From: Gemmatimonadaceae bacterium
Lineage (GTDB): Bacteria; Gemmatimonadota; Gemmatimonadetes; Gemmatimonadales; Gemmatimonadaceae
NCBI GenBank assembly: GCA_019637445.1
Contig: JAHBVS010000001.1
Span: forward strand, 1,833,586 to 1,897,585
Direction: 5' to 3'
Length of the DNA: 64,000 nt
Position numbers and translations under genes: made by a program
Shown here: in pieces, positions 1 to 64,000 of the stretch
How positions within the stretch are numbered: position 1 is the stretch's first letter
Layout: the number at the start of each line of letters is the position of its first letter
Notes under the pieces: model-generated
What the model was told of the DNA's origin: nothing
Seen by the model: the letters and a program-made list of their open reading frames with translations, nothing else
Database searches by the model: none

Positions 1-141
1 ACCTTCGATATCCAGTTCTACGCCATCAGCAAGGACGGCCGTTACGGTTCGGCGACGATGTACGAAGGCGCCGAGTTTGCGGTGGCGGACTCGAATGGGG
101 CGCGCGTGGAGAAGTGCGCGTTCCTCTACCGGCGCGGCTAG
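1..141 (+). CDS. C-terminal end of an asparaginase / isoaspartyl peptidase-like (Ntn hydrolase) protein, truncated by the window edge
   Basis: Only the last 46 codons are present, read from base 1 to the TAG at 139-141. The visible residues run FDIQFYAISKDGRYGSATMY and then EGAEFAVADSNG. This resembles the end of glycosylasparaginase / type 2 asparaginase family proteins, where a strand like AFYALNKxGExG is followed by GFQYAV. The catalytic Thr and the autoprocessing site would lie upstream, outside the window, so activity cannot be judged. It is convergent with the chemoreceptor gene. Between them (142-227) there is only a weak GC-rich inverted repeat, AGGCCGC at 180-186 against GCGGCCT at 200-206, with no T-run. 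The family call is tentative because the fragment is short. Confidence 0.5.
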   Translation, partial: TFDIQFYAISKDGRYGSATMYEGAEFAVADSNGARVEKCAFLYRRG

Positions 142-227
142 CGGCGACGGGCGTCGCGATCGGCAGCGCGGCGCGTTCTAGGCCGCTGCGGCGTCCTCGG
201 CGGCCTTGCGTCTCTCCCCAACCGCGG

Positions 228-1598
228 TCAACGTGCGCCGTCCGCGCGGCGAGTGCTCGTCCTGAAGCCCGCCGCCGCGCCGCCGACCTTCTCCGCCGAC
301 TGCAGTAGCGAGCTCGCCGCGGCCGCAATCTCTTCGGTGCTGGCGCTCTGCTCCTCGCTAGCTGCCGCCACATCCTGCATCGAGTCGGCGAACGAGCGCG
401 TGCCGCGCGACAGCGACTCCAGCTTCTCGGTGATCTCGCGCGCCAGCTGCTGACCGGAGCTCGCGGTGGCCGACATCGACGAGATCCAACCGTCCCCGGC
501 GGCGACGGCGAGCTCCACGGAGCTGAAGGCCTCGCGGCCGCGCGATGTCGTGGCGCGTACCGTCTCCACCGTTGCGCGTGAGCGCACCGCCGAGGCGTGG
601 GCGGCCTCGACCTGCGCAATCAAGTCCTTCATCAGGACGTCCGTCTTTGACGCCGCCTCCTGCGTGGCCTGCGCGAGACGTCGCACCTCGTTGGCCACCA
701 CGGTGAATCCCTCGCCGTGCTCGCCGGCGCGCGAGGCCTCCATCGACGCGTTCATCGCCAGCAGCTTGGACTGCTTGGCGATGCGCTGCACCAGCGCGAC
801 GAAGGCGAGGATCTCCTCCGATGCGCCTGCCAATGCCTCGGTAGCGGCCGCGCCGGCGCGCACATCGCTGGCGAGTTCGTCCAGGCGGCGCGCACCTTCG
901 TCGAGATGCCCTGCGTTCCCGGCCGCCAGCTCGGAGAGTTCGCGGTTGCGGCGCAGGCCGTCGTTGGCGCCATCGCTGACGCCGGCGGCCAGCTGCGCGA
1001 GGCGGGTCGCATCGCCACTCAGGCCGCGGATGGTCTCGGCCATCGTCGCGGACTCGAGGCTGAGCGCGCTCGCCGTCTCGGCCACTCCCGACGCCGCTTG
1101 CGCCAGGTGCTCCGTGCTCGCGGTGATCTCCGAGGCCCGCTGCTGCGTGGCGCCGGCATTCTCGCGGATCAGCGAGGCGAGGCGCCGCAGCGTGCTCGTC
1201 ATCTCGACCATCGCACGGCCCAGGCGGCCGAGTTGACCGCCCTCGTCGGCGGCGTCGGGGCGCTGGGTGAGGTCGCCGCCGGCGATGGATTCCGCGACGT
1301 CCGCGAGCCCGCGGATCTGCTCGCCCACGGCGGGGGAGATGAGGAAGCGGAAGATGACCGCCGCCGCGGTGAGCGAGAAGGCCAGCACCAGCCCGACGAG
1401 CCAGGGGAGCCGTCCCTCGGCGGCCAGCTCGGTGATGATGGGCGCCCCGACCAGCATGGCGATGGCCACGCCCACCGCCCCCACGATGGCCGACCAGTCG
1501 GCGGCCTGGTCGATGATGTGGCGGCGGACGCGCCCGCGGGGGGCGTCAGGTTTGGTCGGAGCTTCCACGGCGGCTAAATTTCCCAGATTCCCTTCCAT
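228..1598 (-). CDS. Methyl-accepting chemotaxis protein without a periplasmic sensor domain
   Basis: 456 residues from the ATG at 1598. Two membrane segments lie at about residues 35-56 and 65-88, joined by a loop of only about ten residues. A HAMP-like region (about 90-140) follows, and then a long helical signalling domain with the conserved hairpin tip (QRIAKQSKLLAMNASMEAS, then RAGEHGEGFTVVANEVRRLA). Such proteins normally relay a signal to CheA/CheW. With no extracellular ligand domain, this one probably senses something in the membrane or cytoplasm. The frame continues upstream to a TTG at 1628, but that start would overlap leuS, so the ATG giving MEGNLGN is preferred. It leaves a 5-bp gap to the divergent leuS start. 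No che genes are nearby. Confidence 0.88.
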   Translation of the reverse strand: MEGNLGNLAAVEAPTKPDAPRGRVRRHIIDQAADWSAIVGAVGVAIAMLVGAPIITELAAEGRLPWLVGLVLAFSLTAAAVIFRFLISPAVGEQIRGLADVAESIAGGDLTQRPDAADEGGQLGRLGRAMVEMTSTLRRLASLIRENAGATQQRASEITASTEHLAQAASGVAETASALSLESATMAETIRGLSGDATRLAQLAAGVSDGANDGLRRNRELSELAAGNAGHLDEGARRLDELASDVRAGAAATEALAGASEEILAFVALVQRIAKQSKLLAMNASMEASRAGEHGEGFTVVANEVRRLAQATQEAASKTDVLMKDLIAQVEAAHASAVRSRATVETVRATTSRGREAFSSVELAVAAGDGWISSMSATASSGQQLAREITEKLESLSRGTRSFADSMQDVAAASEEQSASTEEIAAAASSLLQSAEKVGGAAAGFRTSTRRADGAR

Positions 1599-1603
1599 AG
1601 ACG

Positions 1604-4087
1604 ATGACAGCACCCGCACCAGAGCCAATCGGCTACGACCCCACGGCGATCGAGGCGCGATGGCGGCAGCAGTGGGCCGATCGCGGCACGCATCGCAGCG
1701 ACATCGCGAACGGCGAACGTCCGTTCTACGCGTTGATGATGTTTCCCTACCCGTCGGCCGAAGGCCTGCACGTGGGGAATCTGTTCGCGTTCACCGGTTG
1801 TGATATCTATGCGCGCTTCCAGCGCCTGCAAGGTCACACGGTGTTCGAGCCGCTGGGCTACGACGCGTTCGGCATCCACTCGGAGAACTTCGCCCTGAAG
1901 GTCGGCGTGCATCCGATGGAGTTGATCCCGCGGAACATCGCGAACTTCCGTCGGCAGTTGGACCGCGCGGGCCTGATGGTGGACTGGTCGCGCTCGGTGG
2001 ATACAACCGATCCAGCGTACTACAAGTGGACACAGTGGGTCTTCCTGCAGCTGTACAAGCAGGGGCTTGCGTACAAGAAGGCCGCGGCGGTGAACTGGTG
2101 CCCGTCCTGCAAGACGGTGCTGGCCAACGAGCAGGTGATCAATGGCGAATGCGAGCGCTGTGGCACGCAGGTGGAGCAGCGCTTTCTGGAGCAGTGGTTC
2201 TTCCGGATCTCGGACTATTCCAAGCGGCTGCTCGACAATCTCGAGACGCTGGACTGGTCGGCCACCACGAAGCAGGCCCAGCGCAATTGGATTGGCCGCT
2301 CCGAAGGTGCGGCGCTGCGCTTCCGCGTGATCGACCCGCTGACCGACGCGGGCAGCTCGGCGGTGTCCGTCACCACCGAGATGTCGGTGGGGACGGCGGA
2401 GATCGAGGTCTTCACCACGCGTCCGGACACGATCTTCGGTGCGACGTACCTGGTGTTGGCGCCGGAGCATCCCTTGGTCGATCAGCTCACCACGCCGCAG
2501 CAGGAGGGCGTGGTGCGCGAGTATCGTGCGGCCGCGGCCAAGCAGGATTTGGTGAGCCGCAAGACTACGAAGGAGAAGACGGGCGAGTTCACGGGCTCGT
2601 ACGCGGTGAATCCAGCCACGCAGGAGCTGATCCCGATCTGGATCGCCGACTACGTGCTGATGGAGTACGGCACGGGTGCGATCATGGCGGTGCCAGGGCA
2701 CGACGAGCGCGACTTTGAGTTTGCCACGAAGTTCGAGCTGCCGATTGTCCGCGTGGTGGCGGGTCCGGGTCAGGACGCGCACACGCCGTTCGATGGCGCG
2801 GCGTACGTGGACGACGGCGTGCTGGTGAACTCCAAGCAGTTCGACGGACTCGGGGTGGACGCGGGCAAGACGCAGGTCACGTCTTGGCTGGCAGCGATGC
2901 ACGCAGGCAAGTCGGTGACGAACTACCGCCTGCACGACTGGTGCATCTCGCGGCAGCGCTATTGGGGCCCGCCAATCCCAATCATCTACTGCGACAGCTG
3001 CGGCACTGTGCCGGTCCCCGAGGACCAGTTGCCGGTGGTGCTGCCGAACATCCCGGACTTCAAGCCGGACGATTCGGGCATCTCCCCGCTGGCGCGGCAC
3101 GAAGAGTGGTTCCACGTGCCCTGCCCGCAGTGCGGCAAGCAGGCGCGGCGCGAGACGGACGTGAGCGACACCTTCCTCGACAGCGCCTGGTACTTCCTGC
3201 GCTACCCGAGCGTGGGCCACGACGACGTGCCCTTCGACTCGACGATCACGAAGAAGTGGTTGCCGGTCACGACGTACATCGGCGGCAACGAGCACGCGGT
3301 GCTGCACCTGCTGTACTCGCGCTTCATCACGATGGTGCTGCACGATGCCAAGCTCCTGGACTTCGAGGAGCCGTTCACGAAGTTCCGGGCGCACGGACTG
3401 ATCATCCGCGAGGGCGCGAAGATGTCGAAGTCGCGCGGCAACGTGGTGAACCCGGACGAGTACATCGACCAATGGGGCGCGGATTCCTTCCGCACCTACC
3501 TGATGTTCCTCGGTCCCTTCGAGGAGGGCGGCGACTTCCGCGACTCGGGCATCAGCGGTGTAAAGCGTTTCCTGGACCGCCTCTGGGCGTCCGTGCGCGA
3601 CCGCGACGACGCGGCTCCGGCCGACCCCGAGGTGCTGCGCAAGCTGCACGCGACGATCAAGAAGGTCGGTGAGGACATCCCATCGCTCAGCTACAACACG
3701 GCGATCGCGGCGATGATGGAGTACATCAACGTCGTGCGCCGCGGAGAGCGGGTGCCAGCGCGAGCGGAGGTGGAGCCGCTGGTGCAGATGGTCTCGCCCT
3801 TTGCGCCGCATATCGCCGAGGAGCTGTGGGAGATGCTCGGGCATTCGAGCAGCGTGTTTGAAGCGCGTTGGCCGTCCTTCGACCCTTCAATGCTCGAGTC
3901 CGACACGATTGAGCTGGTGGTGCAGGTGTCGGGCAAGACGCGCGGCAAGGTCGTGGTGCCGAAGTCGGTGACCCAGGATCAAGCGCTGGCGGTGGCGAAG
4001 GCCGATGCGCAGATCGGGAAGTTCATCACTGGGGAGCCGAAGAAGGTCATCCTTGTGCCGGGGCGGCTCTTGAACGTCGTGGTTTGA
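1604..4087 (+). CDS. leuS: Leucyl-tRNA synthetase
   Basis: 827 residues, close to the usual bacterial length. It charges tRNA-Leu with leucine in the cytoplasm. The class I signature is HVGN at residues 56-59 and the second signature is KMSKS at about 606-610 (GAKMSKSRGNVVNPDEY). The editing (CP1) domain carries TTRPDTIFGATYLVLAPEHP and YGTGAIMAVPGHDERDFEF, the site that removes mischarged amino acids. Zinc-type Cys pairs (CPSC...CERCG and CDSCG...CPQCG) are present. The C-terminal domain ends in VSGKTRGKVVVP and VPGRLLNVVV, as in other LeuRS. The start ATG lies 23 bases after a TAAATT box (1575-1580) that could be a -10 element. The reading frame shows no defect. Confidence 0.98.
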   Translation: MTAPAPEPIGYDPTAIEARWRQQWADRGTHRSDIANGERPFYALMMFPYPSAEGLHVGNLFAFTGCDIYARFQRLQGHTVFEPLGYDAFGIHSENFALKVGVHPMELIPRNIANFRRQLDRAGLMVDWSRSVDTTDPAYYKWTQWVFLQLYKQGLAYKKAAAVNWCPSCKTVLANEQVINGECERCGTQVEQRFLEQWFFRISDYSKRLLDNLETLDWSATTKQAQRNWIGRSEGAALRFRVIDPLTDAGSSAVSVTTEMSVGTAEIEVFTTRPDTIFGATYLVLAPEHPLVDQLTTPQQEGVVREYRAAAAKQDLVSRKTTKEKTGEFTGSYAVNPATQELIPIWIADYVLMEYGTGAIMAVPGHDERDFEFATKFELPIVRVVAGPGQDAHTPFDGAAYVDDGVLVNSKQFDGLGVDAGKTQVTSWLAAMHAGKSVTNYRLHDWCISRQRYWGPPIPIIYCDSCGTVPVPEDQLPVVLPNIPDFKPDDSGISPLARHEEWFHVPCPQCGKQARRETDVSDTFLDSAWYFLRYPSVGHDDVPFDSTITKKWLPVTTYIGGNEHAVLHLLYSRFITMVLHDAKLLDFEEPFTKFRAHGLIIREGAKMSKSRGNVVNPDEYIDQWGADSFRTYLMFLGPFEEGGDFRDSGISGVKRFLDRLWASVRDRDDAAPADPEVLRKLHATIKKVGEDIPSLSYNTAIAAMMEYINVVRRGERVPARAEVEPLVQMVSPFAPHIAEELWEMLGHSSSVFEARWPSFDPSMLESDTIELVVQVSGKTRGKVVVPKSVTQDQALAVAKADAQIGKFITGEPKKVILVPGRLLNVVV

Positions 4088-4092
4088 GTAGG

Positions 4093-4305
4093 AACTGCAA
4101 CGGCTTGCCACAGAGGCACAGAGACACAGAGGGTTTCGTGGCGTAGCGGATATCTCTCTGTGTCTTCTTGAACGACACTTCTAAGGGGGCTCGGCGGACA
4201 GATCTGTCCGCCGAGCCCCCTTAGAAGTTGCTGTTGGAATAGGCACAGAGGCCTACTCGCGCTCCGACACCTCTGTGTCTCTGTGCCTCTGTGGCAAAGC
4301 AGTTA
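4093..4305. repeat. CACAGAG-armed inverted-repeat element, copy 1 (long form)
   Basis: A 213-bp element fills the gap between the convergent leuS and M14 genes. Its outer arms are a perfect 28-bp inverted repeat: 4105-4132 (core CCACAGAGGCACAGAGACAC) and 4270-4297. Beyond the arms the ends read AACTGC (left) and GCAGTTA (right), also inverted. In the centre is a separate perfect 52-bp palindrome (4177-4228). Copy 3 has the same architecture and shares the right-hand stretch around CCTACTCGCG. Copy 2 has only the outer arms. The TAA stop of the M14 gene (4303-4305) is the last three bases of the element. No coding potential is seen inside. Confidence 0.9.
4177..4228. terminator. Perfect 52-bp palindrome, candidate bidirectional terminator
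   Basis: The left arm (with AAGGGGGCTCGGCGGACAGA) is the exact reverse complement of the right arm and has no loop bases. In RNA from either strand it would fold into a very strong hairpin between the 3' ends of leuS and the M14 peptidase gene. The usual run of U after the stem is weak, so intrinsic termination is an inference. An mRNA 3'-end stabiliser, or a recombination or transposition structure of the surrounding repeat, are alternatives. Confidence 0.5.
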
Positions 4306-6147
4306 CCGCGATCTCAAAGTCGACACCCCACCCTTAACGGCGTCAGCAGTGACGGTAAACGGCCCACGTCCCTCCACGATCCACTTCACGCGCACGATGC
4401 CTTGGCCCGCGATGTTCGGCACGCGCATCGTCGCCGGATCGCGCTTCTGCTCCGTGGACTCGCCGGTGAGCGGATTGTCGATCGTGAAGCCCGCAATCAC
4501 ACGACCACCGGCAAGCGTGATGTGGTTCGGACGGGTGATGCGGTTCTCGAGATCCTGCTGCGTGTGCGTCGGCGCGATGCGACGGTTCACGATTACCGCC
4601 GTCACCTCCGTGAGGTTGCCGCCCAGTGAACGCGTCGTCACCGAGTCCACCTCCACCAGCGGCATCTGTGAGACCTGGTAGAGCGTGAACATCATGTTGC
4701 GATGGCCGTCGCTCTGCAGCATGAAGCCTGGCTCCACGCGGCCGAAGTTCTTCTTCATCCCGCCCACTTCGACCTTGCCGAACTGCGGGTGGTCGACTTC
4801 CTGCCATTCCACCATCGCCTCGCCCATCAACAGCAGTTGGTTGAAGCGCGACTCGGTGGTCTGGTACTGGCGGTTGCGCGGGTCGCCGAAGAAGCCGCCG
4901 CCACCACGCTCCGGCTGCTTGTAGAAGTACAGGAACGGCGTCCACAGCTCGTTGCTGAACGTCAGGATGCCGCGCGCGCCGTAGAACCAGTCGAGCTCGC
5001 CGCCCCAGACGGTGTACAGGTCCTTCCACACGATCATGTAGCGGTAGCCCGGCAGCACTTCCTCGCCGATGGCACCGATCTGGTCGAACACGCGCACGTC
5101 GGCCGGTCGGTACTCGTCCTGCGGCACGCCGGGGCCACGCAGCAGCATGCCGCCGCTGTTGTGGTAGCTCTGGGCGCCGGCGATGTTCTGGTGCGCGATC
5201 ACGAAGTTCATGATGTTGCGCGTCTCGATCAGCGACCCCGGATAGCGGTCCGCGCCGCCCTGCACGTACTGCGGCGCCCAGCGCCAGGGCCAGTTGCGGT
5301 TCGGGTCGTAGCGGCCGGGGCCGTCCTCGTTCACGCTGCCGTCGCCGTCGGCGTCGTAGCCTTCCTGGCCCAGCAGGTCATACTCGCCCTGCTCGCCGGG
5401 CAGCACGGGGATCATCAAGCGCGGATCCTCCGGCGAGACGCGGAAGCGGCCGTTCGGATTGCGGCGCCGCATCTGCGTGATGTGGCCGTCGCCGTTCAGG
5501 TCGCCGATGCCGTCTTCGTCGATCTTGCCGTCACCGTCATCGTCGCGCGGCGCGAGTCCGGAACGCGGCGAGCTCGCGTTGTTGGGCTCGTGGATGTAGT
5601 GGTCGCGCCCGTCCGGGTTGATGCTGGGCACGATGTAGAACGTGTAGTTGCGCAGCAGCGAGTCCACGGCTGGCACGCGGTCGGCCATCTCCGCGAGGTA
5701 CCACGCCGTATACAGCGAGAACTCGGCGCCCTGGATCTCGTTCGCGTGGATGTTGCCGTCGATCCACATCGCCGGCTTGCGGTCGGCGTTGCCCACGCGA
5801 TGGTCGGTCACCGTGAGCACGAACATGTCGCGGCCCTGCGTGCTGCGGCCGATGCTGCCGAGCTTCACACGGTCGGGGTGCGCGGAGGCGAGCCGGCGCG
5901 CGATCTCCAGCAGGCCGGCGTGATCATAGAATCGGTCCCAGGAGACGGCGACCTTGGGGTTTGGCGGAGAGCCGAGTGCGGCGAGCGCGCCGGCCACTGG
6001 TACCTGCGTGGCGTTCGCCGCCGGAGGCGCGGTACGGATCTGCTGCGCGGCCAGCGCCGCAGGGAGGAGCAGGGCTGCCGTAGCAGCCAGAAAACGCGTG
6101 TACATGGAAGCTCGGGACACGCGCGGCAATACACGATGTGTGGTCAT
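4303..6147 (-). CDS. Secreted M14-family zinc carboxypeptidase with Ca-binding-type loops
   Basis: 614 residues. A hydrophobic signal segment (FLAATAALLLPAALA) follows a second possible start, MYTRF, at residue 15 (6105). The zinc site is intact: H134 and E137 in GNIHANEIQGAE, and H329 in AQSYHNSGG. The likely catalytic Glu is E400 in TFSNELW. Substrate-side motifs PSINPDGRD and DPNRNWPW are also present. Between them sit three Asp-rich loops (DDDGDGKIDEDG, DLNGDGHIT, DADGDGSVNEDG) resembling EF-hand/dockerin calcium loops. The C-terminal 140 residues look beta-rich. It would remove residues from peptides outside the cytoplasm. It follows the 6155-7858 paralogue with a 7-bp gap, and GAGG lies 10 bases before the ATG, so the two are probably co-translated. 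The TAA stop is supplied by the repeat element. Confidence 0.93.
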   Translation of the reverse strand: MTTHRVLPRVSRASMYTRFLAATAALLLPAALAAQQIRTAPPAANATQVPVAGALAALGSPPNPKVAVSWDRFYDHAGLLEIARRLASAHPDRVKLGSIGRSTQGRDMFVLTVTDHRVGNADRKPAMWIDGNIHANEIQGAEFSLYTAWYLAEMADRVPAVDSLLRNYTFYIVPSINPDGRDHYIHEPNNASSPRSGLAPRDDDGDGKIDEDGIGDLNGDGHITQMRRRNPNGRFRVSPEDPRLMIPVLPGEQGEYDLLGQEGYDADGDGSVNEDGPGRYDPNRNWPWRWAPQYVQGGADRYPGSLIETRNIMNFVIAHQNIAGAQSYHNSGGMLLRGPGVPQDEYRPADVRVFDQIGAIGEEVLPGYRYMIVWKDLYTVWGGELDWFYGARGILTFSNELWTPFLYFYKQPERGGGGFFGDPRNRQYQTTESRFNQLLLMGEAMVEWQEVDHPQFGKVEVGGMKKNFGRVEPGFMLQSDGHRNMMFTLYQVSQMPLVEVDSVTTRSLGGNLTEVTAVIVNRRIAPTHTQQDLENRITRPNHITLAGGRVIAGFTIDNPLTGESTEQKRDPATMRVPNIAGQGIVRVKWIVEGRGPFTVTADAVKGGVSTLRSR

Positions 6148-6154
6148 CGGTTGC

Positions 6155-7858
6155 TTACCTCGCGCGAAGGGTGATGGTCTGCGTGCTCAGCCCGGCGTGC
6201 GGCGAGCCCACGGTGAGTTGCAGCGTCGAGCCGGCCGCGCCGACGACGACCCATTCGAGCGTCTGCGAGGCGCCGCTGCCGCGGAGGGCATTGATGTACT
6301 CGATGCGTCGTCCGCTCTGGATGCTCTGCTGGTTGCCCAGCGTGAGCTCCGCACGAATGCGCAGCGGCAGCCGCGAGCGGACGCCGATCGCGGCGTTGCT
6401 GGGGAGGAAGCCGTCGTTCTGCACGTCCGCCGTGATGCGATACACGCGCGGTCCGAGCTCGGTGACCTTGATGCGCTGCGCCGTGACGCTGGGCAGCATG
6501 CCTGCGAGCTGCACCACGAACGCCGTGTGCTTGGAAGCGAGCGAATCCAGCTCGTTGCCCGGCGGATTGAGCGTGGCGAAGGGCGCGAAGCCGCCGACCT
6601 CGACGGACTCGCCGTCAATCGTGTAGCCGGAGACCGGCGTCCATTCGACGAAGCCAGCCGGACGATTGGCCTTCATCCAGCGGTATTCGTTGCGCTCGGC
6701 GGCGATGGGATCCGGCGACGGTGCTTTGCGCGCCGCCGCGGTGTCGGCCGGCGCCTTGCCTGGCCACCAGACCCGCGATCCAAAGGCAAACCGACCCATA
6801 TGGAAGTACGACCACGAGAGCGGATCACCCTGCTCGGCAGCGCTCGCCGGACCATCGGACCAACCCGTCGTCGCCTTGAAGCGCTTCGACACCTCAGCGA
6901 ACCAGCCGTTGTCATCAGGAAGCGGGGAGCTGAAGGGGCCGCCCGCCGAGGTGCCCTGCGGCGCGCCGGCAATGCCAGCCACGCGGCGGCCTTCCCATGG
7001 CTTCAGCAGGTTGTCCTGCATGCCGAGCACGTAGACGGCCGCGATATGGTCGTGCGTGGAGACGAACTCTGCCACGGCGCGCGACTCGTCCGCGCTGAAG
7101 GGGTGCAGGCCCGCGTGCTCCGAGAAGAAGCGGTAGTCGTTGGCGAAGTTGCGCGAGATGTCCGTGCCGCCGGGGCCATCCTCGTTGTAGTCGTCGTCGC
7201 CGTCGTTGTCGCGGCCTTCGACCAGCAGGCGATAGATGCCGCGCTCACCCTTGGTGGCGTCGGCGCGGCGCATCAGTGCGGGATCGACCGCGTCCGGAAT
7301 CCACACGCCATTCGGGGCCTTCACGCGCATCATCGTGATGAGGCCGTCACCGTTCAGGTCGTCCGGCGCGTCCTCGTCGATCGCGTGGTCGCGGTCCTCG
7401 TCACTGGCGGTGTCGTTGCCCGTACGCTCGGTGCGCAGCGTCGTGAAGAACGCCTCGGTGGCGTCGGGATTGATGCGCGGCATGACGTAGACGGTGTTGC
7501 GCGACAGCATCTCCGTGATGGCGGCATCGTTGCCGTGACGGCGCGCCAGGTCGCGCACGATGCGCAGGGCGACCTCGCTTGAACTGATCTGCGGCCCGTA
7601 GGCGCCGGCGAGAATGAGCAGCGCGGGGCGCTCCTCATTGCCGCCGAGTCGCACGACCTGCACGGGACGCCGTCCCGGCGAGGTGGCGATCGTCGTGACG
7701 CGCACGAGCGAGGACTTGGCGCGCGCGATAGAGTCAAGCGCTGCGGTAAGTCGTGCTGATGTGTGGTAGCCGTCCGTGGGGCGCGCCTGGGCGCCAGCCG
7801 GTAGCGAGAGTGCGGCGAGCAGCAGCGCCGCCCTGCCGATGGAGCGAATGCGTGGCAT
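6155..7858 (-). CDS. Secreted M14-like protein with all catalytic positions lost (predicted pseudoenzyme)
   Basis: 567 residues with a signal peptide (AALLLAALSLPAGAQA). It is a clear paralogue of its downstream neighbour: MPRINPD matches PSINPDG, the Asp-rich loops are kept (DEDRDHAIDEDA, DLNGDGLIT, DNDGDDDYNEDGPG), and SRNFAND replaces NRNWPW. The zinc motif HANE is replaced by YGPQ (residues 87-90). The third ligand His aligns with Leu278 in YVLGMQDN. The position of the catalytic Glu reads FGSRVWW, an Arg. A working peptidase is therefore very unlikely. It may bind peptides, or act as a partner or regulator of the active enzyme it is co-transcribed with. It is first in the two-gene operon, with a TAGAAT box at 7880-7885. 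The reading frame is uninterrupted over its whole length, which argues against simple decay. Confidence 0.85.
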   Translation of the reverse strand: MPRIRSIGRAALLLAALSLPAGAQARPTDGYHTSARLTAALDSIARAKSSLVRVTTIATSPGRRPVQVVRLGGNEERPALLILAGAYGPQISSSEVALRIVRDLARRHGNDAAITEMLSRNTVYVMPRINPDATEAFFTTLRTERTGNDTASDEDRDHAIDEDAPDDLNGDGLITMMRVKAPNGVWIPDAVDPALMRRADATKGERGIYRLLVEGRDNDGDDDYNEDGPGGTDISRNFANDYRFFSEHAGLHPFSADESRAVAEFVSTHDHIAAVYVLGMQDNLLKPWEGRRVAGIAGAPQGTSAGGPFSSPLPDDNGWFAEVSKRFKATTGWSDGPASAAEQGDPLSWSYFHMGRFAFGSRVWWPGKAPADTAAARKAPSPDPIAAERNEYRWMKANRPAGFVEWTPVSGYTIDGESVEVGGFAPFATLNPPGNELDSLASKHTAFVVQLAGMLPSVTAQRIKVTELGPRVYRITADVQNDGFLPSNAAIGVRSRLPLRIRAELTLGNQQSIQSGRRIEYINALRGSGASQTLEWVVVGAAGSTLQLTVGSPHAGLSTQTITLRAR

Positions 7859-7879
7859 CGTCTCTGGGAAAAGGGGACA

Positions 7880-7885
7880 ATTCTA
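7880..7885 (-). promoter_or_regulatory. Candidate -10 box for the M14 operon
   Basis: On the minus strand this reads TAGAAT and ends 21 bases before the ATG at 7858, which would give a short leader of about 14 bases. No convincing -35 hexamer is seen and there is no clear ribosome binding site. Confidence 0.4.
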
Positions 7886-7917
7886 AGGTACGTGTTTGCT
7901 TTGGTGCACGTTGAGCG

Positions 7918-8014
7918 AACTGCAACTGCATGCCACAGAGACACAGAGACACAGAGGGCTCGGCGTCAGTCTCGACACCTCTGTGCCTCTGTGTCTCTGT
8001 GGCAAAGCCGTTGA
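7918..8014. repeat. CACAGAG-armed inverted-repeat element, copy 2 (short form)
   Basis: A 97-bp version that keeps the ends and arms but lacks the long central hairpin. The left part reads AACTGCAACTGCATGCCACA and continues with CAGAGACACAGAG units. The right part is CTCTGTGCCTCTGTGTCTCT then GTGGCAAAGCCGTTG, nearly the reverse complement of the left. About twenty non-repeated bases (with GGCTCGGCGTC) separate the arms. It lies between the start of the M14 operon and the end of the rhomboid gene, both on the minus strand, so it could sit at the 3' end of the protease operon. Confidence 0.88.
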
Positions 8015-8018
8015 AGAC

Positions 8019-8603
8019 CTAAATGAGCGCCCGAGACCTCTTGGCAAGCGCGCGCGCCGCCATGATGCCGCCGACGAAGCCGCCGAAATGCGCCTGCCAG
8101 CTGATGCCGGGTTGCCCGGGCATCACGCCGAGCACCACGCCGCCCCATAGCACGGTGACCAACACGCTGATCGCGATGGCGCCGAGTGAGCGTTGATACC
8201 AGCCGGCGAGCATCAGGAAGCCGAGGTAACCGAACACAACGCCGCTGGCACCGATATGCACACTGCCGGGCGCGCCGAGTGTCCAGGCGAAGATGCCCGC
8301 GCCGAGCATCGAGAAGATCGTCACAGGCACGAAGTGCTTCGCGTCGCGCAGCATCACCAGCCAGCCGAGGATGAGCAACGGGACCGTGTTGGCGATCAAG
8401 TGCTGCGGGGAGCCGTGGAGGAACGGCGCGAAGAAGATGCCCCAGAGGCCCTCGACGCTGCGCGGGCGGATGCCGAAGCGTGTGATGGCACCGCCGCTGG
8501 CCAGCTGGGCGCCGAAACCGGCCCACACGGCGGTCACGGAGCCGCCGAGCACCGTGGCCTGTTGCTTGAGCGTGCGGGCCGCCGCACGGACGACCGTCGT
8601 CAT
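8019..8603 (-). CDS. Rhomboid-family intramembrane serine protease
   Basis: 194 residues with about six hydrophobic segments. The catalytic dyad is visible: Ser120 in HIGASGVVFGYLG and His172 in QAHFGGFVGG. The L1-loop motif HGSPQHLIANT (63-73), conserved in rhomboids, is also present. Rhomboids cleave other proteins inside the membrane plane. The ATG overlaps the stop of the upstream site-2 protease gene by 4 bp (ATGA), so translation of the two is coupled. The N-terminus is short and there is no extra cytoplasmic domain. The substrate is unknown. Confident at family level. Confidence 0.92.
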   Translation of the reverse strand: MTTVVRAAARTLKQQATVLGGSVTAVWAGFGAQLASGGAITRFGIRPRSVEGLWGIFFAPFLHGSPQHLIANTVPLLILGWLVMLRDAKHFVPVTIFSMLGAGIFAWTLGAPGSVHIGASGVVFGYLGFLMLAGWYQRSLGAIAISVLVTVLWGGVVLGVMPGQPGISWQAHFGGFVGGIMAARALAKRSRALI

Positions 8604-9718
8604 TGCGGGACCCGCTGGGTGGCGCGGCGCAGCAGCAAGTACTCCATCACGTTCTCCTGCGTGAGCAATCCGATGAGGCGTCCCTCCTGCACGACCGGCA
8701 GAGCCCGCTGCCGCGACTGCATCAGGCGCTCGAGCGCGGTCTCGGGCGGGAGGCTCGCCTCGAGTGTGGGGCCATCGCGGCGCATCACGTCTGCCACGGG
8801 ATGGTCGCGACCGTGATCGTGCAGGCCGCGCACGAGGTCGTCGCGCGAGAGCATGCCGAGCAGTCGGTCGCCATCGACGACGGGGAAGTCGGCCTGGAAG
8901 CCATCGACGACCAGCTGTGCGGCTGTCGAGAGCGTATCACTGGGCCGCAGGATGCGCAGGTCCGTCATGGTCACACTACGCAGCGTCACGCCCTCAAGTG
9001 CCAACTGCGCGCGCACCTGTGCGGCCTCTCCCGCGCCGGCGAGCCACACGAATCCGGCGATCAGCACCAACAGCGGGCTGTTCACGACGAACACCGCAAC
9101 GACGCCGAAGAGCAGCGCGAAGCCACGTCCCACGCGCGCGGCGGCCTCCGTGGCGCGGAGGTAGTCCTTCCAGCGCATAGCCAGCGCGGCGCGCAGCATG
9201 CGGCCACCATCCATCGGAAAGGCCGGCAGCAGGTTGAAGGCGATCAACCAGACGTTGATGCCGACGAGGCGTGTGGCCAAGCGACGGAGGTCAAAGCTGG
9301 GATCGGGCGCCACGAGCCCGCCGATGCCATTGAGCGGCGCGAATCCACCAGTGGCCAGCAGCGCCGCACCGATCGCGAGCGCCAGCACGACGTTCACCGC
9401 CGGTCCCGCGATGGCGATGACCAACTCCTGCCGTGGCTCGCGGGGGATGCGCTCGAGCCGCGCGAGGCCGCCGATCGGCAGCAGCGTGATGTCGCGCGTG
9501 ACCACGCCGTAGCGTCGCGCTGCCAGTGCGTGCCCGAGCTCGTGCAGCACGACGATCAGGAATACCAGCAGCACCGTGCCGACCAACGAGATGGCGCCGC
9601 GCGGATCGCCGTCCAGCTGCCACTGCGCGAAGGCGATCCACGCCAGGAGCAGCGGGAACGTGAGGTGCACACGCAGGGGAATGCCGGCGAGCCGGCCGAT
9701 GGGCCAGGACCAACGCAT
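8600..9718 (-). CDS. Site-2 protease-like M50 metalloprotease with two CBS domains
   Basis: 372 residues from the ATG at 9718; an in-frame start at 9766 is possible but crowds the divergent gene. The zinc motif HELGH is at residues 59-63, and the second signature NLLPAFPMDGGRM begins at 162. Six or so membrane helices fill residues 15-230. A pair of CBS domains (about 248-305 and 310-365) follows; these usually bind adenine nucleotides and would tune activity. The fold matches CBS-type S2P enzymes, which cleave membrane-spanning regulators or remnants of cleaved proteins. The start is six bases after a TACCTT box on its strand and lacks a Shine-Dalgarno, so the message may be leaderless. It is first in the operon with the rhomboid gene. 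Confidence 0.92.
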   Translation of the reverse strand: MRWSWPIGRLAGIPLRVHLTFPLLLAWIAFAQWQLDGDPRGAISLVGTVLLVFLIVVLHELGHALAARRYGVVTRDITLLPIGGLARLERIPREPRQELVIAIAGPAVNVVLALAIGAALLATGGFAPLNGIGGLVAPDPSFDLRRLATRLVGINVWLIAFNLLPAFPMDGGRMLRAALAMRWKDYLRATEAAARVGRGFALLFGVVAVFVVNSPLLVLIAGFVWLAGAGEAAQVRAQLALEGVTLRSVTMTDLRILRPSDTLSTAAQLVVDGFQADFPVVDGDRLLGMLSRDDLVRGLHDHGRDHPVADVMRRDGPTLEASLPPETALERLMQSRQRALPVVQEGRLIGLLTQENVMEYLLLRRATQRVPQ

Positions 9719-9724
9719 AGCTGC

Positions 9725-9730
9725 AAGGTA
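9725..9730 (-). promoter_or_regulatory. Candidate leaderless-type -10 box for the S2P-rhomboid operon
   Basis: On the minus strand it reads TACCTT, followed by exactly six bases (GCAGCT) and the ATG at 9718. The spacing is the same as at 11082 and 48607. The box itself is less typical, so support comes mainly from the repeated spacing. Confidence 0.35.
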
Positions 9731-9766
9731 GTGGTGGAGCGGCGCACGGAGTGCCAGACTGTGCAC

Positions 9767-11020
9767 ATGCGTGATGCGATGCCCGACCGCGGATCCTGGC
9801 GTGGTGCTCGACTGGCGCGGGTAGCCATGACGGCTGCACTTGCCGCGTTCACGGCCTGTGCGGGCCGGGAGGCTGCGGACGGGGCGCCGGTGGAAGCCAT
9901 CGGCACGGTGCGAGAGATCTACGACGGCACCCTCACACCAGATGCCGCGCGCCGCACCTTTCGAAACACCGAGCGACTCTTCGCCACCCGCGTTGTGCCG
10001 GCCGGTCCGTCGCCGCGCCAGCTCCCGTTACACGCGCAGGCGCAGCGCGACGTCTACGTGCCAGTCGGCGCGGACTCGCTGCCGCTCGACTCGGTGCTGG
10101 TGCTGAATCGCGTCACCGGCTTTCTCGTGCTGCGCGATGGGCAGGTACTGCTCGAACGCTATCGCGGTGGCAACACTGCCGAGACACGATGGATGTCGAT
10201 GAGCGTCGCGAAGTCGGTCCTTGGCGTGTTGGTGGGTGCGGCGTTGCACGATGGCCACCTGCGCTCGCTCGACACGGCCATCACGGCCTTGGTGCCCTCG
10301 CTGCGCGGCTCCGCTTGGGAAGACGTGACGCTGCGCCACGCCATCGCGATGCGCTCGGGCCTGGCGTGGACCGAGGCTTACGCGGACAGCAGCTCGGATC
10401 GCCGGCGCCTGCTCGAGGCCCAGCTCGCACAACAACCAGGCGCCATGGACGCTGTGTTGCGCTCGCTGCACCGCGATGTTCCGCCAGGGACGCGCACGGT
10501 CTACAGCACGGGGGAGACACAGGTCGTGGCGATGGCCCTGCGCGCGGCGGTCGGGATGCCGCTCGCCGAGTATCTCAGTGCGCGTGTGTGGGGGCCGGCC
10601 GGAATGGCCCGCGACGCCGAGTGGTGGCTCGACGCACCCGGCGGCGTGGAGATCGGCGGAAGCGGCCTCGTCGCCACGCTGCGTGACTACGGACGCTTCG
10701 GCCAGTTCGTGCTGGAGCGCGGCATCGTGGGCCGCGACACGATCCTGCCTCCGTGGTATGTCGACTCCTTGGGCAGGAAGTCCGGGCAGGTCTTCGGTGC
10801 AGACTATTCCTACGGCTGGTTGTGGTGGCCGCTGACAAAGGAGCTGCCGGCCTCGCATAGGGCGTTCACGGCCGAGGGCATCCACGGGCAGTTCATTCTC
10901 GTGGACCCCTTGGCGCGCGTGGTCATCGTCCAGTGGGCGGCACGGCCAGAGGCGCAGGGCGGGGAACAGATCAGCGACTACGACGTGTTCGCCGCCGTCA
11001 TCAGGGCCGCGATGCGCTGA
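9767..11020 (+). CDS. Serine hydrolase of the beta-lactamase / class C penicillin-binding fold, probable lipoprotein
   Basis: 417 residues from the ATG at 9767; ATG 9779 is an alternative. The N-terminus has a basic stretch, a hydrophobic run (VAMTAALAAFTAC) and a Cys at residue 31 that could be lipidated, though the lipobox FTAC is imperfect. The SxxK nucleophile motif is SVAK (146-149), in the context MSMSVAKSVLG. The second motif is YST at 246-248, where YxN is usual. A late HGQFILVD fits the third (KTG-like) position. Proteins of this family are esterases, D-amino-acid or D,D-peptidases, or lactamases; the substrate cannot be told here. It is divergent from the S2P operon with about 48 bp between starts and stands alone. 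Confidence 0.85.
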   Translation: MRDAMPDRGSWRGARLARVAMTAALAAFTACAGREAADGAPVEAIGTVREIYDGTLTPDAARRTFRNTERLFATRVVPAGPSPRQLPLHAQAQRDVYVPVGADSLPLDSVLVLNRVTGFLVLRDGQVLLERYRGGNTAETRWMSMSVAKSVLGVLVGAALHDGHLRSLDTAITALVPSLRGSAWEDVTLRHAIAMRSGLAWTEAYADSSSDRRRLLEAQLAQQPGAMDAVLRSLHRDVPPGTRTVYSTGETQVVAMALRAAVGMPLAEYLSARVWGPAGMARDAEWWLDAPGGVEIGGSGLVATLRDYGRFGQFVLERGIVGRDTILPPWYVDSLGRKSGQVFGADYSYGWLWWPLTKELPASHRAFTAEGIHGQFILVDPLARVVIVQWAARPEAQGGEQISDYDVFAAVIRAAMR

Positions 11021-11081
11021 CGCTCGGATGGCGCCGACGGGCAGACGCCGCCGCCACCCGGCCTCGCGTTCCTGGCGAGGC

Positions 11082-11087
11082 TAGATT
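11082..11087 (+). promoter_or_regulatory. Leaderless-type -10 box for the DEAD-box helicase gene
   Basis: TAGATT followed by six bases (CCCTAC) and the ATG at 11094. With the normal distance from -10 to the first transcribed base, transcription would begin at or next to the A of the start codon. No Shine-Dalgarno is present. Confidence 0.55.
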
Positions 11088-11093
11088 CCCTAC

Positions 11094-12836
11094 ATGACAA
11101 CGCGCGCCGTGCCCGATCCCTCGCCCTCGGGCTTCAGCGCCCTCGGCCTCGACCCCCAAGTGCTCGCGGCGCTCGTCGCGCTGGGCTACGAGGAGCCGAC
11201 GCCGATCCAGCGCGCGGCCATTCCGCCGCAGCTCGAGGGACGCGATGTGCTCGCGCAGGCCGCGACCGGGACCGGCAAGACTGCCGCGTTCGCCCTGCCG
11301 CTGCTGCAGCGTCTGCGTCCCGACGCGCCGCCCCGCGAACGCACCGCGGCGCTGGTGTTGGTGCCAACGCGCGAGTTGGCGATGCAGGTCGCCGAAGCCG
11401 TGTACCGCTACGGCAAGGGACTCGGGGTCGTGGCGCTGCCGATCTACGGTGGCGCGTCGATGGACGGGCAGATCCGCTCGCTCAAGCGCGGCGTCGACGT
11501 GGTGATCGCCACGCCGGGACGCGCCCTGGACCATCTCCGGCGGCGTACGCTGCACCTCGCCGGCGTACAGACCGTGGTGCTCGACGAAGCCGACGAGATG
11601 CTCGATATGGGATTCGCCGAGGACCTGGAGGCCATTCTCGCCGAGACGCCGGCGGAAAAGCAGGTCGCCCTGTTCTCGGCGACACTGGCCCCGCGGATCC
11701 TGGCGATCGCGCGTTCGCATCTGCGCGATCCGGAGACGATCAGCATCGAGCCGGAGGCGGTGAAGGCGGGCAAGGCCGCGAAGGTGCGCCAGGTGGCGTA
11801 CATCGTGCCGCGGGCTCACAAGATGGCGGCGCTGGGCCGCATCCTCGACGTGGAGCAGCCGGAGAGCGCCATCGTGTTCTGTCGTACGCGCACCGAGGTG
11901 GACGAGCTCACCGAGACGCTCAACGCGCGAGGCTACTCGGCAGATGCGCTGCACGGCGGGCTTTCGCAGGACCAGCGCGACCGCGTGATGAAGCGTTTCC
12001 GCGCGCATACGTCTGACCTGTTGATTGCGACGGACGTCGCGGCGCGCGGACTGGATGTCTCGCACATCTCGCACGTGGTGAACTACGACGTGCCGTCGGC
12101 CGCCGAGGCGTACGTGCATCGCATTGGCCGCACCGGTCGCGCGGGGCGCAGCGGGACGGCCATCACGCTGGCGGAGCCGCGAGAGCATCGGTGGCTCAAG
12201 AGCTTCGAGCGGGCAACCGGCCGGCCGGTAGAGATCGCGCCGGTGCCGACTGTGGCGGATCTCAAGGCACGGCGTGCGGAGCTGGCGGCGGAGACGTTGC
12301 GCGCGACGATTCTCGATGGTGGGCTTGAGGAGTGGCGGCGCGTGGTGGCGGGGTTGGCGGCCGAGTTCGACCCGATGGACATCGCGGCGGCGGCGCTCAA
12401 GCAGGCTGGCAGCGCGGACCAGTCGGACGAGCAGGAGATTCCCGCGGCACCGCCGCCGCGCGAGCGGCATCCGGCGCGGGAGCGTGCGGCCGTACGGAAG
12501 GAACGTGCGGCAGACAAGGTCGCGGGGCGCGCGGGCGCCGCTGGCAGTGCCAAGTCCGGCGCCGCGGGCAAGTCGTCACGTGCACGAGGCGGTGCTGCGA
12601 TGGCCAAGCTCTACGTGGGCGGCGGTCGCAAGCTGAAGATCCGGCCCGGCGATCTCGTCGGCGCGATTGCCAACGAAGCCGGCATCGATGCGGCGAGCAT
12701 CGGGGGCATCACGGTCTTCGATCGCCACTCATTGGTTGAAGTGCCGGCCGGCGCGCTGGACGACATCATCGCTGCGCTCTCCGACGCCAAGATCAAGGGC
12801 AAGAAGCTCCAGGTGCGGCGCGACCGAGCGGTGTGA
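11094..12836 (+). CDS. deaD: DEAD-box ATP-dependent RNA helicase with a DbpA-type RNA-binding domain
   Basis: 580 residues. The helicase core holds the Q-motif region (GYEEPTPIQ), Walker A (AATGTGKT, 56-63), PTRELAMQ, TPGR, DEAD at 164-167, SAT, FCRTR, DVAARGLD and HRIGRTGRAGRSG. An Ala/Lys/Arg-rich linker (about 440-500) leads to a final domain from residue 503 (AKLYVGGGRKLKIRPGDLVG to LQVRRD) resembling the DbpA/CsdA RNA-binding fold. It would unwind structured RNA, in ribosome assembly or RNA decay. It overlaps the following HD gene by 4 bp. The close match to the CsdA/DeaD layout supports the symbol, but DbpA-like roles are equally possible. Confidence 0.93.
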   Translation: MTTRAVPDPSPSGFSALGLDPQVLAALVALGYEEPTPIQRAAIPPQLEGRDVLAQAATGTGKTAAFALPLLQRLRPDAPPRERTAALVLVPTRELAMQVAEAVYRYGKGLGVVALPIYGGASMDGQIRSLKRGVDVVIATPGRALDHLRRRTLHLAGVQTVVLDEADEMLDMGFAEDLEAILAETPAEKQVALFSATLAPRILAIARSHLRDPETISIEPEAVKAGKAAKVRQVAYIVPRAHKMAALGRILDVEQPESAIVFCRTRTEVDELTETLNARGYSADALHGGLSQDQRDRVMKRFRAHTSDLLIATDVAARGLDVSHISHVVNYDVPSAAEAYVHRIGRTGRAGRSGTAITLAEPREHRWLKSFERATGRPVEIAPVPTVADLKARRAELAAETLRATILDGGLEEWRRVVAGLAAEFDPMDIAAAALKQAGSADQSDEQEIPAAPPPRERHPARERAAVRKERAADKVAGRAGAAGSAKSGAAGKSSRARGGAAMAKLYVGGGRKLKIRPGDLVGAIANEAGIDAASIGGITVFDRHSLVEVPAGALDDIIAALSDAKIKGKKLQVRRDRAV

Positions 12837-13414
12837 GCGTGTCGCTGCTTGGCGAGGACTCCCGCCGGGCACTGCGCGAGCGCTGGAACGAGAGCTCGCG
12901 GCACTATCATGGCGCACAGCATCTCGACGAGTGCCTGGCGCTGTTCGATCAGTATCGCGGACTGGCCCGCGACGCCGACGCCGTCGAGGCGGCGCTCTGG
13001 CTTCACGATGCCATCTACGACGCGCGGGCCGGGGACAACGAGGCCCGCAGCGCGGCCCTCGCGCGCGAGATGCTGTCGACCGAGGGCGTGGACGCGGCGC
13101 GCATCGCGCAGGTCGAGGCCATGATCCTCGCTACAACGCACGCGGCGATCTCGGCTGACCGGGACACGCGGCTACTCTGCGACATCGACCTTGCGGTGCT
13201 AGGGGCGACGCCCGAGCGCTTCGCCGAGTACGAACGCCAGGTGCGCGAGGAGTACGCCTGGGTACCGGGGCTCATCTACGGGCGGACCCGGGCCAAGATC
13301 CTCGAGCGGTTCCTGGAACGTCCAAGCATCTACCAGGTGCCGGAGCTCGCGGCCCGCTTCGAGGCGACGGCGCGGACGAACCTTCGGGATTCCATCGCCG
13401 CCCTGCGCGGCTGA
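12833..13414 (+). CDS. HD-superfamily metal-dependent phosphohydrolase
   Basis: 193 residues beginning with a GTG whose last bases form the TGA of the helicase gene (GTGA overlap). Metal-binding residues are visible as HYHGAQH (H26, H30) and WLHDAIY (H58, D59), with a later LLCDIDLAVLG. The overall pattern (YHGxxH, HDxxY, DIDLxxLG, then a YxxxVRxEYxWVP stretch) is typical of small predicted HD phosphohydrolases of unknown substrate. Coupling to an RNA helicase may hint at nucleotide or RNA metabolism, but this is inference. Confidence 0.85.
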   Translation: MSVSLLGEDSRRALRERWNESSRHYHGAQHLDECLALFDQYRGLARDADAVEAALWLHDAIYDARAGDNEARSAALAREMLSTEGVDAARIAQVEAMILATTHAAISADRDTRLLCDIDLAVLGATPERFAEYERQVREEYAWVPGLIYGRTRAKILERFLERPSIYQVPELAARFEATARTNLRDSIAALRG

Positions 13415-13483
13415 TTTCGGGCATTCTGAAACCCAGCGGAGCCTGCTGGGCGTAGGCGAGGGGGTCTACCACCCGACGCCCCA

Positions 13484-15904
13484 ATGGAATCCCTGCTCCG
13501 CGACATCCGCCTCGGCCTTCGCTCCCTTCGCAAGAGCCCCGGCCTCTCGCTCGTCTCCGTCGTCGCCCTGACCTTCGGCATCGGCCTGACCACGATGATG
13601 TTCAGCATCGTGTACGGCGCCCTGCTGCGCGGGCTGCCCTACGAGGACGGCGACCGGATCGTGCTGGTGTACCGCGCGAACGCGGAGAACCCCAACAACC
13701 GCCAGTCGCTGCCGATCCAGGACTTCATGGACTATCGGGAGCAGCAGCAATCGTTCAGCCACTTCGGTGGCTACACGAGCGGCACGATGAACGTGACAGG
13801 CACGGATCGCGCAGAGCGGTACAGCGGGACTTGGGTGACGTCGGGGACGCTGGAGATGACGATGGTGCAGCCGGAGTTGGGCCGCACCTTCCGCAGCGGC
13901 GAGGACACCCCGGGCGGTCCGCAGGTTGCCGTGCTCGGCTATGCGATGTGGCGCGACCGCTATGGGCGCGATCCGAACATCCTCGGGCAGACGATCCGGG
14001 TGAACAGCATCCCCTACGAGGTTGTGGGCGTGATGCCCGAGGGATTCCGCTACCCGAACGAGAGCGACCTCTGGCTGCCGGCGCAGTACGACCATCTTGC
14101 CACCACACGTGGCCAAGGTCAGTTCCTGCAGACCATCGCCAAGCTCAAGCCGGGCGTGTCGCTTGACGCCGCCTCGGCCGACATGGCGACGATCGCCGGC
14201 CGACTGGCCGCGTCGTATCCGGAGACCAACGAGAACTTCACGGCGATGGCGCTGCCGTTCGTCCGCGGTGCCATCGGCGACGAGCCGCACCAGCTGCTTT
14301 ACACGATGCTCGGTGCGGTCTTCTTCGTGCTGCTGATTGCCTGCGCCAACGTGGCCAACCTCCTCGTGGACCGGGCGGCGCATCGCAGCAAGGAAGTGGG
14401 GGTGCGCGCGGCCCTTGGCGCCTCACGCGGCCAGATCATCCGAATCTTCCTGTCGGAAGCATTCGTGCTCTCGATGCTGGGCACACTGTTCGGCGTCATT
14501 GTGGCGAAGCTCGGCATGGATGCGTTCAACCGCGCCATCGTCGACACGGACCCACCGTTCTTCATCCAGATCGACCTCTATCCGCCGGTGTTGATCTTCG
14601 CCATCGGCGTGTCGCTGTTGGCGACGATGCTCTCGGGGCTGATCCCCGCCTACCAGGCCTCGCGACCGGACATCGCGGAGGTGCTGAAGGACGAATCGCG
14701 CGGCGCCTCGAGCCTGCGCATCGGCAAGCTGAGCAAGGCGCTGGTGGTGTTCGAGATCGCGCTGTCCTGCGGCCTGCTCGTGGCAGCGGGACTGATGATC
14801 AAGAGCGTGCTGAAGGCCAACTCGCGCGACACGGGCTTTGCGATGGAGACGGTGTTCACCGCGCGCGTGGGCTTCCCGTCGTCGTATACGGACACGTTGA
14901 TGCAGGCGCAGTTCTTTGAGCAGTTGAACGAGCGCGCCGCGGGCCTGCCGGGTGCCATATCTGCGACAATCGCGTCCGGCCTTCCGGGCGCGCAGCAGGG
15001 CCTGGGTGGCGACGCCGTGATGATCGACGGCGTGTCCTACGACCGCCCCGAGGACATCCCGAGCACGCGGATGGCATCGGTGACGCCCTCGTTCTTCCAG
15101 ACGCTGGAGATCCCGCTACGTCAGGGCCGGTCCTTTGAGTCGAGCGACAGGGCGGGCGCGCTCGCGGTCGCCATCGTGAACGAGCGCTTCGCACGGCAGC
15201 ATTTCACGGACGGCGAGGTGATTGGCCGCCGCATCCGCCTCGGCGGGCTGCAGAGCACGGAGCCTTGGCTCACGATTGTCGGCGTGGTGCCGGACATCTT
15301 TGCGGGCAGCCAGAACGATCCGCGACCGGCCATCGTCTTCCGCCCCTTCGCGCAGGCGCGCTCGCAGTTCGCCTACGTGACGATTCGGACGGCGGCGGAC
15401 CCACTGACGCTCACGGCCCCGGTTCGTGAGCTGGTGGCGTCGATCAACCCGGACATCCCGATCTACTGGCCGATGACGCTGCGGGAAGCTGCGGCGCAGA
15501 ACCTGTGGTTCGTGCGGATCTTCGGCACGATGTTCGCCATCTTCGGGATCGTCGCCTTGTTCCTTGCCAGCATCGGCCTGTATGCCGTGATGAGCTTCGC
15601 CGTGAATCGGCGTGCGCGTGAGGTGGGCATTCGGATGGCGCTGGGGTCGTCGCCGGCGCGGGTTGTGCGCCTGATCTTCAATGGTGGCGCCTGGCAGTTG
15701 GGCGTTGGCCTCGGCATCGGACTGGTGCTGTCGGCGGGGATCTCGCGACTGTTGGACATCATCCTGTTCGACGTGCAGCCGCTGGATCCTGCCGTGTTTG
15801 CGGGCGTCGCCTTTACACTGGCAGCGACGGGCGCCCTGGCCTGCCTGATCCCGGCGCGGCGGGCGACGTTGGTGGACCCTGCGGTGGCGATGCGGGCGGA
15901 TTGA
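13484..15904 (+). CDS. ADOP-type ABC transporter permease (duplicated FtsX/MacB-type)
   Basis: 806 residues. The start MESLLRDIRLGLRSLRKSPG and the following TM (LSLVSVVALTFGIGLT) are the hallmark of ADOP permeases, known from Acidobacteria and related phyla. The protein is a tandem of two MacB periplasmic core plus FtsX units. Membrane segments lie at about 20-45, 268-300, 320-345, 370-395, 415-440, 690-715, 740-765 and 775-800. The last unit ends with LACLIPARRATLVDPAVAMRAD. ADOP genes usually lack an adjacent ATPase, as here. They are presumed to move lipids, peptides or antibiotics, or to transmit force; the substrate is unknown. The 69-bp gap upstream holds a small hairpin (CCCAGC at 13432 against GCTGGG at 13445). 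Confidence 0.92.
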   Translation: MESLLRDIRLGLRSLRKSPGLSLVSVVALTFGIGLTTMMFSIVYGALLRGLPYEDGDRIVLVYRANAENPNNRQSLPIQDFMDYREQQQSFSHFGGYTSGTMNVTGTDRAERYSGTWVTSGTLEMTMVQPELGRTFRSGEDTPGGPQVAVLGYAMWRDRYGRDPNILGQTIRVNSIPYEVVGVMPEGFRYPNESDLWLPAQYDHLATTRGQGQFLQTIAKLKPGVSLDAASADMATIAGRLAASYPETNENFTAMALPFVRGAIGDEPHQLLYTMLGAVFFVLLIACANVANLLVDRAAHRSKEVGVRAALGASRGQIIRIFLSEAFVLSMLGTLFGVIVAKLGMDAFNRAIVDTDPPFFIQIDLYPPVLIFAIGVSLLATMLSGLIPAYQASRPDIAEVLKDESRGASSLRIGKLSKALVVFEIALSCGLLVAAGLMIKSVLKANSRDTGFAMETVFTARVGFPSSYTDTLMQAQFFEQLNERAAGLPGAISATIASGLPGAQQGLGGDAVMIDGVSYDRPEDIPSTRMASVTPSFFQTLEIPLRQGRSFESSDRAGALAVAIVNERFARQHFTDGEVIGRRIRLGGLQSTEPWLTIVGVVPDIFAGSQNDPRPAIVFRPFAQARSQFAYVTIRTAADPLTLTAPVRELVASINPDIPIYWPMTLREAAAQNLWFVRIFGTMFAIFGIVALFLASIGLYAVMSFAVNRRAREVGIRMALGSSPARVVRLIFNGGAWQLGVGLGIGLVLSAGISRLLDIILFDVQPLDPAVFAGVAFTLAATGALACLIPARRATLVDPAVAMRAD

Positions 15905-15971
15905 CGGGTCAGAGTGCCCTTCGATAGTTAGTCGCCACCTCGTCCCGGGCGCCGCGCCTCGCGTCCGGGAT

Positions 15972-15977
15972 TAGGTT
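15972..15977 (+). promoter_or_regulatory. Candidate leaderless-type -10 box for the dinB-UPF0182 operon
   Basis: TAGGTT, followed by five bases (CAGGT) and the ATG at 15983. No -35 hexamer is evident. AGGT could be read as a weak ribosome binding site but lies too close to the start codon. Confidence 0.45.
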
Positions 15978-15982
15978 CAGGT

Positions 15983-16501
15983 ATGCCCCCCCGCGACCGC
16001 CTGCTCGACGCGCTGGCCCGCGCGCACGCGGGCGCCCCTTGGCACGGCCCCTCGCGCGCGGATGTGCTCCGCGACATCACCGCGCGCGAGGCGGCGTGGC
16101 GCCCAGCCGTCGACGCGCACACGATCTGGGAGCTCGTGCTGCACATGCGCAGTTGGACGCGCGAGGTGCTGCGACGGGCGCAGGGCGAAGTGCCAGGCGA
16201 TCCCGAGGACGGCGATTGGCCGACGATGCCAGAGCCGGCGAACGCGAAGGCTTGGAAGCAGACGCTTGAGAGCCTCGAGGGCGCCCACTCCGCGCTCGCC
16301 AGCCACGTGGCCGCGATGGACGATGCGGCCCGTGCCGCGCAGGTGAAGGACCGGCCCTGGGACCCCCCGGGCCACGCCATCACCCAGCGCGCGATGATCC
16401 GTTCGCTGGCCGAACACGACGTCTACCACACCGGACAGGTGGCCCTGATGAAACGCCTCGCACGCGCGGCGCTTCGCGACGCGTCCCCCACGGAGTCCTG
16501 A
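15983..16501 (+). CDS. DinB-family (four-helix) protein, putative metal-dependent thiol transferase
   Basis: 172 residues. The three conserved metal-ligand histidines of the DinB/YfiT fold are visible: His54 in LVLHMRSWTREVL, and His145 and His149 in SLAEHDVYHTGQVALMKR. Members of this fold bind zinc or nickel, and some transfer bacillithiol, mycothiol or similar thiols. The true substrate here is unknown. The TGA ends one base before the ATG of the UPF0182 gene, so the two form an operon. Confidence 0.85.
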   Translation: MPPRDRLLDALARAHAGAPWHGPSRADVLRDITAREAAWRPAVDAHTIWELVLHMRSWTREVLRRAQGEVPGDPEDGDWPTMPEPANAKAWKQTLESLEGAHSALASHVAAMDDAARAAQVKDRPWDPPGHAITQRAMIRSLAEHDVYHTGQVALMKRLARAALRDASPTES

Positions 16502-16502
16502 G

Positions 16503-19259
16503 ATGGCCCAATCCCCCGCCGCCGCCCAACGCCGCTTCGCGCTGCTCATCGTCGGCGTCGTTCTGCTCCTGCTTGCGATTCCGGCCGCCGCCTCGCGCAT
16601 TACCGACTGGCTGTGGTTCCGCGAGGTCGGCTTCGAGCGTGTCTTCCTGCTCAAGATCGGCGCCCAGTGGGCGATGGGCGCCGTCGCCTTCGTGCTGGCG
16701 TTCGCGGCGCTCTTCGGCAACGCGCGCTTCGCCCTGCGCGGGATGGAACGCTCGGCGGAAAGCATCGTGGTGCTGGCCGAGGGCGGGCAGCGCACGCGCG
16801 CAAGCTTCCTCGTGAAGTTGGCGCAGGTCGCGGTGCTGCCGGCGTCGCTGCTGCTCTCGTTCCTCACTGCCACAGGGATTGCGGGCCAGTGGCGCACGGT
16901 GCTGCAGTTCATCCATCGCACGCCGTTCAACGCGACGGATCCCGTCTTCGGGCGTGACATCGCGTACTACGTGTTCACGCTGCCGGCGCTGCAGCTGGGC
17001 ATCGATTTCGTCTGGGGCCTGGTGTTCATCGCGCTGGTGGCGGTGGCCGTGCCGATCTACTTCGTGCGCGGGGACATCACGTTCCGCGTGGCACGCCTGT
17101 CGATCGAGCCCGAGGCGCAGACGCACCTCGCCACGCTCGCGGCGCTGTGGCTGCTGCTGGCGGCGCTGCGGACTTGGGCCGTGCGCATCCCCACGCTGTT
17201 GCTGTCCACGCATACGCCCCTCGTGGGTGCCAGCTGGACGGACCTGCACGTGCGGTTGCCGGGCCTTCGCGCGCTCGCCGTGTTCCTCGTCTTTGCGGCG
17301 GCGCTGATGGTGTTGCGCTCGCGGCGGCCCGCCTTCGTGCGCACGTTGGTCCTCGTGGTCGCGGCGAACCTGTTGTTCACCGCCGCGGTCAACGGTGTGG
17401 TGCCGGCGCTCGTGCAGCGCCTGGTGGTGCAGCCCAACGAACTGGCGCGCGAGACGCCGCAGATCCAGCACCACATCGCGGCCACACGCGCCGCCTGGGG
17501 GCTCGATAGCGTCGAACGCCGTGAGCTCGACGCCAACCAGCAGCTCTCGGCGCGCGACATCGCCGCCAACCGCGCGACGATTGACAACATCAGGCTCTGG
17601 GACCGCGAGCCGTTGCTGCAGACCTTCGGGCAACTGCAATCGATCCGCACGTACTACGATTTCGTGGGCGTGGACGACGACCGCTATACGGTCAACGGCG
17701 AGATGCGCCACGTGCTGCTCTCGGCACGCGAGCTGGACCCGGCCTCGCTGCCGACGCGCACCTTCGTCAACGAACACCTGACCTTCACGCACGGGATGGG
17801 CCTTACGCTCGGACCCTCAAACGAGGTGACGGCCGAGGGCCTGCCGGTGCTGTGGATCAAGGACCTGCCGCCGTCGTCGAGCATCGCCACGCCGGTGACT
17901 CGTCCACAGATCTACTTCGGCGACCTGCCGCGGCCCTTCGTGCTGGCGCCGTCGCGGCAGCGCGAGTTCGACTTCCCATCAGCCGAGGGCGACGAAGCCG
18001 AGTACTCGACATACACGGGTGGGGCTGGTGTGCCGGTGAACGCGCTGTGGCGGCGGCTGGCCTTCGCGCTACGCTTCGGCTCGATGAACATCCTGCTCTC
18101 CTCGGACCTGCAGGAGAACACGCGGGTGATCTTCCACCAGCACGTGCGCGAGCGCGCCGCGCTGGCGCTGCCCTTCGTGGACTTCGACAGCGATCCATAC
18201 CTGGTGGTCAGCGACAGTGGCCAGCTGAAGTGGATTCTCGATGGCTATACGTCATCGGATCGTTATCCGTACTCGGCGCGCATGGCCGGCGGGGTCAGCT
18301 ACCTGCGCAACAGCGTGAAGGTGGTGATCGACGCCTACGAGGGCACGGTGCAGGCATATCTCACCGATCCGTCGGATCCGCTGATTCAGACCCTGGCGAA
18401 GATCTATCCGCGCGTGTTGATCCCCTTCGAGGAGATGCCGGCGGACATCCGGGCGCACGTGCGGTATCCCGAGGACCTGTTCCGCGCGCAGACCTCGCTC
18501 TACGCCACGTTCCATATGACGGACCCGGAGACCTTCTACCACCGCGAGGACCAGTGGCAGGTGCCGCCGGACCAGCGCGGTGGCGTGCGGGGTGGCTATG
18601 CCCGGCACATCGTGATGCGCCTGCCGGGAGAGGAGAACGCCGAGTACCTGTTGATGCGGCCCTTCACGCCGCGGCAGAAGGACAACCTCGCGGCCTGGAT
18701 GGTGGCGCGGAACGACGGCGATCAGTACGGGCGGTTGATTGCGATGCGCTTCCCGCGGCAGAGCCTGGTGTTCGGCCCGACGCAGATTGCGAACCGCATC
18801 AACCAGGATACGGAGGTCTCGCAGCAGATCTCGCTGTGGGACCAGGGCGGCTCGGAGGTCATCCGCGGCGAGCTGCTGGTGATCCCGGTGGAGGCGTCGC
18901 TGCTCTATGTGCAGCCGATCTACCTACGCGCGCAGGGCGGCAAGATTCCTGAGCTCAAGCGCGTGGTGGTGGCGCACGAAGGTCGGGTGGTGATGCAGGA
19001 GACGCTGGATGCGGGGTTGCGTGCGCTTTTCGGCGACGGGGCGGGCTCCACGCGTCCCGCGGTTCGGCCTACGCAGGCTGCGGTGCCTGGTGTGCAGTTG
19101 CCGGCTACCGGCGTGTCACCCGAGCGCGATGCGCTCATCCGGCAGGCGCTGCAGCACTACGACCGTGCCCGCGCGGCGCAGCGTGCTGACGACTGGGCAA
19201 CGTACGGCGAGGAGATGCAGCGGCTCGGCGAGGTGCTCAGGCGGTTGCGGCAGCCGTGA
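16503..19259 (+). CDS. UPF0182-family large membrane protein
   Basis: 918 residues. The first about 290 residues hold seven hydrophobic segments, starting with RFALLIVGVVLLLLAIPAAA. The rest is a large soluble region, probably outside the cytoplasm. Family features include DWLWFREVGFERVFLLKIG, GVVPALVQRLVVQPNELARE, QIANRINQDTEVSQQISLWD and GGSEVIRGELLVIPVEASLL. The length and layout match UPF0182 proteins, whose function is not established. Neither the DinB partner nor the convergent BNR gene gives a strong hint. The last 60 residues (Ala/Arg-rich, ending in RLGEVLRRLRQP) look helical. Confidence 0.93.
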   Translation: MAQSPAAAQRRFALLIVGVVLLLLAIPAAASRITDWLWFREVGFERVFLLKIGAQWAMGAVAFVLAFAALFGNARFALRGMERSAESIVVLAEGGQRTRASFLVKLAQVAVLPASLLLSFLTATGIAGQWRTVLQFIHRTPFNATDPVFGRDIAYYVFTLPALQLGIDFVWGLVFIALVAVAVPIYFVRGDITFRVARLSIEPEAQTHLATLAALWLLLAALRTWAVRIPTLLLSTHTPLVGASWTDLHVRLPGLRALAVFLVFAAALMVLRSRRPAFVRTLVLVVAANLLFTAAVNGVVPALVQRLVVQPNELARETPQIQHHIAATRAAWGLDSVERRELDANQQLSARDIAANRATIDNIRLWDREPLLQTFGQLQSIRTYYDFVGVDDDRYTVNGEMRHVLLSARELDPASLPTRTFVNEHLTFTHGMGLTLGPSNEVTAEGLPVLWIKDLPPSSSIATPVTRPQIYFGDLPRPFVLAPSRQREFDFPSAEGDEAEYSTYTGGAGVPVNALWRRLAFALRFGSMNILLSSDLQENTRVIFHQHVRERAALALPFVDFDSDPYLVVSDSGQLKWILDGYTSSDRYPYSARMAGGVSYLRNSVKVVIDAYEGTVQAYLTDPSDPLIQTLAKIYPRVLIPFEEMPADIRAHVRYPEDLFRAQTSLYATFHMTDPETFYHREDQWQVPPDQRGGVRGGYARHIVMRLPGEENAEYLLMRPFTPRQKDNLAAWMVARNDGDQYGRLIAMRFPRQSLVFGPTQIANRINQDTEVSQQISLWDQGGSEVIRGELLVIPVEASLLYVQPIYLRAQGGKIPELKRVVVAHEGRVVMQETLDAGLRALFGDGAGSTRPAVRPTQAAVPGVQLPATGVSPERDALIRQALQHYDRARAAQRADDWATYGEEMQRLGEVLRRLRQP

Positions 19260-19276
19260 GATCTGTGCGCTGAGTC

Positions 19277-19474
19277 TTTGCCACAGAGGCACAGAGACAC
19301 AGGGGGTTGGGTGCGCGCGTTGGCCTCTGTGTCTGGTCTAGAAGGAATTTAAAAGGGGGCCGGCGGAAAGCTCTCTCCGCCGGACCCCCTTTGACGTTGC
19401 CGTTGGCCTAGACACCGAGGCCTACTCGCGTTCCGACATCTCTGTGTCTCTGTGCCTCTGTGGCCAGCAGTTAC
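19277..19474. repeat. CACAGAG-armed inverted-repeat element, copy 3 (long form)
   Basis: About 198 bp between the convergent UPF0182 and BNR genes. The left arm TTGCCACAGAGGCACAGAGA and the right arm with CTCTGTGTCTCTGTGCCTCT then GTGG match copy 1, and the right end again reads GCAGTTAC. The centre is an imperfect hairpin, AAAGGGGGCCGGCGGA at 19352 against TCCGCCGGACCCCCTTT at 19376, equivalent to the perfect palindrome of copy 1. The stretch CGAGGCCTACTCGCG is shared with copy 1, so the two copies are homologous over their full length and not only in the arms. No open reading frame is seen. Confidence 0.88.
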
Positions 19475-19480
19475 AAGACT

Positions 19481-22400
19481 CTACTTCCGCCCGGGCGTCC
19501 AAGGCGCCCCCTGCCGCTCGGCCTCCCGCTCCAACCGCGCGAGGTCTTCGGCAATGAATGCATCCAGCGCCGCCTTGATCCCGGGATGCTCCCGCGCAAC
19601 GATCGCGAGCTGTTCGCGCTGTGTGCCCGTCGGCGGCGCCAGCGTGCCACCAAATGATGCCGCGCGGTTCATGCGGCCCAGCAACGAGGTCATCGTCGGC
19701 TCGGAGTAGCGGCCCGGCGTGTTGTCACCGCTCAGGCGCTGGCGGATCTCACGCAGCTTGGCCTGCGCCGCGCGCACGTCTGCGTCGAGCGTCGTCGTGG
19801 CCGTGATGCGGTCCACCGCTGTCTGCAGCGCATCGAGCTTGCTGCTCGTCTCGGCCATCAGCGCGTTCGTGCCCAGCACCTGCCGCTGCAGGGCCTGCGC
19901 GTCGCGCTGGTAGGCCACTGCCTCAGCACGCTGCGCCACCGTGATCGTGGCGTTCGGGAGCAGTTGCACCTCGAACGGCGTTGGCTGCGTCAGCGCCGTG
20001 CGCGTACCGGCCACGCGCTTGAAGATCTGCACTCGGTAGGTGCCCGGCACGACGTAGGGTCCGTTTCCGCCGCGCGCAGCGTTGGCGTTTCCGCCCCCAC
20101 CGCCCCCACCGCCGAATCCGCCGAAGCCTCCGCCCTGGCCACCAACCGGCGCCATCGACGGCCAGCGCAGGTTCCAGGTCACACGGTTCGTGCCGGCGCT
20201 ATTGCCGCCGTCGAAGCGTGAGACCACCGCGCCGCTCGCATCCGTGATCTCGATCTCCACGCTCGGCGCCTCCTCGTCCTGCTCGGCCTTGAGCGCGTCC
20301 CAGCCCGGGAAGGGCACGTCGGCACCGCTGCGATTCAGCCCCTGCTCGCGCTGCTGGCGCTGCTGCCGCGCCGAACGGTAGGTGCTGCGCAAGTGGTAGG
20401 TGAAGGTCGCGCCCACGGGCGGATTGCGCACGAAGTAGTGCGCGGCGCCCTGGAAGGACTCGTCATTACCGCCCAGCGGGGAATCGCCGAGGAACATCAC
20501 GGCGGGTCGCGTGGGGAACAGCGTCAGCTCGGCGCGCAGCGCCGCCGGGTTCAACGCACGCATCGGCGCGTAATCGTCCAGCACGTAGTTGCCGCGCCCG
20601 AAGGTCGCCACCACGAGGTCGTTCAACTCCGGGTGGATGGCGATGTCGCGCACCGGGATCGGCGGCAGGCCGCCGCGCAGCTGCTGCCAATTGGCGCCAT
20701 CGTCAAAGCTCACAAAGAGCCCGAACTCCGTGCCGGCGAACAGCAAGCCGGCGCGCACTGGATCCTCCTTCACCACGTGGATGGAGCCGCGCTCCGGCAA
20801 GTTCGCGGAGATGTTCTGCCAGGTGCGGCCGCGGTCACGCGAGCGCAGCACATATGGCTTGAAGTCACCGCGCTTGTAGTTGTTGAGTCCGGCGTACACG
20901 ACGTTGGCGTCGTGCGCCGAGGCCGTGAGGTAGGCGACGTACGAGGTGTCGGGCACGCCCGGGAAGCGCTCGATGCGCCGCCACTCGCCGCCGCCGTTCT
21001 CGCTCACCTGGATGAGGCCGTCGTCGGTGCCCACATAGAGCAGGCCCTCGGCGCGCGGCGACTCCGTGAGCGCCGTGATGTTGCCGTTGTACGACGTGGA
21101 CGTGTTTCGGTTTACCGCATCCACGCTCCACAGACGACCCTGCATCTTGAGCGATGTGCGCGGGATGTTGCGGGTCAGGTCTGGCGACACCGCCGTCCAC
21201 GCACCGCCGCGGTCCTCGGACTTCCACAGGCGCTGCGAGGCGAAATAGATGCGCGTGTTGCGATGTGGTGAGATCGTGATCGGTGAGTCCCAGTTCCAGC
21301 GGGAGGGATCCTCGCCCGGCGCCTCCTCGGGCACGATGCGCACCGACTCGCCCGTGCGGCGGTCGAAGCGCACCAGGCCGCCATTCTGCGACTCGGCGTA
21401 GATCGTGTTCGGGTCCGTGGGATCCACGCGACTCTGGAAGCCGTCGCCACCGTTGGTGACGAACCAGTCGGCGTTCACCAGCCCGTTGTCGCTGTTGCTG
21501 CGCGCCGGGCCGCAGAAGGAGTAGTTGTCCTGCGTGCCGCCGCAGACGATGTAGAACGGCGCCTCGCGGCTGATGTCGATCTTGTACATCTGCGCCAGCG
21601 GGAGATTCTCGAAGAAGCGATACGTCGCGCCGGCGTCGAAGGACTCGTAGAGACCGCCGTCCGAACCGATCAGGATGTGCTGCGTGTCATCCGGATCCAC
21701 CCACACAGCGTGGTTGTCCACGTGCTTTCCGTCTTCGCCGAGCGCGGAGAAGGTGCGGCCGCCATCGTTCGAAACCTGGGTGCGCACGTCCACCGAGTAG
21801 ACGCGGTCCGGGTTCACGGGGTCGACCCAGATCTCCTGGTAGTAGAGCCCGATGGTGGAATGCGAGCCGCGGCGCGACCAGCTGGCCCCGCCGTCCTCCG
21901 AGCGGAAGGTGCCACCGCGGCTCTGCGCCGCCTCGGCGATCGCGTACACGATGTTCGGCTGCGAGGCCGAGCGCGCGAGGCCGATGCGGCCCTCGCCGCT
22001 GGGCACGGTGGAGAGCTGCTTCCAGGTCAGGCCGCCGTCGGTGGAGCGGTGCAGGCCGCTCTCCGGGCCGCCAGCGAGGTAGCCGAACACGTGGCGATGG
22101 CGCTGCCAGGTCGCGGCGAGGAGGTGATCCGGATTGCGCGGGTCGAGATCCACGTCCGTGACGCCGGCCCACTTCTCACCGGAAAGAATCTTGGACCAGG
22201 TCTCGCCGCCGTCGGTGGACTTGTAGAGGCCACGCTCGCCGCCCTCGCTCCACAGCGGGCCCTGCGCGGCTACATACATCACCTTGGAGTCGCGAGGATC
22301 GAACACGATCTTCGCGATGTGCTCCGACTCGCGCAGGCCCTTGTGCTGCCAGCTGCGACCGCCGTCCTCAGACTTGTAGATGCCGTTGCCGTAGCTCACC

Positions 22401-22783
22401 GAGCGCTGGGCGTTGTTCTCGCCGGTGCCGACCCAGACCACATTCGGGTTCTTGGGGTCGAGCACCACCGTGCCAATGGAGTACACGTCCGTCTGCGAAT
22501 CGAAGATCGGCGACCAGGTGGTGCCGGCGTTCTCCGTCTTCCAGACGCCGCCGGAAGCGACGGCCACGTACCAGGTGCGCTTGTTCGGATGCACGGCGAT
22601 GTCGCCGATGCGGCCGGAGTAGGTGGCGGGTCCGATGCTGCGGAAGCGGAAGCCGCCGAGCGCGGAGGACGGGATGCCGGTGGTGGAGTCGGAGCCACCC
22701 TGGCCGCCGCCACGCGCGGGGCGGGCCTGGGCACTCAGCGAGAGGGCTGGGACGAGCAGGAACAGGGCGAGGGTCTTGCGCAT
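19481..22783 (-). CDS. Secreted BNR/Asp-box beta-propeller protein (sialidase/VPS10-like fold, no proven enzyme)
   Basis: 1100 residues from the ATG at 22783, where a signal peptide begins (MRKTLALFLLVPALSLSAQA). The longer upstream frame lacks exported character. Repeated Asp-boxes include SEDGGRSWQ, STDGGETWS, STDGGLTWK, SEDGGASWS, SRDRGRTWQ and SFDDGANWQ. They fill about residues 70-720 and predict one or two propellers. The C-terminal part has a beta domain with a Gly-rich run (GGFGGFGGGGGGGGNANAARG), then a helical tail. Proteins like this are often auto-annotated as glycosyl hydrolase or exo-alpha-sialidase, but no sialidase Arg triad or FRIP motif was recognised. A carbohydrate- or protein-binding role is equally likely. 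It is divergent from the PDZ gene. Confidence 0.88.
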   Translation of the reverse strand: MRKTLALFLLVPALSLSAQARPARGGGQGGSDSTTGIPSSALGGFRFRSIGPATYSGRIGDIAVHPNKRTWYVAVASGGVWKTENAGTTWSPIFDSQTDVYSIGTVVLDPKNPNVVWVGTGENNAQRSVSYGNGIYKSEDGGRSWQHKGLRESEHIAKIVFDPRDSKVMYVAAQGPLWSEGGERGLYKSTDGGETWSKILSGEKWAGVTDVDLDPRNPDHLLAATWQRHRHVFGYLAGGPESGLHRSTDGGLTWKQLSTVPSGEGRIGLARSASQPNIVYAIAEAAQSRGGTFRSEDGGASWSRRGSHSTIGLYYQEIWVDPVNPDRVYSVDVRTQVSNDGGRTFSALGEDGKHVDNHAVWVDPDDTQHILIGSDGGLYESFDAGATYRFFENLPLAQMYKIDISREAPFYIVCGGTQDNYSFCGPARSNSDNGLVNADWFVTNGGDGFQSRVDPTDPNTIYAESQNGGLVRFDRRTGESVRIVPEEAPGEDPSRWNWDSPITISPHRNTRIYFASQRLWKSEDRGGAWTAVSPDLTRNIPRTSLKMQGRLWSVDAVNRNTSTSYNGNITALTESPRAEGLLYVGTDDGLIQVSENGGGEWRRIERFPGVPDTSYVAYLTASAHDANVVYAGLNNYKRGDFKPYVLRSRDRGRTWQNISANLPERGSIHVVKEDPVRAGLLFAGTEFGLFVSFDDGANWQQLRGGLPPIPVRDIAIHPELNDLVVATFGRGNYVLDDYAPMRALNPAALRAELTLFPTRPAVMFLGDSPLGGNDESFQGAAHYFVRNPPVGATFTYHLRSTYRSARQQRQQREQGLNRSGADVPFPGWDALKAEQDEEAPSVEIEITDASGAVVSRFDGGNSAGTNRVTWNLRWPSMAPVGGQGGGFGGFGGGGGGGGNANAARGGNGPYVVPGTYRVQIFKRVAGTRTALTQPTPFEVQLLPNATITVAQRAEAVAYQRDAQALQRQVLGTNALMAETSSKLDALQTAVDRITATTTLDADVRAAQAKLREIRQRLSGDNTPGRYSEPTMTSLLGRMNRAASFGGTLAPPTGTQREQLAIVAREHPGIKAALDAFIAEDLARLEREAERQGAPWTPGRK

Positions 22784-22842
22784 CGTCTCACGGGAGGAAG
22801 TGAGGGGCTGGACACTTCGGCCCGCCGGGCGCGGGCATAGGG

Positions 22843-22848
22843 ATTCTA
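22843..22848 (-). promoter_or_regulatory. Candidate -10 box for the BNR gene
   Basis: TAGAAT on the minus strand, 59 bases before the ATG at 22783. It is the same hexamer as at 7880-7885. It predicts a leader of about 50 bases. No -35 element stands out. Confidence 0.3.
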
Positions 22849-22919
22849 CGCCCTGAGGCAACCATCCGCTGGGCCTTCCGTGACGGAATGGGCGAACCCT
22901 AGACACACAGGACCGCACC

Positions 22920-23930
22920 ATGACCAAACTCTTGAAGGTCGCCGCCGTGCTCGCGGCCGCCATCCCGCTCACCGCCAGCGCGCAGGACGTGCGCATCCGC
23001 ACCGCGCCGCGCGTGGAAGAGCGCATCCTGATGCCCAGCCGCATCGAGCTGCTGCGCAGTGATCGGCTGATGCTCGGCATCACCACTTCCTCGGACTCGG
23101 AGCGCGCCGACACGCTCGGCCTGCTCGTCGAGGATGTGTACGACGACTCGCCAGCGGCCAAGGCCGGCATCAAGGAAGGCGACCGTCTCCAGTCCATCAA
23201 CGGCACCAGCCTGCGCGCCAGCGCCGGCGACGCCGGCTACGACGACTACGAGGGCATCCTCTCGCGGCGCCTGACGCGGGAAATGGCCAAGGTGAAGGAG
23301 GGCGACGAGGTCGACCTTCGCGTCTACTCCGGCGGCAGCGCGCGCAACGTCAAGATCAAGCCCGTGAAGTCCTCGGAGTTCATGAAGGAGTCGATGGCCT
23401 TCGGCTTCGTGCGTCGCAACGATGATCGCGCGATGCTCGGCGTCACCATCTCCAGCACGGGCAGCCCGCGCGACACGCTCGGCGTGTTCGTCTCGAGCGT
23501 GACCAGCGGTGGGCCGGCTGAGAAGGCGGGCATCATCGAGGGTGATCGCATTGCCTCGGTAAACGGCGTCAGCGTGCGCGTGGCCCGTGAGGATGCGAAC
23601 GACCCGGCCGTCGGCAGCGCGAAGGCGAACCGCCTGCTGCGCGAGCTTGAGAAGCTCAAGGCCGGCGATGTGGCAGAGCTGGTGGTGGTGACCGCGGGAC
23701 GCTCGCGCACCGTGCGCGTGACCACGGTGAAGGCCAGCGATATGCCTGGTGGTTCCGGCGGTGCCTACTTCGAGCTCTCGCCCAGCGTGGAGAGCACACT
23801 GCGCCGATATAACAACAGCGCGGGCGGCGTGTGGTTCACTCCAACCCCACCGACGCCGCCCACGCCTCCGACTCCGCCCGCGCCGCCTGCCGCACCGACG
23901 CGGTTCCGGACCCGGATCGTGACGATCTAA
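22920..23930 (+). CDS. Secreted tandem-PDZ protein without a protease domain
   Basis: 336 residues with a signal peptide (VAAVLAAAIPLTASAQD). Two PDZ-like domains are visible. The first is about residues 55-155 (LMLGITTSS ... GLLVEDVYDDSPAAKAGIKE then GDRLQSINGTSL). The second is about 168-275 (AMLGVTISS ... VFVSSVTSGGPAEKAGIIEG then DRIASVNGVSV). There is no HtrA catalytic triad or other enzyme domain. The tail is a Pro/Thr repeat (TPPTPPTPPTPPAPPAAP), likely extended. It probably acts as an envelope scaffold that binds C-terminal peptides. AGGA lies seven bases before the ATG. It ends 6 bp before the stop of the convergent M14 gene. Confidence 0.88.
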   Translation: MTKLLKVAAVLAAAIPLTASAQDVRIRTAPRVEERILMPSRIELLRSDRLMLGITTSSDSERADTLGLLVEDVYDDSPAAKAGIKEGDRLQSINGTSLRASAGDAGYDDYEGILSRRLTREMAKVKEGDEVDLRVYSGGSARNVKIKPVKSSEFMKESMAFGFVRRNDDRAMLGVTISSTGSPRDTLGVFVSSVTSGGPAEKAGIIEGDRIASVNGVSVRVAREDANDPAVGSAKANRLLRELEKLKAGDVAELVVVTAGRSRTVRVTTVKASDMPGGSGGAYFELSPSVESTLRRYNNSAGGVWFTPTPPTPPTPPTPPAPPAAPTRFRTRIVTI

Positions 23931-23936
23931 CGTTCG

Positions 23937-26684
23937 CTAGAAACTGCTGCCCAGCAGCACCGCATTCAGCACGAGCCGGTCGAGCGCGCGCCACCAGCCC
24001 CGGAACATCGGGTCAGAGGTGAACATCACCACGTTGCCGCGCCCGACCCGCTCCTGCGCGATGAACACGCTGCCCCGCAGCTTGCGCTCGGAGTTGTTGG
24101 GGAACACAAAGCCGCCGCGCCGCAGCGTGCCCTCGGTGGGGAACACCGCCACGTTCCCGCCGTCCTTCGACAGCGTGTAGAACGAGCTGCCGCCCACGAG
24201 CACGGGGAATCGCCGCTCCTCCATGCCGAGCGTCACCCAGCTCGTCATGTCCAGCACGACATCGAAGTGGCTACCCGGCAGGTCCGCGATGTCCTCGGCG
24301 CAGGCGTTCGGACTGGCCGTCGTGCGCAGTGAGTCCAGCGGCGCGAGCTCGGCGGGCGCGGGCTTCAGGTCCTTCTTCTCCTCGCACTGGATGCGACGCA
24401 CCGACGTGAGCCCGACGTCCTCGCGCGTCGCCCACTGCGTGGCGCCGCCGAAGGTCACCAGCGCGCCGCCGCCCTCGACCCAACGCTTCAGGTTGGCGCC
24501 GTTGCCCAGGCGTCCAAGCCCGCCGCTGGGGATGATGATCGCGTTGAACGCCGAGAGGTCGCCGCCGAGTGCGTCGGCGGAGATGGGCGTGAACTTGAGG
24601 CCATAGCGCTGCTCCAGGTTCCACCACAGCGCGCCATAGCTGGTCTGCGAGATGCCCGCGTCGCCGACGATGGCGATCTTCGGTTCCTCGAGCGCGACCA
24701 CGACTCCCGAGCCCGTGCCGTACTGTGCCGACTCCGGGAAGGCGGTGTTCACGCCACGCACCTCGACGCCGGACTCACGCGCGAGTGCGTCGATACGCGC
24801 AGCCATCGACGCATCGTTGCGGCCGACGCGCGCCACCCAGGTGCCGCGCGGCCAGTTCGTCGCGCCGGTCTGGATCGGCTCGGCGGCAATCGACACACGG
24901 TAGCCCTCCTGCAGCAGGTGTGCGGCCAGCTTGGCCGCGCCGTGTCGGTCGTTCTTCCACAGGAATGCCGAACGCGCATCGCGGCCGTCGACGATGCCAC
25001 CGTTGATGGCGTGCGGCAGCACTTCGCCATTCAGGCGCACACCGTTAGTGAGCGAGAGCGCCGTGGCGTTCACCGACGGCGCGTCCTCGGTCCAATAGGC
25101 ATCGACACCGAAGGCAATCGGCAGCGCCCAGGCGGAGATGTCGTAGAACTCGTAGAACTCTGAATCGTTGGCGTTGCGGGAGCGCTGCTGGTTGCGCTGG
25201 AACTTGTCGACCTGCGCCTGGGCAAAGACGGGGTCGAGCTCGGGGTCTGGCTCAAGCACGGCCTTGGCGAGCTTGCCCTGCGGCTGGGCCAGGTCGACGA
25301 TGTAGGAGCCAGCCGGGAACTGCCGCGCCCGCGCGCCGTCACTGCGGTAGCTCGCGGCCTTGCTGCTGTTGAACGACGCATCGGCGCGCGACACCTCGAT
25401 GCCGGCGCGAAGCAGCGCGGCCGCGAGTTCGGCGGCGCGCGCAGGGTCGTTGCCTGGCAGGAACACCACGCGCTTCATGGTGCCGTTGCGGCCCTCGGTC
25501 ACGGCGCGCGAGCGGAAGGCGGCGTAGTCCCGCACCAATCCGCGCACGGAGTCCGCCGAGGTCTCGAAGGTGGACACAGCGGCCACGAAGTGCTTGCTGA
25601 TGCCGTCGCGCAGCGAGAGCAGCGTGCCGTCCTCGCGGCGCTTCAGCAGCGCGGGGCCACCGTCGGTTTCATACGTCGTGCCCATCGCGCCCGTCAGCGA
25701 GGGCCAGGAGTCGTAGTAGCCGGGATAGTAGAGGTCGAAGGCATCACGCACGAAGTACAGCCAGCCATACCGATCGAAGGCCGCTGCGTTGCCCCGGCCA
25801 ATCGCCTCCGACCACTTGTAGGGCCACTGCGAGATGTTCGCGTTCACCGGCCGCGCCGCCGGCGCCATGTAGAACGTGCTCGTGTAGCCGTGCAGGTCGG
25901 CGGTGATCATCGGGTGCCAGCGCAGCATGCCACCCACGATGGCCTGCACCTCGCGCTGCGTCATCGCCATCAGGTCGCGGTTCATGTCGAACCGGTAGTG
26001 GTTGAAGCGCCCGCTGATGCTCCACGGCTGGTTGCGCTGCTGCTCGAGCGAGAGGCGCTCCGGACTGCCGACGGCGATGGAGTTGCTCCACACCGAGAAG
26101 CGCTCGTGGCCGTCGGGGTTGGAGCTGGGATTGATGATCACCAGCGCATTGCGCAGCCGCGCCAGCGTGGCCGGGTCCTCGGAGGCCGCGAAGTGATACA
26201 GCAGCTGCATCGAGGCCTCGAAGCCCGGCACCTCGTCGCCGTGCACGGAGCCGGAGAACCACACCACGGTCGGCGTACGCGCAATCACCGCATCAAGCTG
26301 TGCCTGCGTGGCACCGCGCGGGTCGGCGATGCGGTCCAGGTCCGCCTTGATGGCGTCCAGCCGCGCGATGTTCTCCGCCGTGCTCACGATGTAGATGCGC
26401 ATCGTGCGCCCTTCGTTCGTGACGCCGATCTCCTCGACGCGCACGCGGTCCTGCGCCGCCTGGGCGATGGCCAGCAACACGCGCTCCTGCTGGTGGTACT
26501 GCGTGTGGCGCGCGCCGACGTTGTAGCCGAGCACCGACTCCGGCCGCGGGACGCTGCTCCGGTAGGGGCCGCCGGAGTAGAACGAGAAGTTCCGGTCGTC
26601 GCGGAGGGAGTCGAGGGGGGCGCGCTGGGCGGGAAGCGCGGGGGCCAGCAGTGCAAGAGAGAGTGCGGCGGCGATCAAACGCAT
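23937..26684 (-). CDS. Secreted M14 metallocarboxypeptidase with a C-terminal amidotransferase-like domain
   Basis: 915 residues with a signal peptide (LIAAALSLALLAPALPAQ). The zinc site is complete: H148 and E151 in SGSVHGDEVPGFE, and H265 in TADLHGYTST. E339 in GTTYETDGG is the likely catalytic Glu. NPSSNPDGHERF and FDMNRDLMA are the substrate-site motifs. Residues from about 655 (KIAIVGDAGISQTSYGALWW ... AIIIPSGGLGRL ... WVEGGGALVTFGGATQW) resemble the class I glutamine amidotransferase / ThuA-like flavodoxin fold, without an obvious nucleophile Cys elbow. It is much longer than a plain M14 enzyme. It sits downstream of kup, with a repeat-like spacer between them. Peptidase activity is probable; the role of the extra domain is unknown. 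Confidence 0.9.
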   Translation of the reverse strand: MRLIAAALSLALLAPALPAQRAPLDSLRDDRNFSFYSGGPYRSSVPRPESVLGYNVGARHTQYHQQERVLLAIAQAAQDRVRVEEIGVTNEGRTMRIYIVSTAENIARLDAIKADLDRIADPRGATQAQLDAVIARTPTVVWFSGSVHGDEVPGFEASMQLLYHFAASEDPATLARLRNALVIINPSSNPDGHERFSVWSNSIAVGSPERLSLEQQRNQPWSISGRFNHYRFDMNRDLMAMTQREVQAIVGGMLRWHPMITADLHGYTSTFYMAPAARPVNANISQWPYKWSEAIGRGNAAAFDRYGWLYFVRDAFDLYYPGYYDSWPSLTGAMGTTYETDGGPALLKRREDGTLLSLRDGISKHFVAAVSTFETSADSVRGLVRDYAAFRSRAVTEGRNGTMKRVVFLPGNDPARAAELAAALLRAGIEVSRADASFNSSKAASYRSDGARARQFPAGSYIVDLAQPQGKLAKAVLEPDPELDPVFAQAQVDKFQRNQQRSRNANDSEFYEFYDISAWALPIAFGVDAYWTEDAPSVNATALSLTNGVRLNGEVLPHAINGGIVDGRDARSAFLWKNDRHGAAKLAAHLLQEGYRVSIAAEPIQTGATNWPRGTWVARVGRNDASMAARIDALARESGVEVRGVNTAFPESAQYGTGSGVVVALEEPKIAIVGDAGISQTSYGALWWNLEQRYGLKFTPISADALGGDLSAFNAIIIPSGGLGRLGNGANLKRWVEGGGALVTFGGATQWATREDVGLTSVRRIQCEEKKDLKPAPAELAPLDSLRTTASPNACAEDIADLPGSHFDVVLDMTSWVTLGMEERRFPVLVGGSSFYTLSKDGGNVAVFPTEGTLRRGGFVFPNNSERKLRGSVFIAQERVGRGNVVMFTSDPMFRGWWRALDRLVLNAVLLGSSF

Positions 26685-26720
26685 GGTGGTTGGGCTGGGT
26701 GCGGGGTGATTCGACGCGGG

Positions 26721-26802
26721 ACGGAAGACGGAGGACGAAGGACGAAGGCAAACGGCGAACTCAGACCTCCGTGAGCGCTGTCGTTCTCTTCCGTCCTCCG
26801 TC
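26721..26802. repeat. GGA-rich imperfect inverted repeat between kup and the M14 gene
   Basis: The left part is an ACGGAAGACGGAGGACGAAG / GACGAAGG array (26721-26748). The right part, CTTCCGTCCTCCGTC (26788-26802), is nearly its reverse complement: 14 of 15 bases match GACGGAGGACGAAG(G). The composition (GGA/GAC units) is unlike the surrounding coding DNA and lies in a 123-bp gap. A short related tract (GGAGGTAGGAGGTGGAAGGA) occurs at about 48106-48125. It may be a degenerate repeat element or a transcript-end hairpin for kup. Confidence 0.5.
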
Positions 26803-26807
26803 GGAAG

Positions 26808-28793
26808 CTAAAACTCAATCTGCGTGCCCAGCTCCACCACCCGATTCGGCGGCAGCTGGAAGTACTGCGTCGCCCCTCGCGCGTTGCGCGCCATGAAGGC
26901 GAAGATCTTCTTGCGGACGATGTTCATCGACAGCCCGCCCTTCTTCCACGGCCCGCGGCGCGCAATCAACTGCTCGCGGCCGAGGAAATAGCTGGTGTCC
27001 AGCGGGCGCGCCGCAATGCCGCTGTCGCGGCAGCGCTGGAGAATCTCCTTCACGTCCGGCGACTCCATGAAGCCGTACACGGCCACCACGCGGAACACGC
27101 CGTGGCCCAGGGCCTCGATGAACACGCGCTCCTCGCGCCGGGTCTCGGGCACGTCGGCGGTCTGGATCGACAGGATGATGACTGTCTCGTGCAGCACCTT
27201 GTTGTGCTTGAGATGGTGCAGCAACACCACCGGCACACCGAGCGGCTCCGAGGTCATGAATACAGCAGTGCCCGGCACGCGCGTCTTCGGTGACTCGCCA
27301 AGGTCCGAGATGAAGTGCTCCATCGGCAGCGTCTGCTCCTTCATCCGCTCCGACAGGATCGCGCGGCCACGCTTCCAGGTGGTCATCAGCGTGAAGATGC
27401 CGATGGCCACCACAATCGGGACCCAGCCGCCGTGCACGAACTTGAGCGCGCTGGCGCCGAACAGGGCCGCATCAACCGCGAGGAACACCGTGAAGAACAG
27501 GGCCGCCTTCCACGGTGCCCATTCCCAGCGCCGCAGTGCGATGATGAAGTACAGCGTGGTGCCAAGGATGAACGTCCCCGTCACCGCAATGCCGTAGGCC
27601 GCGGCCAACGAGGCCGAGGAGCGGAAGCTCAGCACCATCACCAGCGTGCCGATGAACAGCGCGTTGTTGATCTCGGGGATGTAGATCTGCCCGAACTCGC
27701 GCGCCGACGTGTGCGTGATCGTCATCCGCGGGCTGTAGCCCAGCTGGATGCACTGCTGCGTGATCGAGAACGCGCCCGAGATCATCGCCTGCGAGGCGAT
27801 GATCGTGGCCACCGTGGCCAGCGCGATCAACGGATACAGCATGGCACGCGGCGCGAGCAGGAAGAACGGGTTCTCCACCGCCGCCACATCGCGCAGGATC
27901 AGCGCGCCCTGGCCGAAATAGTTGAGCAGCAGCGCGGGCAGCACCATCGCGAACCAGGCCAGCCGGATGGGCTTCTTCCCGAAGTGCCCCATGTCCGCAT
28001 ACAGCGCCTCGGCGCCGGTCACCACCAGCACCACGGCACCGATGACGAGGAATCCCGGCAGCCCGTTGTGCGCGAAGAACTTCACGGCGTACCAGGGGTT
28101 GATCGCCGCCAGGATCTCCGGTGCCTTCACAAGTTCCTTCGCACCCAGCACCGCGAGCACCAGGAACCACACGAAGGTGACGGGCCCGAACAGCGCGCCG
28201 ACCTTGGCCGTGCCGAAGCGCTGGCCGACAAACAGCGCCACCAGGATGGCGATCGAGAGCGGCACGATAGCCGGGTGGAAGGCCGGCGAGACGACCTCGA
28301 GGCCCTCCATCGCCGAGATGACGGAGATGGCTGGCGTGATCATGCCGTCGCCATACAACAGCGCCGCCCCCATCAGGCCCAGTGCGATCACCAGGAACCT
28401 GCGGGAGCGGCGGGTGGGCTCCTTCTGGAGCAGGAGGGCGAGCATCGCGAGAATGCCGCCCTCGCCGCGATTGTCGGCCTGCAGGATGAAGACGATGTAC
28501 TTGATCGTCACCACCAGCAGCAGGGCCCAGAGAATCAGGCTGAGGATCCCGTACACATTCTCTGGAGTCGGCTGGAGCCCGTACTCGGGGCTGAAGCACT
28601 CGCGTAGCGCGTAGAGTGGGCTGGTACCGATATCCCCGTACACGACGCCGAGGGCGCCGAGGGACAGGATGGCGAGGCGCTTCCCGTGTGGGTTGGCCTC
28701 GACGTGCACGCGCTCCGGCGGCTTATACTCGGCGGTCAGGCGCGGAATCGACTGGCGCGGCTCTGAATCGCCTGGCTTGGGTTGGTCCGACAT
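26808..28793 (-). CDS. kup: Kup-family low-affinity potassium uptake protein
   Basis: 661 residues. It takes up K+ across the inner membrane, probably with protons. The signature GVVYGDIGTSPLYAL is at residues 49-63, followed by about 12 membrane helices to about residue 470 and a soluble C-terminal domain of about 170 residues (ending in VELGTQIEF). The ATG at 28793 lies 12 bases after a TAGATT box, so the leader is only about five bases. The gene is directly downstream of the terminator of the efflux operon and is therefore a separate unit. Length and motifs are fully standard. Confidence 0.97.
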   Translation of the reverse strand: MSDQPKPGDSEPRQSIPRLTAEYKPPERVHVEANPHGKRLAILSLGALGVVYGDIGTSPLYALRECFSPEYGLQPTPENVYGILSLILWALLLVVTIKYIVFILQADNRGEGGILAMLALLLQKEPTRRSRRFLVIALGLMGAALLYGDGMITPAISVISAMEGLEVVSPAFHPAIVPLSIAILVALFVGQRFGTAKVGALFGPVTFVWFLVLAVLGAKELVKAPEILAAINPWYAVKFFAHNGLPGFLVIGAVVLVVTGAEALYADMGHFGKKPIRLAWFAMVLPALLLNYFGQGALILRDVAAVENPFFLLAPRAMLYPLIALATVATIIASQAMISGAFSITQQCIQLGYSPRMTITHTSAREFGQIYIPEINNALFIGTLVMVLSFRSSASLAAAYGIAVTGTFILGTTLYFIIALRRWEWAPWKAALFFTVFLAVDAALFGASALKFVHGGWVPIVVAIGIFTLMTTWKRGRAILSERMKEQTLPMEHFISDLGESPKTRVPGTAVFMTSEPLGVPVVLLHHLKHNKVLHETVIILSIQTADVPETRREERVFIEALGHGVFRVVAVYGFMESPDVKEILQRCRDSGIAARPLDTSYFLGREQLIARRGPWKKGGLSMNIVRKKIFAFMARNARGATQYFQLPPNRVVELGTQIEF

Positions 28794-28805
28794 TGATGGA
28801 CGCTG

Positions 28806-28811
28806 AATCTA
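28806..28811 (-). promoter_or_regulatory. Candidate -10 box for kup
   Basis: TAGATT on the minus strand, 12 bases before the kup ATG and four bases after the T-run of the preceding terminator. It is the same hexamer as for the helicase and cyclophilin genes. No recognisable -35. Confidence 0.5.
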
Positions 28812-28815
28812 GCCG

Positions 28816-28856
28816 AAAAGCAGGAGGGGCGACGCCGGCCTGCTCGTCGCCCCTCC
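28816..28856 (-). terminator. Rho-independent terminator of the efflux operon
   Basis: On the minus strand a perfect 12-bp stem (GGAGGGGCGACG with CGTCGCCCCTCC; + strand arms 28845-28856 and 28823-28834) and a ten-base loop are followed by TGCTTTT. It lies 33 bp after the stop of the MacB-type permease gene and just before the kup promoter. Confidence 0.85.
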
Positions 28857-28888
28857 ATAATGTAACGCGTGGCCCCGCCGCTGCCGGA

Positions 28889-30109
28889 CTACTCGTAGCG
28901 CAGCGCGACGATGGGGTCCAGCCCAGCCGCCCGGCGTGCCGGATAGACGCCGAAGACCAGCCCGACAAAGGCCGAGAACCCGAAGGCGAGCCCCACGGAG
29001 CTGGCGCCGACCTGCGTGCTCCAGCCCAGGAACTTGGTGAAGCCCATCGCCCCGCCGGCCCCGACCGCGATGCCCAGCGTGCCGCCGACCAGGCAGAGCA
29101 CGATGGCCTCGATGAGGAACTGGAACAGGATGTTCAGCCGCGTGGCGCCGAGCGCCTTGCGGATGCCGATCTCGCGCGTGCGCTCGGTGACCGACACCAG
29201 CATGATGTTCATGATGCCGATCCCGCCGACGAGCAGCGACACCGCGGCGATGCCGGCCAGCAGCATCGAGAACACCTGCGTGGTCTCGCCCAGCGTGTTC
29301 AGGAAGTCGGCCTGGTTGCGTATCTGGAAGTCGTCCGGACGCTCCGGGCGCAGCTTGTGCTCGCGCCGCAGGATGCGCTGGATGTCCGCCATGGTTTCCG
29401 GGATCTCGGCCTCGCTGGGGGCGAGCACGGAAATCGAACGCAGGCGGTTGGAACCCATCACACGGAAGCGCGCCGTCTGGATGGGGATGAGGATCTGGTC
29501 GTCGGGGTTGTTGAACGGGCTGGCCTGTCCCTTCGACTTGTAGGCGCCCACGACCGTGAACTGGATGCCGCGGATGCGGATGTTCTCGCCCACGATGCCG
29601 TCCGCGCTCTGCAGGCCGAGGTTCTGCCACACCTGCGGGCCGACAACTGCAACGCGCTGGCGGCTCAGGTCTTCGCCGTTGGTGAAGAAGCGACCGGACT
29701 CGATCTCATACTTGCGGACCTCCGGATAGTTGGAGGTCGTGCCGACGACCTGCGTGCCGGCGTTCTTGTTGACGAACTGCACCTGCAGGTTGGACGACAT
29801 CTCGGGCTGCACGGCCGCGATCTTGGTGCCGCGCGCCTCGAGGGCGTCCGCGTCCTCCATCAGGAGCCGGGAGCGGACGTCGAAGGACATCACGCCGCCC
29901 GTGCGGGCCTGCCCGGGGGAGACGGTGAGCAAGGTGGTGCCGAGCGAAGAAATGCGGTCATTGACCGCCTGCTGGGCGCCGCGTCCGAGGGCCACGACCG
30001 CGATCACCGCCGACACGCCGATCACGATGCCGAGCATCGTGAGCAGCGAGCGGAGCTTGTTCGCGCGCAGCGCCCCGAGGGCGACGCGAATGGTTTCGCC
30101 GAACAGCAT
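28889..30109 (-). CDS. MacB/FtsX-type ABC transporter permease (no fused ATPase)
   Basis: 406 residues. The start (LFGETIRVALGALRANKLRSLLTMLGIVIGVSAVIAVVAL) gives a first TM at about 22-45. A periplasmic core domain follows (about 50-265), then three TMs near 285-310, 335-360 and 370-395. AGIAAVSLLVGGIGIMNIML and VTERTREIGIRKALGATR are the FtsX-family signatures. E. coli MacB carries its ATPase at the N-terminus; this protein does not. No ATP-binding protein is encoded anywhere in the operon, so the partner must be elsewhere. The gene is 6 bp after the adaptor gene and is the last of the operon. Confidence 0.93.
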   Translation of the reverse strand: MLFGETIRVALGALRANKLRSLLTMLGIVIGVSAVIAVVALGRGAQQAVNDRISSLGTTLLTVSPGQARTGGVMSFDVRSRLLMEDADALEARGTKIAAVQPEMSSNLQVQFVNKNAGTQVVGTTSNYPEVRKYEIESGRFFTNGEDLSRQRVAVVGPQVWQNLGLQSADGIVGENIRIRGIQFTVVGAYKSKGQASPFNNPDDQILIPIQTARFRVMGSNRLRSISVLAPSEAEIPETMADIQRILRREHKLRPERPDDFQIRNQADFLNTLGETTQVFSMLLAGIAAVSLLVGGIGIMNIMLVSVTERTREIGIRKALGATRLNILFQFLIEAIVLCLVGGTLGIAVGAGGAMGFTKFLGWSTQVGASSVGLAFGFSAFVGLVFGVYPARRAAGLDPIVALRYE

Positions 30110-30115
30110 GGGTGG

Positions 30116-31834
30116 TTACCGCCGTCCGCCGCCGGGCGTGCCACCACCGAGCGGGCTGTTGCCGCCGGTCATCGCCCGCATCCGGTCCTGGTTCTCCTGG
30201 CGCTGCATCTGAAGCGCCGCAGCGCTCAGCAGGGCCACACGATCGCCTTCCTCAAGGCCGCTGATGACCTCGGTGAAGTCGTAGTCGGCGACACCGAGCC
30301 GCACGACGCGCGCCTCCCAGCTGGAATCAGCCTTCTGTACGAACACGAGGCCGGTGCGGGTGGCACCACGGCCACCCTGGCGGCCGCCCATCGCACCACG
30401 GCCACCGGCAGGCGCGCCGCCGGTGTTCGGGGCCGAGACGCTCTGCGGACGCGTGCCGCTGGTGGCAGGAGCAGCCGTCGCCCCGTTGCCGCCCTGCATC
30501 TCACGCATCCGGCAAGCGCGGGCCACGAGCATGTCCACGCCAAGCTCGGTGTACGCCGTACGCAGCTCAGCGGTCAGCGCCTGCCGGTCGGCATTGGGGT
30601 CACGCATCTTGGCGTTGAGGTCGTCCACCTTCTTGGCGGCGGCCGGCTTGGCCGTGCGCGCGTCGGTGACGGTCTTGCACTGCGCGTCGGTCACTTCGGG
30701 CATCTGGAAGCCGCCCTGACGTCCCTGCTGCGGGACCAGGTCGGTGTAGCCCGGCGACGAACGCGTGGCACCGCCGGCCGGGGCCTGGCCCACCGGACGA
30801 GCGCCGTTCGCACCACCAGGCATGCCGCCCTGCGGCATCCCGCCACCGAAGCCACCCATCGCTGCGCGCAACTGTGCCTGCACGCTGTCGGGGTTGATGC
30901 CGAGGATGACGGCCGCCTGCGCGGCCTCACGCACCGAGCGGATGGCCTCGTTCGGCACCGCCACGACGTTCTCGCGGCGATCGGAGATGATGGCCACCTC
31001 GCCGTTCATGCCCGGCAGCAGGAGGCCGTCGCGGTTCTCGAGCGAGACCAGCACCGGGAACATCGTCACGTTCTGCTGCACCACGGCCTGCGGCTCGATC
31101 TTCTCCACGACGCCGCGGAACGGGCGGTCGGGGAAGGCGTCCACGGTCACCGTCGCGTCCTGCCCCGGCGACACACGGCCGATGTCCGTCTCGTTCACCA
31201 GGGCACGGGCCCGCACCTTGGTGAGGTCGGCCATCTTCACGATGGTCGTGCCACCGCCGACGGCGCTGGTGCCCGACTGAATCACCTGGCCGAGCGCGAC
31301 CGGCTTCTCGATCACCGTGCCCATCACCGGCGCGACGACGCGGGCGTCGTCGAGGCGCTGCTGCGCGAGGTCGAGATTGGTGCGCGCACGGACGATCTGC
31401 GAGAGCGCGTTCTGGTAGGTCAGCCCCGCCTGCTCGTTCTCCTGCGCGGTGATGATCTGCGCCTTGAAGAGGTCATCCGAGCGCTTCTTGTTCTGCGACG
31501 CCACCTCGAGCGACTTCTCGGCGCTCTCCAGGTCGGCCTTGGACTGGTCGTACTGGTTCTGCACGTCGCGCGTGTCGAGCTGCACGATCAGCGCGCCGGG
31601 GCGCACCAGCGTGCCGGTCTCGACCGGCATCTCGACGATCTGACCCGAGGAGCGCGACTTCACCTCGACGACGTTGATGGGCTCGATCACGCCCGTGGCC
31701 TCGGCCTGCACGACGATCGTGCGGCGCTCGACACCGGCGGTCTGGATCTGGAGGGCGGTCTCCTTCTTGCCGCCGCAGGCGGCGACGGCGCCAAGCAGCG
31801 CGGCGAAGGACAGGTACTTCAGGCGGGGCGACAC
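30116..31834 (-). CDS. MacA-like periplasmic adaptor of a tripartite efflux pump, lipoprotein, with a Gly-rich insertion
   Basis: 572 residues from the GTG at 31834, with GGAG nine bases upstream. The N-terminus VSPRLKYLSFAALLGAVAACGGKK has a lipobox-like VAAC. The lipoyl/barrel-sandwich part (VIEPINVVEVKSRSSGQIVE) surrounds an alpha-hairpin (about 90-165: NQYDQSKADLESAEKSLEVA and on). Beta-barrel segments follow. From about residue 295 a long Gly/Met/Pro-rich and helical insertion with two Cys (TDAQCKTV, ARACRMREMQ) runs to about 500, before the final domain (VRLGVADYDFTEVISGLEEG). Normal MacA proteins are about 370-400 residues. It bridges the permease and TolC. Confidence 0.9.
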   Translation of the reverse strand: MSPRLKYLSFAALLGAVAACGGKKETALQIQTAGVERRTIVVQAEATGVIEPINVVEVKSRSSGQIVEMPVETGTLVRPGALIVQLDTRDVQNQYDQSKADLESAEKSLEVASQNKKRSDDLFKAQIITAQENEQAGLTYQNALSQIVRARTNLDLAQQRLDDARVVAPVMGTVIEKPVALGQVIQSGTSAVGGGTTIVKMADLTKVRARALVNETDIGRVSPGQDATVTVDAFPDRPFRGVVEKIEPQAVVQQNVTMFPVLVSLENRDGLLLPGMNGEVAIISDRRENVVAVPNEAIRSVREAAQAAVILGINPDSVQAQLRAAMGGFGGGMPQGGMPGGANGARPVGQAPAGGATRSSPGYTDLVPQQGRQGGFQMPEVTDAQCKTVTDARTAKPAAAKKVDDLNAKMRDPNADRQALTAELRTAYTELGVDMLVARACRMREMQGGNGATAAPATSGTRPQSVSAPNTGGAPAGGRGAMGGRQGGRGATRTGLVFVQKADSSWEARVVRLGVADYDFTEVISGLEEGDRVALLSAAALQMQRQENQDRMRAMTGGNSPLGGGTPGGGRR

Positions 31835-31883
31835 GACTTGATACTCCGAATGGTTGCGATGGTGGGGTCGAACGATGCTGCGA

Positions 31884-33185
31884 TCAGAGATCGCGGCCGA
31901 TGAGGGCCTCGATCTGCGCCTTGGCCGTGCGGGCGTCGAGCCGCGCCTGGATGAGGTCGCGGCGGGCCTGGTCGAGGGTGGTCTGCGAGTTGAGCACGTC
32001 GAGCAGTGTGGAGGCACCCAGTGCGTAGCGCTCCTGCTGCACGCGGAGGTCCTCCTCGCCGGCGGCCACGGAGGCCAGCTGGATCTGCACGCGGGCCTCG
32101 GCGGTGCGGAAGGCGCCCAGCTGCTGGATCATCTGCTGGCGCGCATTGAGCTTCGCGTCGCGCAGCTGCACGCGGGCGTTGTCCTCGGCCACGGAGGCCG
32201 AGACGACCTGCTGCTCGCGGTTCAGCCCGTTGAAGATCGGGAAGCTGATGCTCAGCGAGGTGGAGATGTTGCGATTGCGGCCGTCACCGAGGAAGCGGAA
32301 GCCGGTGTCGGCGGCGGCGTAGGACCAGCCGAGGCCGGCCGAGAGCGTCGGCAGGTACGGCGTCTTGGCGGCGCGCGAGGACTGCCGGGCCGCGGCGTGG
32401 TTGGCCTGCGCCTGGCGCACGATCGGGCCCTGCTCGGCCAGCGTCATCAGCTCGGCCTCGGAGGCGGCGAGCAGGCCGGTCTCGGCCGTGTCGGCCGGGT
32501 CGGCGGTGACGATGAAGTCCGAGCCGATGAGGCGCGAGAGCGCGGCGTTGGCCGTGGCCAGCGAGTTCTCGGCATTCAGGATCGCCAGGCGGGCGTTGCC
32601 CACCTGGATCGAGGTGCGCAGCGAGTCCGAGCGCGTGGCGGCACCGGCCTGCACGCGGGCGGTCGAGGCGCGCAGCTGCTGCTCGGCCTGCTCGAGCTGC
32701 TTCTGCGCCGCGGCGCGCTGCTCGCGGGCGGCGAGCACGCCGTAGTACTGCTGCTTCACTTGCAGCGCGACGTTGAACGACTGCGAGATCTCGGTGGCCT
32801 CGGCGGCAGAGAGGTTCGCGCGGGCGGCCTGGAGGTCGAAGTAGCGACGGCCGCCGTCAAAGAGCTCAAGGTTCGAGTTGAAGCGATGGCTGCCACGCCA
32901 GGGCTGGTCGTTGGCGACCACCGTGTTGAAGTCGGGCACGAAGCGCGAGCCGTCCTGGCGGCTGACGCCGGCGCTGAAGCTCAGCGAGGGCAGGAACGCG
33001 CCGTAGCGCGAGCGCACCTGCGCGGCATTGGTGCGCAGCGCGTTCCGCGCCTGCACCGTGGCCGGCGCATTGCGCCGCGCCAGCCGCACCGCCTCATCAA
33101 GAGAAATCGGCCGCGCATCCTGCGCGGCCAAGGTCATCGGGATCACTGCTGCCATCACCGCTGCTGCCTGCATCAACCGCTTCAT
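31884..33185 (-). CDS. TolC-family outer-membrane efflux protein
   Basis: 433 residues with a signal peptide (LMQAAAVMAAVIPMTLAAQ). Two outer-membrane efflux repeats of about 190 residues are visible, with long helices (ISLDEAVRLARRNAPATVQA ... ANLSAAEATEISQSFNVALQ ... ARVQAGAATRSDSLRTSIQV and, in the second half, LNARQQMIQQLGAFRTAEAR ... YALGASTLLDVLNSQTTLDQ). It would form the trimeric exit duct for the adaptor and permease next to it. The start overlaps the stop of the Spy-like gene by 4 bp. The distance to the adaptor gene is 49 bp. Confidence 0.94.
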   Translation of the reverse strand: MKRLMQAAAVMAAVIPMTLAAQDARPISLDEAVRLARRNAPATVQARNALRTNAAQVRSRYGAFLPSLSFSAGVSRQDGSRFVPDFNTVVANDQPWRGSHRFNSNLELFDGGRRYFDLQAARANLSAAEATEISQSFNVALQVKQQYYGVLAAREQRAAAQKQLEQAEQQLRASTARVQAGAATRSDSLRTSIQVGNARLAILNAENSLATANAALSRLIGSDFIVTADPADTAETGLLAASEAELMTLAEQGPIVRQAQANHAAARQSSRAAKTPYLPTLSAGLGWSYAAADTGFRFLGDGRNRNISTSLSISFPIFNGLNREQQVVSASVAEDNARVQLRDAKLNARQQMIQQLGAFRTAEARVQIQLASVAAGEEDLRVQQERYALGASTLLDVLNSQTTLDQARRDLIQARLDARTAKAQIEALIGRDL

Positions 33186-33559
33186 TGCCTCTTCTCCTGG
33201 CGGCGCGCTTCCTCGCGCTCCCGCAACATCTGGTCGTAGATGGCCTGCTGCCCGGGATTGAGCAGCTGCCGTATGCCTTGGCGCGCCCTGGTGCCGAGCG
33301 AATCGAGCTTGGGCCGCACGGGATCCATGATCGAATCCCGCAACCGCTCCCGCTCATCGAGGACCGAGTCGAGCTGCGTCCGCTGCTCGGGCGTCATCCC
33401 GAGATCGTCCGCCAACCGAGCGCGCATCGCGCTCTGGTCACCCCACTGCTCCTGCGCCCGCTCGCGCACCAGCATTCGGTCCGTCGCTACGCCGGCCGCG
33501 ACACCTGCCGCGAACGCCGCCGCGAAGAACGCGAGCGCCAGCCCATTGGTTCGACTCAT
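33182..33559 (-). CDS. Small periplasmic helical protein (Spy/CpxP or heavy-metal-sensor-like)
   Basis: 125 residues. A membrane or signal segment (GLALAFFAAAFAAGVAAGVA) is followed by a soluble helical part with LGMTPEQRTQLDSVLDERER and LLNPGQQAIYDQMLREREEA. The LTPEQ-like start of each helix is typical of Spy/CpxP and zraP-like proteins, which act as periplasmic chaperones or sensors. The position between an anti-sigma and a TolC gene, with overlap to TolC, supports a role in envelope-stress sensing. The sequence is too short and divergent for a firm family call. Confidence 0.7.
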   Translation of the reverse strand: MSRTNGLALAFFAAAFAAGVAAGVATDRMLVRERAQEQWGDQSAMRARLADDLGMTPEQRTQLDSVLDERERLRDSIMDPVRPKLDSLGTRARQGIRQLLNPGQQAIYDQMLREREEARRQEKRQ

Positions 33560-33574
33560 CGAACGCGCCGTTCG

Positions 33575-33952
33575 TTAGTGGTCCGTGACGGCGCGCAGGG
33601 TTGCCTGCCGATCGGGGACCAAACCCCGACGGGCCCACACCTGCGGCGCCGGTGCCGGCGTCTCGATCACCGAGCGGATGGCCATCCGGCGTTCCAGCGC
33701 GCGCTCGCGCAGGAACACCGAGCCCGCCACGATCAGCGTGAGACCCGCGGCCAGCAATCCAAACTGATATGCCCGCTCGGACAGCGCCCACCAGCGACGC
33801 TCCTCACGGCCGCGCTCGATGCGCGCGAGGATGCGCGCCTCAAGCCCGTCCCAATACGACGCGTCGGCCGGCGGGGCCACGATGGCCCGCAGCTGCGTCG
33901 TCAATTCGTCATCCCGGACCAATGCCGGGCCTTCGCGATGATGTTCCGTCAT
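33575..33952 (-). CDS. Probable membrane anti-sigma factor for the adjacent ECF sigma factor
   Basis: 125 residues, ATG overlapping the stop of the sigma gene by 4 bp (ATGA). The N-terminal half (to about residue 60) is soluble and acidic/helical, then one TM (FGLLAAGLTLIVAGSVFL, about 68-85) and a short outer part. No zinc-binding HxxxCxxC (ZAS) motif is present. The assignment rests on gene order, coupling and topology, not on sequence similarity I could verify. If correct, it would hold the sigma factor at the membrane until it is cleaved or changes shape. Confidence 0.65.
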   Translation of the reverse strand: MTEHHREGPALVRDDELTTQLRAIVAPPADASYWDGLEARILARIERGREERRWWALSERAYQFGLLAAGLTLIVAGSVFLRERALERRMAIRSVIETPAPAPQVWARRGLVPDRQATLRAVTDH

Positions 33953-34539
33953 AGTTCACCCCTCACGGCGGCCAGGATCTGGCGTAGGTGAGATCTTGCG
34001 TAATGGAGGTCGGAGCGCGCTGTCCCTTCAGGTATCGACAGCATCTGCCCGATCTCCGCGTGTTTGTAGCCTTCCACATCGTGCAGGACGATCACCGCGC
34101 GTTGCCGCTCGGGGAGTGCATCCAGCGCCTCTTTCAGCCGACGGCGGAGTTCGTCCCCCACTGCCGGATCCCGGAACGGCGAGGCCACCGTCTCGGGCAG
34201 TTCATCCGCGTCGCGCACCTTGCGGCGGCGCGTCACGTCCAACGAGGCATTCGCCACGATGCGATGCAGCCACGCGCCAAAGGCCTGGTCCGGCAGGAAC
34301 CGGTGAATGGCCTTGTAGGCGTGGAGGAACGCCTCCTGCACGGCGTCCTCCGCATCCTCATGGTTGGTGACGATCGAACGAGCCACGGCGTACGCCCGGC
34401 GCTGGTGCCGTCGCACCAGCTCGGAGAACGCCTCCTGCTCGCCACGCTGGGCAGCAAGCACGAGTGCCTTTTCGTCGGCTGGCCGCTCAGTCACGGTCCG
34501 CCGCCGCACGCCTTCCCAGGGGAGGGCGATTGCAGTCAC
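33949..34539 (-). CDS. ECF-type (group 4) RNA polymerase sigma factor
   Basis: 196 residues, GTG start at 34539. Region 2 is visible as RRAYAVARSIVTNHEDAEDA then VQEAFLHAYKAIHRF. Region 4 is LPERQRAVIVLHDVEGYKHA then EIGQMLSIPEGTARSDLHYA, a normal helix-turn-helix. It lacks region 3 and any C-terminal extension. It is the first gene of a six-gene operon (sigma, anti-sigma, Spy-like, TolC, adaptor, permease). It probably controls its own operon, but no repeated promoter motif could be picked out by eye in the 101 bp upstream (34540-34640), where nothing else was recognised. Confidence 0.95.
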   Translation of the reverse strand: MTAIALPWEGVRRRTVTERPADEKALVLAAQRGEQEAFSELVRRHQRRAYAVARSIVTNHEDAEDAVQEAFLHAYKAIHRFLPDQAFGAWLHRIVANASLDVTRRRKVRDADELPETVASPFRDPAVGDELRRRLKEALDALPERQRAVIVLHDVEGYKHAEIGQMLSIPEGTARSDLHYARSHLRQILAAVRGEL

Positions 34540-34640
34540 GTGTCACGCTCAATCTTCACGCCCCCAAATACGCGGGGCCGCCTCGGGGCGTTGGCCGGAC
34601 GTTGGCCCTCGTTGGGCCCGGGGACCGCAGTGCGGCACGG

Positions 34641-35240
34641 CTAGCTGGCGGAGGGGCCGGCAAGCCCGAGCAGGTCGGCCCGCTCCCGCATGGCTTGGAT
34701 CACGAAGGCGATGTGCGGCTCGAGCTCCACGCCGAGCTCCTCGGCGCCCAGCCGGACATCCTCCCGCGAGACGCCACGGGCGAAGGCCTTGTCCTTCATC
34801 TTCTTCTTCACGCTCGAGGCCTCGAGGTCAAGCACGCTGCGCGACGGCCGCACCAGGGCCGCCGCCGTGATGAGGCCACAGAGTTCGTCCACCGCGAACA
34901 GGGCCTTGGCCATCCGCGTCTCCCGGGCGACGCCCGTGAACAGCGCGTGGCCGAGGATGGCCTGGAGGATGTCCTCGGGATAGCCCAGCCCACGGAGATG
35001 CCGCACGCCCTCGCTGGGGTGCTCGGTGTCGGCCGCCTGCGCCGCGTTCGGGAAGCGCTCGTAGTCGAAGTCGTGCAGCAGGCCGGCCAGGGCCCAGCGA
35101 TGCTCGTCCTCGCCGTAGTGACGGGCGTAGGCGATCATCGCGCCTTCCACGGCGAGCATATGCTTGCGCAGCGACTCGCTCGCGGTCCACGACTCCATCA
35201 GGGCGAGCGCATCGGCGCGCGCCGGCAGTGAATCAGACAT
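34641..35240 (-). CDS. HD-domain hydrolase
   Basis: 199 residues. Residues fitting the metal site are H27 (LRKHMLAVEGAM), H56-D57 (LAGLLHDFDYERFPN) and a later His in LQAILGHALFTG. The pattern matches short HD proteins often annotated as phosphohydrolase or HDIG-domain protein with unknown substrate. It is co-oriented with the sigma operon but separated by 101 bp and a likely own promoter. A minus-strand TAGTTT lies at 35266-35271, about 25 bases before the ATG, overlapping the T-run of the terminator upstream. Confidence 0.85.
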   Translation of the reverse strand: MSDSLPARADALALMESWTASESLRKHMLAVEGAMIAYARHYGEDEHRWALAGLLHDFDYERFPNAAQAADTEHPSEGVRHLRGLGYPEDILQAILGHALFTGVARETRMAKALFAVDELCGLITAAALVRPSRSVLDLEASSVKKKMKDKAFARGVSREDVRLGAEELGVELEPHIAFVIQAMRERADLLGLAGPSAS

Positions 35241-35264
35241 CCCGTGCGGGTTGGGGTGGGATAC

Positions 35265-35303
35265 AAAACTACGGGTCGGCCGCAGGCTCTGCGGCCAACC
35301 CGT
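35265..35303 (-). terminator. Rho-independent terminator downstream of the secreted helical protein gene
   Basis: On the minus strand a 15-bp stem with one mismatch (+ strand arms 35289-35303 and 35271-35285, ACGGGTcGGCCGCAG against CTGCGGCCaACCCGT) and a 3-base loop are followed by AGTTTTGTAT. The T-run may double as the -10 region of the next gene. Confidence 0.75.
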
Positions 35304-35360
35304 ACTGGATTGGACAACCGAAGCGACGAGAAGGTTAGTAGCCTCGCCGCTGTTCCGGAG

Positions 35361-36014
35361 TCAGGGGCGTCGTTGCGCGCCGCCGGCCGGACCCGCCGCT
35401 GCCGCGCCCTCAGCGCCGCTGCGCCGGAAGGTGCGGGCCATCGCCTCGGCCTGGTCGTCGAGGATCTTCTTGGCGTCCTCGCGCTTGTCCTCAGGAATCG
35501 CGGCCAGCGCCTCCTCGACATCCTTGGCTCGCTGCTCGCGGACCTCGGCCATCACGGTGCGCAGCACGGCGATGCGCTCGCGGGCCAGCGCCTGCTCCTC
35601 CTCGTTGGCCTGCGGCCGTGCGGCCTGGCCACCGATGTTGGCGGCCGAGGCAGCCGCCGCCTGGTTGCGGGCCATGTTCGCCTGCACGCGCATCGTGTCG
35701 TAGCGGGCGAGCATCGGCGCGTAGCGGGCGTCCATTGCCTCGGACAGCGCACGCAGGCGGGTCACGGTGGCGTCGTCGAGCTTCAGCTTGCGCCGGCTGT
35801 CCACCAGCTCCGTCGCCGGGTTCATGCCGTTGGTCACCGCGCGCACGTTCGGCAGCGGGCTGGGCTGACGGCCGGCGGCCTCGCCGCGCTGTCCCGGTCG
35901 ACCGCGGGCCGTACCACCGGTGCCGCCGGTCCCGGCCGAGCGGCCTTGGGCGTCGAGGGTGAGGGGGCTGAGAACCAGCGCTCCCAGGGCGAGGGCGAAC
36001 GCAACACGGCGCAT
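35361..36014 (-). CDS. Secreted helical protein of unknown function
   Basis: 217 residues from the ATG at 36014 (GGAG nine bases before it). It has a signal peptide (VAFALALGALVLSPLTLDAQ), a Gly/Arg-rich spacer (GTGGTGGTARGRPGQRGEAA), then two or three long charged helices (LKLDDATVTRLRALSEAMDA ... ALARERIAVLRTVMAEVREQ ... IPEDKREDAKKILDDQAEAM). The tail is again Gly/Ala-rich. The helical part recalls Spy-like periplasmic proteins, but I do not recognise a family. It is divergent from the S41 gene and ends at a strong terminator. Confidence 0.8.
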   Translation of the reverse strand: MRRVAFALALGALVLSPLTLDAQGRSAGTGGTGGTARGRPGQRGEAAGRQPSPLPNVRAVTNGMNPATELVDSRRKLKLDDATVTRLRALSEAMDARYAPMLARYDTMRVQANMARNQAAAASAANIGGQAARPQANEEEQALARERIAVLRTVMAEVREQRAKDVEEALAAIPEDKREDAKKILDDQAEAMARTFRRSGAEGAAAAGPAGGAQRRP

Positions 36015-36170
36015 CGACGTGATCTCCGAAGGGTGGGGGGCCGTACTCGGGACTGTTTGAATGATGTATGGACCAGGCCTAGGGCGCGAGGGGGGTGCGA
36101 TGGGAGCCCACGCAACCATCACGACCCTGAGGCCCTCCAATGGAAGACCCCACCCAAGGACTCGCCTGAG

Positions 36171-37634
36171 ATGACCCCGTGTCTCCGCACGGCCCTGCCG
36201 CTCGTCATCGCTGCCATTCTGTTGCTCCCCGTTTCGAGCACCGAGGCGCAGTCGTCGCGCGCGCCCCTCACGGTGGAACAGGCGCGGGAGGACCTCGATG
36301 TCCTGCAGCGGGCGCTCGAGGAGGCCCACGGTGGCTACGATCGATTTGTCGAGCGCACCGAGCTGGCGCGGCGCTTCGCGACGCACAGGGCGCGCATCAC
36401 GCGGCCCCTCGGCCAGTACGAGTTTGCCGGCCTCCTGTCGGAGGCCATCGCCGAGCTGCGCGACGGGCACGCGCGCTTGGAGTTCGACTCGCTGACGAAC
36501 GCCGCGCTCGGATCGGCCCTGCTGCTCCCGCTTCGCGTGCAGCTTGAGGGCGAGCATCTCATCGTGCGCGCCAACGACTCACCGACGGACCGCAGCATCC
36601 TGCCCGGGATGGAGTTGCTGAGCATCAATGGTCGATCGAGCACGGACCTTTTCGCGGCGCTGCTGCCGAAAATCTCGCCGGATGGTTTCATCGAGACTGG
36701 GAGGCGCCACCGCGTGGGCGTGGACTTTGCGCGCCTGCACTGGTTGTACGTGGAGCAGGCGGAGCGCTACGAACTCGTCGCACGGCAGGCCGATGGCAGC
36801 GTTGTGCGCGCAACGATTCCCGGCATAACGGACCGCGAGCGGCGGAACGTCGAAAACCCGGTCAACGCAGCGTTCGCGCGCAACGTGGCGCGGCTTGACG
36901 GCATCGAGGAACGCGTCGGGGTAGCGTTCGACGCGGATGGTCGAACCGCGCGGCTTCGCGTACGCGCGTTCGACGGGCAGGCGTTTCCCTCGACGCTCGA
37001 CAGCATCTTCCGCCAGCTCCGCGAGCGCGGGACACAGCATCTGGTGCTCGACCTGCGTGGCAACGGCGGTGGTGTGGATGAGTACGGCGCGCTGCTCGTG
37101 TCGTACTTCACGGAGCAGCCGTTCCGCTACTTCGACCACATCCACGTCACGACGGTCGCGCCGTCGTTCGCGACCTGGCTGCCGCGCACGGGTGACGCGC
37201 TGCGCGCGGGGTCTGTCGCAGATCCGGCGGGTGGCTTCCGCATCACGGAGCAGCGCCACTCGGGCGTGGGGACCCAACAGCCGTCGGCTCCTGGCTTCCG
37301 TGGCCGCCTCACGGTGCTGATCGACGGTGGCAGCTTCTCGACCACCGCGGATGTCGCGGCGCAGTTGAGGTCGCGCAATCGGGCGGTCTTCATCGGCGAG
37401 GAGACCGCCGGCACGTATGAAGGCAACACCTCGGGACTCAACGCCCGCATCATCCTGCCGAACTCCCGGCTCAGCCTGCGCGTGATGATGTACGGCTATT
37501 GGAACGCCGTGAGCGCAGTGCCCGGCGGGCGCGGAATTGTGCCCGACCACGTGGTTCCACTGCGCGTCGCCGACATTCTCGCCGGGCGTGATCCCGCAAT
37601 CGACATGGCCCGCCGCCTCGCCACGGCGCCCTAG
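36171..37634 (+). CDS. Secreted S41-family serine peptidase
   Basis: 487 residues from the ATG at 36171 (AGGA ten bases upstream) with a signal peptide (LPLVIAAILLLPVSSTEAQS). An N-terminal helical part is followed by a PDZ-like region (LPGMELLSINGRSS) and the S41 core: LVLDLRGNGGGVDEYGALLV, then IDGGSFSTTADVAAQL with the likely nucleophile Ser390. A GEETAGTYEGNTS loop and GGRGIVPDHVV near the end follow. The GGSFST/GEETAG type fits S41 peptidases using a Ser-His-Glu-like arrangement in place of the Ser-Lys dyad of CtpA. It probably trims exported peptides. It stands alone in its transcript. Confidence 0.9.
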   Translation: MTPCLRTALPLVIAAILLLPVSSTEAQSSRAPLTVEQAREDLDVLQRALEEAHGGYDRFVERTELARRFATHRARITRPLGQYEFAGLLSEAIAELRDGHARLEFDSLTNAALGSALLLPLRVQLEGEHLIVRANDSPTDRSILPGMELLSINGRSSTDLFAALLPKISPDGFIETGRRHRVGVDFARLHWLYVEQAERYELVARQADGSVVRATIPGITDRERRNVENPVNAAFARNVARLDGIEERVGVAFDADGRTARLRVRAFDGQAFPSTLDSIFRQLRERGTQHLVLDLRGNGGGVDEYGALLVSYFTEQPFRYFDHIHVTTVAPSFATWLPRTGDALRAGSVADPAGGFRITEQRHSGVGTQQPSAPGFRGRLTVLIDGGSFSTTADVAAQLRSRNRAVFIGEETAGTYEGNTSGLNARIILPNSRLSLRVMMYGYWNAVSAVPGGRGIVPDHVVPLRVADILAGRDPAIDMARRLATAP

Positions 37635-37635
37635 C

Positions 37636-37647
37636 GGGGGGGGGGGG
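37636..37647. repeat. G12 homopolymer after the S41 stop codon
   Basis: Twelve consecutive G, starting two bases after the TAG of the S41 gene. The rest of the 210-bp gap to the cbb3 operon (37635-37844) holds a small palindrome (GGGGATTCCCC near 37685) and a TATTT box near 37773. I could not identify an FNR-type site, and no other gene is visible there. Confidence 0.85.
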
Positions 37648-37844
37648 TACTGCCCGTCGGTCCGCAACCATCGAGACGATAGCGGGGGATTCCCCTACAC
37701 CGTTGGGAGCGACCGCCCTACGGTGATTCCCGACATCCGCTGACTATCCGTACCAGCCGTGCGGGCGCATCCTATTTCCCGATGCATCCCCCCACGGCGC
37801 CGCTCCCACTCCCGGCGTCCGTTCCCTGTTCCCTCGGAGCCGGA

Positions 37845-40034
37845 ATGAGCACGCACGTCGACACCTTCTCCTACGATGACGCCATCGTCCGCAAGTTCCT
37901 GTGGGCGACGATCATCTGGGGGCTTGTCGGGTTCTCGGTCGGTCTGCTGATCGCGCTGCAGTTGGCCAACCCGATGTTCAACTTCGACATCTCGTGGCTG
38001 TCCTTCGGCCGCCTGCGACCCTTGCACACGAACGCCGTCATCTTCGCGTTCGCCGGCAACGCGATCTTCACCGGCGCCTACTACTCCACGCAACGCTTGC
38101 TCAAGACGCGGATGTTCTCCGACGGCTTGAGCAACTTCCACTTCTGGGGTTGGCAGGCGATCATCGTCGCCGCGGCGCTCACGCTGCCCTTGGGCTTCAC
38201 GCAGGCCAAGGAGTACGCCGAGCTCGAGTGGCCGATCGACATCGCCATCGCCGTGGTCTGGGTGGCCTTCGCCATCAACTTCTTCGGCACCATCTGGCGG
38301 CGGCGCGAGCGCCACATCTACGTGGCCATCTGGTTCTACATCGCGAGCATCATCACGGTCGCGGTGCTGCACATCTTCAACAACCTGAGCGTCCCCGCCG
38401 GTTGGCTGAAGAGCTACTCGGTCTATGCCGGTGTGCAGGACGCCTTCATGCAGTGGTGGTACGGCCACAACGCGGTGGCCTTCTTCCTCACCACGCCCTT
38501 CCTCGGCCTGATGTACTACTTCATGCCGAAGGCGGCCGAGCGACCGGTCTTCTCGTACAAGCTCTCGATCCTGCACTTCTGGTCGCTGGTCTTCCTGTAC
38601 ATCTGGGCCGGTCCGCACCACCTGCACTACACGGCGCTGCCGGACTGGGCCTCGACGCTGGGGATGGTCTTCTCGGTGATGCTCTGGATGCCGAGCTGGG
38701 GCGGCATGGTGAACGGCCTGCTCACGCTGCGCGGAGCCTGGCACAAGGTCACCGAGGAGCCGGTGCTCAAGTTCTTCGTCGTGGCCATCACGGCCTACGG
38801 CATGAGCACCTTCGAGGGCCCGATGCTCTCGGTGAAGAGCGTCAACGCGCTCGCGCACTACACCGACTGGATCATCGCCCACGTGCATACGGGTGCGCTG
38901 GGCTGGAACGGCCTGCTGACCTTCGGCATGGTGTACTGGCTGGCGCCGCGGCTCTTCCAGGCGCCGCTCCATTCCAAGAAGCTGGCCGAGCTGCACTTCT
39001 GGATCGCGTCGTTCGGCATCCTGCTCTACGTGGCCAGCATCTACTCGGCCGGCATCACGCAGGGCCTGATGTGGCGCGCGTTCGACGAGACGGGCCGCCT
39101 GGCGTATCCCGACTTCGTCGAGACGGTGATGCAGCTGATGCCGATGTACTGGGTGCGCGTGGTCGGCGGCTCGTTGTTCATCGTCGGCACGCTGATCTTC
39201 CTGTACAACATCTTGATGACCTGGAAGGCGCGGCCGGCAACCTATGAAGAGCCGACCGTCTCGGCGCCGCCGCTCGTGCGCAAGGCGCCCGAGCTGCACG
39301 CCGCGCCGGAGCCGGCCGGCCTGTGGGCGCGCTTCACCTCCGCCAACTGGCACCGCCGCTGGGAAGGCCTGCCGCTGTTCTTCACGGTGATGGTCGTGCT
39401 CGCGGTGGCGGTGGCCTCGTTGGCTGAGATCGTGCCGACCTTCCTGATCCGCTCGAACGTGCCGAGCATCGCCAGCGTGCAGCCATACACGCCGCTGGAG
39501 CTGGCAGGGCGTGACCTCTACATCCGCGAGGGTTGCTTCAACTGCCACTCGCAGATGGTGCGGCCCTTGCGCCATGAGACGGAGCGCTTCGGCGAGTACT
39601 CCAAGCCGGGTGAGTTCGTCTACGACCATCCGTTCCTCTGGGGCTCGCGCCGCATCGGGCCGGACCTCGCGCGCGTGGGCGGCAAGTATCCCGACCTCTG
39701 GCACCTGCGGCACTTCGAGGAGCCCAGGAGCATCGTGGCCAACTCGATCATGCCGGTCTACAAGCACCTGCTGCAGCGCCCGATGGACTTTGATGGCGTA
39801 CAGGCGCGCGTGGATGCGATGGTGATGCTCGGCGTGCCCTACGGTGACGCGGTGCGCAACGCGCCGGCGATGGCGCGCGAGCAGGCCCAGCGGATCGGCG
39901 CCAGCATCGAGTCCTCCGGTGGTCCGAGCGGCATTGCCGACCGCGAGGTGGTGGCGCTGATCGCGTACCTGCAGCGCCTCGGCCAGGACATCAAGTCGGC
40001 GCCCGGCGTCGCGAGCACGGGAGGCATCCAGTGA
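37845..40034 (+). CDS. ccoNO: cbb3-type cytochrome c oxidase, fused subunits I and II (CcoN-CcoO)
   Basis: 729 residues from the ATG at 37845 (MSTHVDTF; GGAG five bases upstream). An in-frame ATG at 37782 would add an odd Pro-rich leader. Residues 1-480 are CcoN: about 12 helices with haem and CuB histidines in RPLHTNAVIFAFAGN, WWYGHNAVAFFLTTPF, WAGPHHLHYTALPDW and IIAHVHTGALGWNG. After a 40-residue linker a TM (about 510-530) begins CcoO, with the haem c motif CFNCHSQM (C564, C567, H568) and late Met ligand candidates (NSIMPVYKHLL). The stop overlaps ccoQ by 4 bp. It reduces O2 to water at low oxygen. The single-chain layout differs from the separate genes of proteobacteria. Confidence 0.95.
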   Translation: MSTHVDTFSYDDAIVRKFLWATIIWGLVGFSVGLLIALQLANPMFNFDISWLSFGRLRPLHTNAVIFAFAGNAIFTGAYYSTQRLLKTRMFSDGLSNFHFWGWQAIIVAAALTLPLGFTQAKEYAELEWPIDIAIAVVWVAFAINFFGTIWRRRERHIYVAIWFYIASIITVAVLHIFNNLSVPAGWLKSYSVYAGVQDAFMQWWYGHNAVAFFLTTPFLGLMYYFMPKAAERPVFSYKLSILHFWSLVFLYIWAGPHHLHYTALPDWASTLGMVFSVMLWMPSWGGMVNGLLTLRGAWHKVTEEPVLKFFVVAITAYGMSTFEGPMLSVKSVNALAHYTDWIIAHVHTGALGWNGLLTFGMVYWLAPRLFQAPLHSKKLAELHFWIASFGILLYVASIYSAGITQGLMWRAFDETGRLAYPDFVETVMQLMPMYWVRVVGGSLFIVGTLIFLYNILMTWKARPATYEEPTVSAPPLVRKAPELHAAPEPAGLWARFTSANWHRRWEGLPLFFTVMVVLAVAVASLAEIVPTFLIRSNVPSIASVQPYTPLELAGRDLYIREGCFNCHSQMVRPLRHETERFGEYSKPGEFVYDHPFLWGSRRIGPDLARVGGKYPDLWHLRHFEEPRSIVANSIMPVYKHLLQRPMDFDGVQARVDAMVMLGVPYGDAVRNAPAMAREQAQRIGASIESSGGPSGIADREVVALIAYLQRLGQDIKSAPGVASTGGIQ

Positions 40035-40237
40035 AACTCGTGGACGTGATGAGTGCCAGCGGCCTCTCGATGTACGCGATCGTCGCGCTGCTGCTGTTCG
40101 TGGCGGCCTTCGTGACCGTGGTGCTGCTGCTGGTGATTCCCGACAACACGCACAAGCACGCGGAGATTGCGCGCCTGCCGCTCGACGACGACCATCCTGC
40201 ACGGACCGCCTCGCGGACCGGGAGCACCAATGGCTGA
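40031..40237 (+). CDS. ccoQ: CcoQ-like small membrane subunit of cbb3 oxidase
   Basis: 68 residues, GTG start overlapping the ccoNO stop (GTGA). One TM (LSMYAIVALLLFVAAFVTVV, about 12-36) followed by a polar tail (IPDNTHKHAEIARLPLDDDH). Size, topology and position between CcoO and CcoP match CcoQ/FixQ, which stabilises the complex. It overlaps ccoP by 8 bp. Confidence 0.85.
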   Translation: MKLVDVMSASGLSMYAIVALLLFVAAFVTVVLLLVIPDNTHKHAEIARLPLDDDHPARTASRTGSTNG

Positions 40238-40793
40238 CAAGTCCGCCGAAGACCGCCTGCTCGACCACGAGTACGACGGCATCCAGGAGTACGACAACCC
40301 GCTGCCGCGCTGGTGGCTATGGATCCTCTACGCCACGGTGATCTTCGCGGTGGCCTACTACTTCCTGCCGCTGCCCTTCGGCGAGGGGCCGGGAAAGATC
40401 GCCGAGTACGAGGCGGAGGTCGCGAAGTACGAGGCCATGCGTCCGCCGCCCGCCGACCCCTCGGCGACCGCCGACCAACTCGCGTCGCTCGTCGGCAACG
40501 CGCAGGCGATCGCCGACGGCAAGGTCGTGTTCGACGCCAACTGCGCGGCCTGCCATCGGCCTGACGGCGGCGGCATGATCGGCCCGAACCTCACGGACAA
40601 CGCGTGGATTCACGGCGGCACGCCGGCGGAGATTCACGCCACCGTGGCCAACGGCGTCCTCGAGAAAGGCATGCCGCCCTGGGAGCGCATCCTGCGGCCG
40701 GAGCAGGTGAATGCGGTCACCGCGTACGTGATCTCGCTGGCCGGCACGAACCCGCCGAACCCGAAGGCGCCCGAGGGCACGGTCATCCCGTGA
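40230..40793 (+). CDS. ccoP: CcoP-like cytochrome c subunit of cbb3 oxidase with a single haem site
   Basis: 187 residues from the ATG at 40230 (GGAG upstream). The N-terminus EYDNPLPRWWLWILYATVIF is the typical CcoP entry into the membrane. One CXXCH motif is present (CAACH, C105 to H109), with a Met ligand candidate in EKGMPPWERI. Proteobacterial CcoP has about 300 residues and two haems; here the second cytochrome domain is missing and the protein is correspondingly short. It would pass electrons from soluble cytochrome c to CcoO. The ending KAPEGTVIP runs into the GTGA start of ccoG. Confidence 0.93.
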   Translation: MADKSAEDRLLDHEYDGIQEYDNPLPRWWLWILYATVIFAVAYYFLPLPFGEGPGKIAEYEAEVAKYEAMRPPPADPSATADQLASLVGNAQAIADGKVVFDANCAACHRPDGGGMIGPNLTDNAWIHGGTPAEIHATVANGVLEKGMPPWERILRPEQVNAVTAYVISLAGTNPPNPKAPEGTVIP

Positions 40794-42196
40794 CCGCTCC
40801 TGTCGCTACCGGACGTGTTCTCGCGACACTGAACGAGGATGGGTCGCGCCGCTGGATCCGTCCCAAGCCCTCCCAGGGCAAGTGGTTGATCCGCCGGCGC
40901 GTGGTGGCCTACGCGCTGATGGCGCTGTACCTGGCGATCCCGCACTTGCGCTGGAACGGCAAGCCGTGGATGCAGATCGACTTTCCAAGGCGTGAGTTCA
41001 CTTTCTTCGGCTCGACCTTCCTGCCCACGGACACGCTGCTGTTGATGCTGCTGTTCGTGAGCGTGTTGATCGGCATCTTTCTGCTGACCGCGCTGTTCGG
41101 CCGCGTGTGGTGCGGCTGGGCCTGTCCGCAGACCGTGTGGATGGAGTTCCTGTTCCGGCCCATCGAGCGCCTGGTGGAAGGCGGCTACGGCGAGTCGCGA
41201 CGGCTCGACAAGGACAAGCGGCACTTCACGCCGCGACGGTTGCTCAAGTACGCCATCTATGGCGTGCTGGCGATCATCCTCGGCAACACGTTCCTCGCGT
41301 ATTTCGTGGGCACTGACGCGCTGCGCGAGTGGGTGACGCGCTCGCCCATCGACCACCCGACGCCGTTCCTCGTGATGGCGGTGACCTCGCTCGGCGTCTT
41401 CCTCGATTTCACCTGGTTCCGCGAGCAGACCTGTCTCGTGGCCTGTCCGTACGGGCGCTGGCAGTCGGCGCTGTTGGACCGTTCGTCGTTGATCGTCGCC
41501 TACGACACCACGCGCGGCGAACCGCGTGGGCACGGCGCCGGTGCGCGTCCGGGCCTCGGCGACTGCGTGGCCTGCAACGCCTGCGTGAACACCTGCCCCA
41601 CGGGCATCGACATCCGCGACGGCCTGCAGATGGAGTGCATCCACTGCACGCAATGCGCCGACGCCTGCGACAGCATCATGGAGAAGGTGGGCAAGCCAAA
41701 GGGGCTGATCCGCTACGCCTCGCAGGACGCGCTGGCCGGCAAGCCGCCGCGCTTCCTGCGTGTGCGCACCGTGCTGTATCCGCTGGCCTTCCTGCTGTTC
41801 TTCGGCGGCTTCCTCGTCACGCTGGCCACGCGCTCACCGGCGGATGTGACGCTGCTGGGTCCGATCGGCGCGCCGTTCACCGTGGACGCAGCGGGGATGG
41901 TGGTGAACCAGGTGCGCATCAAGATCGCGAACCGCGGCAGGAGTGCGCATCGCTACCACATCACCTATGTCGATGAGGCCGGCGCGACGATGATCGCCCC
42001 TGAGAATCCCCTCGCAGTCGCGGCGGGCGCGACGGTGACCACGTCGGTGTTCGTCACCCAGCCTGCGACGCGCTTCGATGATGGGGAGCGGCTCGTCCAC
42101 TTCCGTATCAGCGACGGCGACGGCTTCACGCGCGAGTTCGCGCGACGCCTGCCGGGCCCCGAGATCCACGACGACGAGAAGGAGCACGAACGATGA
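40790..42196 (+). CDS. ccoG: CcoG (FixG) ferredoxin-like cbb3 oxidase assembly protein
   Basis: 468 residues from the GTG at 40790, overlapping the ccoP stop. Several TMs in the first 200 residues include the redox motif CGWACPQTVWME. Two [4Fe-4S] sets follow: CVACNACVNTCP and CIHCTQCADAC. A C-terminal Ig-like domain (from about 360: GAPFTVDAAGMVVNQVRIKI) is standard for the family. CcoG reduces Cu(II) during delivery of copper to the oxidase, as shown in other bacteria. The ATGA overlap leads into ccoH. Confidence 0.95.
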   Translation: MTAPVATGRVLATLNEDGSRRWIRPKPSQGKWLIRRRVVAYALMALYLAIPHLRWNGKPWMQIDFPRREFTFFGSTFLPTDTLLLMLLFVSVLIGIFLLTALFGRVWCGWACPQTVWMEFLFRPIERLVEGGYGESRRLDKDKRHFTPRRLLKYAIYGVLAIILGNTFLAYFVGTDALREWVTRSPIDHPTPFLVMAVTSLGVFLDFTWFREQTCLVACPYGRWQSALLDRSSLIVAYDTTRGEPRGHGAGARPGLGDCVACNACVNTCPTGIDIRDGLQMECIHCTQCADACDSIMEKVGKPKGLIRYASQDALAGKPPRFLRVRTVLYPLAFLLFFGGFLVTLATRSPADVTLLGPIGAPFTVDAAGMVVNQVRIKIANRGRSAHRYHITYVDEAGATMIAPENPLAVAAGATVTTSVFVTQPATRFDDGERLVHFRISDGDGFTREFARRLPGPEIHDDEKEHER

Positions 42197-42663
42197 AACG
42201 CGGATGGCAGTGGCCCGTGTTGATCACCGCCTCGCTGTTGTTCACGGTGGGTGTCAACGTGGTGATGCTCTTTGCCGCCGGTGCGGATCCCAACGGCACC
42301 GTCGTCGAGCCCGAGTATTATCGCAAGGCGGTGGAGTGGGACCGCACGATGGCGCAGCGCGCGACCAGCGACGCCCTGGGCTGGCAGGCTGAGGTCGCCA
42401 TGGGGTCCTCCTCACCTGACGGCCGCAGGGTGACGGTGAAGCTCCGCGACGCGAGCGGCGCGCCCGTCACCGGCGCCGATGTCCGCGTCACCCTGATCCA
42501 CAATCTCGAGGCGGCGCATCCGCTGCAGTCCGCGCTCACGGCCAGGGCCGGGGAGTACAGCGCCGAACTCGCGGCCACGCGGGCTGGCCGTTGGGAAGTG
42601 CGCGTGGAGGCCCGTCGAGGTCAGGCACGCTTCTATCACACCACGCACGTCGAGGCGCCGTGA
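42193..42663 (+). CDS. ccoH: FixH/CcoH-family cbb3 oxidase assembly protein
   Basis: 156 residues with one TM (WPVLITASLLFTVGVNVVMLF). The motif VEPEYYRKAVEWDRTMAQRA is typical of FixH, followed by a small beta domain (VTVKLRDASGAPVTGADVRV ... GRWEVRVEARRGQARFYHTT). It is an assembly factor, possibly for CcoP or copper insertion. It overlaps both neighbours by 4 bp. Confidence 0.92.
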   Translation: MKRGWQWPVLITASLLFTVGVNVVMLFAAGADPNGTVVEPEYYRKAVEWDRTMAQRATSDALGWQAEVAMGSSSPDGRRVTVKLRDASGAPVTGADVRVTLIHNLEAAHPLQSALTARAGEYSAELAATRAGRWEVRVEARRGQARFYHTTHVEAP

Positions 42664-43442
42664 TCGCGCTGGCCAGCTCGGTCTTCGTCGCCGGACTGCT
42701 CGGCAGCGCCCACTGCGCGGGGATGTGCGGGAGCTTTGCCTGCCTCGCGTCTGGTGGTGATGCCTCGAGCGGCCGTCAGAGCCTGAAGTCGACCGCCGCC
42801 TACAACGGCGGTCGTTTGCTCTCGTACACCACGCTCGGTGCGCTTGCCGGCGCCGCCGGGGCGGGGCTGGATCGCGCGGGCACGATTGCCGGGTTGGCGC
42901 GTCCGGCAGCGGTCGCTGCGGGGATCCTGCTCATCCTTTGGGGACTCGCGTCGCTGCTCTCCGCGCTCGGCGTGCGTGTCCCGATGCTCGATGTCCCGCC
43001 GGCACTGGCCTCGCGCATCGCGCGCGCGGTGCGCGCCGTGCAGGAGCGTCCGCCCGCTGCGCGCGGACTCGCGCTGGGTGCGCTCAGTGCCGCGCTGCCC
43101 TGCGGCTGGCTCTACGCCTTCGTGGCGACCTCGGCCGCCGCGGGCAGTGCCCTCGGCGGCGCCGCCACGATGGCGGCGTTCTGGGCCGGCACCGTGCCGA
43201 TGATGGCCGCCGTGGGGCTGGGAGCACAGCGCCTGCTCGGGCCGTTCCGCCGCCGCCTGCCGGTTGTCACGGCGAGCGTGCTGGTGATTCTCGGCGCGCT
43301 GACCGTTGCCGGTCGGTTCACGCCGATGCCGCACGCGCATGCGGCCGCGCCGGCTTCCGCCGGGTCCGACGCCCGGAGCTCGGCCGTTCCCGCTGCCGCT
43401 CTCCCCGCCGCCGCCGCCGATGAGCACGACGGCCACCGCTGA
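42660..43442 (+). CDS. SafE/UreH-like membrane protein of the cbb3 cluster, putative copper or metal carrier
   Basis: 260 residues from the GTG at 42660 (GTGA overlap). About six TMs. The entry motif GLLGSAHCAGMCGSFACL contains Cys pairs typical of this group, annotated as sulfite exporter TauE/SafE family or UreH-like. The C-terminal tail is rich in His/Ala (MPHAHAAAP ... DEHDGHR), which fits metal handling. It sits where cbb3 clusters often carry this gene, between ccoH and ccoI, and overlaps ccoI by 23 bp. A copper role is inferred from context; sulfite export is unlikely. Confidence 0.82.
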   Translation: MIALASSVFVAGLLGSAHCAGMCGSFACLASGGDASSGRQSLKSTAAYNGGRLLSYTTLGALAGAAGAGLDRAGTIAGLARPAAVAAGILLILWGLASLLSALGVRVPMLDVPPALASRIARAVRAVQERPPAARGLALGALSAALPCGWLYAFVATSAAAGSALGGAATMAAFWAGTVPMMAAVGLGAQRLLGPFRRRLPVVTASVLVILGALTVAGRFTPMPHAHAAAPASAGSDARSSAVPAAALPAAAADEHDGHR

Positions 43443-45870
43443 GTTCGGCGCGCTCGCTGCGGCGGACGACCTCCGTTGCGCGCATTGCGGCCTCGACGCC
43501 CTTCCGGGTGAGAGCCGATGCGTGGACGGCGCGCTCTACTGCTGCGCTGGCTGCGAGACCGCCGCGAGTATCCTGCGCCAAAGTGGGCTCGACAGCGGCT
43601 TCTACTCCCTGCCGGAGCGCCGCAACCTGCGCGTGGCGGCCAGCCAGCGCAGTTACGCGGAGTTTGACCACGAGGCCTTCCAGCGGGTCCACGTCCGCGC
43701 GCGCGCCGACGGCCTACACGAGGTGACGCTCTACCTCGAGGGTGTGCACTGCGCGAGCTGCGTGTGGTTGGTGGAACGCGTGCCGATGATCGTGCCCGGC
43801 GCCGTACGCGCCGAACTCGACGTGCCGCGTGGCGTCGCGCACGTGGAGTGGGATCCCGCGGCGACGACGCTCAGTGCGATCGCACGCACGCTGGACCGGC
43901 TCGGCTATCCACCGCACGCCTTCCGCGGCCGCGGTGCCGACGAGGCGCGGCGCGCCGAGGAGCGCGTGATGCTCACACGCATCGGCGTGGCGGGCGCGAT
44001 CGCGGCGAACGTGATGACCATCGCGCTGGCGCTCTACAGCGGTGTGTTCGGCGGGATGGCGCGCGAGTTCGAGACCTATTTCCGTTGGCTCAGCTTCGCC
44101 TTGGTCACGCCGGCGATGCTCTGGCCGGGCCGCGTGTTCTTCACGAGTGCCTGGCAGGCGCTGCGCAACGGCGGACTGCACATGGACGTGCCGATCGCCG
44201 CCGCGTTGGCGGTGGGCTACGCGCAGGGCACGTTCAACACATTCCGGGATTCCGGGCCGATCTACTTCGACGCCGTCGGCACGTTGATCTTCCTGCTGCT
44301 GCTCGGGCGATACTTGCAGCACCGCGCGCAACGCTCCGCCGCCGATTCCGCGGCGCTGCTCGGCGCGCTGACGCCGACCACGGCACGCGTCGTCGAGGGC
44401 GACAGCGTGCGGGAGCTGCCCACCGAGGCCGTGCTGCCGGGGATGGAGCTGGAGGTGCGCGCCGGCGATACGCTCGCCGCTGACGGCAGCGTGCTGCGCG
44501 GCCACTCGTCGCTGGACCTCGCGTTGCTCACGGGCGAGTCGCGTCCCGTGAGCGTCGGTGAGGGCGACCGCGTGTTTGCCGGCACGGTCAACCTCTCGCA
44601 CCCGTTGCGCGTGCGCGTGGAGGAGGCGGGCATCACAAGCCGGCTCGGACGCTTGCTGCGCGACGTCGAGGATGGTGCGCGCGAACGGCCGCCCGTGGTG
44701 CTGCTCGCGGACCGGCTTGCCGGCTGGTTCATTGCCGCCGTATTGGCGCTGGCCGTGACGACGGCCGCGCTCTGGTGGGGCCGCGACCAGGCCACGGCCA
44801 TCGATAACGCCATCGCGATGTTGGTCGTGACCTGCCCCTGCGCGCTCGCCATGGCTACGCCGCTGACGTTCACGGTGGCTATCGGCCGTGCGGCGGCTCG
44901 CGGCATCCTCATCAAGGGTGCGCACGCGTTGGAGACGCTCGACAAGCCCGGCACGCTATTCCTCGACAAGACGGGCACGCTGACCACGGGGCAGATGCTG
45001 CTGGAACAGATGGACGGCGACGAGGCCGTGCGCCCGTTGGTCGTTGCGCTGGAGCGTCACTCACGTCACCCCGTGGCGGCAGCTGTCCTCGCCGCAATGG
45101 ATGACGGCGCCGCACTCGAGGCGCACGGAGTGCGCGAAACGCTGGGCGGCGGGCTGCGCGGCATCGTGGCTGGGCACGAGGTGGTGGTCGGTCGGCCCGC
45201 GTGGGTGGAGCGCGAGGTGGGGCGCAGCGCCGCCGCACGCCGCGAGTTCGCGCCGCTCAATCCGCGGCTGACCCCTGTCCTTGTCGCGGTGGACGGCGAG
45301 ATCGTGGCGCGACTCGCGTTCGGCGATCCATTGCGCGCGGAGGCACCCGACGCCGTGCGTGCTCTGCAGCGGCGCGGCTGGCAGGTGCGCCTGCTATCCG
45401 GTGACGCACCGGAGGTGGTCGCGGCGGTGGCGGAAGCCTTGGGCATCGCGGCCGCGGACGCCGAAGGGGGCGCCAGCCCCGAACGAAAGCGCGAGGCCGT
45501 TCGCGCGGCGCGCCAACACGGGCACGTGGTGATGGTCGGCGATGGCGTGAACGACGCGGCGGCAATCGCCACGGCAACGGTGGGCATCGCGGTGCGCGGT
45601 GGCGCGGAGGCCTCGATGGCGGCGGCGGATGTGTACTTGGCGCGCGGTGGTATCGCGGCGCTGCAGGAACTGGTGCAGGGCGCGCGTCGCACCACGGGCA
45701 TCATCGAGCGCAATGTGCTCCTGGCGCTGGGCTACAACCTCATCGGTGTGACGCTGGCGGTGATGGGCGTGATCGACCCATTGTTCGCGGCGATTCTGAT
45801 GCCGCTGAGCTCCCTGACCGTGGTGCTCGGCGCCTGGCAGGGTCGGACCTTCTCGCGGGCTGCCGCGTGA
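43420..45870 (+). CDS. ccoI: CcoI/FixI copper-transporting P1B ATPase
   Basis: 816 residues from the ATG at 43420 inside the end of the previous gene. An N-terminal Cys-rich region (CAHCGL ... YCCAGCETA) and an HMA-like domain (YLEGVHCASCVWLVERVP) precede eight TMs. The metal motif is CPC at 472-474, the phosphorylation site D516 in DKTGTLTTG, plus TGES, an HP dipeptide (ERHSRHPVA) and GDGVNDAAA. It exports Cu(I) for loading the oxidase rather than for detoxification. The last codon overlaps ccoS by 4 bp. Confidence 0.95.
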   Translation: MSTTATAEFGALAAADDLRCAHCGLDALPGESRCVDGALYCCAGCETAASILRQSGLDSGFYSLPERRNLRVAASQRSYAEFDHEAFQRVHVRARADGLHEVTLYLEGVHCASCVWLVERVPMIVPGAVRAELDVPRGVAHVEWDPAATTLSAIARTLDRLGYPPHAFRGRGADEARRAEERVMLTRIGVAGAIAANVMTIALALYSGVFGGMAREFETYFRWLSFALVTPAMLWPGRVFFTSAWQALRNGGLHMDVPIAAALAVGYAQGTFNTFRDSGPIYFDAVGTLIFLLLLGRYLQHRAQRSAADSAALLGALTPTTARVVEGDSVRELPTEAVLPGMELEVRAGDTLAADGSVLRGHSSLDLALLTGESRPVSVGEGDRVFAGTVNLSHPLRVRVEEAGITSRLGRLLRDVEDGARERPPVVLLADRLAGWFIAAVLALAVTTAALWWGRDQATAIDNAIAMLVVTCPCALAMATPLTFTVAIGRAAARGILIKGAHALETLDKPGTLFLDKTGTLTTGQMLLEQMDGDEAVRPLVVALERHSRHPVAAAVLAAMDDGAALEAHGVRETLGGGLRGIVAGHEVVVGRPAWVEREVGRSAAARREFAPLNPRLTPVLVAVDGEIVARLAFGDPLRAEAPDAVRALQRRGWQVRLLSGDAPEVVAAVAEALGIAAADAEGGASPERKREAVRAARQHGHVVMVGDGVNDAAAIATATVGIAVRGGAEASMAAADVYLARGGIAALQELVQGARRTTGIIERNVLLALGYNLIGVTLAVMGVIDPLFAAILMPLSSLTVVLGAWQGRTFSRAAA

Positions 45871-46061
45871 GCGTGCTGTTCCTCCTCGTGCCGCTGGCCA
45901 TCCTCTTGGTGGCCGTGTTCGTGGGCGCCTACGTGTGGTCGGCACGCAGCGGGCAGTTCGACGACCTCACCACGCCGGCGATGCGCGCCGTGCAGGACGA
46001 TGCGTCGCCGTCGTCGAGACAGCGCTCGAGCGCTAGCCCCGAGCCGCCCGCAGCGCGTTGA
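45867..46061 (+). CDS. ccoS: CcoS cbb3 oxidase maturation protein
   Basis: 64 residues, GTG start in the GTGA overlap with ccoI. One TM (SVLFLLVPLAILLVAVFVGA) then WSARSGQFDDLTTPAMRAVQ, the conserved CcoS tail motif with the aromatic and Asp residues. The last 29 bp overlap the 3' end of the convergent P1B ATPase gene. It closes the oxidase operon. Confidence 0.93.
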   Translation: MSVLFLLVPLAILLVAVFVGAYVWSARSGQFDDLTTPAMRAVQDDASPSSRQRSSASPEPPAAR

Positions 46062-47931
46062 CGATCACGGCAACGTCGATCGCTTCCTGCAGCAGCGCGC
46101 CCACCGTCGGCGGGATGTAGCCCAGCGCCGCCACGACCATCGCCGCGCCCGAGAGACCGAGTCCCCAGCCGATGCTTTGCCGCGCGATCCGCACGGTGCG
46201 CTGGCCGATGTCTACAGCATCAGCCACGCGCGTGACATCATCGGCGAGCAGGACGACGCCGGCGGCCTCGGCCGAGATGCCGCCACCGTGGGCGGCGAGC
46301 GCGACACCGACGGTCGCGGCGGAGAGCGCGGGCGCGTCGTTGGTGCCGTCGCCGACCATCAGGACGCGTCGGCCTTCGGCCTCGAGCGCGCGCACAGCGG
46401 CCACCTTGTCGGCGGGCAGCAGGTCGCCACGCGCCTCTGCGATGCCCACGGCCTCGGCGATCGGCGCCACGTTCTCCGTGTGGTCGCCGGAGAGCAGGAG
46501 CGTGCGTCCCAGGCCGAGCGCCGAGAGCCGCGCGAACATCGGCGCGAGGTCGGGGCGCACGCGGTCGGCGAATCGGATGCAGCCCAGCGCGCTGTCGTCC
46601 GCCGCCACGTAGGCCTTGAGGCCCGCACCGCCGTCGTGCATCGCGCGCAGGGCATCAGCGGCCGCGGGATGCCGCGCCTGCACCAGCGGCAGCGACCCCA
46701 CGGTGACGCGGCGGCCGTCCACCTTGCCCTCGACGCCCTGTCCGGAATGCTCGACGATGTCGCTGGCCGTTGGCACCGCGATCCCGCGCGTGGTGGCCGC
46801 GGCGACGATGGAGCGGGCAAGCAAGTGTCCGCTGCCCACCTCGAGGGCGGCCGCGAGGCGCAGTAGCTCGCCGTCCGGCAGGCCGCCGACGGTCTCGACA
46901 CGGTCCACGTCCGGCCGACCGATGGTCAGGGTGCCGGTCTTGTCGAACACGGCCGTGTCCACGCGGGCGAGCAGCTCCAGCGCGGAGCCGTTGCGCACGA
47001 CGACCTGCCGCCGTGCCGCGCGATTGATGCCGCCGATCACCGCCACCGGCGTGGCGAGGATGAGCGGGCAGGGCGTGGCGACCACGAGGACGGCAAGCAC
47101 ACGCAGTGGGTCGCCGGAGAGCCAGTACGCCAGCGCGCAGACCACAAGGGTGAGTGGCGTGAACCAGACGGCCCAGCGGTCGGCGAGCCGCTGGATGGGC
47201 GACTTCTCCGCCTGTGCCGTCCGGACCAACTCGACGATGCGCGCATAGAGTGACTGCGAGGCCGGTGCCGTCACCGACAGGACCAGCGGGCTCTGCAGGT
47301 TCACGACGCCCGACTGTACGGGTGCGCCCGGCCCCACGCGCTCAGGCAGCGGCTCACCCGTGAGGCGCGAGGTGTCCAGCGAGCTCGAGCCCTCGAGTAC
47401 CGTGCCGTCGCAGGGCAGCATCTCGCCCGGCCGCACGAGGATACGATCGCCGATGCGCACGGACTCGGCGGGCACGTCTTCGGTCTGGTTGGCGCTGTCG
47501 GCGATGAGCCGGTGCGCGGTGTGCGGCGCCGCCGCCTCGAGCTCGCGTACGGCGTCCGACGCCCGGCCCTCGGCGTAGCGCTCCAGCAGCTCGCCGCCAG
47601 TCTGCATCAGCACGATCACCAGGCCCGCGACCGGCTGCTGCAGGGCCACCGCCGTCACCACGGCGAGCATCGCGACCACATCGGCGGCGAACACGCCGCG
47701 CAGCATCCCGCGCAGGGTGCGCCAGACGAGCGGCAGGCCGAGCAGGATCAGCGCGCCGTAGTGCAGCGGGAACGCGAAGGGCCGCGTGGCCTCGCCGAGC
47801 GTGAACACGCCACCGCCGATGAGCGCGGACAGCGTCAGCGCCGGCGGCAGCACCGCCCGCAGCGGTACCAACGACAACGCCCCGGCCCTGGTGAGGGGCG
47901 CGGGGCGTTCAGGCGCGGATGCGCCGGTCAC
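46033..47931 (-). CDS. P1B-type metal ATPase with a TPC motif (P1B-5-like) and an altered HP motif
   Basis: 632 residues, GTG start at 47931, three bases after the TAA of the small protein 47935-48096. It has no N-terminal metal-binding domain. The membrane motif is ATPCPLILATP (Cys288), not CPC, CPH or SPC. The phosphorylated Asp is D330 in DKTGTLTIG, with TGEP and GDGTNDAPALSA. The usual HP dipeptide (SEHPLA) reads GSGHLLA, so Pro is replaced by Leu370. The TPC motif is used by the P1B-5 group (nickel/cobalt/iron in studied cases), but the hemerythrin tail of typical members is absent. Metal specificity is therefore open. It lies tail-to-tail with the oxidase operon. Confidence 0.88.
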   Translation of the reverse strand: MTGASAPERPAPLTRAGALSLVPLRAVLPPALTLSALIGGGVFTLGEATRPFAFPLHYGALILLGLPLVWRTLRGMLRGVFAADVVAMLAVVTAVALQQPVAGLVIVLMQTGGELLERYAEGRASDAVRELEAAAPHTAHRLIADSANQTEDVPAESVRIGDRILVRPGEMLPCDGTVLEGSSSLDTSRLTGEPLPERVGPGAPVQSGVVNLQSPLVLSVTAPASQSLYARIVELVRTAQAEKSPIQRLADRWAVWFTPLTLVVCALAYWLSGDPLRVLAVLVVATPCPLILATPVAVIGGINRAARRQVVVRNGSALELLARVDTAVFDKTGTLTIGRPDVDRVETVGGLPDGELLRLAAALEVGSGHLLARSIVAAATTRGIAVPTASDIVEHSGQGVEGKVDGRRVTVGSLPLVQARHPAAADALRAMHDGGAGLKAYVAADDSALGCIRFADRVRPDLAPMFARLSALGLGRTLLLSGDHTENVAPIAEAVGIAEARGDLLPADKVAAVRALEAEGRRVLMVGDGTNDAPALSAATVGVALAAHGGGISAEAAGVVLLADDVTRVADAVDIGQRTVRIARQSIGWGLGLSGAAMVVAALGYIPPTVGALLQEAIDVAVIVNALRAARG

Positions 47932-47934
47932 GGC

Positions 47935-48096
47935 TTAGTGTGTTTCAGCCGCGGGCGTGGCTTCGTGCGCGTCGAACTTCTTGTTGGTCATGATCGTGAT
48001 CGAGACCACGACGACGCCAATGAAGATCGCGCCCACCAACAGCCCCTTGAAATAGGCGGCTGTGTCCTTGCCGGTCATGGGAGTGCCAGCAGTCAT
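47935..48096 (-). CDS. 53-residue single-pass membrane protein upstream of the P1B ATPase (hypothetical)
   Basis: Starts at the ATG at 48096 and ends with TAA at 47937-47935, three bases before the ATPase GTG. The translation begins MTAGTPMTGKDTAAYFKG and contains one TM (LLVGAIFIGVVVVSITIM) and a polar tail with two His (FDAHEATPAAETH). Codon third positions are strongly G/C, like real genes here. A second ATG lies at residue 7. No clear Shine-Dalgarno. The close spacing predicts coupled expression with the ATPase. I do not recognise the family; a small regulatory or metal-handing subunit is possible. Confidence 0.65.
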   Translation of the reverse strand: MTAGTPMTGKDTAAYFKGLLVGAIFIGVVVVSITIMTNKKFDAHEATPAAETH

Positions 48097-48141
48097 AACG
48101 AAGGGGGAGGTAGGAGGTGGAAGGACGAAAGCAACAGACGG

Positions 48142-48600
48142 CTAGGCGACGCGCACCTTGACCATGTGGTCATTCTGCGTGAGCTGGTTCATCACGTCCA
48201 GCCCGCCGGTGACCTGGCCGAACACGGTGTGCACGCCGTTCAGGTGCCGCGTGTTGGCCTCGCTGAGCACCATGAAGAACTGGGAGCCGCCCGTGTCCTT
48301 GCCGGCGTGCGCCATCGACAGCGCGCCAACCTTGTGGGTCTGCGGGTTGCCCGCGGTCTCGCACTTGATGGTCCAGCCCGGGCCGCCAGTGCCCGGCGGG
48401 CCCTTCGGCGTGCCGCCGATCTTCGCGTTCGGGCAGCCGCCCTGCACGACGAACTCGGGGATCACGCGGTGGAAGCGGATGTTGTCGTAGAAGCCGTCGT
48501 TGGCAAGCTTCTCGAAATTGGCGACGGTCCCCGGCGCGTCCTTCTCGTAGAGCTCGGCCGTGATCGTGCCCTTGTTGGTTTCAAACGTGGCAGTCTTCAT
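48142..48600 (-). CDS. ppiB: Cytoplasmic cyclophilin-type peptidyl-prolyl cis-trans isomerase
   Basis: 152 residues with no signal peptide. Cyclophilin motifs: [54 protein letters not shown] and [20 protein letters not shown]. The active-site Arg (RFHRV), Gln (GGSQFF) and His (LNGVHTVFG) are present. It speeds proline isomerisation in protein folding. The start is six bases after a TAGATT box that lies between the stop of the preceding gene and the ATG, so it has its own, probably leaderless, message. Confidence 0.95.
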
Positions 48601-48606
48601 CCCCGA

Positions 48607-48612
48607 AATCTA
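48607..48612 (-). promoter_or_regulatory. Leaderless-type -10 box for the cyclophilin gene
   Basis: TAGATT on the minus strand, then TCGGGG and the ATG at 48600, the same six-base spacing as the helicase gene. It sits in the 16-bp gap after the TonB-C gene, too short for a long leader. The GGGG could also be a poor ribosome-binding site. Confidence 0.5.
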
Positions 48613-48616
48613 ACGA

Positions 48617-49066
48617 CTAGCGGCGGCGCGGCGGGGAGGAGGCGCTGAACTGGTAGTAGCGGGGCACCTTGCAGCCCCGGAGCAACGCGGGCTCGAAGGT
48701 CCAGCGCTCGATGGCGCGCCGCACGCCCGTCGTGAGCCAGGCGCTCGTCGACTCGATGACCGTGAACGTCGTCATGTCGGCCTTGCCCAGCGTATCCACC
48801 AGGACCTCGACCTTGAGGGACGAGCTGCCGTCGCGGCGCAGGGCCGTGCGGGGCACGGGGGTGCGGATGGGTGCCGGGTCCATCTTCACGGGCGTCGGCA
48901 CACGCTCCACGTCGAGCCGCGGGTCCAGCGCCGCGTCCTCGCGGGCGAGTTCGCAGACGTCCTTGGGTGGCTCCAGGAGCTGGGCGTTCCGAACCTTCGG
49001 GGTCGTGGCGCAGGCCGCGCCGACGAGGGCCAGCGCAAACGTCACGGCTGTGACAGTCAGTCGCAT
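48617..49066 (-). CDS. Small exported protein with a TonB-C-like domain, possible lipoprotein
   Basis: 149 residues from the ATG at 49066, two bases after the nth stop. The N-terminus MRLTVTAVTFALALVGAACA suggests export, with a Cys that could be lipidated. Residues from about 75 (RRDGSSSLKVEVLVDTLGKA ... TTGVRRAIERWTFEPALLRG) follow the TonB C-terminal pattern (VxVxxxVDxxGxx, then AxxxWxFxPA). No TonB TM and Pro-rich spacer are present, so it is a stand-alone TonB-C module rather than an energy transducer. Confidence 0.75.
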   Translation of the reverse strand: MRLTVTAVTFALALVGAACATTPKVRNAQLLEPPKDVCELAREDAALDPRLDVERVPTPVKMDPAPIRTPVPRTALRRDGSSSLKVEVLVDTLGKADMTTFTVIESTSAWLTTGVRRAIERWTFEPALLRGCKVPRYYQFSASSPPRRR

Positions 49067-49068
49067 CT

Positions 49069-49794
49069 TCAAATGGTCGAGGAGGGGCAGATATCGGCGA
49101 GCGCGCAGTCGCCGCACTTCGGCTTCCGGGCGTCGCAGACGCGGCGTCCGTGCCAGATCATCAAATGGGAAAGCATCGTCCAGTCGTCGCGGGGGATGAG
49201 CGGGATCAGCGCCCGCTCCACCTTCACGGGGTCCGACTCCTTGGTCAGTCCGAGACGCTTCGCCAGCCGCTGGACATGGGTGTCCACCACTATACCCTCG
49301 TTGCGGCCGAAGGCGTTCCCGAGAACGACATTCGCCGTCTTTCGGCCGATGCCAGGCAGGGCCACGAGCGCGTCCATCTCCGCCGGCACCTCGCCGCCGT
49401 GTTCGTCGACGACACGATTGGCGAAGCCCGACAGCGACTTGGCCTTGTTGCGAAAGAAGCCGGTCGACTGGATGACCGTCTCGATCTCCTCGCGCGGCGC
49501 CGCGGCGAGTGCGGCGGCGTCCGGCCAGCGCCCGAACAGATCCGGCGTGACGAGGTTCACGCGCTTGTCCGTGCATTGCGCTGAGAGGATGGTGGCGACG
49601 GCGAGCTCGTACGGGTTGCGGTAGTCCAGCTCGCAGTGGGCGTCGGGATACAGGGCGAATAGCCGCTTCAGGACTTCGGCCGCGTGCTCCTTGAGCGCCG
49701 TGCCCCGCGGGGCCTTGGTCCGCGGCGGACGCATGGTCGCAGGACGCTTGGCGGGCCCGCGCTTCGACGCAGGCTTCGACTTCCCCGTGGACAC
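49069..49794 (-). CDS. nth: Endonuclease III (DNA glycosylase/AP lyase)
   Basis: 241 residues. It removes oxidised pyrimidines and nicks abasic sites. The helix-hairpin-helix LPGIGRKTANVVLGNA holds catalytic Lys152. Asp171 (VVDTHVQRL) is the second catalytic residue. The [4Fe-4S] cluster ligands follow the canonical C-x6-C-x2-C-x5-C spacing (CDARKPKCGDCALADIC). About 30 extra basic residues at the N-terminus (SKPASKRGPAKRPAT) precede the core and may bind DNA. It is the middle gene of the polX-nth-TonB-C unit, 5 bp after polX. Confidence 0.96.
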   Translation of the reverse strand: MSTGKSKPASKRGPAKRPATMRPPRTKAPRGTALKEHAAEVLKRLFALYPDAHCELDYRNPYELAVATILSAQCTDKRVNLVTPDLFGRWPDAAALAAAPREEIETVIQSTGFFRNKAKSLSGFANRVVDEHGGEVPAEMDALVALPGIGRKTANVVLGNAFGRNEGIVVDTHVQRLAKRLGLTKESDPVKVERALIPLIPRDDWTMLSHLMIWHGRRVCDARKPKCGDCALADICPSSTI

Positions 49795-49799
49795 GCGGC

Positions 49800-51533
49800 T
49801 CAGGCGCTGCCGGCCGCGGCTCGCCGACGCGCGGTGGCGAACGCCACGAACGCCTCCGCATCCCGCGTGTTGATCACGTCCTCCGGGCGTAGCCAGGCCT
49901 TGCGCGCCATCCCGATGCCCAAGGCCATGTTGTCGAGCCCGTCCACGGAGTGCGCGTCCGGACCGATCTCGATGCGCGCGCCAAAGTCCCGCGCGCGGCG
50001 CGCGAGTCGCCAGTCGAGGTCCAAGCGGTGCGGGTCGGCGTTCAACTCCACCGCCACGCCCAGTCGTCCCGCCTTCTCCAGCACGGCGTCCATGTCGATT
50101 GCATACGGCTCGCGCGTGAGCAGCAGGCGACCGGTCGGATGCCCCAACACTGCGATGTGCGGGTCATCCAGCGCCTTGAGCACGCGCTCGGTCATCTGCG
50201 TCTCGTTCATGCCAAGACGCGAGTGCACGGACGCAATCACGTAGTCGAAGCGATCAAGCACGGCCGTGGGATAATCGATGCGCCCGCAGGGCAGGATGTC
50301 CGCCTCGACGCCCTTCAGCACCCGGAAGTCCGAGAACGTCGCGTTGATGGCGTCGATCTCCTCGTGCTGTTGCGCCAGCGTCTCCGCTGTCAGGCCGCCC
50401 GCGTAGAACGCCGACTGCGAATGGTCGGAAATGCCGAGGTAGCTCCAGCCGCGAGCCCGCGCCGCCGCCGCCAACTCGGCGATGCTCGCGCCGCCGTCGG
50501 AGTACTGCGAATGGCAGTGCAGCACACCGCGGACCTCGTTCAGCGTGATGAGGCCCGAGAGCTCGCCCGAGGCGGCGGCCGCCGACTCCCCGAGTCCCTC
50601 ACGCAGTTCCGGAGCCAGCCAGGGCAAGCCGATTGCCGCGTACAACGCAGGTTCGTCGGCCAGGTCAACCGCGGCGCCGCTGGCATCGAGCAGGTGGTGC
50701 TCTTCGAGCGTCAGCCCGCGCAGGCTGGCGCGCGCCGCGACCTCCTGCACGTGCGCCAGAGCCCCCGTGGCGCGGAACCAGGTGACGATGAACTCATCGG
50801 GAGGCACGCAGTAGAGCTGCAGGCGCACGCCGTCGTCGAAGCGGATGGACACCTTGCGCGTGCCCACGCCCACGGAGTCGCGCACACCCGGCGAATGCGC
50901 GAATGCGGCCGCCACCTTCTCGGGATCCCGCGAGCAGGCCGCCACCACCTCGAGCTCATTCACCGTCTCGCAATGCCGCCGCACGGCGCCCGCTACCTCG
51001 GCGCGCACGACGCCGGGCTGACGACGCAACGCCGCCAGTACGCGCTCGGCCTCCGCGCGCCCGTGCGGCAGCAGGATCTGCGCGCCAGACTCCTTGAGCC
51101 ACGCGATCCCGCGCAGCACCTGTTCGGCCGTGCGTTCGCCAAAGCGCGGCAACTTGGCCAGCCGGCCGTCGCGGGCGGCCTCCTCGAGTTCCTGCAGCGT
51201 GTCGATGCCCAATCCTTCGTGGATGCGGCGGATGCGCGAGGGGCCGAGGCCAGGCACGCGCATCATCTCGAAGAGTCCTTCGGGCGTGCTTTCGCGCAGG
51301 CGGTCGAGGAGTTCGGAGTCGCCCTCGTCGCGCAGCTGTTCCAGTGCCTCGACGACCTCGGGGGCGAAGCGGCGCAGGTCGCGCTTGAGCAGTTCCTTCA
51401 GCGGACGCGGCTCCGCCGAGGCCAAGGCCCGCGCGGCGTCGGAGAATGGCGCGGGGACGGCCGGATCCTCGCCCTGCAGTTCCAACAGGGCGGCGATCTC
51501 GTGCAGCAGGTGGGCGGCGGCTCGGGAGTCCAT
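49800..51533 (-). CDS. polX: PolX-family protein: helix-hairpin-helix/polymerase-beta-like region plus intact PHP phosphoesterase
   Basis: 577 residues from the ATG at 51533; a TTG at 51551 is possible. The N-terminal half has helix-hairpin-helix motifs (VPGLGPSRIRRIHEGLG, LPRFGERTAEQVL). The nucleotidyltransferase motif reads GAVRRHCETVNELEVVAA where family members have RRxxETVxDxD, and the later Asp position reads RLQLYCV. All three metal-binding Asp of the polymerase site thus appear replaced. The C-terminal PHP domain is complete: HCHSQYSDG, ISDHSQSAFY, EADILPCG, ASVHSRLG, GHPTGRLL, PDAHSVDGLD. It is probably a 3'-5' exonuclease or phosphoesterase in repair rather than a polymerase. It lies upstream of nth, another base-excision repair gene. 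Confidence 0.9.
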   Translation of the reverse strand: MDSRAAAHLLHEIAALLELQGEDPAVPAPFSDAARALASAEPRPLKELLKRDLRRFAPEVVEALEQLRDEGDSELLDRLRESTPEGLFEMMRVPGLGPSRIRRIHEGLGIDTLQELEEAARDGRLAKLPRFGERTAEQVLRGIAWLKESGAQILLPHGRAEAERVLAALRRQPGVVRAEVAGAVRRHCETVNELEVVAACSRDPEKVAAAFAHSPGVRDSVGVGTRKVSIRFDDGVRLQLYCVPPDEFIVTWFRATGALAHVQEVAARASLRGLTLEEHHLLDASGAAVDLADEPALYAAIGLPWLAPELREGLGESAAAASGELSGLITLNEVRGVLHCHSQYSDGGASIAELAAAARARGWSYLGISDHSQSAFYAGGLTAETLAQQHEEIDAINATFSDFRVLKGVEADILPCGRIDYPTAVLDRFDYVIASVHSRLGMNETQMTERVLKALDDPHIAVLGHPTGRLLLTREPYAIDMDAVLEKAGRLGVAVELNADPHRLDLDWRLARRARDFGARIEIGPDAHSVDGLDNMALGIGMARKAWLRPEDVINTRDAEAFVAFATARRRAAAGSA

Positions 51534-51599
51534 CACCCGAAAGATGGCCAAATCGCGCGGGGCGGTGAAGCAGTCGGCGGGGAAATCCCCGGACGCGTC

Positions 51600-52055
51600 C
51601 TAGTCTTCCTTCCCCGCGAAGGTGCCGAGGTCGTCGATCAACTTGTGCAGCTGCTCCTGCGTGAGGTCGATCTCCTGCGCGGCGCCGGCGACGTCGAGCA
51701 GGCCGGCGCGCATCGACACGGCCACCTGGTTCAGGTAGCGGATCTTGGCGAGGATTTCATCGGTGTGTTTGCGCAGTCCGATGAAGCGGCGCTTCTCCGA
51801 GAGCGCTCGACGATGCCGCGCGCGCAGCTCCTCATGCGTGAGCTTGCGGGCCAGTGCGACGATGTCGTCGCGCGAGCGGCCGGCCAACGGGCCACGGTCG
51901 GGGATGCCGAGGTCGTCCCAGGCCTCGTCGGCGAACCAGAGGCGGCCGAGGAACTCGATGCCGTCGAAGGCGATGCGCACCGACACGTTGTAGCGACGCC
52001 CATCGGTCTCGATGGTCGTGATGTGCGGCTGGGTGATTTCCGACTGCAGCGACAT
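51600..52055 (-). CDS. Conserved-looking hypothetical protein, cytoplasmic
   Basis: 151 residues. The first third is beta-like (HITTIETDGRRYNVSVRIAF then DGIEFLGRLWFADEAW), the rest helical with an Arg/Lys-rich stretch (LTHEELRARHRRALSEKRRF) and an acidic end (LTQEQLHKLIDDLGTFAGKE). No membrane segment, no Cys and no motif I recognise. The start overlaps the stop of the S33 hydrolase gene by one base (TGATG), so it is co-translated with it. It may be a lineage-specific partner; no function is proposed. Confidence 0.75.
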   Translation of the reverse strand: MSLQSEITQPHITTIETDGRRYNVSVRIAFDGIEFLGRLWFADEAWDDLGIPDRGPLAGRSRDDIVALARKLTHEELRARHRRALSEKRRFIGLRKHTDEILAKIRYLNQVAVSMRAGLLDVAGAAQEIDLTQEQLHKLIDDLGTFAGKED

Positions 52056-52948
52056 CAGGGAGCGGTCGAGGCCTCGGTGCGGGCGAGGAAGCGTTCGACG
52101 GCGTCGAACAACTCCTCCGGTTGCTCAACATACGGTACGTGCCCGCAGTCCTCCAGCCATAGCGACTCGGCGTCCAGCGCCTCGGCGGCGGCCTTTGCGG
52201 AGGCGAGGGGGATCGGGTCCTGTCGGCCGTGCACGACCAGTGCCGGGACCCGGAGATCGCGAAGGGCGGGGATGAGGTCGAACTCACCCATCGACTCCCA
52301 TACGGATTGTTGCACGCGGCCGGTGACGCGGAACGGCGTGAGGTCGCGGGCGCGACTGGGGTCGGCGAAGTAGCCGGCGACCGAGAGCTCGAAGGTGCGC
52401 TGGCGGTACGCGGCCGGGTCGGACTCCCGGAGTCCACTGGCCGCCAGTTGTTCGCGCAGTGCGGCGACTTCCGCGCCGCCTTGGCGTCGGGCGAACTCCG
52501 TCTCGAACTCCTGCCGCCAGGCGCGGGACATGGGGGCCGGGTTGATCAGCACGAGCCGCGCGGGTGCAGGGCCAGCCCGACCAGCTGCCGACTCGATCGC
52601 ATAGAGCGCTGCGAGCATCGCGCCCCAGGAGTAGCCCACGAGGGTCAACGGACCATCGTGATGCTCCTCGAGCACCGCGCTGAGGTCGGCGACGTGCGTC
52701 TGCCAGGTGATCGGCGTGCGGTCATCAGTCTTGCTGCGTCCGCCGCCACGCTGGTCGTAGAGCAGGCAGTCCCGTGACTTGGCCAACTCAAGCATCTGGG
52801 GCAGCAGGTAGTCGTGATGCGCGCCGGGCCCGCCGTGCAGCACCACGAGCCGTCCAACCGACGAGTCCTGCGAGTACCGGCACCAGTACAGGGGGACTGG
52901 CGTGGTCGACGTGTAGCCGTCGGTGGTGGGTGCAGGAATCGCAGGCAT
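52055..52948 (-). CDS. Prolyl aminopeptidase-like alpha/beta hydrolase (S33)
   Basis: 297 residues. The oxyanion motif HGGPGAHHDYLL, YDQRGGGRS and the nucleophile elbow GYSWGAM are the proline iminopeptidase pattern; the Ser of GYSWG is the nucleophile. A late acid (VVHGRQDPIPL) and the His in LEDCGHVPYVEQPEEL complete the triad. It likely releases N-terminal proline from small peptides, or hydrolyses a related amide. No signal peptide. One-base overlaps (TGATG) link it both to the HDAC gene upstream and to the unknown gene downstream. Confidence 0.92.
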   Translation of the reverse strand: MPAIPAPTTDGYTSTTPVPLYWCRYSQDSSVGRLVVLHGGPGAHHDYLLPQMLELAKSRDCLLYDQRGGGRSKTDDRTPITWQTHVADLSAVLEEHHDGPLTLVGYSWGAMLAALYAIESAAGRAGPAPARLVLINPAPMSRAWRQEFETEFARRQGGAEVAALREQLAASGLRESDPAAYRQRTFELSVAGYFADPSRARDLTPFRVTGRVQQSVWESMGEFDLIPALRDLRVPALVVHGRQDPIPLASAKAAAEALDAESLWLEDCGHVPYVEQPEELFDAVERFLARTEASTAP

Positions 52949-53856
52949 CAGGGCGAGAGGAAGCTCTTGGCGACACGGGCTGTGTTCACGTGCACGCGCA
53001 CCGTGTCGTGGATGTCCCGACCATAGCCACCGGCAATGGCGATTGCCACTGGCACGCCAACGCTTCGGCAGGCGTCGAGCACCATCGCATCGCGGCGCAT
53101 CAAACCGTCGAAGCTCAGCTTGAGGCGGCCCAGCGTATCGCCTTCGTGCGGGTCGGCGCCGGCGAGATAGAACACAAGGTCCGGGCGCGAGACTGCCAAT
53201 ACCTGCGGGAGGGCCTCGCCCAGCTTTTCGAGGTATTCGCCATCGCCCGTGCCGTCCTCGAGCTCGACATCGAGCCGGCCCGCCACCTTTCGGAACGGGT
53301 AATTGCGCCGCCCGTGCATCGAGAACGTGAAGGTCTCGTCGTCGTCGGCGAAGATCGCGTGCGTCCCGTTGCCCTGGTGCACATCGAGATCCACGACGGC
53401 GGCCCGATGGATGCGGCCGCGCGCACGCAGCGCACGGACTGCGATTGCCACGTCGTTGAGCACGCAGAAACCCTCACCGTGCGCGGCGAAGGCGTGGTGC
53501 GTCCCGCCGGCGAGGTTCATCGCGATGCCTGCGGTGAGGGCGTGGGTCGCGGCTTCCAGCGTGCCACCCGCGGCGCGGAACGAGCGCTCCACCAATCCCT
53601 CGGACCACGGGAACCCAAGCGCGCGCTGTTCGGCAGCGGGCATCGTGCCGCGCAGCAGGCGCTCGATGTACGCCGCGTCGTGCACGCGCCGCACGTCCTC
53701 CAGCGGCGCACGCTCGGGGTTGTGCATCGCGGCCGCGGCCACGATGCCTTCCGCCAGGACCGCGTCGCGGAGCAAGGCGTACTTGGCGATCGGAAAGCGG
53801 TGCCCCTCGGGCAGCGCGATGACGTACTGCGCGCTGGACCAGGCGTGGAGGCTCAC
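52948..53856 (-). CDS. Histone deacetylase-superfamily zinc amidohydrolase
   Basis: 302 residues. Conserved features are GGTHHAF (His120-His121, general base pair), VVDLDVHQGNGT (Asp158 and His160 zinc ligands), LAGADPHEGDTLGRLKLS (third ligand Asp in AGADPHEGD) and AGGYGRD. In bacteria these enzymes remove acetyl groups from small molecules such as acetoin or polyamines, or from proteins. It heads a three-gene unit with the S33 peptidase and the unknown protein; the coupling hints at a shared N-acyl/peptide substrate route, which is inference. It ends the intergenic chain 26 bp after the amidohydrolase gene, so it may be co-transcribed with it. Confidence 0.93.
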   Translation of the reverse strand: MSLHAWSSAQYVIALPEGHRFPIAKYALLRDAVLAEGIVAAAAMHNPERAPLEDVRRVHDAAYIERLLRGTMPAAEQRALGFPWSEGLVERSFRAAGGTLEAATHALTAGIAMNLAGGTHHAFAAHGEGFCVLNDVAIAVRALRARGRIHRAAVVDLDVHQGNGTHAIFADDDETFTFSMHGRRNYPFRKVAGRLDVELEDGTGDGEYLEKLGEALPQVLAVSRPDLVFYLAGADPHEGDTLGRLKLSFDGLMRRDAMVLDACRSVGVPVAIAIAGGYGRDIHDTVRVHVNTARVAKSFLSP

Positions 53857-53882
53857 GCGGTCAGTCGCAGCGGCGCGGCCGC

Positions 53883-55205
53883 TCAGCGAACGGCACCCTC
53901 GCCCTTGAAGACCACGCCGCCCTTCATCACGAAGCTGGCGCGCTCGAGCGCGGTGACATCGCGCAGCGGATCACCCGGCACCGCCACGAGGTCGGCGAGC
54001 TTGCCAACGGCGATCGTGCCCACGCGATCCTGCCAGCCCAGCAGCTCGGCGGCCGTGCTCGTCCCGGCGACGATGGCTTCCATCGGCGTGAGGCCGCCCC
54101 ATTCCACCATCAGCGTGAACTCGTGCCCGTTGCGCCCGTGCTTGCCCACACCGGCATCGGTGCCCAACGCGATGCGCACACCCGCGGCCTTGGCGATGCG
54201 GATGGCGTTGCGCATCGCGGCGCCGGCGGCGCGCGCCTTCACAGCCACCAGCGGCGGCATCTGGCCGGCATCGGCGAGCGCCAACACCGCCTCACCGGCC
54301 ATCAGCGTCGGCACGAACATCGTGCCCTGCGCGACCATCAAGCGCGCGCCCTCCTCGTCGAGGAAGGAGCCGTGCTCGATACTGGCCACGCCCGCCCGCA
54401 CCGCGAGCTTGATGCCCTCGGTGCCGTGCGCGTGCGCGGCGACCTTGCGGTCCAGCGTGCGCGCGGTCGAGACCATCGCGCTCAGTTCTGCCAATGTGTA
54501 CTGCGAGGCCCCAACGCCCTGCGTCCCGCCGCTCAGCACGCCGGCGGTGGCGCAGGTCTTGATGACGTCGGCGCCATACTTCACCTGGTAACGCACGGCG
54601 CGGACCACCTCGTCCACGCCATCGGCGATGCCGGTTTCCGGCGTGCCGTCGAGCAGTCCCGGCCGATAGTTGTTCTCGTCGCAGTGTCCGCCGGTGATGC
54701 CCAGCGCGTGTCCGGCGGTCTGGATACGCGGTCCGGGCACGTAGCCGCCGTCGATCGCCTTGCGTAGTCCGACGTCCTCGAAGCCGAGGGCGCCAACCAT
54801 CCGTACGCTGGTGAAGCCGGCCATCAAGGTGCGCCGTGCGTGCTCCACGCCAAGCGCTGCGATGAAGCCCGGGTAGTCGCTCACGTTCGCGTCGAACACG
54901 CCAGGGTCATCGAACTCGCGACCCATCAAGTGCACGTGCATATCGATGAAGCCGGGCAGCAGCGTCACATCGCCGAGGTCCACGCGCCGGGCGCCGGTCG
55001 GCACGCGCACGCTCGACGCCGGCCCGACCGCGACGATGCGGTCGTCGGTGACCACCACGACGCCGTTCTGGATGGCTGCGGCGCCGGTGCCGTCGATGAT
55101 GCGAGCGGCGCGGATGGCCACCGTCCCGCTGCCGGCAGTCGGGAGGCGCTGCGCCTCGAGTGCGGAGGAGACCAGCAGCAGGGCGGCGGCGAGGAGGACG
55201 CGCAT
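53883..55205 (-). CDS. Secreted imidazolonepropionase-like amidohydrolase (possible Xaa-Pro dipeptidase)
   Basis: 440 residues with a signal peptide (LLAAALLLVSSALEAQ). Metal motifs: HxH in LPGFIDMHVHLMG; KYGADVIKTC, whose Lys may be carboxylated; VAAHAHGTEGI; SIEHGSFLD; and the Asp in LGTDAGVGKHG. This set is found in amidohydrolases that in studied cases hydrolyse Xaa-Pro or L-Xaa-Arg/Lys dipeptides. A periplasmic dipeptidase would fit the adjacent prolyl aminopeptidase gene. It is divergent from the HEAT-repeat gene. Confidence 0.9.
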   Translation of the reverse strand: MRVLLAAALLLVSSALEAQRLPTAGSGTVAIRAARIIDGTGAAAIQNGVVVVTDDRIVAVGPASSVRVPTGARRVDLGDVTLLPGFIDMHVHLMGREFDDPGVFDANVSDYPGFIAALGVEHARRTLMAGFTSVRMVGALGFEDVGLRKAIDGGYVPGPRIQTAGHALGITGGHCDENNYRPGLLDGTPETGIADGVDEVVRAVRYQVKYGADVIKTCATAGVLSGGTQGVGASQYTLAELSAMVSTARTLDRKVAAHAHGTEGIKLAVRAGVASIEHGSFLDEEGARLMVAQGTMFVPTLMAGEAVLALADAGQMPPLVAVKARAAGAAMRNAIRIAKAAGVRIALGTDAGVGKHGRNGHEFTLMVEWGGLTPMEAIVAGTSTAAELLGWQDRVGTIAVGKLADLVAVPGDPLRDVTALERASFVMKGGVVFKGEGAVR

Positions 55206-55264
55206 GGCATTCCCAAGGCAGAGATGAAGGGCCCAGGTGCGTGGTCGCTGCCTGGTGCGACGGG

Positions 55265-55271
55265 TATGTTA
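55265..55271. promoter_or_regulatory. Candidate overlapping divergent -10 boxes
   Basis: The stretch TATGTTA gives TATGTT on the plus strand (toward the HEAT gene) and TAACAT on the minus strand (toward the amidohydrolase gene). The two hexamers share five bases, so RNA polymerase could occupy only one direction at a time. The -35 regions are weak, so this stays tentative. Confidence 0.3.
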
Positions 55272-55300
55272 TGCCACCGGACCACGCCCCACCAGCAACG

Positions 55301-56992
55301 ATGACCGACGCATCCGACCTCAGCCTCGCCGCCCAGTTCGCCCGCCTCGTGTTCGACGTGTCGGCGCAGCCGAGCGCGCTGCAGGAGCATCGCGCCGCGA
55401 TTCGCGCACTCTTGAAGGCAATGCCGCGAGACGGGCTGGGATTCAGCCTCTCCTCGGGTGATGCATTGACCGTGAACGGCGCACCGGTTGCCGAGTCCAC
55501 CGATGACGAGGCCGAGGTGCTCCGCGCATTGGCCTCGCGCCTCAGTGCGTACGGGCTGGAACAGTTCTCACTTGGCGCCAAGTCCGCTGACGCGGACCTG
55601 CTCGATCTCGCGCGGGCCTTGGCGACCGCACCGACGCAGGCGGACCCGCTAGCGTTCTTCGCGGCACGCGTAGCCGCGGTGGACGCCCGAGGGATCCCGC
55701 GGCAGTTGCGGGCAAGGCCGTCGGACACTTCGCCAGCGATGCCAGCCGCGCCAGCGACGACTGTCGCGGGCATCGCCAGCGCCCCGGTCGTGGCCGCGGC
55801 GCAGGCAACCGGGGCCGCAGAGGGCCCCATAGGTGACTTGGAGACGCCGCTCGAGGACTCGGTGGACGAGGAGGAGATCCGCGAGAGCCCCAGCGCCGCA
55901 GATCCGCGCTCGGAGCGCCTCAAGGAGGCGCTGTCCATCCCCACGGCATCGAACCCCACCATTGCCGCCGCGCTGGAGCAACTTCACACTGCCCAGGAGG
56001 TCGCGGACCTTGCGGCGCCGCTCGGGGCGCTCATTGAAGCCGCGGACCTCGCCTTCCGCACCGGTCGCTGGCACAACCTACTCGATGCCGTCTCCGGCAT
56101 CGTTGCCATCGAGTACCTGCAGCTTGAGCGCGACCCCTCGGACGAGCGCCGCCGCGAGTTCGGCCAGGCGCTGCGCAAGCTTGCCTCGCCGTTGGTGCTG
56201 CGGCAGTTCGCCATCCTGCGGCACCAATTGGCGGACGCACCGGAGCTCAAGGTCCGCGTGCAGGCGGTGCTCTACCGCTTCGGGACCGATGGGGCGGAGG
56301 CCCTGATCGACGAGTGGGCGTCGGCGCCGGACGGCACGGCGCGCGTCCACTGCCTCGTCGGCCTGCGCGGCCTGCGTCGAACGCACGACGCACTGTTCGA
56401 ACTCGTGCGCGAGACCGATCACGCGATGGTTCGCGTGGCCGCCCGCTTGCTGGGCCATCTGGGTGACGTGCGGGCGGAGGGGATGCTGCTTGAACTGCAG
56501 CGGCATCCGGACCGTGCGGTGCGCCGCGATGTGGTTGCGGCCCTCGAGCACTACAAGAGCCCGACCTCGCTGGACGCCCTGGGTGTCGCCCTGCTCGACG
56601 AGTCGGTCTTGGTCCGTGCCCGCGCCGTGCACGCGCTCGCCACGCGCGGGGAGTCCGCCTTGCCGAACCTGCTGCCCTTGCTGGACTCGGAAGCCGACGC
56701 GGAGGTGCTGGCCAGCGCCGTGATGGCCCTCGCGCGCATCGGGACGCCGGACTGTGTGCAGGCCTTGGTCCGCGTCGCGACCGGCGAGAGCGCCCATGCC
56801 CGCAAGCGCTCGTCTGAGTACCGGCTCCAGGCCTGCCGTGCGCTGGTGGTGATCCGCACTCCGCAGGCGATGGCCGCCGTGCAGGCCCTGCGGGACGACC
56901 GGGACAAGGACGTACGAGCGGGCGCGCTGCGCCTGGTGGCGCAGGCGGCGCGCCGCACCACGACGTCGATGCGCGCCGTCAGCGCGCCGTAA
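55301..56992 (+). CDS. HEAT-repeat protein
   Basis: 563 residues from the ATG at 55301; an ATG at 55271 is also in frame but sits directly on the promoter-like box. Residues 1-130 (LAAQFARLVFDVSAQPSALQ and on) are helical. A variable Ala/Pro linker (about 130-230) follows. From about 230 to the end the chain shows repeated HEAT helices (VRVAARLLGHLGDVRAEGML ... RRDVVAALEHYKSPTSLDAL ... VRARAVHALATRGESALPNL ... SAVMALARIGTPDCVQALVR). Such solenoids bind proteins; no enzyme motif is seen. No signal peptide. It ends inside the last 14 bp of the convergent M42 gene. Confidence 0.85.
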   Translation: MTDASDLSLAAQFARLVFDVSAQPSALQEHRAAIRALLKAMPRDGLGFSLSSGDALTVNGAPVAESTDDEAEVLRALASRLSAYGLEQFSLGAKSADADLLDLARALATAPTQADPLAFFAARVAAVDARGIPRQLRARPSDTSPAMPAAPATTVAGIASAPVVAAAQATGAAEGPIGDLETPLEDSVDEEEIRESPSAADPRSERLKEALSIPTASNPTIAAALEQLHTAQEVADLAAPLGALIEAADLAFRTGRWHNLLDAVSGIVAIEYLQLERDPSDERRREFGQALRKLASPLVLRQFAILRHQLADAPELKVRVQAVLYRFGTDGAEALIDEWASAPDGTARVHCLVGLRGLRRTHDALFELVRETDHAMVRVAARLLGHLGDVRAEGMLLELQRHPDRAVRRDVVAALEHYKSPTSLDALGVALLDESVLVRARAVHALATRGESALPNLLPLLDSEADAEVLASAVMALARIGTPDCVQALVRVATGESAHARKRSSEYRLQACRALVVIRTPQAMAAVQALRDDRDKDVRAGALRLVAQAARRTTTSMRAVSAP

Positions 56993-58049
56993 AGTCCGTC
57001 TTCGCGCTCACCGCGCGACAGGCCGCCGCGATCAACGCCGCGGCGTGATCGAGGTCCACTAGGCTCACCATCTCGTTGGGCGAGTGCATATAGCGGTTCG
57101 GCACCGACAGCAGCGCCGTCGCCACGCCCTGTCGCGCGAGATGGATCGCGTCGGCGTCGGTGCTGGTCTCGCGGCCCGCGGCGTGCAGCGTGAACGGGAT
57201 GCGCAGTGACTCCGCCGTGTCGCGCAGGATACTGAAGGCCACGGGCGAGACCACGGAACCGCGCGTCAACACCGGGCCACTGCCCAAGGGCGAATGTCCC
57301 AACTCCTCCTTCTTCACGCCGGGATGGTCGGTGGCGAAGGTGACATCCACCACGACAGCCATCGCCGGGTCCACGCGCTCGGCGCCGACCAGCGCGCCAC
57401 CGCCGCGGTACGCGATCTCCTCCTGCGTGGTCGCCACCGCCACCACGCGCGCCTCGCCGGGCTCCGCCGCGTAGCGCCGCAGCGCCTCGAGCACCACGAA
57501 CGCGCCGATGCGGTCGTCGATCGAGCGCGACACGATGCGGTCGTTCGGAAAATCCAGGCTGCGTGAGTCAATCACGCCGGCGTCGCCGATGGAGAGCATC
57601 GCCTCGGCCTGCGCGCGGGTCGTGGCCCCGACGTCCACCCAGAGGTCCGTCATCTTCGAGGCCTTCTCGCGCTCGTCGGGCTTCATCAGGTGGATGGGCT
57701 TCTTGCCCACCGCGCCCATCACCTCGCCCTCGCGGCCCTGGAAGCGGATGCGCTGCGCGACCAACACCTGCGGGTCCCAGCCACCGATCGGCGCGATGTA
57801 GACGAAGCCGTCGTCATCGATGTAGGTGACGATCACGCCGATTTCGTCGATATGGCCGGCGAGCATGATCGTCGGGCTACCCTCGGGGTTTACCACGGCC
57901 ATCGAGTTGCCGTGTACGTCGCCACTGACCTCGGCGGCGAAGCCGGCGGCCTCGTCGCGCCAGACCTTCGCGGCAGCGGCCTCGTAGCCGGAGGGACCCG
58001 GGGTGTCGAGCAACTGCTTCAGGAACTTGATGGCGTTCGGCTTCAGCAT
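56979..58049 (-). CDS. M42-family glutamyl/leucyl aminopeptidase
   Basis: 356 residues. Metal and catalytic residues are visible: His66 and Asp68 in MLAGHIDEIGV, Asp in SIDDRIGAF, the Glu pair in TTQEEIAYRGG, Asp in VVVDVTFATDHPG, and the final His in PNRYMHSPNEMV. M42 enzymes form large dodecameric shells that trim peptides from the N-terminus in the cytoplasm. It is 11 bp after the BtuF-like gene, the last gene of the four-gene operon from YtcJ. Confidence 0.94.
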   Translation of the reverse strand: MLKPNAIKFLKQLLDTPGPSGYEAAAAKVWRDEAAGFAAEVSGDVHGNSMAVVNPEGSPTIMLAGHIDEIGVIVTYIDDDGFVYIAPIGGWDPQVLVAQRIRFQGREGEVMGAVGKKPIHLMKPDEREKASKMTDLWVDVGATTRAQAEAMLSIGDAGVIDSRSLDFPNDRIVSRSIDDRIGAFVVLEALRRYAAEPGEARVVAVATTQEEIAYRGGGALVGAERVDPAMAVVVDVTFATDHPGVKKEELGHSPLGSGPVLTRGSVVSPVAFSILRDTAESLRIPFTLHAAGRETSTDADAIHLARQGVATALLSVPNRYMHSPNEMVSLVDLDHAAALIAAACRAVSAKTDFTAR

Positions 58050-58060
58050 CTAGGCGTCCT

Positions 58061-58981
58061 CTATGCGTGCAGCGTCGCCGCGCGCAGCGGCGCGGCGTAG
58101 TGGGGATCCACGGGGGAGAACAGCGAGGGGTTGAACAGTCGCGCCATCACCTCGATGCCGTCGATCACGCGCGGGCCGGGCCGGCTGACCAACGCGTTGG
58201 CATCGAGCGCGAACACCAGGCGCTCGCGCGACCAGGCCCATTCGGGCAGGGCCAGCAGGCGCTGCGCCTCGTCGAGTGAGGATTGCAGGTCGTAGCCGCA
58301 GGGCGCGATGAGCAGGATCTCGGGATCAGCGTCACGCAGCTGCTGCAGCGTGAACGTGCGCGAGTGTTCGCCCGCGGTGGCGAGCACGTCGATGCCCCCG
58401 GCGCGCCGAACCATCTCTGGTACCCAGTGGCCCGCTGCAAAGATTGGATCGCCCCATTCGATGACGGCCACGCGCGGCCGCGGGGCCTTCGCCGCCTTGA
58501 GCGTCTCGTGTACTAGGCGCATCCGTGCCCGCGCTCCCGCGAGCAGTTCCTCGGCCTCGTCCTGCGCGCCCAGGGCCTCCGCCGCGCGCGCGATGTCGTC
58601 GAGCACGCCGTCCAGTGTCGTGGCGCTCAGCGACACGACGCTCGGCGAGGGATCGAGCCGCGCCGCCAGCGCGCGCACGTCGGTCTCCACCACTGCACAC
58701 ACATCACAGAGCGCTTGCGTGAGAATCAGGTCAGGACGCAGGTCGCGAATGCGGTCCTCGAGCAGCTGGTAGAGCGGCGCGCCCCCGTCCATCAAGGCAC
58801 GCACCTGCCGGTCGATCTCGTCGGGCGCCGCGTTCGCATCCACCGACGTTGTCGTCACGCGTACGCGCGAATCCACGACGGCCGGATAGTCGCAGCAGTG
58901 CGTCACCCCAACCAGCGATTCCATTGCGCCGAGCGCGGCCACGATCTCCGTCGCGCTCGGCAACAGCGACACCACGCGCAT
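58061..58981 (-). CDS. BtuF-like (cobalamin-type) substrate-binding protein lacking a signal peptide
   Basis: 306 residues. It starts directly with the fold (MRVVSLLPSATEIVAALGAM), then VGVTHCCDYP, LRPDLILTQALCDVCAV, VIEWGDPIFAAGHWVPEMVR and GEHSRTFTLQQLRDADPEIL, all typical of the BtuF/TroA-like cobalamin or haem-binding family. Usual members carry an N-terminal signal or lipobox; none is present and no upstream in-frame start would provide one. No permease or ATPase is adjacent. It may be a cytoplasmic binder of corrinoid or another metal cofactor. Its ATG overlaps the stop of the upstream membrane-protein gene by one base (TGATG). Confidence 0.88.
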   Translation of the reverse strand: MRVVSLLPSATEIVAALGAMESLVGVTHCCDYPAVVDSRVRVTTTSVDANAAPDEIDRQVRALMDGGAPLYQLLEDRIRDLRPDLILTQALCDVCAVVETDVRALAARLDPSPSVVSLSATTLDGVLDDIARAAEALGAQDEAEELLAGARARMRLVHETLKAAKAPRPRVAVIEWGDPIFAAGHWVPEMVRRAGGIDVLATAGEHSRTFTLQQLRDADPEILLIAPCGYDLQSSLDEAQRLLALPEWAWSRERLVFALDANALVSRPGPRVIDGIEVMARLFNPSLFSPVDPHYAAPLRAATLHA

Positions 58982-59358
58982 CAGCGTCGCACTTGGGGAA
59001 CGGGCAGCATCAGCAGGGCGAACACGAAGGCCAGCATGCCCAGCGCGAGCATCGACACCGGACCGCCCGCGTAGTGCAGCACGATGCCGAACAACGCCAC
59101 GCCTTCACCGAAGGACCAACCGATCAGCGTCAGCAGGCCCTTCTGCGCCGGCGCGGCGACCTCGACCTTGGGCCGCAGGAACATCGCCGAGAGCACCGAG
59201 GCACCGATCAGCACCCACAGTACGTAGCGCAGGGAATCGATGGGCAGCACGATGGAGTTCGCTGTCCCCGTACCTCGCTGGTAGAGGGCGATGGCGGCGA
59301 AGGTAAAGACGCCGGCGACCAGTCCGACGCGTACGATGAAGAGTTGCTTGCTGGGCAT
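58981..59358 (-). CDS. Small four-helix membrane protein, unknown
   Basis: 125 residues with four hydrophobic segments (about 8-27, 45-62, 72-92 and 98-117). It starts MPSKQLFIVRVGLVAGVFTF and ends MLAFVFALLMLPVPQVRR. No conserved motif was recognised. It is three bases after the YtcJ stop and one base overlaps the BtuF-like start, so it belongs to the operon. Possible roles include anchoring or transport for the soluble enzymes, but nothing in the sequence proves this. Confidence 0.75.
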   Translation of the reverse strand: MPSKQLFIVRVGLVAGVFTFAAIALYQRGTGTANSIVLPIDSLRYVLWVLIGASVLSAMFLRPKVEVAAPAQKGLLTLIGWSFGEGVALFGIVLHYAGGPVSMLALGMLAFVFALLMLPVPQVRR

Positions 59359-59361
59359 CGC

Positions 59362-61044
59362 CTACCTCCGTTCGTAGACCATCGCGCCGCCGACCCAGGT
59401 GGACAGCACGTGGGTCTGCAGGATCATCTCGGTGGGCACGCGCATGATGTCCTGGTCGAGCACGACGAAGTCGGCGCGCTTGCCGGGCGTCAGCGATCCG
59501 AGCTCCGCTTCCTGAAACGCGGCGTAGGCCGGCCACAGGCTCATCGAGAGCAGCGCTTCCTCGCGCGTCATGCGCTGCTCCGGGAACCAACCACCCGCCG
59601 GCCATCCCGCGGCGTCCTGCCGCGCGACGGAGGCGTTGAAGGAGATCAGCGGGTTCACGTACTCCACCGGGAAGTCCGAGCCGTTGGGGATGACGACGTT
59701 CGTCGCGAGCAGCGAGCGCCAGGCGTAGGCACCGCGCAGGCGCGTCTCCCCCAGGCGCGTGCCGGCCCAGTACATATCGCTGGTCTGATGCGACGCCTGC
59801 ATCGAGGGGATGACGCCCAGCTTGGCGAAGCGCGGGATGTCGTCGGAGTGCAGGATCTGCGCGTGCTCCACGCGGAAGCGATGGTCGGCCGTTGGGCGTG
59901 CCGCCAGCGCGGCCTCGTAGGCGTCGAGCACCAAGCGATTCCCGCGGTCGCCGATCGCGTGGGTGTTCACCTGGAAGCCCGCGGCAAGCGCGCGGCCTGA
60001 CACCTCCTGGATATGCTCGGTGCGCGAGACCAACAGGCCGTTGGTGCGTGGGTCGTCGCTGTAGGGCTCGAGCAGCGCCGCGCCGCGCGAGCCGAGCGCG
60101 CCGTCCTGATACAGCTTGACGCTCCGCACCCAGAGCATGCCGTTGTGGCCGGCGACCATCGGGCCGCGGCGGAACCAGGCCTCGATGGTCGGCGCGTGGT
60201 CGGAGATCATCGCGTAGAGGCGGATGTTGAGCGCGCCCTCGCGACCCAGCTCCTCGTAGGCCGCCAGCACGCCGGCCGAGGCGCCGGCGTCGTGCACACC
60301 GGTGAGGCCCCAGCGATGCATCTCGGCGATCGCCGCGCGGACATTCTCCTTCACCTGCGCCGGCGTCGCGGCGGGAATGACGCGGCGGATGAGTCCCTGC
60401 GCGTTGTCGATCAGCACGCCCGTGGGTGCACCGCGCTCATCCTTGATGATCTCGCCACCCGTCGGGCTGGCCGTGCTCGACGTGAGGTTGGCGAGCCGCA
60501 TCGCGGCGGCGTTCGCGAGGCCGGCGTGTCCGTCCACGCGCGTCAGCATCACCGGATGGTCGGGCACGGCGCGCGTAAGCGCCTCGTGCAGGGGCCAGCG
60601 CGTGTCGCCCCAGTCGTTCTGGTCCCAACCGCGTCCGAGGATCCACTCACCCTTGGGCGTCGTCCGCGCGCGGTCCACCACGCGCGCGATGACTTCTTCG
60701 TACGAGCGCGTCTCCATCAGGTCCACGTTGCGCAGGCGTTCGCCGAGCCCGGCGACGTGCGCGTGGGCGTCGGTCATCCCGGGGATCACCGTGCGACCGC
60801 CGAGGTCGATGGTCCGGGTGCTGGCGCCGGTCAGCGCCTTGGCGCCGGCGGCGTTGCCGGCAAACACCACGCGGCCGCCCCGAACTGCGATGGCGTCCAC
60901 CACCGGTCGCGACTGGTCGGCCGTGTAGATGCGGGCGTTGGTGATGACGAGGTCGGCCGGGGCGTTCGCGGCCGACGGTGCCTGCGCGAGCAGCGTGAGC
61001 GGGGCGAACGCGAGCGCGGCGCGACAGATGGAAATGCGTGTCAT
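59362..61044 (-). CDS. Secreted YtcJ-like metal-dependent amidohydrolase
   Basis: 560 residues from the ATG at 61044 with a signal peptide (ALAFAPLTLLAQAPSAANA). HxH in VIPGMTDAHAHVAGLG, then the long YtcJ body: LGRGWDQNDWGDTRWP, LTRVDGHAGLANAAAM, VKLYQDGALGSRGAALLEPY, NTHAIGDRGNRLVLDAYE, RVEHAQILHSDDIPRF and NGSDFPVEYVNPL. These are the metal and substrate positions of the family, whose natural substrates are mostly unknown (N-formyl or N-acyl amides). It heads the operon with the small membrane protein, the BtuF-like protein and the M42 peptidase. In the 201-bp gap to the divergent oxidase gene only a TACGCT box was seen. Confidence 0.92.
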   Translation of the reverse strand: MTRISICRAALAFAPLTLLAQAPSAANAPADLVITNARIYTADQSRPVVDAIAVRGGRVVFAGNAAGAKALTGASTRTIDLGGRTVIPGMTDAHAHVAGLGERLRNVDLMETRSYEEVIARVVDRARTTPKGEWILGRGWDQNDWGDTRWPLHEALTRAVPDHPVMLTRVDGHAGLANAAAMRLANLTSSTASPTGGEIIKDERGAPTGVLIDNAQGLIRRVIPAATPAQVKENVRAAIAEMHRWGLTGVHDAGASAGVLAAYEELGREGALNIRLYAMISDHAPTIEAWFRRGPMVAGHNGMLWVRSVKLYQDGALGSRGAALLEPYSDDPRTNGLLVSRTEHIQEVSGRALAAGFQVNTHAIGDRGNRLVLDAYEAALAARPTADHRFRVEHAQILHSDDIPRFAKLGVIPSMQASHQTSDMYWAGTRLGETRLRGAYAWRSLLATNVVIPNGSDFPVEYVNPLISFNASVARQDAAGWPAGGWFPEQRMTREEALLSMSLWPAYAAFQEAELGSLTPGKRADFVVLDQDIMRVPTEMILQTHVLSTWVGGAMVYERR

Positions 61045-61245
61045 GGATTCGATTGGGGAGCGTGGCGCGGATGACAACCCGATGAGTTTCGCTGGAATGA
61101 CGGGACGGCGCCAGTTGCAGCGTATTGTCATCGCCGCTGGACGTGGCCTGCCGCGGCCGGGGACCGCTGCGGCGCGTCCCGCCCTAGCGCCTGTGTTCGC
61201 CCGGCGCTTCTCTTGGCGTATGGCAGACTGCCCCACATCGCCGCC

Positions 61246-62370
61246 GTGAGCGCCCGTCGCATCGTCGTCGCCGGACTCGGCGCGGCCGGGGCTGCCGCCG
61301 CGTGGCGGCTCGCCCGTCAGGGCCACCACGTGATTGGATTGGACCGTTGGCGGCCGCCGCATTCGAACGGTTCGTCCCACGGCGACACGCGCGTCACGCG
61401 CGCGACCGCGTGGGAAGGCGCCGCCTACGTGCCGCTGGCCGCACGGGCACACGAGCTCTGGGACGAACTCGAGTCGGTTTCCTCCCGGAAGATTCGCCAG
61501 CGATGCGGGGCGCTCTTCATCGGCGAAGCGCAGGAAGAGATCGTGGCCGAAACCCTGCGTTCGGCCGCTGACTCCGATGTGCCGGTTGTGGAAGTCGATG
61601 CCTCGAGCGCCGCTTCGCGCGCACCCGGACTGCGATTGTCACCGCGCAGTGTCGTTGTGGAGGATCCGGGCGCCGGCGTGCTCCTGCTGGACGACGCGCT
61701 GTCCGCGATGCTCAGCACCGCAGCTGCGGCCGGCGCAGACCTGCGTTTCGATGAACCGCTACTTTCGTGGGATGCGCGCGACTCGGGAGTCGCAGTGCGG
61801 ACCGTGCGCGGCGAGCTCGAGGCCGATGCCTTGATTCTCGCACTCGGCGCGTGGATGCCGCCGATGCTGGCCCCGCTCGGCCTGCGGCTCGAGATCGAAC
61901 GGCAGACGATGCATTGGTTCGAGTCCGCTAGCGAGGAGGACGAGCAGCGTCCGGTCCTGATCGTCACCGACGGCAACGACCACGCCACCGTGATCTTTCC
62001 CGCGCGGAACGGACTCGTGAAGGTTGCCGGTCACGGAAGCCCGGATCGTGTCGCGCGTCCCGAGGACGTGGACCGCGAGATCCACGCGGCCGACATCGCT
62101 GCGGTGCAGGAGACACTCGACCGATGGCTCCCGGGGCGCCACGGCGCGCATCGCGAAGCCAAGACCTGTCTCTACACACGCACGCCGAGTGGCCACTTCA
62201 TCGTGGATCGGCATCCTGAGCACGCGCAGGTGGTGCTGGCCAGTCCCTGCAACGGTTTCGGATTCAAGTTCGCACCCGCGCTTGGGGAGCTCGTCGCCGC
62301 GATGGTCGACGGCGACGAGTCCCCGCTGCACTGGCCGGGTTGGCGGCTCGCTAGCGCTGCTTCGAGCTGA
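61246..62370 (+). CDS. DAO-type FAD-dependent amine oxidoreductase (sarcosine / N-methyl-amino-acid oxidase-like)
   Basis: 374 residues from the GTG at 61246; a TTG at 61213 is an alternative but gives a poor N-terminus. The FAD dinucleotide fold is RIVVAGLGAAGAAAAWRLAR. SHGDTRVTRATAWEG and LILALGAWMPPML follow. KTCLYTRTPSGHFIVDRHP holds a Cys at the place of the covalent FAD attachment in monomeric sarcosine oxidase and SolA. SPCNGFGFKFAPALGE is the closing motif. It would oxidise an N-methyl or secondary amine to produce H2O2. It overlaps the M61 gene tail-to-tail by 20 bp. Confidence 0.92.
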   Translation: MSARRIVVAGLGAAGAAAAWRLARQGHHVIGLDRWRPPHSNGSSHGDTRVTRATAWEGAAYVPLAARAHELWDELESVSSRKIRQRCGALFIGEAQEEIVAETLRSAADSDVPVVEVDASSAASRAPGLRLSPRSVVVEDPGAGVLLLDDALSAMLSTAAAAGADLRFDEPLLSWDARDSGVAVRTVRGELEADALILALGAWMPPMLAPLGLRLEIERQTMHWFESASEEDEQRPVLIVTDGNDHATVIFPARNGLVKVAGHGSPDRVARPEDVDREIHAADIAAVQETLDRWLPGRHGAHREAKTCLYTRTPSGHFIVDRHPEHAQVVLASPCNGFGFKFAPALGELVAAMVDGDESPLHWPGWRLASAASS

Positions 62371-64000
62371 GCCAGGCTTCGCGGAAGGCGCGCTGCGCCG
62401 CGGATGGCGCGGTGCCCGTCTCCTCGATCGGCAAGACCTCGAGTCGCGGGTTGGACTGCAGCGTGAGCTGGCCGCTGCGATCCCCGCCCCGCGACCGCCA
62501 GCTCACCACGATGACATCGCCGGGACGATGTGACGCAAGCACGGCGTTCACGTCGGCCGTGGACCCGATCCCTCGGCCGTCCATCGACAGCAGCCGGTCA
62601 CCCGCGTCCAGTCCGAGTGCGTACATCGGCGTCCCAAAGGTGGTAGGGCCAGCCACGACGACCTCACCCTCGAATCCCGAGAGCCGGGTGTCGCCCATCC
62701 ACGCCTGCTGCGCTTGTGCCGGTCGCAGCACGAAGCCTGCTGCTGCGAGCAGGCGCGGGTAGTCGGGCAGTTCACTGCCGCGCACATACCGGTCGAAGAA
62801 GTCCTTTGCGAACGCCGCGTCGCCGCTGACCTCGGCGAGCGCGGCCTCGACGTCCGCCACGGTGTAGCCGCGGACGGGCGCCAGCGACGACGTCTGCGGC
62901 CCGAAGCGCCGCCACATCGTGCGCATCACGTCATCCAGCGTGCGCGCCGGCGTGCGCGCGCGCAGGGTCAGGTCCAGCGCCAGCCCGATCGCCTCGCCGT
63001 ACGTGTAGTACGAGATGAACATGTTGGCGCGGTTGTTCGGGTCGATGCTCGTCGCCGCATCCACGAACGGCGCCTGCTGGCTCATGCCCACGGGGCCGAA
63101 GAAGCGCCGCCCTGGGTGCTGCGAGACGGTGTTGATGGCGCCGGAGATGCGCTGCGCGTACTGCGGCGTGTCCATGATGCCCGCCCGGCGGATCACCAGC
63201 GGCCCGTAGTAGTTCGTGAAACCCTCGGCGAACCACAGCTCGCCGCTCATGTTGGCATCGCTGAAGTCGAAGGGCTCCAGCGCCGCGGGCCGGATGCGCT
63301 CGACATTCCACGCGTGGAAGAACTCGTGGCTCACGGTGCCGAGCAATCCTGCCGCCGAGCGTGCGAGCGAATTGCCCGAGGTCAGCGACGTCGAGTTGCG
63401 ATGCTCCATCCCGTCGCCGGAGCAGTTGGGACGGTAGCAGGCGATGAACGTGTACGTGCCGTAGTCGAAGCGCGGCAACTCACCGAACACGGCGGTCATC
63501 TCGTCCACCACGCGCTTGGTCAGGTCGGCAAAGTTCGCGGCCTCGTCAGCGGTGCCCAGGTGGTTCAGTGCCAGTCGGATCGTCTGCTGGCGTTGACCGC
63601 TGCCCACCTGCCACTCCCGGATGTCGAGTCGGCCGAGGTGCGTCGGCGAGTCCATCAGGTACTGCAGGTGCGGGGCGCGGAACGTGTAGCGATCCGTCGT
63701 TGGGGCCAGCTGTGTCGCGACGCGCCACGAGCTGTCGGGCGGCACGAAGGTGACGATGATGCCGCGGTTGGCCAACGCCGGCGCGTAGGCCAGCGTGGCC
63801 GGGATGTTGAGGTGCGCGCGTGACTCATCCACCCCCGCGTAGGTGCCGTCCGCGCGGTCGGCAAAGAGCGTGTAGGCCACATCCACGCGGCCGCGATGCC
63901 CCCGCACCTCCCAGACGTTTGGCCGGACGCGCTGCACCTCGAGCGCACGTCCCGCGCCGTCTGTGGCACGGAACGCGTAGACGTTCTTGGAAAAGTCGTG
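62351..64000 (-). CDS. M61-family glycyl aminopeptidase with PDZ domain, N-terminus beyond the window
   Basis: 549 residues are visible and the frame stays open to base 64000, so the N-terminus is missing (the first codons read HDFSKNVYAFRATDGAGRAL, not a start). The gluzincin site is VSHEFFHAWNVERIRP (HExxH) with the third ligand Glu in LWFAEGFTNYYGPL. A C-terminal PDZ domain (FGTPMYALGLDAGDRLLSMD then GRGIGSTADVNAVL) follows. Such enzymes remove N-terminal Gly or Ala and are usually periplasmic; the signal peptide would lie outside the window. A DUF-like N-terminal beta domain is partly present. Confidence 0.93.
   Translation of the reverse strand, partial: HDFSKNVYAFRATDGAGRALEVQRVRPNVWEVRGHRGRVDVAYTLFADRADGTYAGVDESRAHLNIPATLAYAPALANRGIIVTFVPPDSSWRVATQLAPTTDRYTFRAPHLQYLMDSPTHLGRLDIREWQVGSGQRQQTIRLALNHLGTADEAANFADLTKRVVDEMTAVFGELPRFDYGTYTFIACYRPNCSGDGMEHRNSTSLTSGNSLARSAAGLLGTVSHEFFHAWNVERIRPAALEPFDFSDANMSGELWFAEGFTNYYGPLVIRRAGIMDTPQYAQRISGAINTVSQHPGRRFFGPVGMSQQAPFVDAATSIDPNNRANMFISYYTYGEAIGLALDLTLRARTPARTLDDVMRTMWRRFGPQTSSLAPVRGYTVADVEAALAEVSGDAAFAKDFFDRYVRGSELPDYPRLLAAAGFVLRPAQAQQAWMGDTRLSGFEGEVVVAGPTTFGTPMYALGLDAGDRLLSMDGRGIGSTADVNAVLASHRPGDVIVVSWRSRGGDRSGQLTLQSNPRLEVLPIEETGTAPSAAQRAFREAWLSSKQR

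Follow-up and report, generated by a model that had tools for sequence, protein, structure and literature searches.

A presumably exported M14 metallopeptidase and a dedicated, catalytically inactive paralogue, encoded side by side in the analysed stretch of Gemmatimonadaceae DNA (64,000 nucleotides, in the following called the window), probably act as one functional unit. Judged by its orthologues, the inactive protein, whose gene lies upstream, is an ancient, selected pseudoenzyme. By analogy with the alpha/beta pairs of the peptidase family M16B, it most likely serves the active peptidase as an obligate partner without catalysis of its own. The Gemmatimonadota, to which the pair belongs, are bacteria of soil and water. 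The following features were located in the window:

6155..7858, minus strand: pseudo-M14 gene; 567 aa protein of M14 fold without zinc ligands and catalytic Glu (ORF, Pfam, model, residue table, omega)
7784..7858, minus strand: putative Sec signal peptide of the pseudo-M14 protein, MPRIRSIGRAALLLAALSLPAGAQA (by inspection)
7589..7600, minus strand: YGPQ (residues 87-90), replacing the HxxE zinc motif (alignment and orthologues; HxxE in no orthologue)
7370..7402, minus strand: Asp-rich loop 1 (residues 153-163); D153, D155, D157, E162 and D163 invariant in the upstream-orthologue alignment
7337..7360, minus strand: Asp-rich loop 2, DLNGDGLI (residues 167-174); D167, G172 and I174 invariant in the same alignment
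7178..7210, minus strand: Asp-rich loop 3 (residues 217-227); D217, D219, D221, E226 and D227 invariant in the same alignment
7007..7024, minus strand: GMQDNL (residues 279-284), aligned with HNSGGM, the zinc His motif of the partner; DN constant throughout the inactive set
6773..6775, minus strand: Arg362, replacing the catalytic Glu270; most orthologues of the near clade have Arg, the others Pro, Gln, Ser or Thr, and none has Glu
6148..6154, minus strand: intergenic gap of 7 bp (-4 to +13 bp in 49 measured pairs)
4303..6147, minus strand: partner gene; 614 aa M14 protein with complete catalytic residues (ORF, Pfam, residues, omega)
5737..5748, minus strand: HANE zinc motif of the active partner (H134, E137); His and Glu invariant in all active orthologues
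5293..5301, minus strand: NRN (283-285), substrate carboxylate-binding Asn/Arg of the active partner (orthologue alignment)
5161..5163, minus strand: His329, third zinc ligand of the active partner (orthologue alignment)
4948..4950, minus strand: catalytic Glu400 of the active partner (orthologue alignment)

Both ORFs were found on the same strand where an earlier note on this DNA had placed them, with an intact frame and the short gap that it described. With a family cut-off of 21.6 bits, both proteins match PF00246 (Peptidase_M14), the upstream one with 76.8 bits (2.8e-21) and the downstream one with 134.6 bits (7.1e-39). For the upstream protein, descent from family M14 is indicated by this sequence match and by the fold. 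An AlphaFold model based on 13 orthologues (mean pLDDT 72.8, pTM 0.75) has M14 carboxypeptidases as its best structural matches, among them carboxypeptidase T (3prt) with a Z score of 25.6 over 258 residues at 3.1 Å and 20% identity. Of the solved structures, carboxypeptidase T from Thermoactinomyces, likewise a bacterial M14 fold, matches best in both structure and sequence; it differs from the pseudo-M14 protein in being active and, over its approximately 323 solved residues, in having neither the extra C-terminal part nor the Asp-rich insertions. We know of no inactive partner of carboxypeptidase T. By inspection, both proteins of the pair look as if they start with an N-terminal Sec signal peptide. 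Among the pseudo-M14 orthologues a basic start, a hydrophobic stretch and an AxA-like end recur, and in the sequence of the active partner the putative signal peptide is followed by a short linker, with no recognisable M14 activation domain.

In the numbering of bovine CPA, which is used here for the active-site positions, H69, E72, N144, R145, H196 and E270 are complete in 49 of 50 downstream orthologues, the one exception (G270) being truncated at a contig end short of E270. The downstream protein is accordingly predicted from its residues to be an active M14 peptidase. In the alignment to this partner, the upstream protein carries Tyr at position 69, Gln at 72, Ser at 144, Gly at 196 and Arg at 270, so that none of the three zinc ligands (H69, E72 and H196) and no catalytic Glu is left. 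The changes from HANE to YGPQ and from the catalytic Glu to Arg, both claimed in the earlier note, are borne out by this alignment. Its third exchange, from the zinc His to Leu, holds for the loss of the His and fails for the replacing residue, since the aligned position is Gly279, one after the Leu that was named. Both proteins have the three Asp-rich loops that it had described, and most of the Asp residues in these loops are invariant across orthologues.

For the comparison across the class, 53 upstream-gene and 51 downstream-gene orthologues were drawn from genus, family, order and class. In every readable upstream orthologue (about 50, from several families of the class), position 196 is occupied by Gly or Ser and position 270 by Arg, Pro, Gln, Ser or Thr. 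Three types of motif stand in for HxxE: orthologues from the genus of the window carry Y/FGPQ, those from neighbouring genera xGPH, and those from distant families ExxH or SxxH, in which the last residue is sometimes Gln or Arg. The His at position 69 is kept in three upstream orthologues, and the full ligand set in none. Orthologues of the upstream gene with normal zinc ligands, which would have spoken against a pseudoenzyme, were thus searched for and amounted to zero of about 50, and the partner keeps the full set. The same loss in about 50 orthologues shows that neither chance nor an assembly fault is behind it. Since the zinc site is lost in all readable upstream sequences and fully retained downstream, the inactive state is, as read from these alignments, older than the expansion of the pair across the class. 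One deviating motif, SAPT at the zinc site of a single orthologue (G008), turned out to be a contig-end artefact; the other contig of this genome has YGQQ. At distant loci, including L144, L146 and L148, HxxE is swapped to ExxH (e.g., NLEGDH), which might still hold a metal. At further distant loci, among them L166, L167, L168 and L170, the open frames of the pseudo-M14 genes run far upstream of the M14 match.

The former zinc site also carries a new conserved element. After the zinc His, the active proteins have an invariant Gly-Gly (HNSGGM; GG332-333 in 100%), whereas the inactive ones have an invariant Asp-Asn (GxxDNL; D282 and N283 in 100% of the full-length orthologues). It appears that the former active site was rebuilt around this Asp-Asn and then held, which fits a binding role. 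The distant inactive clades retain the substrate-carboxylate Arg145, for which several species in the genus of the window and in nearby genera have Ile, Lys, Ala or Ser; use of this carboxylate contact is therefore not general among the inactive proteins.

Selection on both genes was estimated with a pairwise maximum-likelihood codon model, leaving out the widest pairs, in which dS is saturated. For the inactive gene, the closest pair gave a dN/dS of 0.033 at a dS of 0.94, with a likelihood-ratio statistic of 407 against omega = 1, and wider pairs inside the genus gave 0.05-0.09. The active gene ranged from 0.025 to 0.076. Relative to its partner, the inactive protein evolves faster by a factor of about 1.5 and is still clearly constrained; an inactive form common to the orthologues thus coincides with purifying selection, as in a conserved pseudoenzyme. 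The faster evolution and the loss of all four key residues are what a decaying duplicate would display, and an assembly artefact could likewise be invoked. Such an origin is nevertheless hardly conceivable: values near 1 were looked for, as the earlier note had proposed, and dN/dS was 0.03-0.09, while the gene is intact in about 50 genomes from several families. Relaxed selection on a pseudogene was ruled out on these grounds. The core proposal of the earlier note, a selected pseudoenzyme tied to an active partner, came through both the zinc-ligand and the dN/dS test.

The link between the two genes is equally strict in their distribution. Active orthologues are set apart by a score gap (388 bits against 269 bits for the next paralogue). 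Among 149 relatives, both genes occur in the same 15 genomes and one alone in none; in a sample of the phylum, 48 of 395 genomes have the active orthologue, with the inactive ORF directly upstream in all 48. In total the inactive gene lies immediately upstream in all 51 genomes with an active orthologue, and hundreds of relatives have neither. Only three inactive genes (G002, G356 and G291) are without a partner on the same contig; all three are at contig ends, and in G002 the start of the active gene is still visible. The start-to-stop distance stays within the range given above in 49 of 49 measured pairs, and this tight spacing suggests translational coupling. Other M14 paralogues, examined at six loci of the same or related genomes, are each without an M14 neighbour. 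The presence of the pair is patchy even inside the genus, which implies that the two genes are gained and lost together. The whole-genome search for the pair covered the Gemmatimonadota. Outside the phylum, a plasmid search returned one haloarchaeal single M14 gene without an M14 neighbour, and in a contig search beyond the phylum the only match was one Gemmatimonadaceae record.

In the protein trees, the active sequences form one group with full support and the inactive ones form one or two deep groups, compatible with a single origin; the deepest branches are poorly resolved. The distance matrices of 44 complete pairs correlate with r = 0.967, a value to be compared with a maximum of 0.19 over 2000 shuffles, and the two gene trees have 28 of 41 splits in common. 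To judge from these mirrored trees, the two genes share a long common history. Mirrored trees alone do not demonstrate contact, because linked genes that are inherited together follow one species tree. Co-occurrence, constant order and spacing, and mirrored trees all tie the upstream gene to the active one, as had been supposed.

Just upstream of the pair lie, overlapping by 4 bp, a rhomboid protease gene (8019-8603, minus strand) and an M50/CBS site-2-protease-like gene (8600-9766, minus strand), so that four genes of protease families (M50/CBS, rhomboid and the M14 pair) follow each other on the same strand. A rhomboid gene was found upstream of the pair in three relatives of the same genus, at a distance of about 2-3 kb; the loci examined from more distant genomes showed none. 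For these two reasons the rhomboid gene was not regarded as part of the unit, and a wider operon with rhomboid and M50 was rejected. The genome of the window (G000) has several further M14 matches, one of them inside the window at approximately 25872-26480 (minus strand). At another locus (L059, G095:C2:172000-181000), an M14 paralogue (ORF 3916-5763, minus strand) carries DADE, with Asp in place of the first zinc His, and keeps the other catalytic residues.

The two genes share a reading frame, with one stop codon between them, in five near genomes and also in a few distant ones. The single stop between the genes of G012 was read through for a fused AlphaFold model with 8 paired rows in the alignment; a larger alignment was dropped since the distant active rows were misaligned. 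Both halves folded (mean pLDDT 79.2), and the overall pTM of 0.54, obtained from this shallow 8-row alignment and without an interface score, is expected when the mutual placement of the halves is uncertain. No confident interface was predicted in this model with its shallow alignment.

Several readings of the pair have to be weighed against this background. Were the unit to work as we propose, both proteins would be exported together and would form a heteromer with zinc chemistry on one subunit only. The pseudo-subunit, its zinc site rebuilt around the fixed Asp-Asn, might complete or gate the substrate site, recognise or present the substrate, or stabilise the enzyme, a role modelled on the alpha subunits of M16B peptidases. 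The more specific version, a class-wide obligate two-subunit M14 peptidase whose rebuilt pseudo-active site binds substrate and presents it to the active subunit, is put forward tentatively, with somewhat less than even chances. Residual catalysis by the upstream protein through a rewired site seems very improbable. The ExxH motif of distant orthologues and the fixed Asp282 of the invariant DN motif could jointly bind a metal, but the proteins of the window and its genus have Tyr or Phe and Gln, neither His nor Glu, at the HxxE positions, His196 is always Gly or Ser, Glu270 is always lost, and no replacement ligand set is common to all orthologues.

Co-transcription and co-occurrence can also reflect a shared pathway without contact. 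In such a pathway the pseudo-M14 protein could act on its own, binding peptides, peptidoglycan or some other exported ligand, a reading with which the lack of a confident interface in the fused model and the binding of collagen and other proteins by animal M14 pseudopeptidases (PMC11266112) would agree. Yet the inactive gene is never found without this particular active gene save at contig ends, and always adjacent in the same order, and we regard an independent protein as rather improbable. Somewhat better placed, and still unlikely, is a dedicated inhibitor, chaperone or pro-domain-like foldase that acts transiently during export or folding and forms no lasting subunit. Its upstream position, by which it would be translated first, the tight coupling and the missing activation domain of the active protein speak for such a helper; a simple inhibitor, however, would need neither the full size of a paralogue nor its conserved Asp-rich loops and a rebuilt pocket motif that is itself conserved.

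The preferred reading, a non-catalytic partner subunit, has its closest parallels in family M16B. MPP consists of one subunit with and one without a zinc motif, the zinc-less alpha subunit being essential, and prokaryotic M16B alpha and beta subunits are encoded in two-gene operons (PMC11266112). In Thermus thermophilus TTHA1264/TTHA1265, a protein that is monomeric and inactive alone forms an active heterodimer with the product of the neighbouring gene (PMC12731061). As in MPP, SPH2681/SPH2682, TTHA1264/TTHA1265 and AlbEF, the two proteins are homologous and of similar size, with adjacent genes as in the bacterial examples (PMC11266112, PMC12731061), and the pair has the same arrangement of adjacent homologous genes, one without a metal site, that always occur together. 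M16B enzymes differ in their unrelated clamshell fold and HxxEH motif, and their heterodimer is demonstrated, while that of the M14 pair is proposed. Membership of the pair in M16B itself was rejected in view of its M14 fold and PF00246 match in place of the M16 fold and HxxEH.

Within the M14 fold, the pair resembles domain III of animal carboxypeptidase D, also an inactive M14-fold domain beside active M14 domains. This domain has H69, A72, D196, Q127, T145 and Y270, nearly all active-site residues being lost; it is thought to help the two active domains and was proposed to bind or present substrate (PMC11266112). In carboxypeptidase D, a eukaryotic membrane protein, domain III is covalently joined to the two active domains, in contrast to the two separate bacterial genes with Asp-rich loops found here. 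AEBP1, CPXM1, CPXM2 and yeast and fungal Ecm14 likewise combine an M14 fold with the loss of catalytic or substrate-binding residues. They are eukaryotic, keep H69 and E72 and are not paired in an operon with one active partner, whereas the upstream protein has lost all three ligands and Glu270. Together with domain III of carboxypeptidase D, these eukaryotic proteins are the only M14 pseudopeptidases in a review on inactive metallopeptidases (PMC11266112). In a literature search that covered mostly open-access papers, neither a report of a bacterial active/inactive M14 gene pair nor a paper on M14 carboxypeptidases in Gemmatimonadetes was found.

M14 pseudopeptidases have been discussed almost entirely in eukaryotes, and a compact bacterial two-gene version that is never split would offer a tractable system. 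The pair could teach what an inactive carboxypeptidase domain adds to an active one, and it would carry the warning that the active enzyme may not work if expressed alone. Should the two-subunit reading be true, the pair would be the first heteromeric M14 enzyme from bacteria and, with its separate genes, a counterpart to domain III of carboxypeptidase D.
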